DNA of 64,000 nt from assembly GCA_022651385.1 (NCBI GenBank), contig JALCQR010000001.1:124001-188000 (forward strand), given 5' to 3'. This document shows, piece by piece, positions 1-64,000 of this stretch. This DNA comes from Clostridia bacterium. GTDB lineage: Bacteria > Bacillota > Clostridia > Lachnospirales > Anaerotignaceae. The notes beneath the pieces were generated by a model. It ran no database searches. It worked only from the letters and a program-made list of their open reading frames with translations, and had not been told where the DNA came from. The first letter of the stretch is position 1. Each line of letters starts with the position of its first letter. Both the position numbers and the translations under genes were made by a program.

Positions 1-1
1 A

Positions 2-976
2 GTTTTAGGAGGAGCAGGATATATTGGCTCGCATACAGTTAAAATGCTTTGTGAAAGCGGTGAAGAAGTTGTGGTCGCCGACAGTCTTGCAACCGGATTT
101 AAGCAGGCAGTGCACCCAAAGGCTAAATTTTATAAAGGAGATTTAAGAGACAGAGAGTTTCTTGATAATATATTTAAAAACGAAAAAATTGATGCAGTTA
201 TACATTTTGCAGCATATTCGCTTGTTGGGGAAAGTGTAACAAACCCTCTTAAATATTATAATAATAATCTTTGTGGAACGGAAATTTTGCTTGAATCAAT
301 GGTTAATGCTGGAGTTAAAAATATAGTATTTTCATCAACAGCCGCCACGTATGGTGAACCAGAAAGAATTCCAATTATGGAAACAGATAAAACAGAGCCT
401 ACAAATCCATATGGTGAGACAAAACTTTCAATGGAAAAAATGTTTAAATGGACAGGCAATGCCAATGGATTAAAATTTGTTTCGCTTCGGTATTTTAATG
501 CCTGCGGTGCTGATGAGAGCGGCAAAATAGGAGAGGCACATAATCCTGAAACACATCTTATACCTCTTATATTGCAGGTAGCTAACGGAAAAAGAGACCA
601 CATAAGTATTTTTGGTACGGATTACCCGACAAAAGACGGTACATGTATCAGAGATTATATTCACGTAACAGATTTGTCGAAGGCTCATATACTTGCCGTA
701 AAATATCTCAAAGACGGCGGCAAAAGCGATATATTTAACTTGGGAAACGGAATTGGTTTTTCAGTCAGAGAAGTTATAGAAATGGCCAGAAAGGTTACGG
801 GACATACAATACCGGCGGTTGAAGCTCCAAGGAGAGCAGGAGATCCGGCACAGCTGATAGCGTCAAGTGAGAAAGCAAAAAAAATACTTGGCTGGAAACC
901 TGAACATGACAGTCTTGAGGAAATAATTGCCTCTGCGTGGAAATGGCATAAAAATCATCCGGACGGATATAAATAA
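2..976 (+). CDS. galE: UDP-glucose 4-epimerase, 5' end cut by window
   Basis: The frame is open from base 2, so the true start lies upstream; about 324 residues are visible, close to the full family length of roughly 330. The first codons read [11 protein letters not shown], the NAD-binding Rossmann loop. Further in are the SSTAATYG serine segment, the catalytic Tyr and Lys of NPYGETK, the RYFNACGA loop and [10 protein letters not shown], all typical of extended short-chain dehydrogenase GalE. It interconverts UDP-glucose and UDP-galactose in the cytoplasm for the Leloir pathway and for surface polysaccharide precursors. A glucokinase follows 38 bp downstream on the same strand, suggesting a shared sugar-metabolism transcript. 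The family call is secure; a related UDP-hexose epimerase specificity cannot be excluded. Confidence 0.95.
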
Positions 977-1014
977 ACGCATATAATGTTTTTGTATCGA
1001 AAGGTTTGAAGTAA

Positions 1015-1947
1015 ATGTCTGAAAAAAATTTTGTGTTTGGCATAGATATTGGCGGTACAGATATCAAAATTGGCATGTTTCAAAAAGACGGAAAATTAAT
1101 TGAAAAATGGAAAATTCCGACCGACAAATCCGACAATGGGAAAAATATATTTATGGACATAAAAAATTTTCTTTATGAAAAGATATCTGCAAAATGTAAA
1201 CGTTCTCAGATAATAGGTGTAGGAATAGGAATGCCCGGACCTGTCGACAGCTCAGGAGTTGTTAATAAATGTGTAAATTTAGGCTGGGGCGTTTTCAATG
1301 TTAAGGATAAGTTTGAAAAAATTCTTAATTTGCCGGTAGCCGTCGGAAATGACTCCGATATAGCTGCTCTTGGAGAAATGTGGCAGGGCAGCGGAAAGGG
1401 AAAGGGAAGTCTTATATTGGCAACTATTGGGACTGGAATTGGCGCAGGTTTAGTTTTAAACGGTAAAATAGTTAACGGATATCACGGCAGCAGCGGAGAA
1501 ATTGGGCATATAACTGTAAATGAAAATGAAAAAGAAATATGCAGCTGCGGCAAAAAAGGCTGTGCCGAACAGTATGCGTCGGCAACAGGAATGGTTAGAT
1601 ATGCCAAGAACTTGATTAAAGAAGGTTTTGATTCTGTTTTAAGCCTACATGATTTTACAGCCAAAGATATTGTAGAAGCAGCCAAAGAAAAAGACATTGT
1701 TGCTCTAAAAACAATAGATAAAATGGGCCAAGTCCTTGGATATATCTTGGCAAGCGCAGCATGTGTTTTTGATCCTGAGATAATAATAATCGGCGGAGGA
1801 GTTTCAAAGGGCGGAGATATAATTATAGAGGCAATTCAAAAAAACTATAAAAAATATACGTTTCATACATTGGTTAATATACCTTTTGCAATTGCAAAAC
1901 TTGAAAACGATGCCGGAATTTTTGGAGCCGCAAAGTTACTTTTATAA
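1015..1947 (+). CDS. glcK: ROK-family glucokinase
   Basis: A 310-residue ROK kinase that phosphorylates glucose, probably with ATP, in the cytoplasm. The N-terminus has the phosphate-binding DIGGT motif near residue 11. A middle segment reads GNDSDIAALGE with the catalytic Asp, followed by the glycine-rich ATIGTGIGAGLV. The zinc-binding ROK signature CSCGKKGC is followed by AEQYAS. Length matches the family. The ATG is preceded by a modest AAGG element. The gene lies 38 bp after galE and ends at a strong hairpin shared with the convergent potD. A transcriptional repressor of the ROK family would carry an extra N-terminal helix-turn-helix, which is absent here. Confidence 0.9.
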   Translation: MSEKNFVFGIDIGGTDIKIGMFQKDGKLIEKWKIPTDKSDNGKNIFMDIKNFLYEKISAKCKRSQIIGVGIGMPGPVDSSGVVNKCVNLGWGVFNVKDKFEKILNLPVAVGNDSDIAALGEMWQGSGKGKGSLILATIGTGIGAGLVLNGKIVNGYHGSSGEIGHITVNENEKEICSCGKKGCAEQYASATGMVRYAKNLIKEGFDSVLSLHDFTAKDIVEAAKEKDIVALKTIDKMGQVLGYILASAACVFDPEIIIIGGGVSKGGDIIIEAIQKNYKKYTFHTLVNIPFAIAKLENDAGIFGAAKLLL

Positions 1948-1950
1948 ATT

Positions 1951-1983
1951 AAAAAGCACGGAGCATTTAGCCTCGTGCTTTTT
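1951..1983. terminator. Bidirectional intrinsic terminator between glcK and potD
   Basis: The inverted repeat AAAAAGCACG(G)AG / CTCGTGCTTTTT has A-runs on one side and T-runs on the other. It can therefore end transcription of glcK on the plus strand and of the pot operon on the minus strand. Confidence 0.85.
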
Positions 1984-1993
1984 CGTATCGTCA

Positions 1994-3091
1994 TTATTTT
2001 CCAGCTTTTACTTTAATCCAAAGCTCTGAAAGTTTTTGCCTTAACACTTCATTATCGGTATAAATTTCATCTTTGTCATATCCTGACCTTGGAAGGTAGG
2101 CATTATTGTTTGCATATTCTCCACCTTCAGATGTCATGTCCTTAAGAACATCGGCATTTGGTGAAGCGTATCCGACTGTTTCCGAATTATTATAAGCTGC
2201 ATCATATGAAAGCACATAATTTATAAATTCATTTGCAAGTTCCGGATTTTCAGCATTTTTAGGTATTACCATTGAATCACACCAAATATTTGTGCCTTCC
2301 TTTGGACAGTAATAATCCATATCTGGATTTTGTGAAATAATATAAGCTGCATCTCCGCTGTATGATACGGCAATATCTTTCATTCCGTTTGCCATATTGT
2401 CTATTACTTCATCTGTTACATATACAGGGTCCATGGTATCGTTTACTTCCTGTAGCCATTTATATGCCTTCTGTATCTCGTCTTCGTTATCTGTGTTTGC
2501 GGAATACCCAAGGTTTTTAAGCGCAATCATAAAAGAATCTCTTTCTGAATCATACATATATATCTTGCCTTTATACTTTGTGTCTTTAAGTATGCCGAAA
2601 CCTTCTTTTTCAAGGTCAGCTTTGTCAACATTATTTTTGTTGTATACTATTCCAACACTGCCCCAGAAGTAAGGAACCGAATATGTGTTGTCCGGGTCAA
2701 AGGCAAGATTTTTTACACCGTCATAAAGATTTTTTAAATTAGGTATTTTGCTTTTATCAAGTTTTTGAAGCATACCTTCTTTTATGAGCCTTTCTATCAT
2801 ATAATCAGAAGGTATTATGACATCATATTCGTCTCCGGCCTGTAGTTTTGTATACATCATTTCGTTTGAATCATAATATTCTGAGATAACATTAACACCG
2901 TATTGTTTTTCGAAGTCTGAAATAACGTTGTCTCCTATATATTCGCCCCAGTTGTAAAGCTTAAGTGTTTTGTTGCCGTTAGCTGCCGATTCATTATTTG
3001 TACTTGAATCAGATGAGGCTGAACTGCCGCATCCTGTAAAAACAGACGCAATAATCATTGCTGAAAGTGTTAGTGCGATAAATTTTTTCAT
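1994..3091 (-). CDS. potD: Spermidine/putrescine-binding lipoprotein
   Basis: A 365-residue extracytoplasmic polyamine receptor. The N-terminus is a lipoprotein signal peptide with lipobox VFTGC; Cys21 is the predicted lipid-anchored residue. After a Ser/Asn-rich linker the mature domain begins LKLYNWGEYI, which carries the aromatic residues that clamp polyamines in PotD/PotF. Further family markers are PYFWGSVGIVYNK, YSGDAAY with its amine-binding Asp, and a late CDSMVIPKNAEN segment. It is the last gene of the operon and overlaps potC by 4 bp, so translation is probably coupled. The substrate could be spermidine, putrescine or both; sequence alone does not decide. Confidence 0.93.
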   Translation of the reverse strand: MKKFIALTLSAMIIASVFTGCGSSASSDSSTNNESAANGNKTLKLYNWGEYIGDNVISDFEKQYGVNVISEYYDSNEMMYTKLQAGDEYDVIIPSDYMIERLIKEGMLQKLDKSKIPNLKNLYDGVKNLAFDPDNTYSVPYFWGSVGIVYNKNNVDKADLEKEGFGILKDTKYKGKIYMYDSERDSFMIALKNLGYSANTDNEDEIQKAYKWLQEVNDTMDPVYVTDEVIDNMANGMKDIAVSYSGDAAYIISQNPDMDYYCPKEGTNIWCDSMVIPKNAENPELANEFINYVLSYDAAYNNSETVGYASPNADVLKDMTSEGGEYANNNAYLPRSGYDKDEIYTDNEVLRQKLSELWIKVKAGK

Positions 3092-3873
3092 TCTTTTATC
3101 TCCTTCTTTTTAAGTAATGGTATTATATTTATAAGAATAAGTACTATCGTTATAATAAGCATTATGACAGTTGAAAGCGCATTTATTGATGGATTTATAC
3201 GTTTACTCATTGTGTAAACAAGAATAGATATATTATTTACACCGTTTCCCGTTACAAAGTAAGAAATTATAAAATCATCAAAACTCATTGTAAATGCAAT
3301 AAGAGCTCCCGATATAATTCCCGGCATTAACTGCGGTATTATCACTTTTATAAGAGCCTGAAAAGGTGTGGCGCCGAGGTCAAGAGCCGCGTCTGCAAGA
3401 TTTGGGTCGAGAGACCTTAATTTCGGACTTACGCTCAGCATAACATATGGTATACAAAACATTACATGAGCAAGAAGCATTGTAGTGTATCCCTTTTTTA
3501 TTCCAAGAGCGCTGAAAAACATCAAAAGTCCTATAGCTGTGACAATATCAGGGTTCATTATGGGAAGGTCATTTGTTCTTTCAGTAAATACTTTAAGCAC
3601 ACGTCTTGATTTGGAAAGCCCGATGGCGGTTATTGTGCCTACAGCAGTGGATATTGCGGTTGCAAGTATTGCTATGGTTATAGTTGTCCATAGGGCACTC
3701 ATCATATCCGAGCTTGCAAACATCTTTTGGTACCACCTTAAAGAGAATCCGCCCCAATGTGTAAGGGATTTTGATGAATTAAAACTAAAAATAAATGTAT
3801 ATACAATTGGCGCATAGAAAAATATCATTATAAAGAGTATTAAAACTTTTGATGATACAGCATGCTTTTTCAT
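3088..3873 (-). CDS. potC: Spermidine/putrescine ABC transporter permease PotC
   Basis: A 261-residue inner-membrane permease with about six hydrophobic segments. It carries the cytoplasmic EAA loop (AALDLGATPFQALIKVIIP, about residues 160-180) that docks on the PotA ATPase. It belongs to the BPD-transporter type 1 family and pairs with PotB to form the translocation pore. The start ATG overlaps the end of potB by 4 bp and its stop overlaps potD by 4 bp, the usual tight arrangement of this operon. Confidence 0.93.
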   Translation of the reverse strand: MKKHAVSSKVLILFIMIFFYAPIVYTFIFSFNSSKSLTHWGGFSLRWYQKMFASSDMMSALWTTITIAILATAISTAVGTITAIGLSKSRRVLKVFTERTNDLPIMNPDIVTAIGLLMFFSALGIKKGYTTMLLAHVMFCIPYVMLSVSPKLRSLDPNLADAALDLGATPFQALIKVIIPQLMPGIISGALIAFTMSFDDFIISYFVTGNGVNNISILVYTMSKRINPSINALSTVIMLIITIVLILINIIPLLKKKEIKE

Positions 3874-4712
3874 TTTGCGTCACCGCCTTCAATTTTTGCG
3901 CCAACATCAATCTTTTTAGTAATATACATTGATACCATTATTATTATTGTCATAATAATTGATATGGCACTGCCGAAATTCCAATCTCCGGATGTAAGGA
4001 ACTCGTTTTCAATTACGTTTCCTATCAGCACATATTGTCCGCCTCCGAGAAGTTTTGGAATAAAGAAACTTGACACAGCCGGAAGAAATACAAGTGTTAT
4101 GCCGCTTATAACTCCGGGGAGTGACAAGGGAAATACGACTCTTATAAATGTCTGAAAATTATTGGCACCCAAATCATTTGCTGCCTCAATAAGGCTGTAG
4201 TCCATTTTTGATAAGGATGTGTATATCTGCAAAATCATAAATGGTATGAAATTATAAACCATACCGAGCACTACAGCAAAACTTGTATGGAGCAGATTAA
4301 GATTATCTATTCCTATTAAACTGAAAAGTTTGCTTATTATGCCGCCGTTTTGAAGCATACCCATCCATGCGTAAGTACGAACAAGCATGTTTATCCATGT
4401 AGGTATGGTTACAAACATAATAAGCATTATTTTTTTGCGTCCGCTTGCTTTTGCAATAACGTATGCAGTTGGATAGCCGATTATAAAACAAATGATAGTT
4501 GTGATAACTGCTATTAAAAGTGAGCGCCTTAAAACATCGACAAATATGTCATCACTGAAAAATTTGATAAAATTCTGAATAGTAAATCTAAAAGTTGTCA
4601 CATCATTGCCCTTGGTAGTGAAAGCATACATCATTATCAAAAGCATAGGTGCAACTATCATTATACATATCCAAATTATGTAGGGATATGCCATTGATCT
4701 GAACTGTTTCAT
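3870..4712 (-). CDS. potB: Spermidine/putrescine ABC transporter permease PotB
   Basis: A 280-residue permease with an N-terminal membrane anchor, a large external loop and about five further membrane segments. The EAA loop reads [20 protein letters not shown]. Together with PotC it makes the membrane channel for polyamine uptake. It overlaps potA by 4 bp upstream and potC by 4 bp downstream, so the four transporter genes are translated as one coupled block. Confidence 0.93.
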
Positions 4713-6295
4713 TTCTCGTTTCCTTCCTTTGACATTATGTGTATATCTTCAGGGTCAAATGTAAGGCCTACAACATCACCTTCTTCAAAACGCTTTGTTG
4801 TATCGATTTTATACTGGTATCCTTCGGTTTTAAATGTAACGCTGTATTTACCGGGAACTATGTTTTCCGGGTCAAAATCGTAAACCACTTCCGTTATATC
4901 GACAGAACTGTCGTCTTCAAGGCTCCATGCAGAAGCGTTTGCCCATGTTTTTAGGTCTGTCTCAAGAGCAATGCTTTCTTTTATTTCATCTGTCTTTTTG
5001 AAAAAGTTTACGGCGTATATTTCCTCGTTGTATTCAGTGCTTACTATTCTGTTTTCATCGGCCACAATCATGTTTGATGTTACTTTTGTTCCGGAAGGTG
5101 TTGAAAACGTAACCGGATACGTGCCGTTTTCAGGCTCTATGCTGTATTCAACTTTGTTTATTGATACAAATTCATCTGTATCGGGATTCCATGCCTGAGC
5201 GTCGGCTCTTGCTATTATATCGGCGTCCGTAAGCTCCGGTATATCGCTTATGTCAAGGTAAATATCATTTGCGCTCATTCTCTCGTTTGCACTTTTGTTA
5301 AATACCGAGTTATCTTCGGAAACAAACATTGTTACAGTAATATTTGTGCCGGCTCTTGTTTCAACTATAGTTTCATAATGTACACCCTTAAAAAGAATAG
5401 ACTTTACTGTTCCTTTTAGTTTTCCCTGTCCTTTAGGCACTATATCAAGGTCTTCAGGGCGTATAATAACGTCGACTTTCTCGTTTTGCTTAAAACCTTT
5501 GTCGACACACTCAAATTTTTTGCCCTCAAAAATTACTTCGTAATCTTTTGCCATAACGCCGTCAACTATATTGCTTTCTCCTATAAAGTTTGCTACAAAT
5601 ACGTTTTTTGGCTCATTATATACCTCTGTTGGGGTGCCTATCTGCTGTATCTCGCCGTTATTTATTATTACAATTTTGTCAGACATTGTTATTGCTTCTT
5701 CTTGGTCGTGAGTTACGTAAATAAATGTAATGCCGACTTCCTGCTGAATACGCTTAAGCTCACGCTGCATTTCTTTTCTTAGTTTAAGGTCAAGAGCTCC
5801 GAGAGGCTCATCAAGCAAAAGAACTCTCGGCTCATTTACAAGGGCACGTGCTATGGCAACTCTCTGCTGCTGACCGCCGCTCATTGCGGATATGCTTCTT
5901 TTTCCGTAATCCTCAAGCCCTACAAGTTTAAGCATACGCATTACTTTCTGTTGTATTACATCTTTTGGCTCTTTTTTTATTTTAAGTCCGAATGCAACGT
6001 TATCATATACATTCATATTTGGAAAAAGAGCATATTTTTGAAAAACAGTGTTTATTTCTCTTTTGTATGGCGGAACTTTGCTGATTTCCTCACCGCCGAA
6101 TAAAATTTCCCCGCGAGTTTGTGACAGAAATCCTCCCAATATCCTTAAAAGAGTTGTTTTGCCGCATCCCGAGGGACCAAGCAAAGTTACAAATTCATTT
6201 TCATATATATCAAGATTTATTCCTTTTAAAACAATTTGTCCGTCAAATTCCTTAACTATATTTTTAAACTGAATAAGTTTTACTTTTTCTTCCAT
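4709..6295 (-). CDS. potA: Polyamine ABC transporter ATPase PotA with large insertion in the TOBE domain
   Basis: A 528-residue ATPase; PotA is usually about 350-380. Residues 1-240 form a complete ABC domain: Walker [10 protein letters not shown] (40-48), signature SGGQQQR (139-145), Walker B LLLDEP (159-164) and the switch His in VTHDQEE. The TOBE region starts normally (about 277-315, with KGVHYETIV) and ends normally (about 493-522, [15 protein letters not shown]). Between them sit about 175 extra residues with two similar units, about 348-411 and 432-497. Each has an AW pair, a V-x-Y segment, PEN and Y-x-VTF, and resembles a bacterial Ig-like or other all-beta module. The reading frame is uninterrupted. 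Role: energises PotBC. The function of the insertion is unknown. Confidence 0.93.
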
Positions 6296-6313
6296 TTTAA
6301 CTTCCCTCCCATT

Positions 6314-6847
6314 TTAAAACAATGGCGGAGTTGATATCCATATTACCTTTGCAATAGTTTTTTTGTCATTTTTAATATAATGAAAGTTTTTTCCGGTTAA
6401 ATAAAAAGTTTCACCTTTCTTAACGGTATATTCAGTATTGCTGTTAACAAGAGTTATGCGTCCCTCAAGCACATAGCCAAACTCCTCGCCGTTATTCGGT
6501 GATACCTCAAATGTTTTCTGACCGGGCTGAAGCTCGACTAAAATCGGCTCCATTTCATTTTTCTGTGAGTTTGGAACAATCCAATTTACGGTATAGCCTT
6601 CACGCTCATCAACAAAAAAGTCCTTTTTCTGAAAAACAACTTTTTCCGCCTTAGTTTCTTTAAAGAAATCACAAAGCGATGTGCCAAGTGCCTCAAGGAT
6701 ATCGTAAAGCGTAGCAATAGAAGGAGAGGTAAGGTTTCTTTCAAGCTGCGAAAGAAAACCCTTTGTAAGTTCGCATCTGCTTGCAAGTTCTTCTAAAGTA
6801 AGTCCATTTTGCAGTCTTAGCTGTTTTACCTTGTGTCCTATATCCAT
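6314..6847 (-). CDS. XRE-family regulator with C-terminal cupin domain, probable pot operon regulator
   Basis: 177 residues when started at the ATG at 6847, which has AAGGAG seven bases upstream; an ATG 42 bp further out lacks such a site and lies in the promoter leader. Residues about 5-60 are an HTH_3 domain (LRLQNGLTLEELASRCELTK, then SQLERN). Residues about 105-175 form a cupin barrel (PGQKTFEVSPNNGEEFGYVL). Such HTH-cupin proteins sense small ligands; the PuuR relatives respond to polyamine metabolism. It lies 18 bp before potA on the same strand and is most likely first in the operon. Two direct repeats near its promoter are the likely operator. That it represses in response to polyamines is inference. 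Confidence 0.88.
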   Translation of the reverse strand: MDIGHKVKQLRLQNGLTLEELASRCELTKGFLSQLERNLTSPSIATLYDILEALGTSLCDFFKETKAEKVVFQKKDFFVDEREGYTVNWIVPNSQKNEMEPILVELQPGQKTFEVSPNNGEEFGYVLEGRITLVNSNTEYTVKKGETFYLTGKNFHYIKNDKKTIAKVIWISTPPLF

Positions 6848-6878
6848 AGTATGCTCCTTATTTTTATTTAGATTACTA

Positions 6879-6909
6879 TTACTAAACATTAATATTATTT
6901 TTACTAAAC
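6879..6909 (-). promoter_or_regulatory. Candidate operator: direct repeats TTACTAAAC, 22 bp apart
   Basis: The nonamer TTACTAAAC occurs at 6879-6887 and 6901-6909 (plus-strand reading), start to start 22 bp, about two helical turns. The pair straddles the predicted start of the XRE-pot transcript. It is the best candidate for the binding site of the adjacent HTH-cupin protein. Confidence 0.45.
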
Positions 6910-6916
6910 CATTGAT

Positions 6917-6944
6917 ATTATACTATACATATTTGTTTTTTCAA
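6917..6944 (-). promoter_or_regulatory. Promoter of the XRE-potABCD operon
   Basis: On the minus strand, -35 TTGAAA (6939-6944), a 16-bp spacer and -10 TATAAT (6917-6922) lie about 70 bp before the regulator start. Both boxes are close to the sigma-A consensus. Confidence 0.7.
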
Positions 6945-7020
6945 TAGCATCTAAACAAAAATTTTATTTTATTAAACTTATACAGAACATAATTTAAAAG
7001 CAGGCTGTTTTATATACAAA

Positions 7021-7052
7021 AATACGAAAAAAGTCATAAACCTTTTTCGTAT
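7021..7052 (-). terminator. Intrinsic terminator after the 55-residue membrane protein gene
   Basis: Inverted repeat ATACGAAAAA ... TTTTTCGTAT around a short loop, directly after the small minus-strand gene. It separates that gene from the pot operon promoter. Confidence 0.6.
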
Positions 7053-7065
7053 CGCGAATTTATAT

Positions 7066-7233
7066 TTATTTTTGTTTTCTGTCACCCATTAAAGACAATA
7101 CTTTTTTTATTATTGAGACGGCACCCATTATAAATGAAGCGGAATTTAAAATAAAAATTATAAATTTACCTAATTTATATAGACGCCGCGTTTTTCTAAA
7201 ATACTTTGGTTTTAGCTTTTTAGCTTTTTTCAT
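7066..7233 (-). CDS. Small basic membrane protein, 55 residues, unknown function
   Basis: A short gene starting at ATG 7233 with GGAGGCGG nine bases upstream and ending at TAA 7066. The N-terminal 20 residues are strongly basic (KKAKKLKPKYFRK). One hydrophobic segment follows (about 22-42, KFIIFILNSASFIMG) and then a short basic tail. The excellent ribosome binding site, membrane-protein composition and a hairpin right after the stop support a real gene. The basic N-terminus suggests a cytoplasmic N-terminus. I do not recognise the family. It is transcribed toward the pot operon but separated from it by a terminator. Confidence 0.6.
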   Translation of the reverse strand: MKKAKKLKPKYFRKTRRLYKLGKFIIFILNSASFIMGAVSIIKKVLSLMGDRKQK

Positions 7234-7342
7234 TTATACCGCCTCCGATAAAAATTTTATCATTACTCATTTTTATTTGCAACCAAATATATTTACGCAA
7301 TGTGTTTTTTCTGATAATATGTACATAAACAGAGGTGATATA

Positions 7343-8152
7343 ATGATAAAACTAATAGCTTCGGATCTTGACGGCACTTTTCTAACGCCTGAAAAAGAAG
7401 TAACAGCTCAAAATCGTAAAATACTTGAAAAATGTGCCAAAAAAAATATAATGTTTGTTCCTGCTACGGGGCGTACTTTAAATGCTGTGCCTGAGTATGT
7501 GCTTACGCTGCCGTCAGTTAAATACATAATGACCTCAAACGGTGCAGCCGTCTATGAATATCCTTCTATGAAACAGATTATTGATGAATGTTTAAACAGT
7601 GATACGGCACAATTTATTTATGAGGAGCTTAAAAAACACAAAGTAATGCTTGAATTGTTTTCAAAGGGCAGGGCTTATACATCGAAATACTTTGCTACAC
7701 ATCTTTCCGAATATGGTGTTTTTGGCCAACATGCATATTATATCCAAAGTACAAGAGTTAAAGTTGACTCTCTTGATAAAATATTTTATGAGAATATAAA
7801 TTCGATAGAAAATATAAATATTATTTTCCCCGACATTTCATTAAGGCCCAAGCTGAAAAAAATATTTTCAGATAAGGCTTTTATTACAACTTCTTCGCCT
7901 AACAATATGGAAATCAGTTCCGTAAAGGCCACAAAGGGAAATTCTTTAAAAAAGCTTTGCAGCATTCTTTCTATAAAAAAAGAAGAAACAATTGCTTTTG
8001 GCGACAGCGAAAATGATATAGACATGATTATGTTTTCGGGATGCGGGGTAATAATGGAAAATGCAGACGACAAGTTAAAAAAGAAAGCAAATTACATGGC
8101 AAAGTCGTGCAGCGAAAGCGGATTTGCAGACTTTTTGCAAAACTATATTTAA
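7343..8152 (+). CDS. Cof-type HAD-superfamily phosphatase
   Basis: 269 residues from the ATG at 7343, which has AGAGGTGAT before it; an in-frame ATG 66 bp upstream has no such site. HAD motif I is SDLDGTF with the nucleophile and acid/base Asp. Motif II is near PATGRT. Motif IV is FGDSENDIDMI near the C-terminus, and a C2-type cap lies between. These enzymes dephosphorylate small sugar phosphates or cofactor intermediates in the cytoplasm; the substrate cannot be told from sequence. It heads a likely operon: the next gene begins 17 bp downstream. Confidence 0.88.
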   Translation: MIKLIASDLDGTFLTPEKEVTAQNRKILEKCAKKNIMFVPATGRTLNAVPEYVLTLPSVKYIMTSNGAAVYEYPSMKQIIDECLNSDTAQFIYEELKKHKVMLELFSKGRAYTSKYFATHLSEYGVFGQHAYYIQSTRVKVDSLDKIFYENINSIENINIIFPDISLRPKLKKIFSDKAFITTSSPNNMEISSVKATKGNSLKKLCSILSIKKEETIAFGDSENDIDMIMFSGCGVIMENADDKLKKKANYMAKSCSESGFADFLQNYI

Positions 8153-8168
8153 AATTTGGAGGAAAAAA

Positions 8169-9644
8169 ATGCAAGAAACAGATGAATCAAAACTCTGTGA
8201 TCTTTCTTCACAGTATATTTTCAATGAGACTACTGGCAGTATGCTTTTGCTCTTGGATAGTTTTATGGAACAGAGAACATCACCTAATCCTATGTTTGAA
8301 AACTTTGAGATTAATAAAGATATAACTGATATAAGAGATAAAATAAATGAGAATATAAAATCGCTTAAAGGTATTCTTTCAGATGACAAAAAACGAAAAG
8401 AATGCCTTGACAAATGTCTTTTGCTTAAGAAAAACCTTATAGATATATATACATTTATATTCGGCTATTATACAAAGCTTAACAGCATTTCGGAAATGGT
8501 AAGCGACGAAATTGCAATACGCAAATATCGTGAAGATGAAAATAACAAAGACAAAAAAATTGAGCTGCCTCTTTTTTATGCCGATTGTGTGGATTTATTA
8601 AAACGCGCTGAATCCCCTGAGAAATTAAAGGGATACACAAGTGAGATTTTTAAATGTATTCCGATGAAAATGAGCCGCCAAAGATACTTCAGTTTGCTTG
8701 AAAGAAGTCTTGTCAAAGCTTTTAACGGTGCATCAGAGGATGAGATTACAAAAACATTTGATATTTTCAAAAGAACTGCTGCTCCGGAGCTTTCACCGGA
8801 TTACGGAAAATATTTCAGCGATATAGCAGATGCCCTTAAAGAAAAAAACAGTATAAAGGTTTCGGAACTTTCAGATGTAAAATTAAAATTAGAATTTGAT
8901 GATATATCGCAGCTTCTTGATTCCGTAAATGAAATAGAAGATTATTTTCAGCTTACTTTAAGTGATATAAACTCACTTATAATATTGTATTTTATGGGAT
9001 ATTCATTTGATGAACTTACTGAAAATGAGTTTGGATATGCCGACTGCTACTATAAAATTTGTGAGCTGATGGATAAACCGGAGGATACGGCTTTTGACGA
9101 CAGCCTTTCAGAGGAAATAGAAACTTATGTTGAACCTATTATTGACAAGGCAAATGAACTTAACAAAAAAATAATGGAAATTCTTTCAAAAGTTGATGAT
9201 GTTTCTTCTTTAAGTTCGGATACACTTAAAACTATTTCCGCCGAAGGGTTTGTGAGGTCTTGCTTTTATGAGGACATAAACGATGATTTCGTTTTTTGTT
9301 CTGACAGCAATTCACAAGCTGCGTCTGACGGACTTGTAAAAAAGGCTGTATCGGATTTTGTATCATATATTAAAGAATACTTGGTCTCACTTCCGTCTGC
9401 CACAAGAAAGTATACCATGCAGTCAATTATTTCTGCACTTCCTATTGATTTGAATTTTGATGAGATAATGGCTTATATTAAAGAGGGAATAGACAACGCG
9501 TCTTCTTTCGAACAGCAATTGCTTATAGTTGACAAGATTGGAAACGTATTTCTTGACAACGGTATGACTTTTGATGATGTTGAAGATGAATGCCACCATA
9601 CTCATGACGATGAATGTAGCTGCGGCCATAACCATAACCATTGA
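8169..9644 (+). CDS. Uncharacterised acidic helical protein with His/Cys-rich C-terminal tail
   Basis: 491 residues from the ATG at 8169, chosen for GGAGG seven bases upstream. I do not recognise a domain. The sequence is acidic, predicted largely helical, without signal peptide or membrane segments, so cytoplasmic. The last 20 residues hold a cluster of His, Asp and Cys (ECHHTHDDECSCGHNHNH) that looks like a metal-binding tail. Similar His/Cys tails occur on metallochaperones and on SecA, where they bind Zn or Ni. Its neighbours are a HAD phosphatase (17 bp upstream) and a VOC metalloprotein (20 bp downstream), consistent with one transcript. A metal-delivery role is speculation. Confidence 0.85.
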   Translation: MQETDESKLCDLSSQYIFNETTGSMLLLLDSFMEQRTSPNPMFENFEINKDITDIRDKINENIKSLKGILSDDKKRKECLDKCLLLKKNLIDIYTFIFGYYTKLNSISEMVSDEIAIRKYREDENNKDKKIELPLFYADCVDLLKRAESPEKLKGYTSEIFKCIPMKMSRQRYFSLLERSLVKAFNGASEDEITKTFDIFKRTAAPELSPDYGKYFSDIADALKEKNSIKVSELSDVKLKLEFDDISQLLDSVNEIEDYFQLTLSDINSLIILYFMGYSFDELTENEFGYADCYYKICELMDKPEDTAFDDSLSEEIETYVEPIIDKANELNKKIMEILSKVDDVSSLSSDTLKTISAEGFVRSCFYEDINDDFVFCSDSNSQAASDGLVKKAVSDFVSYIKEYLVSLPSATRKYTMQSIISALPIDLNFDEIMAYIKEGIDNASSFEQQLLIVDKIGNVFLDNGMTFDDVEDECHHTHDDECSCGHNHNH

Positions 9645-9664
9645 TAAAAAATAGGAGGGAAAAC

Positions 9665-10033
9665 ATGTTTACGTTTAATCATTTTAATTTTAATGTGCTT
9701 AATCTTGAAAGAAGCATTAAATTTTATTCAGATACATTGGGCCTTAAAGAGGTTAGGCGAAAAGAAGCTCCTGACGGAAGCTGGATTCTTGTTTATCTTG
9801 GCGACGGCAATACAAATTTCACTCTTGAACTTACATGGCTTAAAGACAGAAAAGAGAAATATGACCTTGGAGAAGGAGAGTTTCATCTGGCGTTTGAAAC
9901 GGATGATTTTAATGCTGCTCATGAGAAACATAAAAAAATGGGCTGCATATGCTTTGAAAACGAAAAAATGGGTATTTACTTTATAGAAGACCCTGACGGA
10001 TACTGGATAGAAATAATACCGCCTAAAAAATAA
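9665..10033 (+). CDS. VOC-family protein, glyoxalase I-like
   Basis: 122 residues from the ATG at 9665 with AGGAGGG before it. It shows the paired beta-alpha-beta-beta-beta fold of lactoylglutathione lyases. Candidate metal ligands are His6, Glu55, His74 and Glu116, at the same relative positions as in bacterial GloA. Other markers are RSIKFYSDTLGL and EDPDGYWIEI. It may detoxify methylglyoxal adducts, but many VOC proteins act on other substrates, and glutathione is rare in Clostridia, so another thiol or substrate is possible. It is the last gene of the HAD / His-tail / VOC run. Confidence 0.87.
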   Translation: MFTFNHFNFNVLNLERSIKFYSDTLGLKEVRRKEAPDGSWILVYLGDGNTNFTLELTWLKDRKEKYDLGEGEFHLAFETDDFNAAHEKHKKMGCICFENEKMGIYFIEDPDGYWIEIIPPKK

Positions 10034-10062
10034 AATAGTATAAATAATCTAAATAAACCATA

Positions 10063-10093
10063 TTGACTCTTACACAGTGATATGGTTTATTAT
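10063..10093 (+). promoter_or_regulatory. MerR-type promoter of the DMT transporter gene (19-bp spacer)
   Basis: -35 TTGACT (10063-10068), exactly 19 bp, then -10 TATTAT (10088-10093). The spacer is a partial dyad (ACTCTTACAC / GTGATATGGT). An over-long 19-bp spacer with a dyad between the boxes is the hallmark of promoters activated by MerR-family proteins. A near-identical element occurs at 11060, and a merR gene lies at 12653. Confidence 0.75.
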
Positions 10094-10117
10094 TTTATTT
10101 TAAAGGGGTGAATAAAA

Positions 10118-11056
10118 TTGGGCAAAGAGCAAAACAGGACAAGGGGAATTATTTTAACATTTATTGGAGGAGTTAGTTTTGGATTTTCAGGAACTTGTGT
10201 ACAATATCTGCTGAGCACTAAGGGGATAAATCCAGTTTGGCTTACAACAATTAGGATGTTTTTTGCAGGAATTATTTTGATGATTATTGCATTTATAAGA
10301 CAGGAAAAAATTGTTTGTGAGATAATTAAGGACAAAAAAGATTTGGCAATGCTTTTACTTTTTGGTACAGCCGGTATTATGTCATGCCAGTATACATATA
10401 TTGTTGCAATATCATACTCAAACGCCGGTACTGCAACCGTACTTGAATATCTTGGCCTTGTACTGATAATGATATTTGTATGCCTAAAAAGTTCAAAACT
10501 GCCTAGTATAAATGAGGTTTTTGCCATAATACTTGCACTTACAGGCACATTCCTTTTGGCTACCCACGGAAATGTACATTCACTTGCAATATCAAAATCA
10601 GCTCTTTTTTGAGGGCTTATATCAGCTTTCGCTTTTGCATTTTACTCTGCACAGCCTGAAAAGATTATAAAAAAGAGAGGGGCACTTCCGGTCACTGCCT
10701 ATGGAATGTTTATAGGCGGAATAATCCTTACAACTTTTACGAGAGCGTGAAGGTTTAACATAAATTTAGACATAGCCACTGTTTTGGCACTCTCGGTTAT
10801 TGTGCTTATAGGTACAGTTGCTGCTTTTATCCTTTATCTTCAGGGAATAAGCGATATAGGGCCTTCAAACGCAAGTCTCATTGCCTGCATTGAACCGGTA
10901 TCAGCGACGATTTTTTCTGTATTATGGATGAAAAGCAGTTTCAGTAAAATAGATTTCGTAGGTTTTGCTGCCATAATTATATGTGTTATACTGCTTTCTG
11001 TTAAAAAAAATGGTAAATGTGCTGAAAACGTTACCCCCAATATATGTGACAAATGA
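10118..11056 (+). pseudogene. EamA/DMT-family transporter, single frame interrupted by two TGA codons at Trp positions
   Basis: From the TTG at 10118 (AAAGGGGTG upstream) one frame runs to 11056, encoding about 312 residues with ten hydrophobic segments in two EamA halves. It is an inner-membrane drug/metabolite exporter of unknown substrate. The frame is broken only by TGA at 10610-10612 and TGA at 10748-10750. Relatives have Trp at both sites (ALF-W-GLISA and TRA-W-RF). Two other Trp residues use TGG. There is no frameshift or other visible decay. Either two TGG-to-TGA nonsense mutations occurred, or the codons are read through. Its own stop is also TGA. The promoter is MerR-type, shared with the next gene. 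Confidence 0.8.
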
Positions 11057-11059
11057 CTA

Positions 11060-11090
11060 TTGACTCTACAACAGTTATAGGGTTTAACGT
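11060..11090 (+). promoter_or_regulatory. MerR-type promoter of the PLP lyase gene (19-bp spacer)
   Basis: -35 TTGACT (11060-11065), a 19-bp spacer with dyad CTCTACAAC / GTTATAGGG, and -10 TAACGT (11085-11090). It starts 4 bp after the transporter's stop codon. The spacer length and dyad match the element at 10063, so both genes are probably switched on by the same MerR protein. Confidence 0.75.
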
Positions 11091-11130
11091 TTAAATTGGA
11101 ATTGTTGTTTTTTTATAAGGAGGTATTTAT

Positions 11131-12321
11131 ATGGATAAAATGAATTTTGAACGTGAAACGAATATTTTGTATAAAGGAGACAGAGTAAAAGGCTGTGACA
11201 TTGTGCCTGAGGCTGCTCCTCTTTTTCTTGCATCAGCTTTCGATATTGCCGGAGATCTTGATGATGTAAACAGCATGTATGAAAACAAGGGATATACATA
11301 TATACGTACAAGAAATCCCAACAGACATATGCTTGCCGATAAAATTACTTATATGGAAAACGGCGAGGACAGTGCTATTTTCTCGTCAGGCATGGGCGCT
11401 ATACAGACAGTGCTTTTCACATTTTTAAAAGGCGGAGACCATTTGGTAGCAAGTGACACACTTTATGGCGAATCAATAGAGCTTATTGAGATAATGAAAG
11501 AGTATGGAATTGATTATACATTTGTTGATTTCAGTGATACACAGGCAGTTAAAAAAGCTATAAAGCCAAACACAAAAGTAATTTACAGTGAAACGGCAAG
11601 CAATCCTTGCGTTGCTCTTACGGATGTTGAGGAATTGGCAAAAGCAGCTCATGAAAACGGAGCTTTGCTTATAATAGACAACACATTTGTAACGGCTTAT
11701 GCCGTAAGATGTCTCGATATTGGTGCTGATATAGTTATAAACAGCCTTACAAAATTTATAAACGGACACAGTGACGCTCTTCTTGGCTCTGCTACAGGCT
11801 CAAAAGAGCTTATAGAAAAAGTGCTTACAAGACAGTCAATATTCGGCACCGCAGGAGGAACTTTCAGCGCATGGCTTGTTCAAAGATCAATGCAGACTCT
11901 TTCTCTGAGAATGAAAAAAGCCATGTATAATGCAGACAAGCTTGCAAATGCTCTTTATGAAAATCCGCATGTAATAAAAGTAAATTATCCTACGGTTCCT
12001 AACTATGCTCAGAAGGAACTTGCCAAAAAGCTGTTTAAAAATGGATATGGCTGCGGAGCTATGCTCAGTTTTGAAATGCCTGACGACAGAGCAAAGATAA
12101 ACGAGTTTATGAAACGTCTCCAGATTTGCCATTATGCTCCTACACTCGGCGGTGTAAGAACAACAATGTCACATCCGGCAACTTCGTCACACAGAGATTT
12201 GCCTGAAGAACAGAAAAAGGCACTCGGAATTACAGAAGGACTTATGAGAATCTCAGTAGGCATTGAAGAAGCAGAGGATTTGATTAAAGATTTTACACAG
12301 GCACTCAAAGCATTTGATTGA
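11131..12321 (+). CDS. Cys/Met-metabolism PLP enzyme, methionine gamma-lyase-like
   Basis: 396 residues, a full-length member of the trans-sulfuration family. The PLP Lys lies in NSLTKFINGHSD. Other markers are YIRTRNPN near the N-terminus, SSGMGAIQ (phosphate binding), ETASNPC and IDNTFVTAY. The ATG has AAGGAGG seven bases upstream. Candidate reactions are gamma-elimination of methionine or cystathionine, or O-acetylhomoserine sulfhydrylation; the motifs do not settle which. The MerR-type promoter just upstream and the co-regulated exporter suggest a stress or detoxification role involving sulfur compounds rather than routine methionine synthesis. That last point is inference. Confidence 0.88.
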   Translation: MDKMNFERETNILYKGDRVKGCDIVPEAAPLFLASAFDIAGDLDDVNSMYENKGYTYIRTRNPNRHMLADKITYMENGEDSAIFSSGMGAIQTVLFTFLKGGDHLVASDTLYGESIELIEIMKEYGIDYTFVDFSDTQAVKKAIKPNTKVIYSETASNPCVALTDVEELAKAAHENGALLIIDNTFVTAYAVRCLDIGADIVINSLTKFINGHSDALLGSATGSKELIEKVLTRQSIFGTAGGTFSAWLVQRSMQTLSLRMKKAMYNADKLANALYENPHVIKVNYPTVPNYAQKELAKKLFKNGYGCGAMLSFEMPDDRAKINEFMKRLQICHYAPTLGGVRTTMSHPATSSHRDLPEEQKKALGITEGLMRISVGIEEAEDLIKDFTQALKAFD

Positions 12322-12438
12322 TAAGGCAAGTATAAGTTTTATTGCAGCATATTTGAGATGATTCCAAACATTTTTATCAAGTAAATTAAATGACTATTAT
12401 TGAAAGCAGCCTCAAGATGCCACATTATTCTGATGTTT

Positions 12439-12452
12439 ATGAACTAGTTCAT
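12439..12452. repeat. Perfect 14-bp palindrome ATGAACTAGTTCAT
   Basis: A perfect 14-bp dyad in the gap between the PLP lyase and merR. It is not followed by a T-run, so it may be a protein-binding site rather than a terminator. No partner copy was noticed. Confidence 0.35.
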
Positions 12453-12487
12453 GATTACTTTTTAAAGAGAGGACAATTTGATAATTT

Positions 12488-12517
12488 GGGATGCCGTAAT
12501 TTGCATCCCTTATTTTT
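12488..12517 (+). terminator. Intrinsic terminator after the PLP lyase gene
   Basis: GGGATGC / GCATCCC stem followed by a T-rich stretch (TTATTTTTA). The interval 12322-12652 otherwise holds the 14-bp palindrome and the merR promoter, with no gene that I can support. Confidence 0.65.
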
Positions 12518-12588
12518 ATGCCGGGAGCAATAAAAAGATTTGCAGTATCGTAAAAGGCCTCAGCTCAAATATATAAGTCTTTGTGATA

Positions 12589-12621
12589 TAGACAATTGGC
12601 TTTGAGTAATGTATAATTGTC
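12589..12621 (+). promoter_or_regulatory. Promoter of the merR gene with overlapping dyad
   Basis: -35 TAGACA (12589-12594), 17-bp spacer, -10 TATAAT (12612-12617). An inverted repeat GACAAT / ATTGTC (12591-12596 and 12616-12621) overlaps both boxes. Transcription would start near 12624. This excludes the in-frame ATG at 12617 as start and supports the TTG at 12653. Confidence 0.65.
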
Positions 12622-12652
12622 CATATCAAAAAGCTTTGGAGGAGTGATATTT

Positions 12653-13474
12653 TTGGATAAGCTTTTTACTATAGGCGAAACAGCTAAAATTATGGGAGTT
12701 TCTATCCAAAGTCTGAGGCATTACACAAATATGGGATTGCTTCATCCAGAATATGTTGATCCTGACACCGGATACAGGTACTATTCTTTTAATCAGCTCC
12801 ATTACATTGATCGTATAAAATATCTGCGAAGGCTTGGAGTGCCACTTTTAGATATAAAAGATGCTTTTGACAGCGGAAGTCCGGACCGGCTTGTGCCGCA
12901 TCTTAAAGAACAGAAAATTATGCTTGAAAAAGAACTTAAAAGTGTTCTTAAAGCCATTGAGGATGTGGAATGGTATACGGAATATTTTGAGTATCCAAAA
13001 AAACGTATACTCCACAGCATACCATATATTAAAGAATTTCCGAAAAGATATGCTTTCGGTACTGTCTGCGGTGAAAATGAAAAAGTTTCAGATATTGAAA
13101 TAAGGCTTACTGATATGCGAAACAGTAGTGAAGCAAAGGCAATGACATATTTTAGGCAGTATGGATATACGGCTGATTTTAATGCATTGAAAAACGGCAG
13201 GTTTGAACCGTTTGTACATTATATGTTTCTTAAAGAAAAGCCTTATTATATTGCTGAAAAATTTAAGAATGATGTACTTGTTTTTCCTAAAGGCGAATAT
13301 CTTTGCTTTTTATGCAGGCTCAGGTCGCCAAATTGCGATTTTTCCCAAGCAGTTAAAATACTTTCAAATGTGAGCAGCTCAAAATTAATGTTGGCAAATG
13401 AATATGAGGATAATTTAAGAGAATACAGTGAATGTCCATATGAGATACAGGTATTAATAAGCGAGGATAATTAA
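12653..13474 (+). CDS. MerR-family transcriptional regulator with large effector domain
   Basis: 273 residues from a TTG at 12653, preceded by GGAGGAG; the upstream ATG overlaps the -10 box. Residues about 3-70 form a winged helix of the MerR type (LFTIGETAKIMGV, then LRHYTNMGLL and DTGYRYYSFNQL). A coiled coil lies at about 75-110. The C-terminal 160 residues resemble a BmrR/GyrI-type ligand-binding domain (VFPKGEYLCFLCR). Such proteins activate multidrug-exporter genes on binding hydrophobic cations. The two MerR-type promoters upstream, at 10063 and 11060, are its likely targets. The spacer at its own promoter is 17 bp, so it is probably not auto-activated in the same way. Confidence 0.9.
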   Translation: MDKLFTIGETAKIMGVSIQSLRHYTNMGLLHPEYVDPDTGYRYYSFNQLHYIDRIKYLRRLGVPLLDIKDAFDSGSPDRLVPHLKEQKIMLEKELKSVLKAIEDVEWYTEYFEYPKKRILHSIPYIKEFPKRYAFGTVCGENEKVSDIEIRLTDMRNSSEAKAMTYFRQYGYTADFNALKNGRFEPFVHYMFLKEKPYYIAEKFKNDVLVFPKGEYLCFLCRLRSPNCDFSQAVKILSNVSSSKLMLANEYEDNLREYSECPYEIQVLISEDN

Positions 13475-13604
13475 TTCGTTTGTAATTTGGCTATAAAATA
13501 ATTCGATTGATGTTTGAATTTAGTAATTAAAAAAATTTATTTTACATATAATTAATATTTGAATAATATTGTTTAACAGTCAAGTCAAATGACGCAATAC
13601 ATTT

Positions 13605-13645
13605 AAAAAGAGGTGCTTTAGATAGTTAAAAAGCACCTCTTTTTT
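13605..13645. terminator. Bidirectional terminator between merR and the LTA-synthase-like gene
   Basis: Perfect 15-bp stem AAAAAGAGGTGCTTT / AAAGCACCTCTTTTT (13605-13619 pairs with the end of the element), A-rich on one side and T-rich on the other. It serves both convergent genes. Confidence 0.88.
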
Positions 13646-13655
13646 TAAATATAAG

Positions 13656-15530
13656 TTAGTTTCCGTCAAACATTTTGTAATACTGCCATTTTTGAAGCTT
13701 TGATATATTGTTAAGTTGTTCAGGCTTTAAAGCATCTTTATATTCTCCGTCAGGAAGCACATATATTCCGCCTGTAATCACCGGTGTTTCTTTTCTCATA
13801 GCAGTTGAAAATTTAAAAAATGGTGATATATCATCAAGACCAAACAATTCAAGAAGGGATGTGCCCAAGAAATTTGAGCTTATCTTATCTGTTTTTGTAA
13901 GACCTATTTTTTGTGCTACTTCTTTTATAGGCGAAATTTTTTCGGCGGCATTATTTTCCCATATAAGGTATGGCGTAGCATATAAATTTAGCTGCTGTTC
14001 ATAAGTGCCGTTTGCGTCTATATTGTAATTAAGCTCGCTGAAAAAATCCATGCCGTTTGAAAATGGCGGAAGATGATCTCCAAAGTATACAATTGCTACA
14101 GGCTTGTCTGAGTTCTCAAAGTAATCCGTAAGTCTTTTAATTTGCTCGTCAGCATCTTTTACGCCTGTAAAATAATTGTTTAGCAGACTTTTCTCGTTGT
14201 CTGTAAGAGATACATCACAGTCAAACATATTTTCAACATTTTTATATTTTTGGTCATATGGGCCATGATTTTGTATCGTGACACAGAATTCAAAAAAAGG
14301 AGATTTACTTTGCTTGAAGTGATCATCAAAATTATCTATAATAGAATCAAACGCATATTTATCGGCAATATATCCGCCTTTATATTTTTCTTTTCCCTGG
14401 AAACTTTTAAGGCTGATAAAATTATCTAAACCGATATTTGGATAAACGTTTTCACGATTGTAAAACCATGGAAATCCTGGGTGAATGGCAAGAGTATCAT
14501 ATCCTATATCTTTTAAACGGTTCGGAATAGAATCGGTTTTCTTTCTTATGTAATTATAGGATATGCCGTCTCTCAGCAAATATCTTGTTGAGTATCCTGT
14601 AAGAATATCAAATTCAGTATTGCTTGTGCCGCCGCCGTATGTTGCTACAACTATATGCCCCGAAACACAATTTGGCCCAGACGTTATTTCTTTCCAATTT
14701 TTTAGGGGGTCGGTATAATTTGTAAAATCAAAATGTTTATTATTGCTTAAGTCAGAAAAAGATTCTCCGAGTATCATTATTATATTTGGAAGCTCTTTTG
14801 TGTCATGAGACGGTTCCTTGAAGTTTTTATCAATATCGGCAAAATATTGTTTGTCATAACCATCCGGCTTTTTGATTTTCATAGTGTTGAATTTATAGAT
14901 AAAGCTATACATAAACCCTTTTGAATCAAATTGGTTTACTTCAAAATATATGTTGCCGTCAACTGCAAAGCTTCCATAAAGTTTGTCACTTGTATATAAT
15001 GTTGAGTTAAGTATAAAGGCAGCACATATTACTGCAATTAAGCCTATCATTCTTTTTATTGACTTGATTTTTTTACATCTGAAAAACAGTATGGATACTG
15101 TAACTGCAACAATAAATGCTACTGCAACAAAGGCATATGTTTTTATCTGGTTTGAGGGGAATTTTTGTATTATACCGGTGACCTCACTGACAAGTGAAAA
15201 ATCATTCGGTATAAAAGGATCCTGACGCAGTATTATTTTTTCACGGTTTACGTATGAAAAAAGTATAAGTACAGCCGACGGGATTATTGACGAAAAAACA
15301 GGATTTGAGGTTAAAAAGAATACCAACAGTTCTAAAAGCAAAAACGGAAGATAGTTTAAAACAAATAAAAACGGGTTTGCTTTTATTAACTGAATAAATC
15401 TCATAAATGAACCAGGCTGCAAATATATGGAAATCATTGTTGCTATTATTGAAAAGAAAACCATTATAATAATTGATACTGTTATACTCAGTCTGATTTG
15501 TCTTGACTTAATAAAACTTACAATCTTCAT
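13656..15530 (-). CDS. LTA-synthase-family membrane sulfatase-fold phosphoglycerol transferase
   Basis: 624 residues. Residues 1-195 hold about five membrane segments; the rest is an extracellular alkaline-phosphatase/sulfatase domain. NIIMILGESFSD provides the first metal ligand (Glu). The nucleophile Thr lies in TYGGGTSNTEFDILTG. IQNHGPYD and VYFGDHLPP supply further metal-binding His and Asp residues. LtaS enzymes move glycerol-phosphate from phosphatidylglycerol onto a teichoic acid chain. Relatives may instead add phosphoglycerol to other glycans. GGAGGTG precedes the ATG. The gene stands alone, divergent from an LCP protein, which also acts in cell-wall polymer assembly. Confidence 0.88.
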   Translation of the reverse strand: MKIVSFIKSRQIRLSITVSIIIMVFFSIIATMISIYLQPGSFMRFIQLIKANPFLFVLNYLPFLLLELLVFFLTSNPVFSSIIPSAVLILFSYVNREKIILRQDPFIPNDFSLVSEVTGIIQKFPSNQIKTYAFVAVAFIVAVTVSILFFRCKKIKSIKRMIGLIAVICAAFILNSTLYTSDKLYGSFAVDGNIYFEVNQFDSKGFMYSFIYKFNTMKIKKPDGYDKQYFADIDKNFKEPSHDTKELPNIIMILGESFSDLSNNKHFDFTNYTDPLKNWKEITSGPNCVSGHIVVATYGGGTSNTEFDILTGYSTRYLLRDGISYNYIRKKTDSIPNRLKDIGYDTLAIHPGFPWFYNRENVYPNIGLDNFISLKSFQGKEKYKGGYIADKYAFDSIIDNFDDHFKQSKSPFFEFCVTIQNHGPYDQKYKNVENMFDCDVSLTDNEKSLLNNYFTGVKDADEQIKRLTDYFENSDKPVAIVYFGDHLPPFSNGMDFFSELNYNIDANGTYEQQLNLYATPYLIWENNAAEKISPIKEVAQKIGLTKTDKISSNFLGTSLLELFGLDDISPFFKFSTAMRKETPVITGGIYVLPDGEYKDALKPEQLNNISKLQKWQYYKMFDGN

Positions 15531-15662
15531 AGTACACCTCCGATTTGATTTACATTTTACATAGTATTACAATTATCGACATTAGTAAAGAAAAAAGTAT
15601 TCGGCGAATTTAAATGTAAATTCTTAAATTTTTAATAAAATATGAATTTATATTAAGAATTG

Positions 15663-15691
15663 TTGTAAAAAAATTTGTTATTTGGTATAAT
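15663..15691 (+). promoter_or_regulatory. Promoter of the LCP gene
   Basis: -35 TTGTAA (15663-15668), 17-bp spacer, -10 TATAAT (15686-15691), about 60 bp before the LCP start codon. Confidence 0.65.
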
Positions 15692-15751
15692 GGCTAACGT
15701 ATGTACGATTTTTAAATGTAATATTTTGTTTAAGTTTGGAGAATTAAGTTT

Positions 15752-17077
15752 ATGAGCAGAAAAAATAGTAAAAAAAGAAAACGAAGAAGCCATATTGCAA
15801 CTTTTTTTAAAATAGTATTTTCTATGGTACTTATTTTTATAGTGTTTGCGGGAGCGAGTATTTTTGCATATACAAAAATAAAAAAGAATGATGATTCATC
15901 CGGAAAAAACAGCGATAGTATTTCAGCAAGCAATCTTAACCTGCTTGATTCACTTACAGGTAAAGATATGACTTTAAACCTTGCAGTATTTGGCGTTGAT
16001 GCCGACCAGACAAGGACAGACGTAATTTTTGTAGTTCATTATGACAGCAAAACTAAAAAAGTAAATCTTATATCTGTTCCGAGAGACACAAGAGTAGAAA
16101 TTACTGATGAGATGTATCAATACCTTAAAGAAAATGGAAAGTATATACCGTCAGGCGGAATATGCAAGATAAATGAAGTTCATTCATATGCCGGAAAAGA
16201 AAAGGCAAATTATTTTGCTGTAAAGCAGCTCGAGGATGTTTTAGGAATTGACATTGATAATTATATACTTATAAATTTTGATGCATTTTCCAAAATAGTT
16301 GATCTTGTAGGCGGAGTTGACCTTTATGTGCCGCAGGATATGTATTGGAATATGACCGATACGGGAGATATTCTTATAAACCTTAAAGAAGGTGAGCAGC
16401 ATCTTGACGGGGCTCAGGCCGAACAGCTTGTCAGATTTAGAAGATATAGAAACGGTGATGTTGACCGTGTTAAAGTACAGCAAACATTCCTTAAGGCTCT
16501 TGCCGATAAAGTGCTTAGCAGCGATTCTCTGATTAAGAACATGCCGGAATACATAAAAACTATGTATTCAGATGTAAAAACCGATATTTCGCTTTCAGAC
16601 ATGATTAAGTATTCAAATTATCTTAATAAAATAGATAAAGACAACATTACAATGGATACTATTCCGGGAATTGGCAAGTATGTCGGAAATGTTTCATATT
16701 ATATTCATGATGATGCAGGTACAAGAGCACTTGTAAGAAGACGTTTTTATACGAATTTTAAAACAGACGAAAATGGAAACATATCATCAAAGGAAATGAA
16801 TATAGAAATTTCAAACGGAACTGATGTAAGTGGGCTTGCCGCCAAAAACAGGGATATTCTTGAAAATGCAGGCTATACGGTTTCAAAAATCTCAACTTAT
16901 AAAGGAGAACAGGCTGAAAACACAAGAATAATTGTATATGATGAAGGAATGGGCAAAGATCTTCTTCAATATTTTCCTGACGCGGAAATAACTGTTGACA
17001 GTGAAAAGCTTGATGGTGATACTGATATACTTATTATACTTGGTTCATCATCAGATACAGACAGCAATAATGAATAA
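15752..17077 (+). CDS. LCP-family (LytR-CpsA-Psr) cell-wall polymer ligase with LytR_C domain
   Basis: 441 residues. A basic cytoplasmic N-terminus is followed by one membrane segment (about 20-43). The extracellular LCP domain spans about 70-250, with LAVFGVDADQTRTD, the arginine-containing ISVPRDTRV, LVGGVDLYV and VRFRRYRNGDVDRVKVQQ. A C-terminal LytR_C domain (about 350-430, NIEISNGTDVSGLA) follows. LCP enzymes transfer undecaprenyl-linked glycopolymers such as teichoic acid onto peptidoglycan. It is divergent from the LTA-synthase-like gene. GGAG lies about 11 bases before the ATG. Confidence 0.92.
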   Translation: MSRKNSKKRKRRSHIATFFKIVFSMVLIFIVFAGASIFAYTKIKKNDDSSGKNSDSISASNLNLLDSLTGKDMTLNLAVFGVDADQTRTDVIFVVHYDSKTKKVNLISVPRDTRVEITDEMYQYLKENGKYIPSGGICKINEVHSYAGKEKANYFAVKQLEDVLGIDIDNYILINFDAFSKIVDLVGGVDLYVPQDMYWNMTDTGDILINLKEGEQHLDGAQAEQLVRFRRYRNGDVDRVKVQQTFLKALADKVLSSDSLIKNMPEYIKTMYSDVKTDISLSDMIKYSNYLNKIDKDNITMDTIPGIGKYVGNVSYYIHDDAGTRALVRRRFYTNFKTDENGNISSKEMNIEISNGTDVSGLAAKNRDILENAGYTVSKISTYKGEQAENTRIIVYDEGMGKDLLQYFPDAEITVDSEKLDGDTDILIILGSSSDTDSNNE

Positions 17078-17081
17078 CATT

Positions 17082-17111
17082 ACCGGCAGTTGGAAAATAC
17101 TGCCGGTTTTC
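17082..17111 (+). terminator. Intrinsic terminator after the LCP gene
   Basis: ACCGGCAGT / ACTGCCGGT stem with an 8-nt loop and a short T-run, directly after the LCP stop codon. Confidence 0.8.
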
Positions 17112-17126
17112 TGCAACTTGGCAATG

Positions 17127-17155
17127 TTGCAAAGTTATTATGTGGATAGTATAAT
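17127..17155 (+). promoter_or_regulatory. Promoter of the 17.2-21.1 kb gene run
   Basis: -35 TTGCAA (17127-17132), 17-bp spacer, -10 TATAAT (17150-17155). The predicted start near 17162 coincides with an in-frame ATG, which favours the next ATG at 17201 as the translation start. Confidence 0.7.
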
Positions 17156-17200
17156 AACTATATGAAATTATTGACGCATTATATTAGGGAGCGTTTATAC

Positions 17201-17608
17201 ATGGATGAGACTATTATAGTAATTATGATTAAAGACGAACATACTGGATTTCTGGAAAAGGAGTTGGGAAGCTATAAAGTAGAAAGACATGATGAACTGA
17301 TATATAATACATATGCTCAGGAAAAAGACGGAAAATATATTGTATTTATGAAGTTAACATGTGACCGAAATGTTGAAGACTGGGAATTTGACGCGATTTA
17401 CGATTATTATGACACACAAACAGTACTTGCAGAAGCCGAAAGCATTGCTGAGGAAGAAGACTGCTACAATCCTACGTGGATAGTGACATTTGATTTTATT
17501 GATAATATAGAAAAGATGGAACAGAAAATACAGAAAATACTTGACCTGCATTATATGGAACTTAAATCCGTCTATGACGCAATTTCAGATAAAAGGGATG
17601 AATATTGA
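17201..17608 (+). CDS. Small acidic cytoplasmic protein, unknown function
   Basis: 135 residues from the ATG at 17201 with GGGAG nine bases upstream. It is acidic, with no signal peptide or membrane segment. A beta-rich N-terminal half (TIIVIMIKDEHTGFLEKEL) and a helical C-terminus (about 105-135) can be seen. I recall similar short acidic proteins in other Clostridia but cannot name the family with confidence. It is first in a five-gene run, and its TGA stop is immediately followed by the TTG start of the lipoprotein gene. Confidence 0.75.
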   Translation: MDETIIVIMIKDEHTGFLEKELGSYKVERHDELIYNTYAQEKDGKYIVFMKLTCDRNVEDWEFDAIYDYYDTQTVLAEAESIAEEEDCYNPTWIVTFDFIDNIEKMEQKIQKILDLHYMELKSVYDAISDKRDEY

Positions 17609-18982
17609 TTGAAAAAAGATTGCATTAAGCATTTAAGGTTGGTGCTTATGCTGTTTTTGTCTGCTGTTCTTATCACTTCTTGTGCCGAAAAAGACAAAAA
17701 CAGCAATAATCAGCAGCATGTTAAAAATAGCAGCTCTCAAGGCAGTTCTATTTCTTCAGCAGAGGAAGATTCAAATAAAGTTGATTCAAGTACTTCGTCG
17801 TCAGAAAAGAATGATGATACGCAAAAAGATAATGAGAAAACGAATAGTACAGGCAAAGACAACAATAATAGCAATTCAGGCAGTTCATTAAATAAAGATA
17901 ATGACAATGCTGTTTCGCCGAAAAGAGAAGAAGTTATATCTAATTCTTCGTCAGGCGGAGGAAGCAATGAAAACAATAAGCACTTAAATTATCCTGCGGT
18001 TGTAACCGATAAATCTCTTACAAAGTATTGGAACATTATAGATGCGGTTGCTGAAGCCGGACAAGTATATTATAATGATAATTTCAGCAAAACTCGACTC
18101 ATAGCTAATAACGGATATCTTTATAATTGGGCATCAAAAGAAAAGATTGACGTTAATTATCTTATAAAAAACGGATATTTGTCATCTAAGTATGCTAACT
18201 CGGGCTGCGAGGTATTGCTTTTAAACTGTGACGATTTCAACAACTATGATACGGTAAGCCTTAAAGATTCAGAATGCGGTCTTACGGTTTTTATTTCACT
18301 TAAAAATCCAAATGATAATTCATATCTTATCGCAACAAGCAAAAGCATGGGCGGCAGTCTTTCAGCATCTCAGTATGCAGCTTTGCTTAACAGCTATTAC
18401 CAAGATCACGGCCCTGTTTCGAGACTGTATCCTGATACCGACACTTATAATAGGATATTGAGTTTTATAAGTATGTATGAGGCAAAATATGAGGATTATT
18501 ACGTAAGAAGTGTGTATTTAGATGATAAATATGCTTTTGTTACTCTTTCTCCGGCAAGCAACACTGCTGATATTAGAGAATATATATTGAAAAAATCAAA
18601 TAGTATTTGGGAAGTTGCATATAGCGGTTTGGAGAAAGAACCAAGGATGCTTGTGGCTGTAAACAAAAATCTACCGGATTTTAATATATCTATGCTGCCT
18701 GCATGCAGTACATATGATTACAGAAACAGTATAGATACTTCGAATTCAGAAGTTTTATCAAAACTTATGAGCGAGAAAATAATAAAAAGTGAAAATTATG
18801 TAAAATACATATGTTCTACTTCAAAATATGCATATGTAAATTTGAAAAATGAGTTGAAATTTTTATGTATTAAAGAAAACGGTGAATGGAGCATAATACA
18901 GGTTGCAAGCTGTGATGATGCAGAAAGAAAAATGCTTTCAAAATCAAGTACAGCTCCGGTTTTTATAATTCTTGACAAATAA
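17609..18982 (+). CDS. Lipoprotein with Ser/Asn/Asp-rich linker, unknown function
   Basis: 457 residues from a TTG start directly after the previous stop codon. The N-terminal signal peptide ends in lipobox LITSC (Cys about residue 25). Residues about 28-120 are low-complexity Ser, Asn, Asp and Lys, typical of a spacer through the wall. The C-terminal 330 residues form a globular region with repeated aromatic-rich segments (KYWNIIDAV, YLYNWASKE); I cannot assign a domain. It is exported and anchored on the outer face of the membrane. The promoter for the run is at 17127. The low-complexity stretch also appears in-frame as Lys/Ile-rich sequence in another phase, which is only a shadow. Confidence 0.82.
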   Translation: MKKDCIKHLRLVLMLFLSAVLITSCAEKDKNSNNQQHVKNSSSQGSSISSAEEDSNKVDSSTSSSEKNDDTQKDNEKTNSTGKDNNNSNSGSSLNKDNDNAVSPKREEVISNSSSGGGSNENNKHLNYPAVVTDKSLTKYWNIIDAVAEAGQVYYNDNFSKTRLIANNGYLYNWASKEKIDVNYLIKNGYLSSKYANSGCEVLLLNCDDFNNYDTVSLKDSECGLTVFISLKNPNDNSYLIATSKSMGGSLSASQYAALLNSYYQDHGPVSRLYPDTDTYNRILSFISMYEAKYEDYYVRSVYLDDKYAFVTLSPASNTADIREYILKKSNSIWEVAYSGLEKEPRMLVAVNKNLPDFNISMLPACSTYDYRNSIDTSNSEVLSKLMSEKIIKSENYVKYICSTSKYAYVNLKNELKFLCIKENGEWSIIQVASCDDAERKMLSKSSTAPVFIILDK

Positions 18983-18992
18983 AGGTGAAAAA

Positions 18993-19898
18993 ATGGAAAT
19001 CTCTGTAAGAAACAACGACGTAATTATAAAAAACACTGACAGTTTTGTAATCTCACAAACACTTGAATGCGGCCAGTGTTTTAGGTTTGAAAAAATAAGT
19101 GAAGAAAATTACATAGTAATTGCTTTGGGAAAACTTTTACATATTTATTTTAATAAAGATGAAGTAGTTTTTGAAAACACAAATATTGATGATTTCAAAA
19201 ATATTTGGAACCGATACTTTGATTTTGGCCGTGATTATAAGGCAATAAAATCTAATCTTTCTTCTATGGATGAAACGCTTTTTAAAGCAGTTAAATATGC
19301 TCCCGGAATAAGGATACTTAATCAGGATTTTTTTGAATGCCTTATATCATTTATAATTTCTCAAAACAATCGTATACCCATGATTAAAAAAGTAGTATCA
19401 AATATCAGCCGGCGGTACGGAACATGTATCGGAGATTATAATGGAGTGGAATACTATTCGTTTCCTCAGGGCAGGGACCTTGCAAATGCAACTGAGAGCG
19501 AACTTATGGAGTGCAAGGCCGGATTCCGGGCAAAATACATAATTGACGCTGTAAAAAAATACAATGAGGGCGAGTTTGACAATGATAAGATTTCTGGGCT
19601 TTCAACAGACGAACTCAGAAAAAAACTTATGGAGATTAAAGGTGTCGGTCCGAAAGTTGCCGACTGTGTTATGCTGTTTTCTCTTTCAAGAAGCGAGGCA
19701 TTTCCGACTGATGTTTGGGTAAAACGTGTAATGAGTTATTTTTATTTTGGCGGAAATGATACATCTCTTAAGGAAATACAAAAAATGGCAAAGGAAAAAT
19801 TCGGAAGATATGAAGGATTTGCCCAGCAGTATCTTTTTAATTATGCGAGGGAATTTAAAATAGGAGCCTCGGAAAAGAAGGCTGGTGCCAAAAAGTGA
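18993..19898 (+). CDS. ogg: 8-oxoguanine DNA glycosylase/AP lyase
   Basis: 301 residues from the ATG at 18993 with AAAGGTGA before it. The N-terminal OGG_N domain opens with LECGQCFRF, the usual Ogg segment. A helix-hairpin-helix follows (IKGVGPKVADCVMLF); its Lys is the Schiff-base nucleophile and the Asp of AFPTDVW is the catalytic acid. It excises oxidised guanine opposite cytosine in base excision repair. Length fits the bacterial Ogg1-like class. The stop overlaps the next start by 4 bp. Confidence 0.92.
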   Translation: MEISVRNNDVIIKNTDSFVISQTLECGQCFRFEKISEENYIVIALGKLLHIYFNKDEVVFENTNIDDFKNIWNRYFDFGRDYKAIKSNLSSMDETLFKAVKYAPGIRILNQDFFECLISFIISQNNRIPMIKKVVSNISRRYGTCIGDYNGVEYYSFPQGRDLANATESELMECKAGFRAKYIIDAVKKYNEGEFDNDKISGLSTDELRKKLMEIKGVGPKVADCVMLFSLSRSEAFPTDVWVKRVMSYFYFGGNDTSLKEIQKMAKEKFGRYEGFAQQYLFNYAREFKIGASEKKAGAKK

Positions 19899-20623
19899 TA
19901 GGTACTGTTGTTAATACAATAGCAGTTATTTTAGGTGCATTGCTTGGATATATAATAAAGGGAAGATTAAAACAGCGTTACAGAGACATACTTACAAGTG
20001 TTCTTGGACTGGCTGTTATATTTACCGGTGCGTCATCTGCTTTAGGCGGGATGCTGTCAGACGGAGCTGAACCTATACTTTATATAGTAAGCCTTGTTAT
20101 TGGCTGTATAATAGGTGAGTTTCTTGATATTGAGGGAAAACTTTGCTATATCGGAGACTTAATTCAAAAAAAAATAGGTTCTAATGGTGGCAACATATCA
20201 CAGGGGTTTGTTACGGCGTCACTGACTTTTTGTATTGGAACAATGGCCATAATGGGCTCAATTGAAAGCGGAATAATGGGTGTGCATACAATCCTTTACA
20301 CCAAATCCGTAATTGACGGTGTTACAAGCATAGTATATGCCTCTACTTTAGGCATTGGTGTTGTGTTTTCGGCAGTTTCCGTATTTTTATATGAGGGAAT
20401 GCTTACAATAACAGCTTCTTTATTGCAGCCGTATATAACTAATGATATGATGAGAGAGGTATCAATAGTAGGCGGGATACTGATTGCTGCAATAGGCGTA
20501 AATATGCTTGAGATAAAAAAATTTAAAGTTGGAAATATGCTTCCCGCAATAATTGTGCCTGTAATATATTATCTTCCTTTTGTAAGAAATATCGTAAGTG
20601 CTATAAGTACATTTTTACATTGA
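19895..20623 (+). CDS. DUF554 family membrane protein (YdfK/YqgA-like)
   Basis: 242 residues from a GTG that overlaps the ogg stop (GTGA). About six to seven membrane segments; the family signature is IGTVVNTIAVILGALLGY at the N-terminus and the GTMAIMGSIESG segment in the middle. The function of the family is unknown, though a transport role is plausible. Its overlap with ogg and the 13-bp gap to ybaK indicate cotranscription. Confidence 0.9.
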   Translation: MIGTVVNTIAVILGALLGYIIKGRLKQRYRDILTSVLGLAVIFTGASSALGGMLSDGAEPILYIVSLVIGCIIGEFLDIEGKLCYIGDLIQKKIGSNGGNISQGFVTASLTFCIGTMAIMGSIESGIMGVHTILYTKSVIDGVTSIVYASTLGIGVVFSAVSVFLYEGMLTITASLLQPYITNDMMREVSIVGGILIAAIGVNMLEIKKFKVGNMLPAIIVPVIYYLPFVRNIVSAISTFLH

Positions 20624-20636
20624 CGGAGATGATTCT

Positions 20637-21107
20637 ATGACAAAAACTAATGTCATGCGTCTTTTGGATACTGAAAAAATAAATTACAAAACTGCTGAGT
20701 ATGATTATGATGAAAACGACCTTTCAGGAGTAAAAGCTGCAGCAGAGATAGGCGAAAATCCCGAACAGGTATTTAAAACTCTTGTTACAAGAGGTGACAA
20801 AACAGGCATAAATGTTTTCTGCATACCTGTTGCAGAAGAACTTGACCTTAAAAAAGCTGCTGTTGTATCATCAAACAAAAAAGTTGAGATGATACACGTA
20901 AAAGAACTTCTTGGAATTACAGGGTACATAAGAGGTGGATGTTCGCCTATAGGAATGAAAAAAAAGTTCCCTACGTTTATTGACGAAACGGCTCAGCTTT
21001 TTGATGAAATAGCCGTAAGCGGCGGCAAAAGGGGAGTACAGGTTATAATAGGTCCAAATGAACTTAAAGAGTATGTAGAAGCAGAATTTGCAGATATTAC
21101 TGTATAA
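20637..21107 (+). CDS. ybaK: Cys-tRNA(Pro)/Cys-tRNA(Cys) deacylase, YbaK/EbsC type
   Basis: 156 residues. The YbaK domain covers the whole protein: QVFKTLVTRGDKTG, DLKKAAVVSSNKKVEM, the GYIRGGCSPIGMKKKFPTF loop and the late SGGKRGVQVII. The conserved Lys in LKKAA is expected for catalysis. It hydrolyses mischarged Cys-tRNA(Pro) in translation quality control. It is the last gene of the run starting at 17201. I see no convincing terminator after it. Confidence 0.92.
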   Translation: MTKTNVMRLLDTEKINYKTAEYDYDENDLSGVKAAAEIGENPEQVFKTLVTRGDKTGINVFCIPVAEELDLKKAAVVSSNKKVEMIHVKELLGITGYIRGGCSPIGMKKKFPTFIDETAQLFDEIAVSGGKRGVQVIIGPNELKEYVEAEFADITV

Positions 21108-21396
21108 TTTCTTCTTTTTTTAATTCTTTAATTACTGCATAAATTAAAATGAGAAGATACAAATTATAATAAAATTTTCTAAATTCAGACTTTTTTAATA
21201 ATATATAATTTTGTGGTGCTATAATGAATTTATACAGCAATGTGCAATGAATTTTGTTTATGAAAATTAAAATAATGTACAAAAAACATACAATATTCAA
21301 AAACAGTAAATCTTACCATAAGATATTTTGAAGTAATATAACATGAATTTATGAATTATATAATTAATTTTTATGTAATTTAAATGCGATATAGTA

Positions 21397-21425
21397 TTGA
21401 TTTATTTCTATAATCGTATTATAAT
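21397..21425 (+). promoter_or_regulatory. Promoter of gltBD
   Basis: -35 TTGATT (21397-21402), 17-bp spacer, -10 TATAAT (21420-21425). Predicted start is near 21432, only a few bases before the leader hairpins. The rest of 21108-21396 is AT-rich and shows no gene. Confidence 0.7.
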
Positions 21426-21435
21426 AAACGATACT

Positions 21436-21490
21436 AAGAACAAGGGTGTTCTTAAATCTGACTGTGTGCAGATTTAAGAGCTCTTTTTTT
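21436..21490 (+). promoter_or_regulatory. gltB leader attenuator: hexaloop hairpin overlapping an intrinsic terminator
   Basis: First hairpin: AAGAAC (21436-21441), loop AAGGGT, GTTCTT (21448-21453). Terminator: CTTAAATCTG (21451-21460), 8-nt loop, CAGATTTAAG (21469-21478), then AGCTC and T7. The 3' arm of the first hairpin shares CTT with the 5' arm of the terminator, so the two compete. The first hairpin has a six-base loop with A at position 1 and G at position 4, as in targets of ANTAR-domain antiterminators, which in Clostridia control nitrogen genes. The second hairpin does not form a clean hexaloop, so the ANTAR assignment is tentative; termination control is better supported. Confidence 0.6.
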
Positions 21491-21581
21491 ATCTAAAAAA
21501 GTATTTAATGTAGTATAATAAAACTTTTTGTAGTTTAATGCAAAAGATAAATTGCAATATTAGAGCGAAAGGATGGATTTT

Positions 21582-24500
21582 ATGAGTTACAATGAGTTTC
21601 TCGGCCAGCCGAAAGCACAGGGACTTTATGATCCTGCTTTTGAGCATGATAACTGCGGTATAGGAGCCATAGTAAATATTGATGGCGAAAAGACACACCA
21701 GACAGTTGAGGATGCACTGAAGATAGTTGAAAACCTTGAACATAGAGCTGGTAAGGATGCTGAAGGCAAAACAGGTGACGGCGTTGGCATCATGACACAG
21801 GTGCCATACAAATTCTTTAAAAAAGAAGCGTCAAAGCTCGGAATAACTCTTGGTGAGGAAAGAGATTTTGCCGTTGGCATGTTCTTTTTCCCACAGGATG
21901 AGCTGAAATACAAGCAGGCTAAAAAGATGTTTGAAATTATTACTCAAAAAGAGAAACTTCAGTTTCTTGGATGGAGAGAAGTTCCGATTCGTCCTGAGGT
22001 TCTTGGAAATACAGCTCTTGAATGCATGCCTAAAATTATGCAGTGCTTTATAAAACGTCCGGATGGTGTTGAAAAAGGGCTTCCTTTTGAAAGAAAACTG
22101 TATGTTGCAAGACGTGTTTTTGAACAGTCTAATGATGACACATATGTCGTTTCTCTTTCAAGCCGTACAATTGTGTATAAAGGAATGTTTCTCGTAGGGC
22201 AGCTTCGGTTGTTCTTCCCTGATCTTCAGGACCCTGACTATGAATCGGCAATAGGTATGGTACATTCAAGATTCAGCACAAATACTACACCGAGCTGGCA
22301 CAGGGCGCATCCAAACAGATTTATACTCCACAACGGTGAGATAAACACAATAAGAGGAAACGCAGACCTTATGCTTGCCAGAGAAGAAACAATGAGCTCC
22401 GACGTTTTTAAAGAAGATATTAATAAAATTCTTCCTATAATAAATTCTGAGGGTTCTGACTCGGCAATGCTTGACAATACTCTTGAATTTCTTGTAATGA
22501 ACGGCATGGATCTTCCTCTTGCGGTTATGATTACTATTCCGGAACCTTGGAGCAATAACGATATTATGAGCCGCAAGAAAAAAGATTTTTACCAATATTA
22601 TGCAACAATGCTTGAGCCGTGGGACGGACCTGCGTCAATACTTTTCAGTGACGGCGATGTAATGGGTGCGGTTCTTGACAGAAACGGTTTAAGGCCTTCA
22701 AGATATTATATAACAAATGACAACAGGCTTATTCTTTCATCAGAGGTTGGAGTGCTTGATATTCCTGAAGAAAAAGTTGTGAAAAAAGAAAGGCTTCACC
22801 CTGGTAAAATGCTTCTTGTAGACACGGTAAAAGGCAAGCTTATAGATGATGATGTTTTGAAAGAATATTATGCGTCACGCCAGCCGTATGGCGAATGGCT
22901 TGACAAAAACCTTATACATCTTAAAGATCTTCATATACCAAACGAGAAAATTAATGAATTCTCAGGCGAAAAGCTTACAAAGATGCAGAAAGCTTTTGGC
23001 TATACATACGATGATGCCATGAATTCCATATTAAACATGGCTCAAAACGGAACAGAGTTAATTGCCTCAATGGGTGTTGATACACCGCTTGCAGTGCTTT
23101 CCGATAAGCCGAAGCCTCTTTTTAACTACTTTAAGCAAATGTTTGCTCAGGTAACAAATCCTCCTATAGATGCTGTACGTGAAAAAGTAGTTACAAGCAC
23201 AACTGTTTATATAGGCGATGACGGGAATCTTTTAAAGGAAACGCCAGATAACTGCAAGGCACTTAAAGTAAACAATCCGATACTTACAAACACGGACCTT
23301 CTAAAAATTAAAACAATGGATGTTGAGGGTTTTAAAGTACGTGTTTTGTCTATAACATATTATAAAAACACTTCTCTTGAAAAAGCCTTGGACAGACTTT
23401 TCCTTGAAGTTGACAGAGCATATCGTGACGGAGCAAATATAATTATACTTTCAGACCGTGACGTAGATGAAAACCATGTTCCGATACCTTCGCTGCTTGC
23501 GGTATCGGCTGTAAGCAAGTATCTTGTAAGAACAAAGAAACGTACAGCTATGACTATTATTCTTGAAAGTGCCGAGCCTCGGCTTGTACATCATTTTGCT
23601 ACACTTTTAGGCTATGGCGCTGCTGCCATAAATCCATATCTTTCTCTTGACACAATAAAAGAACTTATTAACAGAGGAATACTTGATAAAGATTATTACG
23701 CTGCTGTTGACGACTACAATAACGCTGTGCTTCAGGGAATAGTAAAAATCGCTTCGAAAATGGGTATTTCCACAATCCAGTCTTATCAGGGAGCTCAGAT
23801 ATTTGAGGCAGTAGGAATTGACAAAAAAGTAATTGATAAATACTTTACAAATACAGTAAGCCGTATTGAGGGCATTGATTTAAATGATATTCAAAACGAG
23901 GTAGACCTGCTTCATAAGAGTGCTTTTGACCCTCTTGGCCTTTCTTGTGATATAAGCCTTGAAAGTGCCGGTACACATAAGTACAGAAGCGGAAAAGAAC
24001 AGCACAGGTACAATCCTGTTACCATACATCTTTTACAGGATGCTGCAAAAACAGGGGATTATGAGGTATATAAACAATATTCGGAAGCACTTAATAAAGA
24101 GACGACAAGTGAGCTTCGTAACCTTATAGGATTTAAGTTTCCAGAAAAAGGGATACCTATTGAAGAAGTTGAAAGTGTTGAATCAATAGTAAAGAGATTT
24201 AAAACAGGGGCTATGAGCTATGGTTCTATCTCAAAGGAAGCGCATGAGACACTTGCGATTGCTATGAACCGTATAGGCGGAATGAGCAACAGCGGAGAAG
24301 GCGGAGAAGACATAGACCGTCTTACTCCTGATGCAAACGGAGACAACAGATGTTCTGCCATAAAACAGGTAGCTTCTGGAAGATTCGGTGTAACAAGCAG
24401 ATATCTTGTAAGTGCAAAAGAGATACAGATAAAAATGGCTCAGGGCGCAAAACCTGGAGAGGGCGGACACCTCCCGGGAACGAAAGTATATCCTTGGATT

Positions 24501-26129
24501 GCAAAAACAAGACATTCAACTACAGGTGTTGCTCTTATTTCACCGCCGCCTCATCATGATATATATTCTATAGAGGACCTTGGAGAGCTTATATACGACC
24601 TTAAGAATGCAAACAGAGATGCACGTATTTCAGTTAAACTTTGCTCAGAGGCTGGAGTGGGAACAGTTGCTGCAGGTGTTGCAAAAGCAGGAGCACAGGT
24701 AATACTTATTTCGGGATATGACGGAGGCACAGGTGCGGCGCCGAGAACATCTATTCATAATGCCGGACTTCCGTGGGAGCTTGGTCTTGCAGAAACTCAC
24801 CAGACACTTATAAAAAACAAACTTAGAAATAAAGTTGCTTTGGAAGTTGACGGAAAACTTATGACAGGCCGTGATGTGGCAATAGCAGCTATGCTGGGCG
24901 GCGAACAGTTTGGATTTGCTACTGCACCGCTTGTAACTATGGGATGCGTAATGATGAGGGTATGCAACCTTGATACATGCCCGATGGGAATTGCAACGCA
25001 AAATCCGGAACTTAGAAAGAGATTTGCCGGAAAACCTGAATATGTTATAAACTTCATGTACTTTGTTGCTCAGGAGCTTAGAGAGTATATGGCAAAGCTT
25101 GGCATAAGAACTGTTGCCGAACTTGTCGGCAGAAGCGATTTGTTAAAGGAACGTGACGGGGCCTGCACGAGAACGAGAAAAGTAGACCTTTCTAAAATAC
25201 TTAACAATCCTTTTGCAAAACAGGGAGAAAACTTTGGATTTGATTCAAAGCAGGTATATGATTTTAAACTGGAAAACACAGTCGATGAAAAAATACTGCT
25301 TAAGAGGTTTAGAAGAGCAATAGATGAAAAGAAACCTATGTCTATAGACATAGATGTTAAGAACACGGACAGAGCTTTAGGCACAATACTTGGTTCGGAA
25401 ATAACAAAGAAATATCCCGACGGAATGGCTGATGACACACTTCATGTAAAATGCAAAGGCTCCGGAGGACAAAGTTTTGGTGCTTTCATTCCTAAAGGCC
25501 TTACTCTTGAGCTTGAAGGCGACAGCAACGACTATTTTGGAAAAGGACTTTCAGGCGGAAAATTAATAGTATATCCTTCTAAAAACAGCAAATTTGTTCC
25601 GTCTGAAAACATAATTATAGGAAATGTTGCTCTTTACGGTGCAACAAGCGGAGAAGCATATATATGCGGTGTTGCAGGGGAGAGATTCTGTGTAAGAAAT
25701 TCAGGAGCAAGAGCTGTAGTTGAGGGAGTTGGAGACCATGGCTGCGAATACATGACAGGCGGTGTGGCCGTAATACTCGGCGAAACAGGAAAGAATTTCG
25801 CGGCAGGCATGAGCGGCGGAATTGCATATGTGCTTGATGAAAACCACGAGTTATACATGAAGGTAAATAAAGGCCTTGTAAGTCTTGAGGAAGTTAAACA
25901 CATGCAGGATGTGCTTATGCTCAAAAAACTTATTTCCAATCATGTAATGGCTACAGGCTCCGCTAAAGGCAAAATAATTCTTGATAACTTTGAAGAATAC
26001 CTTAAAAAATTCAAAAAGGTGCTTCCGAGAGATTACGATAAGATGAACAAAGCAATAATTGCTTTTGAGGAAAAGGGCTTGAGTGCTGAAGAAGCAAAGA
26101 TTGAGGCATTTTATGCCAACAGAGCCTGA
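21582..26129 (+). CDS. gltB: Glutamate synthase (NADPH) large subunit
   Basis: 1515 residues. The ATG at 21582 is preferred over one 9 bp upstream because AAAGGA is then eight bases away. A propeptide of 24 residues precedes Cys25 (HDNCGIGA), the class II glutaminase nucleophile after processing. The central and FMN-binding synthase domains follow, with GAMSYGSISKEAHE and GYDGGTGAAP. The 3Fe-4S ligands lie in CVMMRVCNLDTC. The C-terminal GXGXG beta-helix begins near residue 1270 (GSGGQSFGAF). It makes glutamate from 2-oxoglutarate and glutamine-derived ammonia. gltD follows 15 bp downstream. Expression is probably controlled by the leader attenuator. Confidence 0.97.
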   Translation: MSYNEFLGQPKAQGLYDPAFEHDNCGIGAIVNIDGEKTHQTVEDALKIVENLEHRAGKDAEGKTGDGVGIMTQVPYKFFKKEASKLGITLGEERDFAVGMFFFPQDELKYKQAKKMFEIITQKEKLQFLGWREVPIRPEVLGNTALECMPKIMQCFIKRPDGVEKGLPFERKLYVARRVFEQSNDDTYVVSLSSRTIVYKGMFLVGQLRLFFPDLQDPDYESAIGMVHSRFSTNTTPSWHRAHPNRFILHNGEINTIRGNADLMLAREETMSSDVFKEDINKILPIINSEGSDSAMLDNTLEFLVMNGMDLPLAVMITIPEPWSNNDIMSRKKKDFYQYYATMLEPWDGPASILFSDGDVMGAVLDRNGLRPSRYYITNDNRLILSSEVGVLDIPEEKVVKKERLHPGKMLLVDTVKGKLIDDDVLKEYYASRQPYGEWLDKNLIHLKDLHIPNEKINEFSGEKLTKMQKAFGYTYDDAMNSILNMAQNGTELIASMGVDTPLAVLSDKPKPLFNYFKQMFAQVTNPPIDAVREKVVTSTTVYIGDDGNLLKETPDNCKALKVNNPILTNTDLLKIKTMDVEGFKVRVLSITYYKNTSLEKALDRLFLEVDRAYRDGANIIILSDRDVDENHVPIPSLLAVSAVSKYLVRTKKRTAMTIILESAEPRLVHHFATLLGYGAAAINPYLSLDTIKELINRGILDKDYYAAVDDYNNAVLQGIVKIASKMGISTIQSYQGAQIFEAVGIDKKVIDKYFTNTVSRIEGIDLNDIQNEVDLLHKSAFDPLGLSCDISLESAGTHKYRSGKEQHRYNPVTIHLLQDAAKTGDYEVYKQYSEALNKETTSELRNLIGFKFPEKGIPIEEVESVESIVKRFKTGAMSYGSISKEAHETLAIAMNRIGGMSNSGEGGEDIDRLTPDANGDNRCSAIKQVASGRFGVTSRYLVSAKEIQIKMAQGAKPGEGGHLPGTKVYPWIAKTRHSTTGVALISPPPHHDIYSIEDLGELIYDLKNANRDARISVKLCSEAGVGTVAAGVAKAGAQVILISGYDGGTGAAPRTSIHNAGLPWELGLAETHQTLIKNKLRNKVALEVDGKLMTGRDVAIAAMLGGEQFGFATAPLVTMGCVMMRVCNLDTCPMGIATQNPELRKRFAGKPEYVINFMYFVAQELREYMAKLGIRTVAELVGRSDLLKERDGACTRTRKVDLSKILNNPFAKQGENFGFDSKQVYDFKLENTVDEKILLKRFRRAIDEKKPMSIDIDVKNTDRALGTILGSEITKKYPDGMADDTLHVKCKGSGGQSFGAFIPKGLTLELEGDSNDYFGKGLSGGKLIVYPSKNSKFVPSENIIIGNVALYGATSGEAYICGVAGERFCVRNSGARAVVEGVGDHGCEYMTGGVAVILGETGKNFAAGMSGGIAYVLDENHELYMKVNKGLVSLEEVKHMQDVLMLKKLISNHVMATGSAKGKIILDNFEEYLKKFKKVLPRDYDKMNKAIIAFEEKGLSAEEAKIEAFYANRA

Positions 26130-26144
26130 CAGGAGGTAGTAATA

Positions 26145-27629
26145 ATGGGGAAAAAAACAGGATTTTTAGATTATAAAAGACAGGACGGCACTGAGATTGA
26201 CGCACTGGAAAGGATCAAAAATTTCAATGATTTTCATATCCACCTGTCAGAAGATAAAAGAAAAGAACAGGGTGCCAGATGTATGAACTGCGGTGTCCCG
26301 TTTTGTCAAAGCGGTGTTGAGATACATGGAATGACTTCGGGCTGCCCTCTGAACAATCTTATTCCGGAGTGGAACGACCTTGTATACAGAGGAATGCCTG
26401 AATTGGCTTTGGAAAGACTTTTAAAGACAAACTGCTTTCCGGAATTTACATCACGCATATGTCCTGCGCTTTGTGAGTCAGCATGTACATGTAGTGTGCA
26501 TGACGGTGCAGTAACTATAAAAGAAAACGAATACGGCATAATAGAGTATGCCTTTGAACATGGACTTATAAAACCGGAACCGCCAAAGGTAAGGACAGGA
26601 AAAAGTGTTGCTGTAATTGGTTCAGGGCCTTCAGGCCTTGCGGCTGCTGATGATTTAAACAAAAGAGGCCACAGTGTAACTGTGTTTGAAAGAAGTGACC
26701 GTGCCGGAGGACTCCTGATGTACGGCATACCCAATATGAAGCTTGACAAAAGCATAGTTGAAAGAAGAATACGTCTTATGGAAGAAGAGGGCATTGTATT
26801 CAAGCTTAATTCCGACGTGGGACAAAACATAAAAGCAGAAGACATAATGCATGATTTTGATGCTGTTGTTCTTGCATGCGGAGCTTCAAACCCGAGAGAT
26901 GTAAAAGTAAAGGGCAGAGATGGAAACGGTATTTATTTTGCTGTGCCTTACATGGAAAATTTGACAAAAGGGCAGCTTGACAAGACATACGACACTTCAA
27001 AATTTATGTCTGCAAAGGGTAAAAACGTGCTTATAATTGGCGGCGGAGATACAGCAAACGACTGTCTCGGAACTGTTTTAAGAGAAGGATGCAAAAATGT
27101 ATACCAGCTTGATATAAATCCTAAAAAGCCTTTAGAGAGAGCTGCAGGCAACGGATGGCCGGAGTGGCCTAAAGTCTATAAAATTGATTATGGTCAGGCA
27201 GAGGCAATTGCAAAATTCGGCAGAGATCCGAGAATATTTGCCTCATCATGTATGGAATTTATACTTGATGAAAAAAAGAACCTTAAACAGGCGCGAATTG
27301 CTCAGGTAATTAAAAAACCAAGCAAAAAAGCAAGATATGAAATAGTGCCTGTAGAAGGCACGGAAAAGATTATAGACGTTGATATAGCGCTTATTGCAGG
27401 CGGTTTTTCAGGTCCGGAAGGTTATTCCTCAAAAGGATTTAAAGTTGAACTTGATAAAAGAACAAACATAAAAACTGAAAAAGGACATTATGCTACAAGC
27501 AATGAAAAAGTGTTTGCCTGCGGCGACATGAGGAGAGGTCAGTCACTTGTTGTGTGGGCCATAAAAGAGGGCCGCGGAGCGGCAAAAGAAATTGATAAAT
27601 TTCTTATGGGATATACAAATCTTGAATGA
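26145..27629 (+). CDS. gltD: Glutamate synthase (NADPH) small subunit
   Basis: 494 residues, with AGGAGGT before the ATG. The N-terminus carries Cys ligands of the two 4Fe-4S clusters (CMNCGVPFC, then GCPLNN and ICPALCESACTC). Two nucleotide-binding folds follow: FAD GSGPSGLAAADDL (about 155) and NADPH GGGDTANDCLG (about 300), and a late ACGDMRRGQSLVVWAI. It feeds electrons from NADPH to GltB. Length and motifs are complete. A hairpin lies 48 bp after the stop. Confidence 0.96.
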   Translation: MGKKTGFLDYKRQDGTEIDALERIKNFNDFHIHLSEDKRKEQGARCMNCGVPFCQSGVEIHGMTSGCPLNNLIPEWNDLVYRGMPELALERLLKTNCFPEFTSRICPALCESACTCSVHDGAVTIKENEYGIIEYAFEHGLIKPEPPKVRTGKSVAVIGSGPSGLAAADDLNKRGHSVTVFERSDRAGGLLMYGIPNMKLDKSIVERRIRLMEEEGIVFKLNSDVGQNIKAEDIMHDFDAVVLACGASNPRDVKVKGRDGNGIYFAVPYMENLTKGQLDKTYDTSKFMSAKGKNVLIIGGGDTANDCLGTVLREGCKNVYQLDINPKKPLERAAGNGWPEWPKVYKIDYGQAEAIAKFGRDPRIFASSCMEFILDEKKNLKQARIAQVIKKPSKKARYEIVPVEGTEKIIDVDIALIAGGFSGPEGYSSKGFKVELDKRTNIKTEKGHYATSNEKVFACGDMRRGQSLVVWAIKEGRGAAKEIDKFLMGYTNLE

Positions 27630-27677
27630 TGTACATTGCATGTTTTATATTTCTGTGAACTTACAGTGTAAGAAAAA

Positions 27678-27709
27678 CAAGGGACTTTCAAACTATGAAA
27701 GTTCCTTGT
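27678..27709 (+). terminator. Hairpin after gltD, weak terminator
   Basis: A 12-bp stem CAAGGGACTTTC / GAAAGTTCCTTG with one G-T pair and a short loop. The following TGCTTATTG is only moderately T-rich, so termination may be partial. Confidence 0.5.
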
Positions 27710-27823
27710 GCTTATTGATAGACTTTTTATAAATATTTTTACGCGGAGTTCATAAATTTACAGCACTCAGAATAGAAATATGTATTATAACTACATCGCT
27801 AATTTTGAGGGGAGAAACGTTTT

Positions 27824-28513
27824 ATGGACAGCAGCAAAAAAAATAATATTACCAGTAACAGCATTAATGATAACAACCGTATTGAAATATCAGGCAAAGT
27901 ATGCGGCGAGGCGAAATTCAGCCACAGAATATATGGAGAGGGCTTTTATACTTTTAATATTTCTGTAATGAGGCTTAGCGAAAGTGAGGATATAATTCCT
28001 ATAACTGTTTCGGAAAGACTTCTTGACTCAGTTGAAATCAAAAATGGAGAAAAAGTTAGTATAAAAGGTCAGGTAAGAAGTTATAATAACAATGATTCCA
28101 CAAAAAATCGGCTTATGATTTCAGTCTTTGTAAGAGAATTTGATGATGATATGGCGGATAACAGGAATATGGTTGTTTTAAACGGATATATATGCCGAAC
28201 TCCGGTTTACAGAACAACTCCTATGGGACGTGAGATTACAGATATGCTTATTGCCGTAAACAGGGCATATAATAAATCGGACTATATTCCTTGTATTGTT
28301 TGGGGCAGAAATGCCAGATATGCCGGGAAATTAGCTACTGGTGACAACATAATTGTAAGTGGCAGGATGCAGAGCAGAAAATATCAGAAAAAAACTGAAA
28401 ATGGAATAGACGAAAAAACGGCATATGAAGTTTCAGTTTCAAAGATTGAAAAAGTTGAAAAAAGTGATAATACGGAAGAAACAGAAGAAACAGAAGAAAA
28501 CGAAAACGACTAA
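27824..28513 (+). CDS. SSB-like protein with two OB folds
   Basis: 229 residues with GAGGGGAG before the ATG. Two OB-fold halves can be seen: about 19-108 (RIEISGKVCGEAKF ... VSIKGQVRSY) and about 115-210 (VVLNGYICRTPVYRTTP ... IIVSGRMQSRKY). The second half resembles single-stranded-DNA-binding protein most closely. The tail is rich in Glu and Thr and lacks the usual DDDIPF-type end of replicative SSB. This duplicated form is found in Clostridia as an accessory ssDNA-binding protein; its job is not known to me. No operon partner is obvious. Confidence 0.8.
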   Translation: MDSSKKNNITSNSINDNNRIEISGKVCGEAKFSHRIYGEGFYTFNISVMRLSESEDIIPITVSERLLDSVEIKNGEKVSIKGQVRSYNNNDSTKNRLMISVFVREFDDDMADNRNMVVLNGYICRTPVYRTTPMGREITDMLIAVNRAYNKSDYIPCIVWGRNARYAGKLATGDNIIVSGRMQSRKYQKKTENGIDEKTAYEVSVSKIEKVEKSDNTEETEETEENEND

Positions 28514-28557
28514 TTTTAGTTGGGATATATAGTTTTACTGTTTTATATACTTTTTTA

Positions 28558-28586
28558 TTGACAATCGGAGTTTAATGGTATATAAT
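28558..28586 (+). promoter_or_regulatory. Promoter of the corrinoid adenosyltransferase gene
   Basis: Perfect -35 TTGACA (28558-28563), 17-bp spacer, perfect -10 TATAAT (28581-28586), 38 bp before the start codon. Confidence 0.85.
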
Positions 28587-28624
28587 TTCTTAAGCTGATG
28601 AATTCGGCTTTGGAGGTATTGACT

Positions 28625-29119
28625 ATGAGAGAAGGATATATTTATCTCTACTACGGGGATGGAAAGGGAAAAACTACTCTTGCTATTGGACAGGGGATGA
28701 GAGCTGTAGGCAATGATCTTTCTGTAGTAATGGTGCAGTTTCTTGATTACAATCACAATAAGGAATATATACCGCTTAAAAAACTTGAACCTAATTTTAG
28801 AGCTTTTCGATTTGAAAAACAGCGAGACAGCCTTGAGGATGCCCAGGTTAATGAAGTGAAAAATGAAATCGGGCTTGCTATTAATTTCAGCAGGAAAATA
28901 CTTGAGACGGGCGAATGTGATATGCTTATACTTGACGGCATTACAGATGCAGTTGAAGCTGGGTTTATTACAGATAAGGAGGTTGCGGACCTTTTAGATA
29001 AAAGAACAAGCTATATGGATGTTATAATCACGGGAAACAAGAAGTATGAAAAAATAGCTGAAAAAGCAGATTTTATTTACAGTATAAATATTGAAAAATT
29101 TTCTGAAGACAAGATGTAA
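28625..29119 (+). CDS. cobA: Cob(I)alamin adenosyltransferase, CobA/BtuR type
   Basis: 164 residues from the ATG at 28625, which has GGAGG upstream. The P-loop is GDGKGKTT (about residues 10-17). Other CobA markers are MVQFLDY, the Walker-B-like CDMLILDGI and TGNKKYEKIAEKAD near the end. It adenosylates the corrinoid cobalt to make coenzyme B12 precursors. It is monocistronic, between a consensus promoter and a strong terminator, and no other cobalamin gene is in the window, so it may serve salvage. Confidence 0.88.
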   Translation: MREGYIYLYYGDGKGKTTLAIGQGMRAVGNDLSVVMVQFLDYNHNKEYIPLKKLEPNFRAFRFEKQRDSLEDAQVNEVKNEIGLAINFSRKILETGECDMLILDGITDAVEAGFITDKEVADLLDKRTSYMDVIITGNKKYEKIAEKADFIYSINIEKFSEDKM

Positions 29120-29131
29120 TAAATTAACAAT

Positions 29132-29173
29132 AAAAAAAGAGCTGATGTATTTTATGTATTCAGCTCTTTTTTT
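29132..29173. terminator. Bidirectional terminator between cobA and the lysine operon
   Basis: AAAAAAAGAGCTGA / TCAGCTCTTTTTTT stem around a 15-nt loop. It ends cobA on the plus strand and the asd-dapA-dapB-GNAT operon on the minus strand. Confidence 0.88.
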
Positions 29174-29174
29174 G

Positions 29175-29687
29175 TTATAAACATTTCTCGTATATATAAA
29201 ACAAGCCTTTTCTCCAATTTGCTTTGCCTACTTTTTTATATCCAATGCTTTCATACAGTTTTATGGAATATGGATTTTTGGAAAAAGCATCAAGCCTTAC
29301 GGAGCCGATACCGTTTTTAATAAGAAGCTTTTCGATGTAGGCCATAGTTTTTCTGCCAATTCCTTTATTCTGCCATTTGGGATGAATACATAACCTGTGT
29401 AATATTATATATGAATCTGACGACCACATAGCAAAATTGTATGCGTCATCAAATTCTTTTGAAAGCACAAACACCGCAATAATTTCATCAGAAAATGTAC
29501 CAACATATAGAGTTTTGTTTAATATATCGTTTTTTATTGTATCTCTGTCAGGGTATACACTATCCCACTGAAATATGCCCCTATCTTCCAAATCGGCTAC
29601 TGCTGAAGAAAAAATAGAAAACACACAGTCAGTTTCATCAATTTCGGCTTTTCTGAATTTAATTTCACCAGTGAATTTTGTATTCAT
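29175..29687 (-). CDS. GNAT-family N-acetyltransferase
   Basis: 170 residues from the ATG at 29687, which has GGAG eight bases upstream; a GTG six bases earlier is too close to that site. The acetyl-CoA-binding motif A is LHRLCIHPKWQNKGIGRKTM (about 95-115), and motif B includes FSKNPYSIKLYESIGYKKVG. The acceptor is unknown. It is the last gene of the lysine-riboswitch operon, 15 bp after dapB, so lysine or a diaminopimelate intermediate could be the acceptor, or the protein could be a passenger. Confidence 0.85.
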   Translation of the reverse strand: MNTKFTGEIKFRKAEIDETDCVFSIFSSAVADLEDRGIFQWDSVYPDRDTIKNDILNKTLYVGTFSDEIIAVFVLSKEFDDAYNFAMWSSDSYIILHRLCIHPKWQNKGIGRKTMAYIEKLLIKNGIGSVRLDAFSKNPYSIKLYESIGYKKVGKANWRKGLFYIYEKCL

Positions 29688-29702
29688 TTTCACTCTCCGT
29701 TT

Positions 29703-30458
29703 TTACTCAAGAACATCTTTCATTGTATAAAAACCTGCCGGTTTTCCTGCAAGGTATTTTGCGGCTTTTACAGCTCCTACAGCAAATATTTCTTTGCTCA
29801 TTGCTGTGTGACTAATTGTAATTATTTCATCTTGCCCGGCAAATATAACATCATGCTCGCCTACGATGGTGCCGCCTCTTATAGAGCTTATTCCGACTTG
29901 GTCATGTGTACGTTTTTCACGTACCTGAGAACGGTCATATACGTAATTAAGTTTATTTCCGAGAGCCTCATTTATTGAATCTGCTATAGCTATGGCAGTG
30001 CCGCTTGGAGCATCTATTTTTTGATTATGATGTTTTTCAAGTATTTCGATATCAAATCCGGAGTCATAGAGCACATCTGCAGCCTTTTTTACAAGGTTCA
30101 TTATAAGGTTTATGCCCACTGACATGTTTGCGGATTTTAAAAGTGCTACTGATGCTGATGTTTCCTTTACTTTTGTATTAAGCTCGTCCGAAAAACCCGT
30201 TGTGCAAAGTATGGCAGGGGTTTTAGTATTTTTACAGTATTCAAGAAGAGCCGGTATTGCCGACGCTGTCGAAAAATCTATTATCACATCTGCTTTTACA
30301 GTACAGTCGGCTATATTTTTAAAAACTGGATAATCTGCTTTTAAACTATCTCTTGGGTCAATACCTGCCGCAACAGAGCAGTTTTCATCTCTATTTATTA
30401 TTCCTTCTACGACTTTTCCCATTTTTCCGCCGCAGCCGTGTATAATAATGTTTATCAT
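29703..30458 (-). CDS. dapB: 4-hydroxy-tetrahydrodipicolinate reductase
   Basis: 251 residues. The N-terminal nucleotide-binding loop is GCGGKMGK. The catalytic His pair and substrate Lys lie in EKHHNQKIDAPSGTA (about 140-155). The C-terminal VGAVKAAKYLAG completes the family pattern. It reduces the DapA product with NAD(P)H in lysine and meso-diaminopimelate synthesis. It lies 62 bp after dapA, and that gap holds a small hairpin. Confidence 0.96.
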   Translation of the reverse strand: MINIIIHGCGGKMGKVVEGIINRDENCSVAAGIDPRDSLKADYPVFKNIADCTVKADVIIDFSTASAIPALLEYCKNTKTPAILCTTGFSDELNTKVKETSASVALLKSANMSVGINLIMNLVKKAADVLYDSGFDIEILEKHHNQKIDAPSGTAIAIADSINEALGNKLNYVYDRSQVREKRTHDQVGISSIRGGTIVGEHDVIFAGQDEIITISHTAMSKEIFAVGAVKAAKYLAGKPAGFYTMKDVLE

Positions 30459-30484
30459 TTTTTCACCTCATTAGTATAAAGACA

Positions 30485-30504
30485 GCACAGGTATATGCCT
30501 GTGC
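30485..30504 (-). repeat. Intercistronic hairpin between dapA and dapB
   Basis: GCACAGG / CCTGTGC with a 6-nt loop, without a T-run on either side. It may stabilise or process the message between dapA and dapB. Confidence 0.4.
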
Positions 30505-30520
30505 CATCAATTTTGATTTT

Positions 30521-31402
30521 TTAAATAAGATTTTGCGCTTTAAGTTCTGCTTTAAGCTTCTCAAGATTTGCAGGCTCCATGTCATATAAAGGTGCTACAA
30601 GAGGGCCGGCGTTCATGCCCATAAGATTGCATGCCGTTTTAACAGGAATAGGGTTTGTTTCAATAAAGAGTGCATTTGCAAGAGGAAGAGTATCAAGGAA
30701 TATCCTACGGCTTCCTGCAATATCACCTGACAAGAACTTTGTTACCATTTCATGCACTTCTTTTGGCATTACGTTTGCAAGAACTGATATTACACCCTTG
30801 CCGCCTACGGAAAGAATAGGAAGTGTCTGGTCATCGTTTCCTGAGTATATATCAAAATCAGGCCCGCACATTTGAGCTATTTTTGCAATCTGTGAAAGGT
30901 TTCCGCTTGCTTCTTTTATAGCTACGATATTTTTTACTTTTGAGAGCTCATAAACTGTTTCAGGAGCAATATTAAGGCCAGTTCTTCCTGATACTGAGTA
31001 AAGAATGATTGGTGTTGAAACACTGTTTGCGATTTCCGTATAATGTTTTACGAGGCCCTTCTGAGTTGTTTTGTTATAATATGGAGTAACCATTAAAAGT
31101 GCGTCTGCTCCGGCTTCTTCGGAAAGTTTTGCAAGCTCACATGCATGAGATGTGATATTGCTGCCTGCGCCTGCAATTACAGGTACTCTTTTATTAACTA
31201 TGTCAACACAGTATTTAATAAGTTTTATTTGTTCTGCGTCGTCAATTACTGTTGCTTCTCCTGATGTACCGGCAACAAGGATTGCGTCTGTGCCTGCTGC
31301 TATTTGTCTTTCGACAATTTTTCTGAATGCATCATAATTAATTGACTTATCATCATTAAATGGTGTGACGATAGCTACTGCTGAACCTGTGAAAATAGAC
31401 AT
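30521..31402 (-). CDS. dapA: 4-hydroxy-tetrahydrodipicolinate synthase
   Basis: 293 residues, TIM-barrel aldolase. The Schiff-base Lys lies in VAIKEASGN and the catalytic Tyr in ILYSVSGRTG. The N-terminus FTGSAVAIVTPF and GTSGEA are typical. It condenses pyruvate with aspartate semialdehyde, the committed step to lysine. It lies 20 bp after asd under the lysine riboswitch. Confidence 0.97.
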   Translation of the reverse strand: MSIFTGSAVAIVTPFNDDKSINYDAFRKIVERQIAAGTDAILVAGTSGEATVIDDAEQIKLIKYCVDIVNKRVPVIAGAGSNITSHACELAKLSEEAGADALLMVTPYYNKTTQKGLVKHYTEIANSVSTPIILYSVSGRTGLNIAPETVYELSKVKNIVAIKEASGNLSQIAKIAQMCGPDFDIYSGNDDQTLPILSVGGKGVISVLANVMPKEVHEMVTKFLSGDIAGSRRIFLDTLPLANALFIETNPIPVKTACNLMGMNAGPLVAPLYDMEPANLEKLKAELKAQNLI

Positions 31403-31422
31403 TTTGAAATCCCCCTTACAAA

Positions 31423-32418
31423 TTAGTTCATATTGTTAATAAGTATCTGTGCTATCTGTACTGCGTTTGTAGCGGCACCTTTTCTGATATTGTCGGCTAC
31501 GCACCAGAAATTGACACCGTTTTCAACACTTTCGTCACGTCTTATACGGCCAACATATACCTCATCTGTGCCTGTGGCTTCAATTGCAAGAGGGTATACA
31601 TCATTTGCCGGGTCATCTTTAAGTATAATGTCAGGTGAGTCTGAAAGAAGCTTTTTAACCTCGTTGATATCAACAGGTTTTTCAAACTCAACATTAATAG
31701 ATTCGCTGTGGCTGTTAAAAACAGGTACGCGCACGGTGGTTGCAGTTACTTTTAATTCAGGATGGTGAAGAATCTTTCTTGTTTCCCAAATCATCTTCAT
31801 TTCTTCTTTTGTATATCCGTTATCCAAAAATACATCAATATGAGGAAGGCAGTTATTTGCTATTGGGTGAGGAAATTTCTTAGGCTCTTCCCCCTTAAGA
31901 CCGTTTTCAAGGTCCTTCCAGCCGGCAACACCGGCTCCTGATACAGCCTGATATGTTGAGTATACAACTCTCTTAATAGTATATTTGTCATCAAGCGGTT
32001 TTAATGCAACTACTGCCTGTATTGTTGAACAGTTTGGATTGGCAATTATGCCCTTGTTCCACTTAACATCCTCCGGATTCACCTCAGGAACTACAAGAGG
32101 AACTTCAGGGGCCTGTCTCCACTGAGCTGAGTTATCTATTACAATACAGTTGTGTTTTGCTGCGATAGGTGCAAACTTTGCGCTTGTGCTTCCGCCTGCC
32201 GAGAAAAGAGCAATATCAATAGGTTTATCAAATGAATGCTCTGTAAGCTCCTCAACAACATATTCTTTGCCTTTAAATGTAAGCTTGCTTCCGGCAGAAC
32301 GCGCGGATGCCATTACATAAAAATTATCAATAGGTAAATTTTTTTCCTCAAGCACTTTGAGAAATGTTCTTCCGACCATTCCTGTTGCGCCCACAACAGC
32401 GAGATTAACCTTCTTCAT
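31423..32418 (-). CDS. asd: Aspartate-semialdehyde dehydrogenase
   Basis: 331 residues from the ATG at 32418 with AGGAGTGAT upstream; the frame is open further 5' but that part lies in the riboswitch terminator. NADP-binding loop GATGMVGRTF; the active-site Cys is in NPNCSTIQAV; SGAGVAGWKDLENG and the late HSESINVEFEKP are family markers. It makes aspartate semialdehyde from aspartyl phosphate. It is first in the lysine operon. Confidence 0.96.
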   Translation of the reverse strand: MKKVNLAVVGATGMVGRTFLKVLEEKNLPIDNFYVMASARSAGSKLTFKGKEYVVEELTEHSFDKPIDIALFSAGGSTSAKFAPIAAKHNCIVIDNSAQWRQAPEVPLVVPEVNPEDVKWNKGIIANPNCSTIQAVVALKPLDDKYTIKRVVYSTYQAVSGAGVAGWKDLENGLKGEEPKKFPHPIANNCLPHIDVFLDNGYTKEEMKMIWETRKILHHPELKVTATTVRVPVFNSHSESINVEFEKPVDINEVKKLLSDSPDIILKDDPANDVYPLAIEATGTDEVYVGRIRRDESVENGVNFWCVADNIRKGAATNAVQIAQILINNMN

Positions 32419-32446
32419 TGAATAATCACTCCTAAAAAATAGTATT

Positions 32447-32498
32447 AAAAAAACCGTTTGACACCAACTAAATAAATCACAGACAGGTGCAACGGCTT
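32447..32498 (-). terminator. Terminator of the lysine riboswitch expression platform
   Basis: On the minus strand AAGCCGTT and CACC pair with GGTG and AACGG, followed by seven or more T. It lies between the aptamer and asd and would stop transcription when lysine is bound. Confidence 0.75.
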
Positions 32499-32515
32499 CC
32501 CACATATGAAGTATT

Positions 32516-32690
32516 TAGTAGCTCTCCGCAAAAGTATTTTTATATACTTATGCGACAGTCAGCAGGCTGTTTACCTGCTGCCCAGGAAAAACAGCACCGC
32601 ACTGAATTTCCTTCGGCATCATTCCCTTTCGATAAGCATCTCACACTTTCGGCAGTGTCAGCTTATTTACTTATGAAAAATGCGCCTCTA
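32516..32690 (-). ncRNA. Lysine riboswitch (L-box) aptamer
   Basis: On the minus strand the conserved L-box blocks appear in order: AGAGGCGC, a GCCGAAAG loop, GAAAGGGAA, GCCGAAGG, CTGGGC, TGACTGTCGCATA and finally GCGGAGAGCTACT, which closes P1 with the first block. It senses lysine and controls asd-dapA-dapB-GNAT through the terminator at 32447. Confidence 0.95.
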
Positions 32691-32706
32691 CTTATAATAT
32701 AAAAGT

Positions 32707-32735
32707 ATCTTATCACCAATGCCATTCCATGTCAA
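32707..32735 (-). promoter_or_regulatory. Promoter of the lysine operon
   Basis: Minus strand -35 TTGACA (32730-32735), 17-bp spacer, -10 TAAGAT (32707-32712), just upstream of the riboswitch. Confidence 0.55.
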
Positions 32736-32835
32736 ATACTTTAGTATTATTTTCATTATATTATGAAAATAAAAGTGTTTTCACAGCGAAGAAAAAAAGC
32801 TGCCCGCATGAAAAATTACGGACAGCGATATAAAA

Positions 32836-34008
32836 TTACATACATCCAAGCACAGCTGCAAAAAACGCGGTGCTTTGTCTGAGAGAAGGTATATACATAC
32901 ATTCATTGACAGTATGTATATCTTTACCGGCAGGCCCTAAAGCGTCAACGGTTGGTATTCCGAGAGAACTGAAATATGCCGCATCAGTTGCTCCGTCAAC
33001 TCCAAACTCACATATATCTTTGCCTAAAATTTCCGCCGGTTTTTCAAGAAGTTTATATGCTCTGTGATTCTGCTCGCATTTTTCAAAAGCAGGGAAAAGG
33101 GTGTGATACTGAACTTTTATTTTTGTTCCATGAACGGTTACGCTGTTTTCAAGAGAACGAAGGTTTTCTTCCACACCGGCAAAATCGGTGTTTGTGGGTA
33201 TTCCTGCAACGCAAAACTCGGCATGGGCATTGCCTGCCACAATACCGTTAGGACGTCCTCCTGAAATTGGTGCTACATTATAATAGATACCTTTTTTGTA
33301 ATCATTAAAATTATAAAACTCAATTATTTTGTGAGCCAGCTCAAGTATGGCGCTTCTGCCTTCAAGATATGCACATCCCGCATGTGCTTCTTTGCCTTCA
33401 ATATCCATCTGACCAAGTATTACACCTTTTCTTGATGTAATGTAAGCTCTTTTGCCGTTGTTTTCTTCTGCCATTTCAAATATAAAAGCATAATCAGCTC
33501 CTTCAGCTTCCTGCTTATAAAGCTTGCTCCCTGAAGCTGTACCTATTTCCTCGTCACAGTTAAATATAAACTCTATTTCTTTATCCGGCAGAAGGCCTGC
33601 GTCCTGCATTGCTTTAACCGCATATATGGCGGTAACTATTCCGCCTTTGCAGTCGCTTACGCCAAGACCGTATGCACAGTAACCGTCAATATGAAAAGGG
33701 TGTTCTTTTGTAAAACCCTCCTCAAATACGGTATCTATATGCCCGTTAAGTATTATTTTACCTGTAGAATTTTTTGGCGTTAGTTTGGCTGTCATGTGTG
33801 TACCGAGGCCGTCTACATGGTATGTTTTTACATTGCATCCCATATCCTCAAGAACATTTTTGAGTATTTCAACTACTTTTATATTTCCTTCCTCATTCCA
33901 TGTGCCGCAGTCTATGGAAGCAAATGTTTTTAAAAGTTCCATTTGCTTATCAAGATATTTTTTAGCTCCCATATTTGCTGCAACTTTAATTTTTTCATAG
34001 TCTTTCAT
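32836..34008 (-). CDS. M20-family metallohydrolase, possible thiamine-salvage amidohydrolase
   Basis: 390 residues. Zinc ligands and catalytic residues are visible: NGHIDTV, SDCKGG, the catalytic CDEEIG, FEMAEE and the late KDIHTVNE. A dimerisation lid lies at about 185-300. The family cuts amide bonds (glutamate carboxypeptidase, aminoacylase, YlmB deformylase). It starts 12 bp after a ThiY-like gene under a TPP riboswitch, so a role in freeing the thiamine pyrimidine from a degraded precursor, as YlmB does, is attractive. By sequence feel it is closer to the CPG2-like carboxypeptidases, so the thiamine role is inference. Confidence 0.85.
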   Translation of the reverse strand: MKDYEKIKVAANMGAKKYLDKQMELLKTFASIDCGTWNEEGNIKVVEILKNVLEDMGCNVKTYHVDGLGTHMTAKLTPKNSTGKIILNGHIDTVFEEGFTKEHPFHIDGYCAYGLGVSDCKGGIVTAIYAVKAMQDAGLLPDKEIEFIFNCDEEIGTASGSKLYKQEAEGADYAFIFEMAEENNGKRAYITSRKGVILGQMDIEGKEAHAGCAYLEGRSAILELAHKIIEFYNFNDYKKGIYYNVAPISGGRPNGIVAGNAHAEFCVAGIPTNTDFAGVEENLRSLENSVTVHGTKIKVQYHTLFPAFEKCEQNHRAYKLLEKPAEILGKDICEFGVDGATDAAYFSSLGIPTVDALGPAGKDIHTVNECMYIPSLRQSTAFFAAVLGCM

Positions 34009-34020
34009 ATAAACATCTCC

Positions 34021-35046
34021 TTATTTTATGTCTACATACATATCGGAGGGATTGACTTTTTTTGGTATAAGGCCGTTTTTATAAAGCCAGTCTATATTTT
34101 CCTGATAACATTCAGGATCCTGTGTAAGGAAAGGGGAGTTTTCTTTTTCCATCATAGGAAGAAGTATACTCATGCTTTTCTTTTCTACATCAGGATCAAG
34201 AGGATAATTTGCTTTATCCTGGCTTTTAAGAAGTATTTTAAGTGTGCCGTCAGGGTTATTTTTCATATCCTCAAAGCCTTTTTTTGTGGCACGCATAAAT
34301 TTTTCATATTTTTCAGGGTTTTTCTCGAGATTTTTTTCTCCGGCTACGAAAACAAGTGAGTAATAATTTGGCACACCATAATCGGTAAGCTTCATACAAT
34401 TCATTTTAAATCCCTCTTTTTCAAGCATAGGTATTTCGTGATTTATAAAACATCCGAAAGTTGCGTCAACATTTCCTGTTGTCATTGAACTCATAAGGTC
34501 AAAACCGACATTTATAAGCTTTATATCATCCATTTTAAGGCCTTCCGAGTTAAGCATTGATTCTATAACGGCCTCGCCGAATTTAATGCCGGTATATCCT
34601 ACCGTTTTGTCTTTGAGGTCTTTAGGTGATTTTATATTTTTGTCTGCAATTGATGCTATAAGGTCAAGCGGTTCCTGAACAACAGTGCCTATTGCTTTTA
34701 CCGGAATATTTTCGGCGGCACGTGCAATTATGACGTCATCCTGATAATAAAGTCCTGCGTCTGCTTTTCCGGCAGCAGAAAGCGACAGAGGATCGGTATT
34801 ATTTGCTGGGAATTTTATGTTTACTTTAAGCCCCTCATCAGCGTAATAGCCTTTTTCTATTGCGTCATATATAAAAGAATGGACTGCGTTTGGGTACCAG
34901 TCAAGTATGAGGTCAAAATCTTCAAGTTTTGAATTGGCTGTGGTTTTAGATGATGATGCCGACGCGGATTTGTTAGCTGTACCGCCGCATGCAGTCACAC
35001 TTAAAGCAAGTAAAACCGCAGATAAAAGAGCCATTAGTTTTTTCAT
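34021..35046 (-). CDS. ThiY-like ABC substrate-binding lipoprotein (NMT1/THI5 family)
   Basis: 341 residues from the ATG at 35046 with GGGAGG upstream. Lipoprotein signal peptide with lipobox VTAC (Cys about 20). The mature domain begins with LILDWYPNAVHSFIYDA, the pyrimidine-pocket segment of ThiY. Further in are ADAGLYYQDDV and the VGYTGIKFGE segment. It would capture a thiamine pyrimidine such as HMP or formylaminopyrimidine at the outer membrane face. A TPP riboswitch precedes it. No permease or ATPase gene is nearby; they must be elsewhere if this is an ABC system. Confidence 0.88.
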   Translation of the reverse strand: MKKLMALLSAVLLALSVTACGGTANKSASASSSKTTANSKLEDFDLILDWYPNAVHSFIYDAIEKGYYADEGLKVNIKFPANNTDPLSLSAAGKADAGLYYQDDVIIARAAENIPVKAIGTVVQEPLDLIASIADKNIKSPKDLKDKTVGYTGIKFGEAVIESMLNSEGLKMDDIKLINVGFDLMSSMTTGNVDATFGCFINHEIPMLEKEGFKMNCMKLTDYGVPNYYSLVFVAGEKNLEKNPEKYEKFMRATKKGFEDMKNNPDGTLKILLKSQDKANYPLDPDVEKKSMSILLPMMEKENSPFLTQDPECYQENIDWLYKNGLIPKKVNPSDMYVDIK

Positions 35047-35061
35047 AATTATTTCCTCCCA

Positions 35062-35092
35062 TAAAAAAATCCTTCCCATTGAGGAAAGGATA
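35062..35092 (-). terminator. Terminator of the TPP riboswitch
   Basis: Minus strand ATCCTTTCC / GGGAAGGAT stem followed by seven T, between the aptamer and the ThiY-like start codon. Confidence 0.85.
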
Positions 35093-35103
35093 ATATTTCG
35101 TTT

Positions 35104-35184
35104 ATGCTTCCTACAATGGTGTTAACCAACAGGTTCAAAGGGTCAGGTTTTAACCTTCTCAACTTAATTAAGTTCCCCCGCATG
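35104..35184 (-). ncRNA. TPP riboswitch (THI box)
   Basis: On the minus strand: P1 ATGC/GCAT, the GGGGGAAC ... GTTGAGA block, ACCCTTTGAACCTG, GGTTAACACC and GTAGGAAGC, in the THI-box order. It controls the ThiY-like gene and the M20 gene through the terminator at 35062. Confidence 0.95.
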
Positions 35185-35309
35185 TTATTTACTTAAATTC
35201 AATTATAGCTTATATTGAAATAATTGCAACATGTTTTTACCACTTTATATAAAATAAACCATACAATTTTTTCTAATATATTAGAGAAGCCAATTAAATT
35301 AATAATATA

Positions 35310-35350
35310 AAAAAATACAGAGAGCTTTTTATTTTTAAAAAGACTCCCTG
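35310..35350 (-). terminator. Terminator of the RND operon
   Basis: Minus strand CAGGGAG(T)CTTTTT pairs with AAAAAGCTCTCTG (one bulge, one G-T), followed by TATTTTTTT. A tandem copy of AAAGACTCCCTG (35339-35350 and 35351-35362) duplicates part of the stem. Confidence 0.65.
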
Positions 35351-35395
35351 AAAGACTCCCTGTTTTTTATTCTTGTATCAAAAATGATACATATT

Positions 35396-38300
35396 TTAAT
35401 TATTTGTGTTTCTTTCAGCTTCAGTCTCTAATTTTTTAGCTTGTTTTTTAAAAGACTTTTTGTGTTTATGAATTCTGAAAACTTCAACTGAAGAATAAAG
35501 AACTGGAATAAATATAAGTGTTATGAGCGTTGAAATCGAAAGGCCGAATATTATCGCAACACCCATAGGACGTTGCATTTCAGTACCTTCACCAAGCGCA
35601 AGTGCCATTGGAACCATACCTATTACCGTTGTAAGAGTTGTCATAAGTATTGGTCTTAAACGGCTTGGGCCTGCCTCAAGCAGCGCCTCATTGCATTCCA
35701 TGCCTCTTGCTCTCAGCTGATTTGTATAGTCTATAAGAATTATGGCATTATTTACAACCATGCCGACAAGCATTATGAAAGCCATAAACGACGTTGCCGT
35801 TATAGTCTGCCTGCAGACGAAAAGCCCTAAAATAGCTCCTGTAATTCCGAGGGGAACTGAGAACATTACTATAAGCGGATAAATAAACGACTCAAACTGC
35901 GAAGCCATTATCATATATACCAATAACATTGCTACTACAAGTGCAATTCCAAGACTCTTAAATGTGTCTTTCATAGTATCAAGGTCACCTGTAAACTCAT
36001 AGCTGCAATTTTCAGGGAACTTATAGCCGTCAAGGATTTTAGTAAGCTCTTTTTGTGCGTTTCCGGCGGTCATGCCGTTTTTAAGATTTGCTCCGATTGT
36101 GATATATGTATGATTATTTTTACGTGTTATTGAAGTAGCACTTTCATCAGTCTGTATGTCGACAACATCCGTTATAGGTATTATTCCCGAAGATGTGGAA
36201 ATTGTGACTTTTTGAAGGTCGTTCATAGTGCTTACTTTGTCTTTGTCATCTTTAATAATAATATCCATCTCATCATCGTTTACCTTATACTCTGTTGCGG
36301 TGGAACCATTTATTGCTGTAGCAAGAGTGGAGGCAATTGTAGATGTAGTAACACCGTATTTTGCGGCTTTTTCTCTGTTTATTACTATGTTTGCCTCAAT
36401 TTCGGAGTCCTCGGAGGAGTTAACGACATCTTTTGTCCAGCTTTGAGATGATACAAGTTTTTCTATGTCTTTCCCGACACTTCTAAGCTCATCGGTGTTA
36501 TCATCATTTAACTGTATCTCAACATCACTGCTTGACTCATAATCGGAACCCATGGCAGAAGAACTTGCTGTTACCGTTATGTCGGCTCCCGGAATTGTTT
36601 TTATTCTGTTTTTAATATCATCAACTATATCATTTGTGCTTCTGTCACGGTCTTTTTTGTCACAGAATGTAAGGTTTATTGATGCCGTATCTGTCTGCGA
36701 ACCGCCTGTAAGAAGCGACGCTGTTGTTGCACCTGCCATTACATAATAACTCTTTGTTTCAGGTATGTCCTTAATTTTTTTAAGTACCTCATCAAGGACT
36801 TTGCTTGTCTCGTCGATATCTGTGCCGTTAGGCATATCAATATTTATTGCTGCCGCGCCTTCATCCATATCCGGCAAAAGGTTAACGCCTGTAAGCGGAA
36901 TAAGGCCGAAAGACAATACAAACAAAGCAAATACGAGTACAATTATTTTCTTTTTATTGCATAAAGCGGCGGCAAGCACTTTTCTGTAAAACATATCAAG
37001 TTTGCCGAGGCCTTTGCCACATGAATCAAGAAGCTTGTTTAGCGGTGTATTTTTCTTTGGCTTTGATGCCGACTCTTCTTCGGACCTCAGAAGCCTTGAG
37101 TATGCCATTGGCACAAATGTAAGAGATACTATAAGTGATGCCAATAGGGCAAAGCATACTGTAAGCGAAAGGTCTTTAAACATCTGGCCTATAGTGCCTT
37201 TTACAAACATAAGCGGAAGGAAAACCGCAACTGTTGTAAAAGTTGAAGCCATAACGGCTACACCAACTTCGTTTGCACCTCTGTCAGCCGCCTCATCGGC
37301 AGGTATGCCTTTTGAGTGGAATTTTGTTATATTCTCGAGCACAACTACCGAGTTATCAACGAGCATACCTATGCCGATTGTTATACCTCCGAGAGATATA
37401 ATATTAAGCGTCATACCGCTGACATACATGAGAGCAAATGTGGCCACTACCGATGTAGGTATTGATACGGCTATGATTGCCGATGTTTTTCCGCTTCTTA
37501 AGAATATGAAAAGTACTATAACTGCCATAATTGCGGCCTGCAAAGCCGTTGAAAGAACATTTTTTACAGATGTTTTTATATAATCAGATGTATTTGAAAG
37601 CATTGACATATGTATCTGAGGATATTTGCTGTTAAGCTGCTCCATTTCTTTTGAAACTCTATCTGATATTTCAACTGTATTTGCATCAGACTGTTTGCTT
37701 ATTGCAAGAACGATACTCTTTTCTCCGTCTACTATAGCATATGAGTTTTCATCTTCCGTTGTATATTCTACATCTGCAACGTCACTTAAACGTACTTTAC
37801 TTCCGCCTGATGTTGTGAGAAGTATGTTTTTAATATCATCAACCGATTTAAACTCGCCTACGGTTCTGGCTGTAATCTTTGTTGTGCCGTTTGTAAGTTT
37901 ACCGACAGGAGAGTTAATGTTTTCGGCTTTAAGCATAGATGATATCTGGCTTGTGGATATTCCGTAGCCATTCATCTTGTCTGTGTCAAGAGTAATGTTT
38001 ACAACATTGTCAAGTCCGCCCATTGCATCTACTGAAGCGACACCGTCAATTTTTTCAATACTGTCTGTTATATTGTCATCAACAAACTGTGTCAAATCAG
38101 GTATGTCCATTTTATCTGAGCCGACACCAACAATAATTGACGACAGTTCATTAATATCAATTTTGAGTACCATTGGGTCATTGGCATCATCCGGCAATGT
38201 GGATTTTACAAGGTCGATTTTTTCACGTACATCATCTGCAGCTACATTTATATCTGTACCGTCAAGGAATTTTACAATTACCATTGACGAATTTGATGAT

Positions 38301-38548
38301 GAAGTCGATGATACGGTATCTACATTGCTTACTGTGCCAAGTGCTTCCTCAATAGGCTTGCTTATAAGGTTTTCTATTTCTTCCGGGCCGGCGCCTACAT
38401 ATGTTGTGCTTACCAAAACAACTGGTATGTCTATATCAGGCATAAGATTAAGCTTAAGCGTTGACAGTGACAGCAATCCGGCAAGAATTACCATCAGTGT
38501 AACCATTATTACAGTAACCGGTCGTTTAATGGAGAATTTTGAAAACAT
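35396..38548 (-). CDS. RND-family efflux pump (AcrB/HAE1-like)
   Basis: 1050 residues from the ATG at 38548, with GGAGG nine bases upstream; a TTG 9 bp further overlaps that site. The N-terminus FSKFSIKRPVTVIM is typical. Twelve membrane segments fall in two halves, each with a large outer loop. Charged residues of the proton relay in TM4 (GGITIGIGMLVDNSVVVLEN) and TM10-like GMVVNNAIILIDY are present. It exports drugs or lipids by proton motive force. It lies 14 bp after the adaptor gene. RND pumps in spore-forming Firmicutes work without an outer membrane, so the export route may end at the cell surface. Confidence 0.93.
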   Translation of the reverse strand: MFSKFSIKRPVTVIMVTLMVILAGLLSLSTLKLNLMPDIDIPVVLVSTTYVGAGPEEIENLISKPIEEALGTVSNVDTVSSTSSSNSSMVIVKFLDGTDINVAADDVREKIDLVKSTLPDDANDPMVLKIDINELSSIIVGVGSDKMDIPDLTQFVDDNITDSIEKIDGVASVDAMGGLDNVVNITLDTDKMNGYGISTSQISSMLKAENINSPVGKLTNGTTKITARTVGEFKSVDDIKNILLTTSGGSKVRLSDVADVEYTTEDENSYAIVDGEKSIVLAISKQSDANTVEISDRVSKEMEQLNSKYPQIHMSMLSNTSDYIKTSVKNVLSTALQAAIMAVIVLFIFLRSGKTSAIIAVSIPTSVVATFALMYVSGMTLNIISLGGITIGIGMLVDNSVVVLENITKFHSKGIPADEAADRGANEVGVAVMASTFTTVAVFLPLMFVKGTIGQMFKDLSLTVCFALLASLIVSLTFVPMAYSRLLRSEEESASKPKKNTPLNKLLDSCGKGLGKLDMFYRKVLAAALCNKKKIIVLVFALFVLSFGLIPLTGVNLLPDMDEGAAAINIDMPNGTDIDETSKVLDEVLKKIKDIPETKSYYVMAGATTASLLTGGSQTDTASINLTFCDKKDRDRSTNDIVDDIKNRIKTIPGADITVTASSSAMGSDYESSSDVEIQLNDDNTDELRSVGKDIEKLVSSQSWTKDVVNSSEDSEIEANIVINREKAAKYGVTTSTIASTLATAINGSTATEYKVNDDEMDIIIKDDKDKVSTMNDLQKVTISTSSGIIPITDVVDIQTDESATSITRKNNHTYITIGANLKNGMTAGNAQKELTKILDGYKFPENCSYEFTGDLDTMKDTFKSLGIALVVAMLLVYMIMASQFESFIYPLIVMFSVPLGITGAILGLFVCRQTITATSFMAFIMLVGMVVNNAIILIDYTNQLRARGMECNEALLEAGPSRLRPILMTTLTTVIGMVPMALALGEGTEMQRPMGVAIIFGLSISTLITLIFIPVLYSSVEVFRIHKHKKSFKKQAKKLETEAERNTNN

Positions 38549-38562
38549 TTTTCTCAACCTCC

Positions 38563-39867
38563 TTATTCATTTGCGTCATCTTTGGCTACTGCTATCTTGT
38601 CACCGTCATCAAGATATGTCTGACCTTTAATTACAACATTCGTGCCGGATTCAATTCCGCTTGTGATTTCTATGTTTGTTCCATTATCTATTCCTGTTGT
38701 AACTTTAGTTTTAACGGCAGTCCCGTTTTTGTCTATAAATACAAATGTTTCATTGTCTTTTGTTATTACTGTGTTTACAGGAACAGCGATAACATCGGCT
38801 TTTTTATCTTTTACAAATGTCGTCTCGCCAAACATACCGCTTTTTATTGCTCCGTCAGTATTTTCTATCTCAACCTTTACATCATATGTTCCGCCTGTGT
38901 TTGCGGATGGGTTAATTTCCGATATTGTGCCGGAAATCGGTTTATCCGACACTGCCGGTATTGACACATCAATAGTTTCGCCTGTATTTATATCGTTTAT
39001 GATATATTCGGATACGGAAACCCTCATTACTACCTTTGATGTATCGGAAATAACAAATGGTGCTAAAGCGGCGGAAAGTATGCCGCCGGCTTTTACATTG
39101 CATGCTGTTACATAGCCTGATATAGGACTTTTAACAGTACAGTCATTTAATGATTTGTTATACGAATTAATCTGTGCCGAAACGCTTTCTTTTGCAGCTT
39201 TTGCACTGTTTAATGAATCTTGAGCTTTTTTAAGGTTTTCTGCAGGCATCTTATTTACAAGATCATAACTTTCTTTTGCCTGATCATATGATATCTTTGT
39301 GCTTTTGTAAGCGTTTGTAAAATTATCCATTTCGGTTTTGGAAATTATGCCGTTTTGATATAGCACTGTATTATTGTCATAATTAGTTTTTGCCTGATTG
39401 TATGCAATTTCTGCACTGTCAAGAGCTGCCTTTGCATTTTGTATTGATGTCTGCATACTGGCTCCATTTGCCAGTTCAACACCTGTCTGTGCACTTTTTA
39501 TATTAGCTTCGGCTGAAGCAAGAGATGCTTCTGCAACTTTTTTGCTGTTTAAAATATCAGAGGTATCCATTTGATAAAGGACGTCGCCTGCTTTTACGTA
39601 ATCGCCTACATCAAAATTTACAGAAGCCACTTTGCCGGATATTGTACCTGCGACTGTCATTTCATTTACTGGTTCCACTGTGCCACTGTAATGATACTTA
39701 TTTTCGATTGTTGTTTTGGATACATTCATTTCTTCAACATATGTAACGTTCGATTCTGCTGAACTTTCAGCTGAGCTGTTTGCCTTGACACTGCCTGAAC
39801 CGCATCCGGTAATTGAAAATGCTGTTAAGGCCGTGGCAAGCAAAACAGGTACTATTCTTTTTTTCAT
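38563..39867 (-). CDS. RND efflux adaptor (membrane fusion) lipoprotein
   Basis: 434 residues. Signal peptide with lipobox SITGC (Cys about 22). The biotinyl-lipoyl half motifs GKVASVNFDVGDYVKAGDVL (about 75-95) and SPISGYVTACNVKAGGIL (about 250) flank a long coiled-coil hairpin (about 105-235). Beta-barrel and membrane-proximal domains follow. It couples the RND pump to an outer partner in Gram-negatives; here it is membrane anchored. Its position between marR and the pump supports one regulated unit. Confidence 0.92.
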   Translation of the reverse strand: MKKRIVPVLLATALTAFSITGCGSGSVKANSSAESSAESNVTYVEEMNVSKTTIENKYHYSGTVEPVNEMTVAGTISGKVASVNFDVGDYVKAGDVLYQMDTSDILNSKKVAEASLASAEANIKSAQTGVELANGASMQTSIQNAKAALDSAEIAYNQAKTNYDNNTVLYQNGIISKTEMDNFTNAYKSTKISYDQAKESYDLVNKMPAENLKKAQDSLNSAKAAKESVSAQINSYNKSLNDCTVKSPISGYVTACNVKAGGILSAALAPFVISDTSKVVMRVSVSEYIINDINTGETIDVSIPAVSDKPISGTISEINPSANTGGTYDVKVEIENTDGAIKSGMFGETTFVKDKKADVIAVPVNTVITKDNETFVFIDKNGTAVKTKVTTGIDNGTNIEITSGIESGTNVVIKGQTYLDDGDKIAVAKDDANE

Positions 39868-39895
39868 GTTTAGAAATCCTCCCGTTTACAAGCCT

Positions 39896-40354
39896 TTATA
39901 TCCCAATAGCTTCAAAAAATTCTATGCATTTAATGAATTTTTCGCGTTCATCTTTTTGTGCACGGCTTAAAAATTCTACAAATGACTGACATATCGAATC
40001 TCTGAATTTATCAAGGACATTTAACCCCTTTTCCGTCAACACAATATGGAATATCCTGCCGTCTTTGTCGGAGTCAAACTGCTTTTTTGAAACATACCCG
40101 GCATCTGCCATTTTCTTTATTGTAAGAGACAAACTGCTTTTACTTATATGAAATAGTTTCTCTAAACCGGATATTGTATCTATGCCTGATTCGCTTATTA
40201 CCAACATAAGACCAAACTGTCTTTGTGAGAGCTCTTTATTGCCTTTGCCGTTGATATTAAACATGTTTTCAAGGTGCTGAGCGTTCCAGCAGGCGAAATG
40301 AATACTGAATCTCAGATATTTGAGAGCAAGTTTTTTTATTTCGCTTTCTTCCAT
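39896..40354 (-). CDS. MarR-family transcriptional regulator
   Basis: 152 residues. The winged helix is at about 45-115 (QRQFGLMLVI, ISKSSLSLTIKKMADAGYVSK, then the wing DSDKDGRIFHIVLTEKG). N- and C-terminal helices form the dimer interface. It is first in the operon with the RND adaptor and pump, so it probably represses them until an effector binds. A consensus promoter lies at 40410; the repeated TGACA block at 40376-40390 between promoter and gene is a candidate operator. Confidence 0.92.
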   Translation of the reverse strand: MEESEIKKLALKYLRFSIHFACWNAQHLENMFNINGKGNKELSQRQFGLMLVISESGIDTISGLEKLFHISKSSLSLTIKKMADAGYVSKKQFDSDKDGRIFHIVLTEKGLNVLDKFRDSICQSFVEFLSRAQKDEREKFIKCIEFFEAIGI

Positions 40355-40375
40355 TTTACGCCTCCGTAATTATTG

Positions 40376-40390
40376 ACATGACATGACAAA
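40376..40390 (-). promoter_or_regulatory. Candidate MarR operator: tandem TGACA repeats
   Basis: Plus strand TGACATGACATGACA, three overlapping TGACA units in a row, downstream of the -10 box and just before the marR ribosome binding site. The position would block transcription. Confidence 0.4.
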
Positions 40391-40409
40391 ACATTCATTA
40401 CGAAAATTG

Positions 40410-40438
40410 ATTTTACTATAAAACTATTTTTATGTCAA
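40410..40438 (-). promoter_or_regulatory. Promoter of the marR-RND operon
   Basis: Minus strand -35 TTGACA (40433-40438), 17-bp spacer, -10 TAAAAT (40410-40415). The rest of 40439-40714 is very AT-rich with no supported gene. Confidence 0.75.
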
Positions 40439-40714
40439 TATGGAATAAATAAATAATTGGAACACTATGGAATACTAAATTTATAAGAATTTCACGAAAT
40501 ATATTAAATATTCTTAAAAAAAATAGTATATAAAATTATGTTTTAAAATATAAATTTAAAATTTGCTTAAGAATATTTAAGATTTCAAACCAAATCAGGT
40601 ATGTTTTATATTGCAAAAATCCACTAAATATTTTATGATTTTTACAATGTCTGTTAAATATGCTAAAATTAAAAATAATTTAATTTATATATTTTTATAT
40701 TTGGAGGTTAAAAA

Positions 40715-41290
40715 ATGAAGATAATTGTACTTTTCGGGAGTCCTCATAAAGAGGGTAATACAAAAAAGCTGCTTGATGTTGTTATAAAACGATTAAATGA
40801 AATGGGACATGAAACAGAGACAATATATTTGTATGACAAAAAAATCAAACCTTGTTTGGGATGTTTTGCCTGCCAAAAACAAAAAGAAGGTTTTGGTTGT
40901 GTCCAAAATGACGATGCACAAAAAATAGCCGAAAAAATACTTGAATCTGACCAAATAATACTTGCTACGCCAATATATTCTTGGTTCTGTACAGGAGTGA
41001 TGAAGAATTTATTAGACAGAATTGTGTTTTTTATGAATAAAATATACCTTGGGCAAAAGGGAACAAAAATGATGAAATCAAAAAAAATATCACTTGTTAT
41101 TACATGCGGACTTGAACCTAAAACGTCAACAGACCTTTTTGAAAGGGGCATGATGCGTTTTGCAATACATTGCGGAATGTTTTATATGGGTTCTGTACAT
41201 ATAAAGTGTGTAGGAAAACCACTTACTGATGAAAATAAAAAATCAGCGGTTAAATTTGCCGATTTTATTGTTAAACAGGATATGCAATAA
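40715..41290 (+). CDS. Flavodoxin-fold NAD(P)H-dependent FMN reductase / iron-sulfur flavoprotein
   Basis: 191 residues; TTGGAGGT precedes the ATG. The FMN phosphate loop is FGSPHKEGNTKKL at the N-terminus. Near residue 48-63 a Cys cluster C-x2-C-x2-C-x8-C (CLGCFACQKQKEGFGC) resembles the 4Fe-4S motif of archaeal and clostridial iron-sulfur flavoproteins. TPIYSWFCTGVMKNLLDR binds the flavin ring. It probably reduces quinones, oxygen or other small acceptors in the cytoplasm. Whether the cluster is formed cannot be decided. Confidence 0.88.
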   Translation: MKIIVLFGSPHKEGNTKKLLDVVIKRLNEMGHETETIYLYDKKIKPCLGCFACQKQKEGFGCVQNDDAQKIAEKILESDQIILATPIYSWFCTGVMKNLLDRIVFFMNKIYLGQKGTKMMKSKKISLVITCGLEPKTSTDLFERGMMRFAIHCGMFYMGSVHIKCVGKPLTDENKKSAVKFADFIVKQDMQ

Positions 41291-41356
41291 AAAACAATTA
41301 TTGACAAATAAAAGGTTTTATGATAAAACTAAGTCAGACATTGACAAAACATTATT

Positions 41357-41929
41357 TTACTTTATTTCAGGTGTATCAACATCCCATTGTATAACATTGT
41401 AGCCACATTGATGTGCAGTGTTTATAACATTATTATTGTATTCGCCAAAAGGAGCTCTGAAAAGATTCATTTTATAGCCTGTAAGATCGTATACCTTCTG
41501 GTATGTATTGTCGAGTTCTTTTTTGATTTCTGCTGATGAAAGAGAATTCATATGAGGATGCGTAGCTGAGTGATTGCCGAGGTCGTGACCTGCCTCACAT
41601 ATCTTTTTTACTTCGTCTGGATACTTGTCTACCCAATATCCGCACATGAAAAATGTTGCTTTTACGTTATTTTCATTAAGTATACTTAGAAGCGTATCGG
41701 TATCGTCCGCACCCCAAGCGGCATCAAAAGATATAGCGATTTTCTTTTTGTCTGTGTTGACACAGTAAATTGGAAGTGCCCTTTTCGATGCGGCCAAGCT
41801 TGAAAATACGTTTACCGATATCGGTTTTACTGCCGTTAGAAGTATCACCGCGGCTGCGGCCACAGACAGAATAGGTATGTACTTTGTTTTTGCAAAAGCT
41901 TTGAATAGACTTGCAATTTTTTTTAACAT
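41357..41929 (-). pseudogene. Polysaccharide deacetylase (NodB) lacking its C-terminal end
   Basis: 190 residues from the ATG at 41929 with GGAGG upstream. One membrane segment (about 10-35) anchors an outer NodB domain: motif 1 SFDAAWGADDT, motif 2 HSATHPHM with the two zinc His, motif 3 RAPFGEYN, motif 4 QWDVDTPE. It stops there at TAA; motif 5 (the usual LxH segment) and about 60 residues are missing. No continuation is visible in any frame before the convergent gene at 41290. It could be a degraded peptidoglycan deacetylase, or a shortened enzyme. GGAGG and intact first motifs suggest recent truncation. Confidence 0.7.
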
Positions 41930-42134
41930 GGATTTTTCCTCCGAATATTTCTGAATTGGTATATTATATTTCAATAAGAGGTACATTTTGCATGTTTTTT
42001 TCAGTTCTGTGCAGTGCGTTCATAAAAGAGTCATAAAGATGTTACCATTTTGTAATTGTATTTTTTAGGTAATGGCTGTAAAATGTTAATATGTATTTAT
42101 AGTATTTTAATTTCAGCATGAATGGAGGAGTATT

Positions 42135-42905
42135 ATGAAAAATTTTAAGACTGCGGCAGCGGGTTTTGTTGCAGGTGCTTTATGTATGGTTACGGTTACT
42201 GCAATGGCTGCATATTCTGACGTTACTGCAAAATTATGGAACGATGTAACATTTAGGTTTAACAATGAGAGGGTTGCTTCACCGTCTGATCAGCCTGTTT
42301 TAAATTACAGGGGATATACTTATGTTCCGCTGCGCTTTGTATCCGAGCAGTTCGGAGCTGATGTAAATTATGATTCTAACTTAAAGACTGTATCTGTTGA
42401 TTATAAACCTAAAGTTGTAGAAAAGCAGGTTCCGGTTGTAAAAGAAGTGCCTGTATATATTAAGGATGATTCTAAGACAGATGGTTCTGCTGTTTACCAA
42501 ACGTTGCCAATTAAGGTTACTGACGGCGATTACAGTGTTGAAGTTACAGGGTTTACAAGAAATGCTTCTTTAGCCTACACAAAGGCTCTTGTAACAGTAA
42601 AAAATAAAGGAGATGACTATATTCAGCTTGTACCGAGCGAGAGCAAGCTTACTGTTGACGGGGAGGATGTTCCTCTTTGCAAGATTTTAAGCAGATGGGA
42701 CAATAGCTGGTCAACGGGTGATATTTATTCAGAAGATGACGACGACGGAGAAAAAGACGGATATGTGTCATTTGAGCTTTGTAATGAGGACTACGAAAAA
42801 ATGGACCTTACTCTTGTGATTAGAAATAACACAACAGGCGAAGACAAACCTTACACATTCCATTTTATTGAAAAAGGCAACACAAGCACTGATGATGACG
42901 ACTGA
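42135..42905 (+). CDS. Secreted protein with copper-amine-oxidase N-terminal-like domain
   Basis: 256 residues with GGAGGAG before the ATG. A signal peptide ends near residue 26 (AMAA-YS). Residues about 33-95 match the Cu_amine_oxidN1 fold (VLNYRGYTYVPLRFVSEQFGADVNYD). A proline/valine stalk follows, then a beta-rich DUF-like C-terminus and an acidic tail (STDDDD). In Clostridia this domain occurs as a surface module without copper oxidase activity. It lies 20 bp before the TolC-like gene, so the two exported proteins are probably cotranscribed. Confidence 0.83.
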   Translation: MKNFKTAAAGFVAGALCMVTVTAMAAYSDVTAKLWNDVTFRFNNERVASPSDQPVLNYRGYTYVPLRFVSEQFGADVNYDSNLKTVSVDYKPKVVEKQVPVVKEVPVYIKDDSKTDGSAVYQTLPIKVTDGDYSVEVTGFTRNASLAYTKALVTVKNKGDDYIQLVPSESKLTVDGEDVPLCKILSRWDNSWSTGDIYSEDDDDGEKDGYVSFELCNEDYEKMDLTLVIRNNTTGEDKPYTFHFIEKGNTSTDDDD

Positions 42906-42925
42906 TAACAGGGAGTGTATTTAAA

Positions 42926-44041
42926 ATGAAATATAAAAGACTGCTGGCGGTCTCAATATCGGCATTATTGATGTTTTCATCCACGGCATTTGCTGCCGAA
43001 AAGACATCTGACGATGATGAGCAGCCTATGGTAATTACATATGATGTTGCTGTTCAAAGAGCAATAGACAATACAACGGATATAGATACTCTTAATGATA
43101 CAATTAAATATCTTGATGATTGCAACAGTGCGTTATGGAATAATCTTAACGGGATTATGGCTCTTCCAGATGAAAGTTATGTACTTGAGTCAGATATAGG
43201 CAGTTCACTTTCACAGACATATAATCTTTCATCAAACATAAAAAAGAGTGAGTATCAAAAACAAATGCTTGAAGAAACTGCGCTTTTAACAACGAGAAAC
43301 TATCTTAATACTATTGCTGTATCAAAAGAGTCAATTGAGCTTATGAAGCAGAATATTGATGTTGAAAAAGAAAACTATGAGCAAATGAAGATAAAAAACA
43401 AACTTGGCATGCTAAGCGACAAAGATCTTGCAACAGAAAAAAATAAAGTTGATAGCCTTCAGAACAATCTTGCTTCGACTCAGCTTGCTCTTGATAATGC
43501 GTATACAAGCTTTGAAAAACTTATCGGCATAAAAAACGGTGAAAAATATGTTATTGATTACGACATAGAGTATGAACCTTTTAAGCTTGATGTACCTCTT
43601 GACAGCTATATAACAATAAAGACTCAGACGGACCCAAGCATTAAAGCTGCCGATGCAGATATAAACAACGCAAAGTACCAGAAAAATATAAGCACATATG
43701 AAACATCAGCATACAGCTATGAGGAAAAGGACAATACTTTGAAAGCCGCAGACAGAACAAAAGGTGATTTGGTTAAAGATATGAAAACCAATATTCAAAC
43801 TTGTGCCAACAACATTGATAAAACAGATGAAGAAATAAAAGCTGCTTTATTAACTATTGATGACGCAAAACAGAAATATGATACGGCTAAAGTAAACTAT
43901 GATGTGGGGAATATAACTAAGCTTCAGCTTGATCAGGCTTCACTTGCAATAACAAGTGCACAGGTATCGCTGCTCCAGCTTTATTCACAGTATGACATTT
44001 ATAAAATTAAGATGGCTCATCCATTTCTGATAACAGGCTAA
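42926..44041 (+). CDS. TolC-like (outer-membrane efflux protein family) secreted coiled-coil protein
   Basis: 371 residues with a signal peptide ending near residue 23 (TAFA-AE). The mature part is almost wholly helical, with two related halves: EKENYEQMKIKNKLGMLSDK and KYDTAKVNYDVGNITKLQLD. These are the OEP repeats that in Gram-negatives form the TolC tunnel. In this sporulating Clostridia-type genome there is no evident outer membrane, so it may act as a periplasm-like wall-zone tunnel or scaffold. An RND adaptor and pump are 3 kb away. The end is a strong hairpin. Confidence 0.78.
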   Translation: MKYKRLLAVSISALLMFSSTAFAAEKTSDDDEQPMVITYDVAVQRAIDNTTDIDTLNDTIKYLDDCNSALWNNLNGIMALPDESYVLESDIGSSLSQTYNLSSNIKKSEYQKQMLEETALLTTRNYLNTIAVSKESIELMKQNIDVEKENYEQMKIKNKLGMLSDKDLATEKNKVDSLQNNLASTQLALDNAYTSFEKLIGIKNGEKYVIDYDIEYEPFKLDVPLDSYITIKTQTDPSIKAADADINNAKYQKNISTYETSAYSYEEKDNTLKAADRTKGDLVKDMKTNIQTCANNIDKTDEEIKAALLTIDDAKQKYDTAKVNYDVGNITKLQLDQASLAITSAQVSLLQLYSQYDIYKIKMAHPFLITG

Positions 44042-44044
44042 GAC

Positions 44045-44080
44045 AAAAAACTGACAGTCGAAAGACAGTCAGTTTTTTTT
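44045..44080 (+). terminator. Intrinsic terminator after the TolC-like gene
   Basis: AACTGACAGTC, loop GAAA, GACAGTCAGTT with one A-A mismatch, then eight T. Confidence 0.88.
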
Positions 44081-44082
44081 GT

Positions 44083-44112
44083 GCATAAAAACATAATTCA
44101 TGGTAAAAACTG
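44083..44112 (+). promoter_or_regulatory. Possible forespore (sigma-F/G-type) promoter of the ger operon
   Basis: GCATA (44083-44087), 14 bases, then GGTAAAAAC (from 44102) resembles the GYATA and GGnnAnAnTR boxes of forespore promoters, but the end of the -10 box does not fit well. The position just before gerAA makes biological sense. Confidence 0.3.
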
Positions 44113-44126
44113 TTATTGGTGATGAT

Positions 44127-45587
44127 ATGGATATAACAAACAGTTTAGACAAAAATATCAAATATATAAAAGATACATTTAAAGGTGCCGATGATATTAT
44201 ATTTCGCGAATTTAAAAGCGGAAATAAAAACTGTTTTATGGTATATACAGATAATATTGTCAGTAGCGATACAATTGAAAATGCTGTACTTACCAATATA
44301 ATGATAAGAAGCACCCAAAATTATAATATAAACTCAATGAATGAAGATGCAGTGTCTGTAGGCGAGACAAAAAAGGTGTATACTTTTGAAGAAGTGTTTG
44401 ACGCTGTTCTTTTGGGAGATACTGCGATATTTACAGACAGTGATAATTCCGCTCTTGTAATTTCAACCAAAAACTGGCCTTCAAGGGGCGTGCCGAAAGC
44501 CGAAAATGAAGCTGTTTTTCAAGGACCAAATGATGCTTTTACAGAACAGGGGAGCACAAACACGGTTCTTGTAAGACGTAGAATAAGAGACACGGCCTTG
44601 AAAGTAAAGAGAATGCACTGCGGCAAGAGAAGCAAAACCGATGTTGCGGTGCTTTATCTTAAAGATGTGGCAAAAGATGAACTGGTTCAAAAAGTAATCA
44701 CACAATTGGAGAACATAGATATTGATGCAGTTTTTGACTGCGGATATGTTCAGCAGCTGATTGAAAAAAATATAGTTTCTCCTTTTCCTCAGCTTCAGAT
44801 GACGGAAAGACCTGATAAAGCGGCTTCGGCAGTGCTTGAAGGAAGAGTTGTTATTCTTGTAGACAACTCGCCTTTTGCCATTATGGTACCTGCCGGACTC
44901 AACATGTTTTTTCAGGCATCCGAGGATTATTATGAACGTTGGGAAATAATGAGTCTTTTAAGAATTTTGAGATTTATAGCGGCTTTTATTTCTTATTCGC
45001 TTCCGGGGCTTTATATTGCGCTAACGGTATTCGAGCCTAATATGATACCTGCTCAGCTGGCACTTAAAATTGCAGAAGGGCGTGCAAATGTTCCATTTCC
45101 AACTTTAGTTGAAGTGCTTATTATGGAGCTTGCTTTTGAGCTTTTAAGAGAAGCATGCATACGTCTTCCTTCGTCGGCTGGCTCCGCGTTGGGTATAGTA
45201 GGCGGAATAATAATAGGTCAGGCGGCTGTAGAAGCCGGCATAGTAGGCCCTGCAGTAGTAATAATTGCGGCCACAGCCGGTATTTGTTCTTTTGCCATAC
45301 CAAATACGGGAATAGTTGCGTCGTTCAGGCTTATAAAATATTTTGTTATTGCTGCTTCGGCATTTTTTGGAATGTTCGGATTTTTTATGGCACAGCTTTT
45401 GATACTTTCACATTTATCAATGCTTGAAAGCTATGGAATGCCGTATCTGTTTCCGTTTTGTTCTGCTGAAGCCGGAGGATACAGTGACTTAAAGGATTCT
45501 CTTATACGAGTGCCGCTTATTTTTATGAAAAAGAGGCCGGCTTTTGCTAAACAGGAAACGGATGGGGGAAAGAGGGAAGAAAAATGA
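44127..45587 (+). CDS. gerAA: Spore germinant receptor subunit A (GerAA/GerKA family)
   Basis: 486 residues. The ATG at 44127 with GGTGAT upstream is preferred over one 27 bp earlier that lacks a site. The N-terminal 240 residues are soluble and contain the VRRRIRDTALK segment. About five membrane segments follow (about 275-455, with LPGLYIALTVFEP, GSALGIVGGIIIGQAAVEAG). It forms, with GerAB and GerAC, the receptor in the spore inner membrane that senses nutrient germinants. The stop overlaps gerAB by 4 bp. Confidence 0.95.
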   Translation: MDITNSLDKNIKYIKDTFKGADDIIFREFKSGNKNCFMVYTDNIVSSDTIENAVLTNIMIRSTQNYNINSMNEDAVSVGETKKVYTFEEVFDAVLLGDTAIFTDSDNSALVISTKNWPSRGVPKAENEAVFQGPNDAFTEQGSTNTVLVRRRIRDTALKVKRMHCGKRSKTDVAVLYLKDVAKDELVQKVITQLENIDIDAVFDCGYVQQLIEKNIVSPFPQLQMTERPDKAASAVLEGRVVILVDNSPFAIMVPAGLNMFFQASEDYYERWEIMSLLRILRFIAAFISYSLPGLYIALTVFEPNMIPAQLALKIAEGRANVPFPTLVEVLIMELAFELLREACIRLPSSAGSALGIVGGIIIGQAAVEAGIVGPAVVIIAATAGICSFAIPNTGIVASFRLIKYFVIAASAFFGMFGFFMAQLLILSHLSMLESYGMPYLFPFCSAEAGGYSDLKDSLIRVPLIFMKKRPAFAKQETDGGKREEK

Positions 45588-46636
45588 GCATTAAAGATGA
45601 AAAACTGTCTGCAAGGCAAATACAGGCGCTCATATTCTCCATTTTTTCAGGGGTTATGGTTACTGTTATGCCTTTCAGATTCATTAATGTCTGTGGCGAT
45701 AACATAGCCCTTACACTTATTTTGGGAGGCATAACAGCGGCTGTATTTTACGGTGTTCTTTCAAGGCTTTTTATATATGTAAAAGATGAAAACGATTTAT
45801 TTTTTAAAATACTATGTATACTCGCGGCAGTTCATATGTGTATGTTTGCGGGAATGTGTACGTATATTTTCTCTGTGATTACGTCGCTTTTTATGCTGCC
45901 TGAAATTAATAAGGAAATGGTAGCCTTTATTTTGGTATTGTGTGCTTATATTGCTTCATCGGGAGGAATTAAGAAAAAAGGACGTATGTCCGAAATTACA
46001 GCCGTATTGATGATATTAGGGCTTATATTTGTAGCTGTATTTATGATAAAAGGCGAAAATTTTGAAAGAACGTATTTTAAAGGTTTAAAAACAATGGAAT
46101 CATTTAGAAATGTTTTAATGGTTTCTTTTTATTTTGATATGTCGTCTTTTCTTTTTGTTATGCTTGGGCATTACGGAAAAAACGATAAAAAATGCTTTAA
46201 AACAGTCGGAACGGCTGTTTTTCTTACTTTTATAGTTTTGGCGGCTGCTTTGCTTGCGGCAGCAAACATATTTGGCAGCACTGATGCCGCAAGACGATTT
46301 TTTGCGGCTGTTGAGGTATTAAATGACATTGATTTCCCCGGCTCTGTTGTACAGCGGCAGGAAATACTTATAATGGGCTTTATTATAACATCATTTTTTA
46401 TGCTTATATCCACATTTATAATACTGAGTTCGGAAGCAGTATCGAAAGCTGTATTCGGAGGGAAAAAATTTTGGAGTATTTTTACTGCGGCAACCGTATT
46501 TATTATAAGCATACTTCCAAATAATACTATTCAGGCTTTTGGCATAATGAACGGAATAGACTATTTTGGAGCACTGTTTTCGGTTTTGGCGGTTTTGTAT
46601 GTACTAACTGTTATGATTCGGAGGAAACGGACATGA
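45584..46636 (+). CDS. gerAB: Spore germinant receptor subunit B (GerAB, APC-like permease)
   Basis: 350 residues, about ten membrane segments, no signal peptide. The N-terminus (KLSARQIQALIFS) is typical of the endospore GerAB family. GerAB binds the germinant amino acid. The start overlaps gerAA and the stop overlaps gerAC by 4 bp each. The glycine-rich TM1 motif is only partly conserved, so the ligand may be unusual. Confidence 0.93.
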   Translation: MSIKDEKLSARQIQALIFSIFSGVMVTVMPFRFINVCGDNIALTLILGGITAAVFYGVLSRLFIYVKDENDLFFKILCILAAVHMCMFAGMCTYIFSVITSLFMLPEINKEMVAFILVLCAYIASSGGIKKKGRMSEITAVLMILGLIFVAVFMIKGENFERTYFKGLKTMESFRNVLMVSFYFDMSSFLFVMLGHYGKNDKKCFKTVGTAVFLTFIVLAAALLAAANIFGSTDAARRFFAAVEVLNDIDFPGSVVQRQEILIMGFIITSFFMLISTFIILSSEAVSKAVFGGKKFWSIFTAATVFIISILPNNTIQAFGIMNGIDYFGALFSVLAVLYVLTVMIRRKRT

Positions 46637-47655
46637 AAAAAATAATGCCTTTTATTATATTGATACCGCTTGTTTTTACGGGATGCAGCAGAGCAAAAGA
46701 ACTGGAAAGCCGCAGTTTTGTGGTCTCGGCGGGGATTAATAACGGTGATTTTAAAAAATACAAGCTGTCTTTAGGCTTAATAACACCTTTAAAGGATAAT
46801 TTGTTTAATTCAAAAGAGACCTCGGTTGAAAGCAATGAGCCTATAATAGATGAAAAATCTCAAATAGGCAACAGCAAGAGCTTTTATTTAGGACATTTAA
46901 AAACGGCAATTCTTGGTACGGATATTCTTGAAAACGGTGAAATAGGCAAGTTTTTAAGCTGCGCAAGAAGTAATCCAAATATAAACGTCAAAACAATAAT
47001 TACGTCTTATGACGGAGACTGTGATAGTCTTATCAAAAGCATGACTCAAAGCGAAAACAGTCTTTACCTTTGGGATTACTACCAAAATAATGTGGCTTTT
47101 CCGGAAAATGAAAAAACGGATATAGAAAGAATTACAAGGGAAATAGACCAGTTCGGAAGCACAGTAATACCTATTGTCAAACAAAGTGACGGGAAAATAT
47201 ATGTATCCGGAGCTTATATATATAAAAATGCTCTTTGCGGTCAGCTTGATGAAAATGAATTGAAAGGACTTATGTTTTTAAAAGGTTATTACGATAAATG
47301 TGAGCTTTCAACTGAAAAGGGTGAATTTTATATAAAATCACAGAAATCAAAATATGGCTTTTATGAAAAAGACGGTAAAATATATGTCAATGTTAAAATA
47401 AAAATAGATGCTCAGGCAAACACGGCGGATTATAAAGACTGTCATGATTCAATTTTAAATGTAGCTCAAAATGATACTAAAAGCTGTATAGAAAAGCTTC
47501 AAAAGGCAGACGCAGACGCAGCCGGAATTTTATACAGAATGAAAAATGAAAATCCAAAGCTATATGAAAAATATCTTAATATGAATATTTTTTCAAATAT
47601 GATTTTTGATATAGATACGGAGGTAAAAATTTCCGGTCCGAATGTTATAGAATAA
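46633..47655 (+). CDS. gerAC: Spore germinant receptor subunit C lipoprotein (GerAC)
   Basis: 340 residues with lipobox VFTGC (Cys18). The Ger_x_C C-terminal domain covers about 200-335 (GVKINVKIKIDAQANTADY region). SVVSAGINNG-like text near residue 33 (VSAGINNGDFKKY) and KTAILGTDIL near 93 match the family. It is membrane anchored on the outer face of the spore inner membrane and needed for receptor function. It completes the gerA operon; spoIIR follows 36 bp later. Confidence 0.93.
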   Translation: MKKIMPFIILIPLVFTGCSRAKELESRSFVVSAGINNGDFKKYKLSLGLITPLKDNLFNSKETSVESNEPIIDEKSQIGNSKSFYLGHLKTAILGTDILENGEIGKFLSCARSNPNINVKTIITSYDGDCDSLIKSMTQSENSLYLWDYYQNNVAFPENEKTDIERITREIDQFGSTVIPIVKQSDGKIYVSGAYIYKNALCGQLDENELKGLMFLKGYYDKCELSTEKGEFYIKSQKSKYGFYEKDGKIYVNVKIKIDAQANTADYKDCHDSILNVAQNDTKSCIEKLQKADADAAGILYRMKNENPKLYEKYLNMNIFSNMIFDIDTEVKISGPNVIE

Positions 47656-47691
47656 CTATTTTAAGGACATAATCCAAACAAAGAGGTGGAT

Positions 47692-48330
47692 ATGTCGATG
47701 AAAAAAAATATAAAAAAAAGAATGATTTACTCTTTGGTAACGGGAGTTTTTATAACGCTTGCCTTTATATGCGTTTCGGCAGTTGGAGCATACAGCAATG
47801 AAGTGGTAAACTCAATATCACAAAAAACAATGCGTATACAGGTAATTGCCGACAGCGATTCGGAATATGATCAAGCTATGAAAATGCTTGTAAAAAAGGC
47901 TGTTACGGACAAAGTCAAAAAAATCTGTAAAAGCTGTACAGACAAAAACCAATATTTTAAGGCAGTAAGCGAAAACAGTGAAGAAATAGAAAAAACGGCC
48001 AAAGCTGTATGTGATAACGTAAATTATAACAAAGACATAAAAGTAACTGTCGGAACTATGTATTTTCCAAAAAAAGCAAATGAGAAATATGTATTTCCGG
48101 CAGGAAATTATGATGCTTTAAGAGTTGAAATTGGAAAAGCCAAAGGACATAACTGGTGGAATCTTTTATATCCTCCTGAATTTGACAATAATGAAAAATA
48201 TTCTTGCAAAGACATTTTAGATAACAGTGAGTACAGTTTAGTTACATGTGAAAAATACAAAACAAGCAAAGTAAAAATCAGGTTTGCAATTGTAGACTGG
48301 TGGCAGGGAAAAAAGTCAAATAAGAAATAA
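47692..48330 (+). CDS. spoIIR: Stage II sporulation protein R
   Basis: 212 residues from the ATG at 47692 with AAGAGGTG before it. One N-terminal membrane/signal segment (about 15-38). The core is the SpoIIR family: RIQVIADSDSE, then FPAGNYDALRVEIGKAKGHN and WWNLLYPPE. It is made in the forespore under sigma-F, crosses to the intermembrane space and triggers SpoIIGA to process pro-sigma-E in the mother cell. It is strong evidence for an endospore former. Location after the germination receptor is unusual but both are forespore genes. Confidence 0.95.
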   Translation: MSMKKNIKKRMIYSLVTGVFITLAFICVSAVGAYSNEVVNSISQKTMRIQVIADSDSEYDQAMKMLVKKAVTDKVKKICKSCTDKNQYFKAVSENSEEIEKTAKAVCDNVNYNKDIKVTVGTMYFPKKANEKYVFPAGNYDALRVEIGKAKGHNWWNLLYPPEFDNNEKYSCKDILDNSEYSLVTCEKYKTSKVKIRFAIVDWWQGKKSNKK

Positions 48331-48391
48331 TGCGATACTGTAAAAATTGATATTTTATAGAACACTATATTTACATACATTATCGGATTAT

Positions 48392-48441
48392 CTAAAAAAG
48401 CCATGGCATTCAAATTTATTTTGAACACCATGGCTTTTTAG
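48392..48441. terminator. Bidirectional terminator between spoIIR and the aminotransferase gene
   Basis: CTAAAAAAGCCATGG / CCATGGCTTTTTAG stem with an inner TTCAA/TTGAA pair. A-run and T-run serve both convergent genes. Confidence 0.85.
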
Positions 48442-48496
48442 TGGATTGTAGATTAAAAAATACCGCCATCATCAAGCATCATCCTTTGTTTTAAAT

Positions 48497-49702
48497 TTAC
48501 GCTGATAATTTTTCAACTTTGAGCTTTTCAACAAAATTCTCAATTCTGCGAAGCGCTTCTTCAAGATTTTCTTTTGATGTAGCACCTGAAATACGAATAT
48601 GACCTGAGCCGTATTTACCAAAACTGCTGCCTGCAAGTGTTGCAACTCCTGCTTCATTAAGAAGCCTTTCCGCAAAATCTTTGTCATCAAGGCCTGTTTC
48701 TGAAATATCAGGGAAAAGATAAAAAGAACCTTTTGGCATAAGGCATTTAATACCGTTTATATTATTGAGTTCGTCAACAACAAAATTAAGTCTGTCTTTA
48801 TATGATTCCGCCATTTTCTTAACACAGTCCTGAGGACCTTCGAGAGCTGCTTTTGCGGCCTCCTGGATGAATCCTGCCACACATGAGCTTGAATTTACCA
48901 TAAGTGTTGTCATTGTTTGGGCTATCTGCCTATTCATTATGCCGTAGCCAATTCTCCAGCCTGTCATGGCATATGGCTTTGAAAAACCGTTTAACACTAC
49001 CGTCTTATCTTTCATTTCTGGTATTGAAGCAATTGAAAAATGTTTAACTCCATTAAATATAAGTCTGCTGTAAATCTCATCGCTAAGTACATATATATCT
49101 TTATCTTTAAGTATATCTGCAATTTCTCTTATATCTTTTTCTTCCATCACGCCGCCTGTCGGGTTTCCCGGAGAATTAATTATTACAAGTTTTGTTTTGT
49201 CTGTTATAAGTTTCTTAAGCTGTTTTGCATCAATTTTAAAGCCGTTTTCCATAAGCATAGGGCACGGAACCGGAACACCTCCGGCAAAATTGATGCATGA
49301 CTCGTAAATCGGGAATCCCGGATTTGGATATATAACCTCATCACCCGGGTTTATGAGTGAAAGCATTGTAAAAAACATTATTGGTTTTCCACCTGGTACT
49401 ACCACTATCTCATCAGGATTTGTATTTATATTATAATATTCCTTGCTGTGTTTTGCTATTGCCTCTCTGAGGAAAAGTTCGCCTTGGGATGAAGTATAGC
49501 CCGTATGTCCTGCCATAATTCCGTCACATGCAGCTTTTGATACATGGTCTGGTGTTCTGAAATCAGGCTGGCCGATTTCAAGGTGAATTACGTTAACTCC
49601 TTTTGCTTCAAGCGCCTTTGCTTTGTTTAAAACCTCAAATGCCGATTCTGTACCAAGTCTGGAAATTCTCTCGGCTATATCATTTATATCATTGCTTATC
49701 AT
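48497..49702 (-). CDS. Class I/II pyridoxal-phosphate aminotransferase
   Basis: 401 residues from the ATG at 49702 with GGAGGGATT upstream. The PLP Lys lies in GFSKPYAMTGWRIGYG. Other markers: HLEIGQPDFRTP, GHTGYTSSQGE, NSPGNPTGGV, SDEIYSRL and the C-terminal Arg of HIRISGA. The subgroup resembles aspartate aminotransferases of the I-gamma class, with possible use of alanine or aromatic amino acids. It stands alone. Substrate is not determined by sequence. Confidence 0.9.
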   Translation of the reverse strand: MISNDINDIAERISRLGTESAFEVLNKAKALEAKGVNVIHLEIGQPDFRTPDHVSKAACDGIMAGHTGYTSSQGELFLREAIAKHSKEYYNINTNPDEIVVVPGGKPIMFFTMLSLINPGDEVIYPNPGFPIYESCINFAGGVPVPCPMLMENGFKIDAKQLKKLITDKTKLVIINSPGNPTGGVMEEKDIREIADILKDKDIYVLSDEIYSRLIFNGVKHFSIASIPEMKDKTVVLNGFSKPYAMTGWRIGYGIMNRQIAQTMTTLMVNSSSCVAGFIQEAAKAALEGPQDCVKKMAESYKDRLNFVVDELNNINGIKCLMPKGSFYLFPDISETGLDDKDFAERLLNEAGVATLAGSSFGKYGSGHIRISGATSKENLEEALRRIENFVEKLKVEKLSA

Positions 49703-49903
49703 TGTAAAATCCCTCCACACAATTGCTTCAAACTTTATGGTGAGATTATAGCATACAAAATTGCATAATAAAAGAGAAATTTTACAAAAAAAATATTTTT
49801 ATTAATATCTGACAAAAAGACAAATGTTTTCCTGTGAAAAACTGATACATATTTTATACAAAAAAATACTTGATTGATTATGTTTTTGTTGTTAATTTTT
49901 CAA

Positions 49904-50038
49904 AAAATCACGTATTAATTGTGTATGGTGGTTTTGTATAGTTAAATCATTAGTGTATACATATGGAGGACACTTGGCTACTAACACCGTACAAATGACG
50001 TTTTTGCGATGTTTTTATAAAACACAAATCGTGATTTT
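49904..50038. repeat. Long-range inverted repeat in the 49.7-50.2 kb intergenic region
   Basis: AAAATCACG (49904-49912) followed by TTGTGT faces ACACAA and CGTGATTTT (50022-50038), with about 95 bp between the arms. The arms differ by a short gap. No gene is supported in 49703-50214, which is AT-rich. Confidence 0.4.
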
Positions 50039-50140
50039 AAATGAAATGTAAGAGCATAAAAATTTATTAATTTTATTTTAAAAACGTGTTAAGACACAAA
50101 GTTATGTTTATGGCCATAATTTGGCAAAATTATATAATGA

Positions 50141-50169
50141 TTGCGTAATTTGAGATAGCAAAATAGAAT
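50141..50169 (+). promoter_or_regulatory. Candidate promoter of the UDP-GlcNAc 2-epimerase gene
   Basis: -35 TTGCGT (50141-50146), 17-bp spacer, -10 TAGAAT (50164-50169), about 45 bp before the start codon. Confidence 0.45.
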
Positions 50170-50214
50170 TAATTGTTGTATACTTAATAAAAACTAAGTA
50201 AGGAGTTTGATTTG

Positions 50215-51312
50215 ATGAAAAAGGTAATGCTCGTTTTCGGCACAAGGCCTGAAGCAATAAAAATGTGCCCGCTTGTAAACGAACTTAAAAAAAGAAAAAA
50301 TATAAAAACTATAGTCTGCGTTTCAGGTCAGCACAGACAAATGCTTGACCAAGTGCTTGAAGTTTTTAATGTTAAGCCTGATTATGACCTTTCAATAATG
50401 AAAGAAAAACAGACTCTTTTTGATGTTACAATAAGTATACTGGAGAAAATAAAATCTGTACTTGAGAAAGTAAAACCGGATGTGGTGCTTGTACACGGCG
50501 ACACCACAACTACATTTACAACGGCGCTTGCATGTTTTTATATGCAGGTACCTGTGGGACATGTTGAAGCCGGACTCAGAACTTACAATATATATTCTCC
50601 GTATCCGGAGGAATTTAACAGACAGGCAGTGAGTATTATTGCAAAATTTAATTTTGCACCGACTGAGGTTTCAAAAAACAACTTATTAAAAGAAGGCAAA
50701 AAGCCTGAAACCATATTTGTAACTGGAAATACTGCAATCGACGCTTTAAAAACAACGGTGAGAAAAGATTATACAAATGAACACCTTGAATGGGCAAAAG
50801 GCAGCAGGCTTATTATGCTTACGGCCCACAGGAGAGAAAATCTTGGAGAGCCTATGCACCATATGTTTAGAGCAATAAAGAAAATAGTTGATGAAACTCC
50901 TGACATAAAGGTTATTTACCCAATTCATATGAATCCGGTTGTTAGAGCTGCGGCAGATGAGATACTCGGCGGTGATGACAGAATAAGGATTATAGAGCCT
51001 TTGGATGTGCTTGATTTTCATAATTTCCTTTCAAGAAGCTATCTTATACTTACAGACAGCGGGGGAATACAGGAGGAGGCGCCTTCTCTTGGAAAACCTG
51101 TGCTTGTTATGCGTGATACCACAGAAAGACCGGAAGGCATAGCAGCCGGAACTCTTAAACTTGTTGGAACCAATGAAAAAACAATATATGACCAGTTCAG
51201 ACTTCTTCTTGACAGCAAAGAAGAATATGAAAAAATGAGTAAAGCGTCAAACCCATATGGCGACGGCTTTGCATCAAAAAGAATAGCGGATATACTTGAA
51301 GAAAATATATGA
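50215..51312 (+). CDS. wecB: UDP-N-acetylglucosamine 2-epimerase (non-hydrolysing)
   Basis: 365 residues from the ATG at 50215 with AAGGAG upstream. Markers: FGTRPEAIKMCPL at the N-terminus, VHGDTTTTF, the GHVEAGLRT loop, TAHRRENLGEP, and DSGGIQEEAPSLGKPVLVMR with the UDP-binding residues. It converts UDP-GlcNAc to UDP-ManNAc for wall teichoic acid linkage units or capsule. It is monocistronic, ended by the hairpin at 51428. Confidence 0.95.
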   Translation: MKKVMLVFGTRPEAIKMCPLVNELKKRKNIKTIVCVSGQHRQMLDQVLEVFNVKPDYDLSIMKEKQTLFDVTISILEKIKSVLEKVKPDVVLVHGDTTTTFTTALACFYMQVPVGHVEAGLRTYNIYSPYPEEFNRQAVSIIAKFNFAPTEVSKNNLLKEGKKPETIFVTGNTAIDALKTTVRKDYTNEHLEWAKGSRLIMLTAHRRENLGEPMHHMFRAIKKIVDETPDIKVIYPIHMNPVVRAAADEILGGDDRIRIIEPLDVLDFHNFLSRSYLILTDSGGIQEEAPSLGKPVLVMRDTTERPEGIAAGTLKLVGTNEKTIYDQFRLLLDSKEEYEKMSKASNPYGDGFASKRIADILEENI

Positions 51313-51427
51313 GAAAAGATGTTTTTTGTTGTTAAAAATTAAATACGGATTTAAAAATGGATATTGAAAAGAACTCAGACATGCTTCAAAAAACATGCAG
51401 AAATGGGACAAGAAACTTGAATTATAA

Positions 51428-51456
51428 CAAAAAACCGGTATTTACCGGTTTTTTTA
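51428..51456. terminator. Bidirectional terminator between wecB and the HAD gene
   Basis: AAAAAACCGGTA / TACCGGTTTTTT, with only a two-base loop, flanked by A- and T-runs. Confidence 0.88.
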
Positions 51457-51470
51457 ATGTATATATTAAA

Positions 51471-52292
51471 TCAAATTATACCATAGTGCATAAGGGCTTT
51501 TGTTATGCCTTCGTTTTTTACCTCGTCCGTTATGTATTCAGATACATCTTCCAAGGACTTGTCATGAACTCCCATTGCCACGCCATGATTTACTGAATTT
51601 AAAAGAAAGTAGTCATTTCCGCCGTCTCCAAAGGCGTAAGTGTTTTCTTTTGGTATATCGTAATATTTGCATATGGCCTCAACGCCGTCTTTTTTTGACA
51701 CTCCAATGGGATTAATATCACAGGAGGTAATTGCTGAGTCGGGCAAAGTTATAGCGGCTTTTTTTGAAAAAATATTGCTGAAATTCTTAAATTTTTCTTT
51801 GTCGGAATACATCATAAGTATTTTATTTACTTCTTTATATTCATTTAGAGTGCCATTGAAATTAATTTGTGTAAAAAGTGAATGCGGAACGTTAAACATG
51901 CCTATCATTTTTTTAAAAAGACTGTCATCAGACTTATTTACATAGCAGTAACCAGATGTTTCAAGCACATATATAAATCCGTTTTCGTCTGAAAACTCAG
52001 TCATTTCTTTTAATACATCATCGCTGAAGGACTTATTTGTAAGGACTTTTTTTGTGTACATGTCAACAGTATAGCCTCCGTTTTCCGATACTATGCAGTC
52101 AAAATTTATACCGCTTTGAGGTACATATTTAATGCTTCTTCCAGTTGCAAGACATACAGCGTAACCGTTTTCATTAAGCTTTTTTATTGAATCTAAAGTT
52201 GCTTTTGTCGGTTTAAAGATTTTATGGTTTTTATCGGTTAAAGTGCCGTCATAATCAAAAAATACGGCACCTTTTATTTTCCCTTTTTCCAT
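51471..52292 (-). CDS. Cof-type HAD-superfamily phosphatase
   Basis: 273 residues with AAGGAG upstream of the ATG. Motif I is FFDYDGTLTDK, motif II LATGRS, motif III Lys in the GVSKKDGVEAI segment, motif IV FGDGGNDYFLL. A C2 cap lies between II and III. It is a second member of the Cof type in the window, not closely similar to the one at 7343. Likely a cytoplasmic sugar-phosphate or nucleotide phosphatase of unknown substrate. Confidence 0.9.
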   Translation of the reverse strand: MEKGKIKGAVFFDYDGTLTDKNHKIFKPTKATLDSIKKLNENGYAVCLATGRSIKYVPQSGINFDCIVSENGGYTVDMYTKKVLTNKSFSDDVLKEMTEFSDENGFIYVLETSGYCYVNKSDDSLFKKMIGMFNVPHSLFTQINFNGTLNEYKEVNKILMMYSDKEKFKNFSNIFSKKAAITLPDSAITSCDINPIGVSKKDGVEAICKYYDIPKENTYAFGDGGNDYFLLNSVNHGVAMGVHDKSLEDVSEYITDEVKNEGITKALMHYGII

Positions 52293-52414
52293 GACATTTC
52301 TCCTTTCTTTTTTTATGGTTTACTATTATATCAGCAAATTAAGAAAAAATATATATAAGTTTTAGAATTATAAAAATTGTGATATACTTTTTTAAATGAA
52401 AATGAGGTGAAATA

Positions 52415-53356
52415 ATGGTTTTTGATAATTTTATATATAGTTTCTGCGAAAGCGGAATATGTATTGACGGATATAATGGTATTGGTGGTTTTGTTGACAT
52501 ACCTGATGAAATAAACGGCAAAAAAATAACCGAAATAGGCCGTGAAGCCTTTAGAGGCCGCAAAGATATATACGGAGTTAAATTTCCTAAATACATAGAA
52601 ACGATAGGGGATTATGCTTTTTGCGAATGCCGTGCTCTTAAAGAAGCCGACATAGGCGGAAATTTAAAAGAAGCAGGCGGACATGTTTTTTATAACGCCA
52701 GAAGCATTAAGAAAATGACTTTGCCGGGGAAAGTACAGTTTATAGGAGACGGATTTGTAAAAAACTGCGAGGAGCTTAAAAACATTACAATACTAACCGA
52801 CGGTGAGCTTTCAAGTCAAATAGTTTGGCTACTTAATGACATAAGCCAAAAATTTTGCCTTAGTCTTATAAATCAGAAAGCAATGCTTATTTTTCCCGAA
52901 TATGATTACGAGTACATCGCAAATGCTCCTGCCATGCGTTTTATAACAGTAACTCACGGCTCAGGAGTTGAATACAGAAAAGCAATAGAAAAAGACGGCA
53001 TAAATTTCGATACATATGATGAAGCCTTTTCTATGGCTGTTAGAGAAGAAGCAGATGACATGCTTACAGAGATAGCGGTTATGAGGCTTATGCACCCATA
53101 TTCACTTAAAGAAATTTATTTTGAGACTTATAAAAATTTTATAAGTCGGAATATAGGGTATGTTATACGCTACGCTGCCAAAAAAGAAGGCATTGAGATA
53201 CTTGAAATGATTGACAAAAACAATATATTTACAGAAGATAATATGAAATCGGCTCTTGATGCTTCTTCACATATAAAAAGAGCTGATTTCAGTGCATATC
53301 TTATGGACATTAAATTTAAAAAATTCGGCAGGAAAAAGAAAGTATTTGAACTTTAA
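52415..53356 (+). CDS. Leucine-rich-repeat (BspA-type) protein, first gene of LRR-VWA-AAA+ trio
   Basis: 313 residues with GAGGTG before the ATG. The N-terminal half has BspA-type repeats: VDIPDEINGKKITEIGREAFRG, then YIETIGDYAFCEC and GNLKEAGGHVFYN. The C-terminal half (about 150-313) is helical and unassigned. There is no signal peptide, so unlike most BspA proteins it is cytoplasmic. The next two genes follow at 16 bp and with a 4-bp overlap. It probably works with them, perhaps as a recognition subunit; this is inference. Confidence 0.85.
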   Translation: MVFDNFIYSFCESGICIDGYNGIGGFVDIPDEINGKKITEIGREAFRGRKDIYGVKFPKYIETIGDYAFCECRALKEADIGGNLKEAGGHVFYNARSIKKMTLPGKVQFIGDGFVKNCEELKNITILTDGELSSQIVWLLNDISQKFCLSLINQKAMLIFPEYDYEYIANAPAMRFITVTHGSGVEYRKAIEKDGINFDTYDEAFSMAVREEADDMLTEIAVMRLMHPYSLKEIYFETYKNFISRNIGYVIRYAAKKEGIEILEMIDKNNIFTEDNMKSALDASSHIKRADFSAYLMDIKFKKFGRKKKVFEL

Positions 53357-53372
53357 TTTCGGAGAATAAAAC

Positions 53373-54830
53373 ATGGATGAATACAATGTGATACACAAGC
53401 TTGAAAACATAGGGAAAAATATTCTTGACACTACACGCAGTGAGCTTTATATGACAATGCGTTTTCTGTCAATGGCTTTTGGCGGATTTCAATATGCTTT
53501 AAGTGATAAAACGCCTACTTTGGGCACAGACGGATATTATATTTACTATAACCCAATGTTTCTGATTGAGAAATACCGTCTTGATGCAAAATGGATACTT
53601 AGGACATATCTTCACATGGTTATGCACTGCATTTTCAGACATCCCTCAAGCCGTGAAGAACGTGAAAAGAGGCTTTGGAATTTATCTTGTGATGTGGCGG
53701 CCGAGTACATAATTGACTCTTTTTCATACAGCCACACAAGAGAGGACACAGGGCTTGAAAAAAATGTAATGTATGGTTATTTGAAAGACCTAAAAGCCGT
53801 CTCTGCACAGGGAGTATACCGTGCGATTATAAAGCATGGATTTGAAGAAGAACAAATTGCAAGGTTTGAGGACGCGTTTAAAAGAGATGACCATTCTTTT
53901 TGGACTGTATATGACAGTAATCCGGATTGCGAGTTTGAAAATACATCAAGCAATAACAAAAATGACAAAGATGACAATAGTGAAAACGATGATAAAAATA
54001 CAAAAGGCGCTGTTTTAGGTACAGGAGACAAAGACAATAAGGGAAAAGATATTAAAGCTCATCCGGACAAGAATGAGTTTGACAATAAATGGAGCGAGAT
54101 AAGCTCGAAGACACAGACGGACATGGATACTTTCTCTAAAGAGATGGCTGAAAATGCCGGAAAGCTTGTAAAATATATCAATATAGAAAACAGACAAAAA
54201 TACAGCTATAAAGATTATTTAAAGAAATTTTTTGTAACCCGTGAAGTAATGCGTCTTGACCTTGATTCTTTTGATTATATTTATTACACATATGGCCTTA
54301 AAAAGTATTCCAATATGCCTCTTATAGAGCCTTTGGAATACAAAGAAACGAAAAAAATAGATGAGTTTGCCATAATCCTTGATACATCGGCGTCATGTGA
54401 GGGTGATATTATAAAAGGCTTTTTAAGAGAGACATATTCTGTTTTAAGTGACTGTGAAAGCTTTTTCAGAAAAATAAATGTACATATAATCCAGTGTGAC
54501 AGCGTTATTCAGGATGACATGGTTATAACGGACAAAACCGAGTTTGAAAAATATATGAATTCTTTTGAGGCAAAAGGCTTTGGAGGAATCGACTTTCGAC
54601 CGGCATTTAATTACATGGACAAACTTATAGCCGATAAAAAAGCAGACTTCAAAGGTGTTCTTTATTTTACTGACGGATACGGAGTGTTTCCTAAAAAAAT
54701 GCCTAAATATAAAACTGCTTTTGTATTTCTTTCAGAAAGCTATACCGATGAGGGAGTGCCTAATTGGGCTGACGAGATAATAATTGAAGAGGATGAACTA
54801 TACAGATATTCGGGAGGAAAAAGAAATTGA
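53373..54830 (+). CDS. DUF2201-type VWA protein with metallopeptidase-like N-terminus
   Basis: 485 residues with GGAG before the ATG. N-terminal half: HMVMHCIFRHP (about residue 89), an HxxxH element like a zinc peptidase. The middle (about 190-240) is a charged, Asp/Lys/Asn-rich linker. The C-terminal VWA domain has EFAIILDTSASCEGD with a MIDAS-like D-x-S-x-S and a later YFTDGYG. VWA proteins of this type act with MoxR-family ATPases, here encoded by the next gene (overlap 4 bp). Function as a chaperone or metal inserter is typical for such pairs; the target is unknown. Confidence 0.88.
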   Translation: MDEYNVIHKLENIGKNILDTTRSELYMTMRFLSMAFGGFQYALSDKTPTLGTDGYYIYYNPMFLIEKYRLDAKWILRTYLHMVMHCIFRHPSSREEREKRLWNLSCDVAAEYIIDSFSYSHTREDTGLEKNVMYGYLKDLKAVSAQGVYRAIIKHGFEEEQIARFEDAFKRDDHSFWTVYDSNPDCEFENTSSNNKNDKDDNSENDDKNTKGAVLGTGDKDNKGKDIKAHPDKNEFDNKWSEISSKTQTDMDTFSKEMAENAGKLVKYINIENRQKYSYKDYLKKFFVTREVMRLDLDSFDYIYYTYGLKKYSNMPLIEPLEYKETKKIDEFAIILDTSASCEGDIIKGFLRETYSVLSDCESFFRKINVHIIQCDSVIQDDMVITDKTEFEKYMNSFEAKGFGGIDFRPAFNYMDKLIADKKADFKGVLYFTDGYGVFPKKMPKYKTAFVFLSESYTDEGVPNWADEIIIEEDELYRYSGGKRN

Positions 54831-56357
54831 ACATAAAAAGAGCAAAAGAGGAAATTAAAGACTCTATTGAAAGTTATCTTTTAAAAGACGATTACGGAAA
54901 TTATGTAATACCGGTTGAAAGCCAGAGACCGCTTTTATTGATAGGACCTCCGGGAATAGGAAAAACAGCCATTATGAAGCAGATAGCCGCAGAATGTGAA
55001 ATCGGGCTTGTGGCGTATACAATTACGCACCACACAAGACAGAGCGCAATCGGCCTTCCTTTTTATTGAAGAAGAAACTTTCGGCGGAAAAAAGTATTCC
55101 GTAACTGAATATACAATGAGTGAAATTGTGGCATCGGTATATAAGCAAATGGAAGAAACGGGGCTTAAAGAAGGAATATTGTTTATTGATGAGATAAACT
55201 GTGCTTCTGAAACTCTTGCTCCGGCAATGCTTCAGTTTTTGCAGTACAAAACTTTCGGAAGCCACAAAATACCCGATGGCTGGATAATAGTTGCGGCCGG
55301 CAATCCTCCTGAGTACAACAAGTCCGTAAGAGAATTTGATATAGTTACTCTTGACCGTGTTAAGAAAATTGACGTAGAGGAAGACTATGGCATATGGAAA
55401 GAGTACGCAGTACGTGAAAACATCCATAATGCCATAATATCTTATCTTGACATAAAAAAAGAAAACTTCTATTGTGTAAAAAATACGGCTGAAGGAAAGA
55501 TTTTTCAGACTGCAAGGGGCTGGGAAGACTTGTCAAGATTAATGTATGTATATGAAAAATTAGGCAAGACAGTTGATTTTGATGTGGTTTACCAGTACAT
55601 ACAAAACAAAAAAGTCGCAAGAGATTTTGCATCATATATAGAGCTTTACAACAAATATAAAAAAGATTATTCAATACCTGAAATACTTGATGGAAACTTT
55701 AAAAATATTTATGTAGACAGGCTTAGAACGGCTGGATTTGATGAGCGGCTTTCAGTAGTGGGGCTTCTTTTAGGAGCGCTTAACGACAGATTCAGAGAAG
55801 CGGACTTTATAGACTGCCGCACTGAACTTTTACAGTCATATATGAAGGAATTAAAATCACAGCTTTTGTCGCAGTTTGCAGTTGACAAACATCCGGAGGA
55901 CATAATAGTTCCGTTTTTGGATTTTAAAGAGGCTGCTTTTGAAAAGAAAATTAAAAATGGAATTATGAAAAAAGAAGATGAAAAAACAGAGAGAATTGTA
56001 CTTGAAATGTGTGACAAATTTAACATTGAGATAAAAAAGAACGGTGCAGACTCATGTGAAAAGGCTTTTGACATAATAAAAGAACTTTTTAGCAAAGAAG
56101 TATCCAAAAGGCAGGAATTTATCGACAAGACTTCCGACAATCTGAGCAACGTATTTGAGTTTATGGAAACTGCATTTGGACACAGCCAAGAAATGATTGT
56201 ATTTGTAACCGAGCTTAACAGCGGATATTACAGCATTAAGTTTATAGACGAAAACGGATGTACCAAATTTTATCAGTACAACAGGGATTTGTTATACAAA
56301 GAAAGACAGAAAAATATTATAAACGATATAGACGACCTGAGAGATATGTTATGGTAG
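54827..56357 (+). pseudogene. MoxR-type AAA+ ATPase, interrupted by a +1 frameshift
   Basis: From TTG 54827, overlapping the previous stop. The first part has Walker A LLIGPPGIGKTA (about residue 40) and HHTRQSAIGLPF, then stops at TGA 55067-55069. In the next frame the family sequence continues at once as IEEETFGGKKYSVTEYTMSEI, Walker B GILFIDEINC, sensor 1 AAGNPPEYNKS and onward to 56357. Removing one T from the run of five at 55060-55064 restores one protein of about 509 residues. So it is either a real one-base insertion or a sequencing error. Role: remodelling partner of the VWA protein. Confidence 0.8.
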
Positions 56358-56530
56358 TATTAAATATATGTTAATATTTTAACGAAATAATGTGCAAAAA
56401 GCAGTTTATAAATATTAAAGTTGCAGTATGAAACAGGAATTTCAGCTTCAAATACAGTATACAATGAAAAAAAATACAGCAATATTGTTGATTTCTGTAT
56501 TTCAAAGCAATAATATTGATATAAATTTTA

Positions 56531-56570
56531 CCGAACTGATGTAAACGTACAGTTCGGTAATTTTTTTATT
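56531..56570 (+). terminator. Intrinsic terminator downstream of the AAA+ gene
   Basis: ACCGAACTG / CAGTTCGGT stem, 11-nt loop, then AATTTTTTT. It lies 170 bp past the AAA+ stop. The remainder of 56358-57021 is AT-rich; it holds the nifJ promoter and a TTTTGCT/AGCAAAA repeat (56927-56942), but no gene I would support. Confidence 0.8.
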
Positions 56571-56830
56571 GTTTTTCTAATAACGAACTGTGTACGGTTT
56601 TTTATTATAAAAACTGCATTAAAGAAGCTGAAGCATAGTAAGTATAATATTTGTACAAAGTGACTATTGAAAATTTTTTGTATTGTATAAATTGATAACA
56701 TATTACTTTTTTTATGCCCCGTAACAGGCAATTTTGAGGTGATGATATAAAAATATGCAGATGTTTTTAATCGAAAATTTAAAAAATATGAGAAAATCGT
56801 TGTTAAATTAACGAAATAAGCTGTTAATTG

Positions 56831-56859
56831 TTGAGTTTAAGAAGACTGTGTGATAAAAT
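56831..56859 (+). promoter_or_regulatory. Promoter of nifJ
   Basis: -35 TTGAGT (56831-56836), 17-bp spacer, -10 TAAAAT (56854-56859). It leaves a leader of about 155 nt, which contains the short inverted repeat at 56927-56942. Confidence 0.6.
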
Positions 56860-57021
56860 AGGCATAGTGTGTGAGTATGTCCTTGGTAAATGGGATTAAA
56901 AAAATACACATAATAAGAAACGACTTTTTTGCTTTAGCAAAAGAGATTATGCTGTTTTACTCAAGGAACGTAAGTTTTTTGAGGAATTTAATATGTTTAT
57001 TTATACACAGGGGGGAAAACC

Positions 57022-60000
57022 ATGAAAAAACAGTTAAGGAAAGCAACTATGGACGGTAATACAGCAGCCGCATACGCATCATATGCTTTCACTGAAGTTG
57101 CCACAATTTATCCTATCACACCATCATCTGTTATGGCAGAATTGATTGATGATTGGAGCGCAAATGGCAAAAAGAATATTTTCGGACAGACTGTAGAAGT
57201 TAGAGAAATGCAGCACGAAGGCGGAGCTGCAGGCGCTCTCCACGGAGCATTACAGGGCGGCGCTCTTGCTTCAACATACACAGCAAGCCAGGGCCTTATG
57301 CTCATGCTTCCGAACATGTACAAAATCGCCGGTGAACTTCTTCCGGGCGTATTTCATGTAAGCGCACGTGCTCTTGCATCAAATGCACTTTCAATTTATG
57401 GTGATCATCAGGATGTTATGACTTGCCGTAACACGGGATTCACACTTCTTGCAGGTAGCACAGTTCAGCAGGCATTCCATATGGGATGTGTTGCTCATCT
57501 TTCAGCAATCAAGAGCAGAATTCCTGTACTTCATTTCTTTGATGGTTTCAGAACAAGCCATGAATATCAGAAAATCGAGCTTATCGATTATGATGATCTT
57601 AAAAAATTAGTTGATATGGATGCTGTCAGAGCATTCAGAGACAACGCTCTTAACCCAGATCATCCAAAGTCAAGAGGTTCAGCCGAAAACCCAGATGTAT
57701 TCTTCCAAGGAAGAGAGTCTGTAAATAAATTTTATACTAAAGTTCCTGGTATCGTTGAAGATTATATGAATAAAATCAACGAACTTGCAGGTACTAACTA
57801 CAAACTTTTCAACTATTATGGTGACCCTGAAGCTGAAGACGTTATCATTTCTATGGGTTCATCATGCGGTGTTATCAGAGAAACAATTGATTACTGGAAT
57901 CAAAGAGGCTGGAAAAAGAAACTTGGACTTGTTGAAGTTCATCTTTACAGACCGTTTGTTGCAGAAAAACTTCTTGAAGCAATTCCTAAGACTGCTAAGA
58001 GGATTGCTGTTCTTGACAGAACAAAAGAGCCTGGTGCTCTTGGCGAGCCTCTCTACCTTGATGTAAAGAATGTATTTGCAGACAGTGACAGAAACCCGCT
58101 TATAGTCGGAGGACGTTACGGCCTTGGTTCAAAGGATTTTGTTCCTATGGATGTTATGGCAGTATATCAGAACCTTGAATCTGAAAAACCAATGAACGGA
58201 TTTACAGTTTCAATCGTTGATGATGTTACACATCTTTCACTTCCTGATTTTGATACTCCGTTTGTTTCAACTCCTCCTGAAAACTTATCATGTAAGTTCT
58301 GGGGACTTGGTTCAGACGGTACAGTAGGTGCCAACAAATCAGCAGTTAAGATTATCGGTGACCACACAGATTTCAACGCTCAGGCTTATTTTGCATATGA
58401 CGCTAAGAAATCCGGCGGTGTAACAATTTCACATCTTCGTTTCGGACCTAAGGAAATCAAAGGTTCATATCAGATTAAATCAGCAAACTTTATTGCTTGC
58501 CACAACCAGGCATATGTTGATAAATATGACCTTATAGCAGACCTTAAAGAGGGCGGCAGCTTCCTTCTTAATACAATTTGGACACCTGAAGAACTTGATG
58601 CTAATCTTCCAGCTGACCTTAAGAGAAGAATAGCTCAGAAAAAAGCAAAATTTTATACACTTGATGCAGTTGATATAGCTAAGGAAATCGGTCTTGGCGG
58701 ACGTATCAACATGATTATGCAGGCAGGTTTCTTTGCAATTTCAAAAATCATTCCTGTTGAAGATGCTGTTAAGTACCTTAAAGAGCAGGTTAATAAGACA
58801 TATGGCGCTAAAGGCCAAGATGTTGTCGACATGAACTGCGCAGCTATTGACAAAGGCGTTACTATGATAAAGAAAATTGATGTTCCTGCTTCATGGGCAA
58901 CAGCACAGGATGCTCCTAAGAAAGATAACCCTGAAATTCCTGAGTTCTTCAAGAAGGTACTCTTTAAGATGGAACGTCAGGAAGGAAATGATCTTCCTGT
59001 AAGTGCATTTAACGGCCATGAAGACGGAAGCTGGGAACCAGGTTTCACACAATTTGAGAAACGTGGTATTGCAATTGATGTTCCTGAGTGGGATGTTACA
59101 AAATGTGTACAGTGCAACAGATGTTCAATTGTTTGTTCACATGCCGTAATCCGTCCTACACTTCTTGATGCCAAAGAAGCTGCAAAAGCTCCTGAAGGCT
59201 ATGCAATGAAGAAAGCAAACGGATACACAGATATGCAGTATCATCTTTCAATTTCAGGTATGGACTGTACAGGATGCGGTGTCTGCGTAAAGACATGTCC
59301 TACTAAGGCTCTTACTATGAAGGCATTTGCTCCTATGAAAGACAAGATGAATTCTGAATGGGATTTCACAATCAAGAACGTAACTGAAAAGAAAATTCCT
59401 GATGCTCAGAAAGTTACAGTTAAAGGAAGCCAGTTCCTTAAACCATATCTTGAATTCTCAGGTGCCTGTGCAGGATGCGGTGAAACACCATATATCAAAC
59501 TTATCACTCAGCTTTACGGCAACAGAATGAGAATCGCAAACTCTGCCGGATGTACACATATCTGGGGCGGTTCACCTGAAATTCCATTCTGCACAAACGA
59601 TAAAGGTCAGGGTGTTGCTTGGGCAAGCGGTCTTTTTGAGGATACAGCAGAATACGGCTATGGTATGTTCCTTGGAACAGCAGCAGTTCGTAAATGGTTA
59701 AAGACTCAAATTAAAGCTCTTATTTCAAAGACATCAGATGCAGAACTTAAAGCAGCTGCTCAGGCAGTTATCGACAAATTCGATGAAGGCAAGGGCACAA
59801 GAGAAAGAGCTGATAAGTTTATTGCTGAGATGGAAAGAGTTGGCGTAGAAAGCGATGCTTTAATCAAAGCTATATATGAAAGAAAAGATTACCTTATCAG
59901 ACAGTCACAGTGGATTGTCGGCGGCGACGGCTGGGCATACGATATTGGATACGGCGGACTTGACCATGTAGTTGCTTCAGGCGAAAACGTAAACATCATC

Positions 60001-60549
60001 TGCGTAGATACAGAGGTTTACTCAAATACAGGCGGACAGTCTTCAAAAGCTACTCAGACAGCTGCTGTTGCACAGTTTGCTGCTGCAGGTAAGAAGACAA
60101 AGAAGAAAGACCTTGGTATGATGTGCATGAGCTATGGCTATGTATATGTTGCACAGGTTGCAATGGGATACGACCCACAGCAGACACTTACTGCTATCAA
60201 GGAAGCTGAAGCATATGACGGACCTTCTTTAATCATTGCTTATGCTCCATGTATCAACCATGGTATCAGAGGCGGTATGAGCAACAGCCAGCTTAGAGAA
60301 AAAGCAGCTGTTGAGTGCGGTTACTGGCACTGCTACAGATTCAATCCTGAACTTAAGGCAGAAGGAAAGAATCCGTTTACTCTTGATTCTAAGGTTCCAG
60401 AAGCAAGCTTCAAAGATTTCTTAATGGGTGAGGTTCGTTATACGTCACTTTCAAGAAAGTTCCCTGAAATTGCTGAAAAGCTTTTTGCTAAAGCTGAAAA
60501 AGATTCAAAAGACCGTACAGAATCATATCTTCGTCTTGCAAAAGACTGA
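57022..60549 (+). CDS. nifJ: Pyruvate:ferredoxin (flavodoxin) oxidoreductase
   Basis: 1175 residues, single-chain PFOR. The ATG has GGGGGGA upstream. Domain I starts with DGNTAAAYASYAFTEVA and holds the pyruvate Thr of IYPITPSS. A two-cluster ferredoxin domain has CVQCNRCSIVC (about 694) and CTGCGVCVKTCP (about 750). CAGCGETPY ligates the proximal cluster. The TPP domain has GGDGWAYDIGYGG and DTEVYSNTGGQ. It makes acetyl-CoA, CO2 and reduced ferredoxin, central to anaerobic fermentation. Codon choice differs from neighbours, with more ATC, TTC and GCT, typical of a highly expressed gene. It is monocistronic. Confidence 0.97.
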   Translation: MKKQLRKATMDGNTAAAYASYAFTEVATIYPITPSSVMAELIDDWSANGKKNIFGQTVEVREMQHEGGAAGALHGALQGGALASTYTASQGLMLMLPNMYKIAGELLPGVFHVSARALASNALSIYGDHQDVMTCRNTGFTLLAGSTVQQAFHMGCVAHLSAIKSRIPVLHFFDGFRTSHEYQKIELIDYDDLKKLVDMDAVRAFRDNALNPDHPKSRGSAENPDVFFQGRESVNKFYTKVPGIVEDYMNKINELAGTNYKLFNYYGDPEAEDVIISMGSSCGVIRETIDYWNQRGWKKKLGLVEVHLYRPFVAEKLLEAIPKTAKRIAVLDRTKEPGALGEPLYLDVKNVFADSDRNPLIVGGRYGLGSKDFVPMDVMAVYQNLESEKPMNGFTVSIVDDVTHLSLPDFDTPFVSTPPENLSCKFWGLGSDGTVGANKSAVKIIGDHTDFNAQAYFAYDAKKSGGVTISHLRFGPKEIKGSYQIKSANFIACHNQAYVDKYDLIADLKEGGSFLLNTIWTPEELDANLPADLKRRIAQKKAKFYTLDAVDIAKEIGLGGRINMIMQAGFFAISKIIPVEDAVKYLKEQVNKTYGAKGQDVVDMNCAAIDKGVTMIKKIDVPASWATAQDAPKKDNPEIPEFFKKVLFKMERQEGNDLPVSAFNGHEDGSWEPGFTQFEKRGIAIDVPEWDVTKCVQCNRCSIVCSHAVIRPTLLDAKEAAKAPEGYAMKKANGYTDMQYHLSISGMDCTGCGVCVKTCPTKALTMKAFAPMKDKMNSEWDFTIKNVTEKKIPDAQKVTVKGSQFLKPYLEFSGACAGCGETPYIKLITQLYGNRMRIANSAGCTHIWGGSPEIPFCTNDKGQGVAWASGLFEDTAEYGYGMFLGTAAVRKWLKTQIKALISKTSDAELKAAAQAVIDKFDEGKGTRERADKFIAEMERVGVESDALIKAIYERKDYLIRQSQWIVGGDGWAYDIGYGGLDHVVASGENVNIICVDTEVYSNTGGQSSKATQTAAVAQFAAAGKKTKKKDLGMMCMSYGYVYVAQVAMGYDPQQTLTAIKEAEAYDGPSLIIAYAPCINHGIRGGMSNSQLREKAAVECGYWHCYRFNPELKAEGKNPFTLDSKVPEASFKDFLMGEVRYTSLSRKFPEIAEKLFAKAEKDSKDRTESYLRLAKD

Positions 60550-60579
60550 TAAATTTATTCGGTTAATTAAATAAAATGC

Positions 60580-60617
60580 AAATAGGGTGTAGGCATAGTC
60601 CTGCATCCTATTTTTTT
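60580..60617 (+). terminator. Intrinsic terminator after nifJ
   Basis: A 14-bp stem AAATAGGGTGTAGG / CCTGCATCCTATTT (two G-T pairs) followed by a run of T. Confidence 0.88.
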
Positions 60618-60667
60618 GTCTCATTTATGACTATTTTGTGAACATTTTTACATTTGTGTAACAACTA

Positions 60668-60696
60668 TTGTAATTTTAACCACTATACAATAAAAT
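60668..60696 (+). promoter_or_regulatory. Promoter of the dUTPase gene
   Basis: -35 TTGTAA (60668-60673), 17-bp spacer, -10 TAAAAT (60691-60696), 33 bp before the start codon. Confidence 0.6.
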
Positions 60697-60728
60697 TATC
60701 TAAGTAAATACATTTATAGGAGATTACA

Positions 60729-61238
60729 ATGAAAAGAATTGCAAGTTTTGACAAAGTATCATTTGAAAGATTTTTATCTGACTGGAAAGACTCGTTTGGC
60801 GGTACGGATGAAGAAATTAAAAAAATATATGGTAACGTAATATTGCCTAAGAGAGCTACTAAGGGTTCGGCCGGATATGATTTTTTCATGCCTTCCGAGC
60901 TTACACTTAAACCCGGTGAAACGGCAAAAATACCTACAGGTATAAGATGCTGTATGGATGAAGGCTGGGTTTTAAAGCTTTATCCGAGAAGCGGGCTTGG
61001 TTTTAAGTACCGCCTGCAGCTTGACAACACAGTAGGTATAATTGACAGCGATTATTATTTCAGCAATAATGAGGGCCATATAATGGCTAAAATAACAAAT
61101 GACGGTCACAGCGGAAAAAATGTTGAACTTAATGCAGGTACAGGATTTATGCAGGGTATTTTTGTTGAGTTTGGAATAACGTTTGATGACAGTGCTGATG
61201 AAATCAGAAATGGGGGTTTCGGAAGTACTACAAAGTAA
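60729..61238 (+). CDS. dut: dUTP diphosphatase (trimeric dUTPase family)
   Basis: 169 residues; AGGAG lies before the ATG. Motif 1 SAGYDFF, motif 2 PRSGLGFK, motif 3 NTVGIIDSDYYFS, motif 4 TGFMQGIFVEFG and the C-terminal motif 5 NGGFGSTTK are all present. An N-terminal extension of about 40 residues precedes the fold, and motif 3 is followed by a short insertion instead of the standard RGE. It hydrolyses dUTP to dUMP, supplying thymidylate synthesis and keeping uracil out of DNA. The next gene starts 17 bp later. Confidence 0.92.
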   Translation: MKRIASFDKVSFERFLSDWKDSFGGTDEEIKKIYGNVILPKRATKGSAGYDFFMPSELTLKPGETAKIPTGIRCCMDEGWVLKLYPRSGLGFKYRLQLDNTVGIIDSDYYFSNNEGHIMAKITNDGHSGKNVELNAGTGFMQGIFVEFGITFDDSADEIRNGGFGSTTK

Positions 61239-61255
61239 TTAGGAGGGTATATTTT

Positions 61256-62527
61256 ATGAAAAAGTTTATAGCGGCAACTGCAATTTTTACAATGCTTATT
61301 TCTTCATCTGCATATGCGTATACGGATAATCATATAACAAAGGATATGCCGACAGCACTTGACAGAACAGTTAAATCTGAGCTTGTAATTGAGGCGTCTG
61401 ATGATTTTGCATCGTGCGATGGAAATACGTCTTTTTATTTGGACCTTTCAAATGCTGAGTGGGACTGTGACACAAGCGGCGAATTTGAGACAGGAATAGA
61501 TTATAATTGTGTATCAGAAACAGAAATGATTGTAACGGTTGACACTAAGGAATTTGACGCAACTAAAAATGACATAGAAATACCTATTACGGCTAAAGTA
61601 CAGGAGACAGGTGTAGCATCTGTTACAATTAACCCAAGTGATTCACCGGTTTCTTCCGGTACATATATATTTGCACACAGCGGCTATCCTGCTATGGATA
61701 TAGTAATATCGCCTTCAACTAAAGCGGAAGCTTTTGATATGACAATAGAAGACGATTATCCATACAGCACCGTAAACGGAAGAATTTTTAAACTACAGCT
61801 TGAAAACGGATTTGTGTTTACAGGAGAATGTGACGCAAGCGGTACCGGAAAATTTAAAAACAAAGTGGAATTCAGTAAATATTCAGACAGTATAGCTTAT
61901 ATAAGCCTTTCATCAGACTCCGATGCATCAACGGGTACGATAGTATTGAAAAATATCGGAATTGAGCATACCGACAAAAGTACTGCCGGAGACATATATA
62001 TGAGCATAGGCGCAATAAATACTTCTGGTTATTCTGGCAGAGTGAAAATAGGCACATATAAACCGTCTGAAACAAAAACTGATGACAATAATAATACTGG
62101 AAATACAAGCAATGCCGACAAGGAATATGTAAAATTTAAAATCGGAAGCGGAAAATATTATGTATCAAGCGACGGGGCATATTATCTTATAGACAGTGAA
62201 AACAGCGGTGTTTTGCCTTTTATTGATGAAAATGACAGAGCAATGGTGCCTTTGAGAGCTGTTGCAAATGCTTTGGGAATAAATGACATAAAATGGGACG
62301 ATTCAAGTAAAACAGTTACATTCACAAATTCGGAAGATACTGTAAAAATTAAAATAGGTGAAAATAAAATAACCGTAAACAGTACCGAAGTTTCAATTGA
62401 TACTGCTGCTGTAATAAAAGACAACAGGACATTTATTCCTTTAAGAGCTGTTGCAAATGCTTTTGGTATACAAGATGAAAACATTGTTTGGGACGAAGGC
62501 ACAAAAACAATAAAAATATATAAATAA
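61256..62527 (+). CDS. Secreted protein with C-terminal copper-amine-oxidase-N domain repeats
   Basis: 423 residues with AGGAGG before the ATG and a signal peptide ending near residue 20 (AYA-YT). Residues about 40-270 are beta-rich and unassigned, with a DDNNNTGNTSN linker after. The C-terminus (about 300-423) is a Cu_amine_oxidN1 domain with two repeats: MVPLRAVANALGIN and FIPLRAVANAFGIQ. This module is common on clostridial surface proteins. A related domain occurs at 42135, there at the N-terminus. Function unknown, probably cell-surface. Confidence 0.85.
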   Translation: MKKFIAATAIFTMLISSSAYAYTDNHITKDMPTALDRTVKSELVIEASDDFASCDGNTSFYLDLSNAEWDCDTSGEFETGIDYNCVSETEMIVTVDTKEFDATKNDIEIPITAKVQETGVASVTINPSDSPVSSGTYIFAHSGYPAMDIVISPSTKAEAFDMTIEDDYPYSTVNGRIFKLQLENGFVFTGECDASGTGKFKNKVEFSKYSDSIAYISLSSDSDASTGTIVLKNIGIEHTDKSTAGDIYMSIGAINTSGYSGRVKIGTYKPSETKTDDNNNTGNTSNADKEYVKFKIGSGKYYVSSDGAYYLIDSENSGVLPFIDENDRAMVPLRAVANALGINDIKWDDSSKTVTFTNSEDTVKIKIGENKITVNSTEVSIDTAAVIKDNRTFIPLRAVANAFGIQDENIVWDEGTKTIKIYK

Positions 62528-62536
62528 TAATATCTA

Positions 62537-62782
62537 ATGGCATCTTCTTCCACGGAGTTTAAAGGCGGAAATGGTTGGAGAAATGAACGAAATAATGAAA
62601 ATACACATTTAAAAGGCAATCATGGGGCCGGAGGAAATGGATATAATAGACAACAGGACAATTTATATACGGCTTTTAATACTGTTATTTCGTATTTCTC
62701 TATAACGTACCTTTTTACATTTGTAGTTGCCATTATTGATAAATTTATTAGAAATTTAAGGAAGAAAACCGTTATTGCATAA
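62537..62782 (+). CDS. Doubtful 81-residue open frame with one membrane segment
   Basis: From the ATG at 62537 to the stop before the terminator at 62782. The N-terminal 40 residues are polar (Gly/Asn/Arg-rich); residues about 45-68 are hydrophobic (VISYFSITYLFTFVVAI), ending in a basic tail. No ribosome binding site precedes the ATG and I recognise no family. It may be a chance frame in the 3' untranslated part of the preceding gene. Kept at low confidence because its stop abuts the terminator. Confidence 0.25.
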   Translation: MASSSTEFKGGNGWRNERNNENTHLKGNHGAGGNGYNRQQDNLYTAFNTVISYFSITYLFTFVVAIIDKFIRNLRKKTVIA

Positions 62783-62825
62783 AAAAATACCTGTTCAGTA
62801 TTTTTGCTGAACAGGTATTTTTTTT
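62782..62825. terminator. Bidirectional terminator before the flavin reductase gene
   Basis: AAAAAAATACCTGTTCAG / CTGAACAGGTATTTTTTT, a long perfect stem, with runs on both sides. Confidence 0.92.
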
Positions 62826-63465
62826 AACTTTTTTTATGTTTATCTGATATAGCTTTTTTCTTTTTAGTTTTGTCTTTCATTACCGAATATCCAAATGTCC
62901 CAAGTTTTTCACCAAGAGTATAGTAGGCACCATGGGAATAACAAATTGGCTTTGTTTGTTCAAAGCAAAACTTGTTTGTTTTGTCAAAATACCTGCGGCT
63001 TACGTTAACAGCCAAAACTTCAGCGATAAACATATGATGTGTTCCAAGAGGTATTATTTCTTTTACTTTGCATTCTATGTTTACCGGACTTTCGGCAATT
63101 ATAGGTGCTTTTACATGTGATGCCTTAGCCGGTGTAAGGTGCATGTCTTTAAATTTGTCTGTGTCACGTCCGCTTTTTACTCCGCAATAGTCACAGGCTT
63201 TTGCAAGATTTTTGGTTGTGAGATTTATTACAAATTCGCCGCTTTTTTTAATTATTTCATAAGAATAACGCTCAGGACGTACTGAAATATATGTCATGGC
63301 AGGATTGGTGTTTACCGTTCCTGTCCATGCTATAGTAATTATGTTCATTTCTTTTCCATATTCACCGCAGCTGACCATAACTGCCGGTACGGGATAAACA
63401 AAGGTTCCGGCTTTCCACACTTCTTTTTCGTTATCCATTTCATTTTTATTATTATTCAAAAACAT
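62824..63465 (-). CDS. Flavin reductase / flavoredoxin-family FMN protein
   Basis: 213 residues from the ATG at 63465, with AAAGGA four bases upstream; the frame is open further 5' but without a site. The FMN-binding split barrel shows VMVSCGEYGKEMNIITIAW, NPAMTYISVRPERYS, FVINLTTKNLAKACDYCG and IPLGTHHMFIAEV. It binds FMN and probably passes electrons in an NAD(P)H-dependent reductase system. The C-terminal tail is Lys-rich. It is divergent from the RsmF-like gene. Confidence 0.9.
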   Translation of the reverse strand: MFLNNNKNEMDNEKEVWKAGTFVYPVPAVMVSCGEYGKEMNIITIAWTGTVNTNPAMTYISVRPERYSYEIIKKSGEFVINLTTKNLAKACDYCGVKSGRDTDKFKDMHLTPAKASHVKAPIIAESPVNIECKVKEIIPLGTHHMFIAEVLAVNVSRRYFDKTNKFCFEQTKPICYSHGAYYTLGEKLGTFGYSVMKDKTKKKKAISDKHKKS

Positions 63466-63588
63466 CAATCCTTTCACTAAAATAATTATATAAAAATCAG
63501 AATATTTGTAAAGAGTTTTTAAAAATGTTGAAATAGTACACATTTTAAAGTAACATAGTATATATTAAAATTTTGGAGGATAATAAAG

Positions 63589-64000
63589 GTGAAACTTCCT
63601 GAAAAATACATAGAGAGAATGAAAACTCTATTGGATAAAGAATATGATGATTATATGAAGTCTTTAGATGAAAAAAGTGTTAACGGAATAAGAATAAACA
63701 CTCTTAAAACAGATAAGGGCAGTTTTAAAAATATTTGTAATTGCCAGCTTGAAAATGTTAAATGGTGCGATGAGGGATTTTACTGCGGTGAAAATGATAA
63801 ACCGGGGAAAAGTATTTTTCATCATGCGGGGCTTTTTTATATTCAGGAACCAAGCGCTATGTCAGCGGCGTCTGTGCTTCCGTCAGGACGTGGAATGAAA
63901 ATTCTTGATATATGTGCTGCTCCCGGGGGAAAAACTACGCAGACAGCAGCCAAAATGGGAAACAGCGGACTGCTTTTTGCAAATGACATCAGCAGTGCAA
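63589..64000 (+). CDS. RsmF-type 16S rRNA (m5C) methyltransferase, 3' end outside window
   Basis: Starts at GTG 63589 with GGAGGA eight bases upstream and runs open past the window end, 137 residues visible. The N-terminal segment with SVNGIRINTLK is typical of the NOL1/NOP2/Sun N-terminal domain. HHAGLFYIQEPSAMSAA and the SAM-binding motif ILDICAAPGGKTTQ follow. This matches bacterial RsmF/YebU-like 5-methylcytosine rRNA methyltransferases. The catalytic Cys residues lie beyond the window, and RsmB cannot be wholly excluded. Confidence 0.88.
   Translation, partial: MKLPEKYIERMKTLLDKEYDDYMKSLDEKSVNGIRINTLKTDKGSFKNICNCQLENVKWCDEGFYCGENDKPGKSIFHHAGLFYIQEPSAMSAASVLPSGRGMKILDICAAPGGKTTQTAAKMGNSGLLFANDISSA

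Follow-up and report, generated by a model that had tools for sequence, protein, structure and literature searches.

Two in-frame UGA codons at tryptophan sites of an EamA-family transporter gene: a probable nonsense pseudogene in a Clostridia bacterium with the standard code

The window studied here, a stretch of 64,000 nucleotides from a Clostridia bacterium, contains a gene of the EamA/DMT transporter family whose frame is interrupted by two TGA codons. Such a locus raises the question of whether UGA is decoded as Trp in this gene or in this organism, or whether the gene carries two ordinary stops. A preliminary description, made from the sequence alone, had offered four options: paired nonsense mutations, opal suppression or readthrough, transfer from an organism that uses TGA as Trp, and assembly errors. 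Paired nonsense mutations proved to be the best supported of the four. The features of the gene are as follows.

10118-11056, forward strand: EamA/DMT transporter frame with a TTG start and two TGA interruptions (frame reading and Pfam)
10610-10612, forward strand: first in-frame TGA, codon 165, where the second EamA repeat begins
10748-10750, forward strand: second in-frame TGA, codon 211
11054-11056, forward strand: terminal TGA stop of the EamA frame

Translation of the frame confirmed the earlier reading of a single frame of about 312 codons with TGAs at 10610 and 10748; no frameshift or indel was found within 10118-11056. The 313 codons, terminal TGA included, contain stops only at codons 165, 211 and the end, with 45 open codons between the two internal TGAs, and the TTG start is preceded by GGGGTG, read from the sequence as a ribosome site. 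When the transporter was read through, PF00892 (EamA) matched it in two stretches (1.8e-37, 129 bits), and the three stop-delimited pieces scanned singly against EamA gave 1.4e-18, 0.0007 (the middle piece, a weak match) and 1.2e-12. Within the first piece, Pfam EamA repeat 1 covers residues 9-148, and the best repeat begins at residue 161. No substrate can be assigned to the transporter, because its TIGR00950 score of 139.5 is below the cut-off of 230.2. Under the organism's own code the frame is interrupted, at TGA codons 165 and 211.

The identity of the two sites was judged from two sets of homologues, namely the best 80 of 579 in named contigs and, from within the organism's own taxonomic family, 29 of the best matches, the latter sharing some genomes with the former. 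Among the best 80 of 579, site 1 (codon 165) is W in 64, F in 6, Y in 4 and another residue in 6, and site 2 (codon 211) is W in 68, F in 6 and another residue in 6; wherever Trp occurs at either site in these 80, its codon is TGG. The 29 same-family homologues gave F 16, W 9 and L 4 at site 1, and W 25, T 2, S 1 and V 1 at site 2. The comparison with orthologues that had been suggested as a check returned no TGA and no other stop at either site (0/80 of the best homologues and 0/29 of the same-family set). The counts bear out the claim that both TGAs lie at Trp positions, with one qualification: in the best-scoring genus (g14) the residue at site 1 is F or L, which makes an ancestral Trp there likely, not certain, for the lineage of the transporter. 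A single substitution cannot turn a Phe codon into TGA but can do so for the Leu codon TTA, seen once. As in nonsense pseudogenes, the premature stops stand where relatives carry sense codons. The two other Trp codons of the gene are TGG, as had been stated; three of the five Trp sites of the family are no longer Trp codons in this transporter. As a separate observation, codon 21 (10178-10180) encodes Phe in place of Trp21, which is W in 29/29 and in all of the best 80 homologues.

The decoding of UGA in the rest of the genome was evaluated from the use of stops, the release factor and the tRNAs. The filtered ORFs of at least 150 codons in 464 kb (n = 356) end in TAA in 249 cases, TGA in 93 and TAG in 14; the claim that TGA serves as a stop elsewhere, and also ends this gene (at 11054), therefore stands. 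The gene for RF2, prfB, is present at 513 bits against a cut-off of 370 bits, and loss of RF2, expected for UGA=Trp recoding, was not seen as judged from gene presence. This prfB, on contig C5 of the organism's own genome (L084), carries CTT-TGA-C in frame after 25 codons, preceded by a G-rich stretch, a sequence described as the autoregulatory frameshift site of RF2 genes (PMC12421855); the G-rich element lies 5, not 3, bases ahead of CTTT. The residues leading into the GGQ loop of RF2 read YRSSGAGGQ. A Ser or Ala just before the loop marks an efficient RF2.

A total of 41 tRNA matches were obtained in the genome, of which ARAGORN named 40; the weak 41st, at C12:78, was not called. The proposed search for a tRNA-Trp with a UCA anticodon found none among the ARAGORN-named genes or the examined loci, and Trp is represented only by CCA. 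His and Ile tRNA genes are absent from the recovered set, which indicates that assembly gaps hide some tRNA genes; the absence of a suppressor tRNA is hence not final, and that such gaps could hide one counts against a pseudogene. Reading of the tRNA-Trp(CCA) sequence showed that its anticodon stem has five pairs and that its D-stem contains U11-A24, A24 being the base of the Hirsh suppressor in E. coli (PMC13092985). The U11-A24 pair is not a new suppressor feature, as evidenced by its presence in the tRNA-Trp of a relative (G048, L221). The tRNA-Trp of B. subtilis also has U11-A24.

Selenocysteine insertion was considered and rejected. No selB was found over the cut-off in the profile search (best 198.2 bits against 242.25), and the best tRNA-Sec match, which at 47.7 bits is just above the Rfam score of 47, is the same gene that ARAGORN names tRNA-Ser(UGA). 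Together with the restriction of the change to just these two codons, that marginal match is what could be cited for a reading in which the gene came from a TGA-as-Trp organism or TGA means selenocysteine here. A code-4 donor is at odds with the homologues, which use TGG at both sites, and with the gene itself, in which two of the four Trp sites are TGG. The labels of the best 80 of 579 homologues are of Bacillota type except for one Actinomyces and one "uncultured bacterium"; the proposed transfer finds no footing in these homologues, and we regard a foreign-code or selenocysteine origin as extremely improbable.

If UGA were read as Trp throughout the genome, TGA should recur at conserved Trp sites of other genes. 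We compared 864 kb of the organism's own genome (33%) with 800 kb of one sister-genus genome, which yielded 205 aligned segments and 61,605 columns after 252 antisense or other-frame segments had been dropped; this filter reduced the Trp/TGA pairs from five to two. In the 351 columns with Trp in the sister-genus relative, the organism has TGG in 296, another codon in 53 and TGA in 2. The two TGA columns are site 2 of the transporter and a frame antisense to rpsR (ribosomal protein S18). TGA at the Trp sites of many genes, a further check proposed at the outset, was thus not seen in this third of the genome set against the 800 kb of one relative. Genome-wide recoding was rejected, since TGA commonly ends ORFs, RF2 is present and TGA at Trp sites is nearly absent elsewhere in the 864 kb compared. 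The organism uses the standard bacterial code, in which UGA is an ordinary stop.

Other interrupted frames were also examined. When the first 20 and last 10 columns of each of the 205 segments were left out, internal stops remained in only three segments other than the transporter: a TAA just upstream of the SpoIIIAE frame (L080), a stop in an antisense segment (L074) and a TGA opposite an alignment gap (L070). Whole-genome scans found no internal stops in ABC_tran (62 matches) or BPD_transp_1 (22). A scan of the 864 kb for frames with at least 25 open codons on each side of a stop, the list being read by eye, gave 28 TGA, 66 TAA and 9 TAG sites, including both transporter TGAs. Pfam was applied to 10 of the 11 TGA junctions of a 50-codon scan (all but gltB/gltD), a membrane-fusion gene and five others. 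Gene-gene junctions with Pfam matches were DHH/TruB, GlmU-like/SpoVG, SpoIIIAE/AF, ArsR/P-type ATPase and L19/signal peptidase; DUF6762 and Lit are each followed by an open stretch without a match, and three and four interrupted frames, respectively, had no Pfam match in the two Pfam batches. A second broken gene was identified by this route, an HlyD-type membrane-fusion protein (L066, own-genome C1:16762-18261) whose frame is cut by TAA at codon 428; the residues at this position in 11 aligned homologues are E (5), D (2) and N, A, L and H (one each). Broken genes in this organism are therefore not confined to TGA at Trp.

A sequencing or assembly error at both sites has in its favour that one genome represents both species and genus. 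It is opposed by the nature of the changes, two clean substitutions of the same type in one gene with no indel, by an assembly that is 99.88% complete in 19 contigs, and by the scarcity of other stops in the 205 aligned segments; we consider such an error quite unlikely.

The chance that two independent nonsense mutations would both be TGG to TGA depends on the mutational model. It is about 0.0009 if all changes are equal, about 0.008 if transitions are favoured fourfold, about 0.013 under an AT-biased model and about 0.06 if only G:C-to-A:T transitions occur. The earlier judgment that a double landing on Trp is unlikely holds insofar as the event is unusual across this range (0.0009-0.06); it does not hold as a mark of something extreme. 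With roughly two thousand genes in the genome (a number estimated from genome size), the coincidence is mildly surprising, and a chance of only about 0.1-6% still weighs against a pseudogene.

The conservation of the remaining residues informs the age of the lesion. In the 30-row set, 50 residues reach a conservation of at least 95% among the other rows; the transporter retains 44 of them and is the second most deviant. By the same test L052 deviates more (46/53 kept), L043 keeps 45/50, and the majority of rows differ at no more than two positions. At an 85% conservation threshold the transporter is the third most deviant of the 30 rows, and in the other set (the best 80 plus the transporter) it differs at 3/37 and is listed fifth of 81, tied with others. 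Its terminal branch is 0.58 in a tree with a median of 0.25, in which several open homologues have branches of 0.8-1.2 and the position of the transporter is poorly supported (37/66). These comparisons suggest that for most of its history the gene was probably under selection, with some relaxation possible. The 44/50 residues kept and a branch shorter than those of several open homologues speak against a pseudogene, as does the lack of a frameshift or any other lesion. Damage is also seen among relatives: one homologue (L051) is interrupted by TAG at position 55 of its match, and the second copy in genome G001 (L252, G001:C158:9700-10708) is cut short after residue 134, where unrelated repeated sequence takes over close to the contig end; in the stop-marked homologues of G087, G097 and G008 (C416) the stop lies at the distal end of the matched stretch. 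The transporter seems to be dispensable at times.

The upstream region and the genes that follow the transporter were also mapped.

10063-10093, forward strand: MerR-type promoter/operator of the transporter, TTGACT, 19-bp spacer, TATTAT (read from the sequence; pattern search)
11060-11090, forward strand: second copy of the same MerR-type promoter, ahead of the PLP gene, TTGACT, 19-bp spacer, TAACGT
11131-12321, forward strand: intact Cys/Met-metabolism PLP enzyme (best NCBIfam match methionine gamma-lyase, below cut-off)
12617-13474, forward strand: MerR-family regulator (PF13411, 5.9e-15)

MerR-family regulators act at promoters with spacers of 19-20 bp (PMC8113463). The pattern TTGACTCTNNNNCAGTNATANGGTTTA, derived from these two promoters, has two perfect matches in the window and none in 100 shuffles; with a looser pattern the two promoters are the only exact matches in the whole genome, with three more at one mismatch (the reversed control gave two). 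The MerR-family gene at 12617-13474 is likely the activator of both promoters, the PLP enzyme is probably co-regulated with the transporter, and the three genes probably form one small regulon. Neither a PLP nor a MerR gene was found beside the homologues (0 of 109 loci, flanks of 0-5 kb), and a glyoxalase relative was nearby at 1 of the 109 (L144). Elsewhere in the window, long ORFs at 8124-9644 and 17609-18982 (506 and 457 aa) have no Pfam match above cut-off.

Taken together, the evidence makes it probable that the transporter gene is a recently nonsense-mutated EamA-family pseudogene in a standard-code organism. Both UGAs would be ordinary stops read by RF2, and translation would stop at codon 165, at the onset of the second EamA repeat, so that the main product would be a half-transporter, probably without activity. 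Traces of the full-length protein are probably made as well, UGA being the leakiest stop and tRNA-Trp(CCA) tending to insert Trp there. In E. coli, UGA is reported as the leakiest stop and as mostly read as Trp (PMC11126739), and readthrough of catA86-TGA is given as 6% in wild-type Bacillus subtilis (PMC7918605, citing Karow 1998); with two serial stops at 6% each, the full-length yield would fall to about 0.4%. Of the nonsense mutations open to a gene, UGA in place of a Trp codon is probably the least damaging, and this leak may have softened selection and may account for the survival of two mutations that are both UGA at Trp codons. We infer the youth of the pseudogene, its inactivity, the function of its promoter and the softening effect of readthrough. 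That the promoter is intact in sequence and matches that of the intact neighbour counts against a pseudogene.

The same leak lends itself to a functional interpretation, in which both UGAs are kept because tRNA-Trp(CCA) reads them usefully, so that UGA suppression sets how much transporter is made, an amount that might change with growth state or with the supply of charged tRNA-Trp. In favour of this, the stops are both UGA and both at Trp sites, with no UAA or UAG, in a frame that is otherwise open, with an intact promoter and constraint mostly kept; moreover, site 1 is followed by G, a context reported to weaken E. coli termination (PMC11126739), and in-frame stops with dN/dS below 1 are reported to be widespread in prokaryotes (PMC7918605). 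The two stops multiply to the 0.4% calculated above, though, the tRNA-Trp is without special feature (its anticodon stem has 5 bp and its U11-A24 pair is shared with G048), and neither TGA is found in the 29 same-family or the best 80 homologues, so we hold functional readthrough to be rather unlikely. Very doubtful is the more specific proposal that double-UGA readthrough by a normal tRNA-Trp, at a rate governed by tRNA charging and release-factor supply, sets a rare, cell-to-cell variable transporter dose tuned by tryptophan or stress within a MerR-controlled two-gene regulon. Of the opal suppression or readthrough originally proposed, a dedicated suppressor finds no support, only tRNA-Trp(CCA) having been recovered, and leaky readthrough by that tRNA may occur.

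A working half-size transporter, in which the 164-residue product with its one complete EamA repeat might pair with itself, was weighed as well. Small DMT proteins do pair with themselves, the first TGA lies at the start of the second repeat (repeat 1 at residues 9-148, the best repeat from 161), and the G001 copy likewise ends after residue 134. The downstream 148 codons still read as EamA, however, which would be unexpected had a half protein long been selected; the 29 and the best 80 aligned homologues cover both repeats, and in the G001 copy the break leads into unrelated repeats close to where the contig ends. The 164-residue product is highly unlikely to be a working transporter of this kind.

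Regarded as a broken transporter, the gene is ordinary and the exotic options are not needed. Its value is as a clean test case, with two UGAs, each at a Trp site, in an organism for which UGA is a stop. It could reveal whether such alleles persist in Clostridia through leaky decoding of UGA, a question that bears on how a reassignment of UGA to Trp could begin.

Comparison with known systems places the pseudogene as follows. With EamA-like DMT transporters (PF00892) it has in common two EamA repeats, a length of about 300 residues and mostly retained conserved residues; it differs from them in its two internal TGAs and in Phe at Trp21. LicB (7b0k) is its sole solved relative by sequence, and a weak one (E 0.00077). 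Like UGA-as-Trp recoding of the Mycoplasma type (code 4), it has TGA where Trp is conserved, in this case within a single gene; recoding systems of this kind are described as having a tRNA-Trp with a 4-bp anticodon stem (PMC13092985). With the bacterial nonsense pseudogenes described in PMC7918605 it shares an otherwise open gene, premature stops and intact relatives, and it stands apart from them in that both of its stops are TGA at Trp sites, with no other lesion seen.
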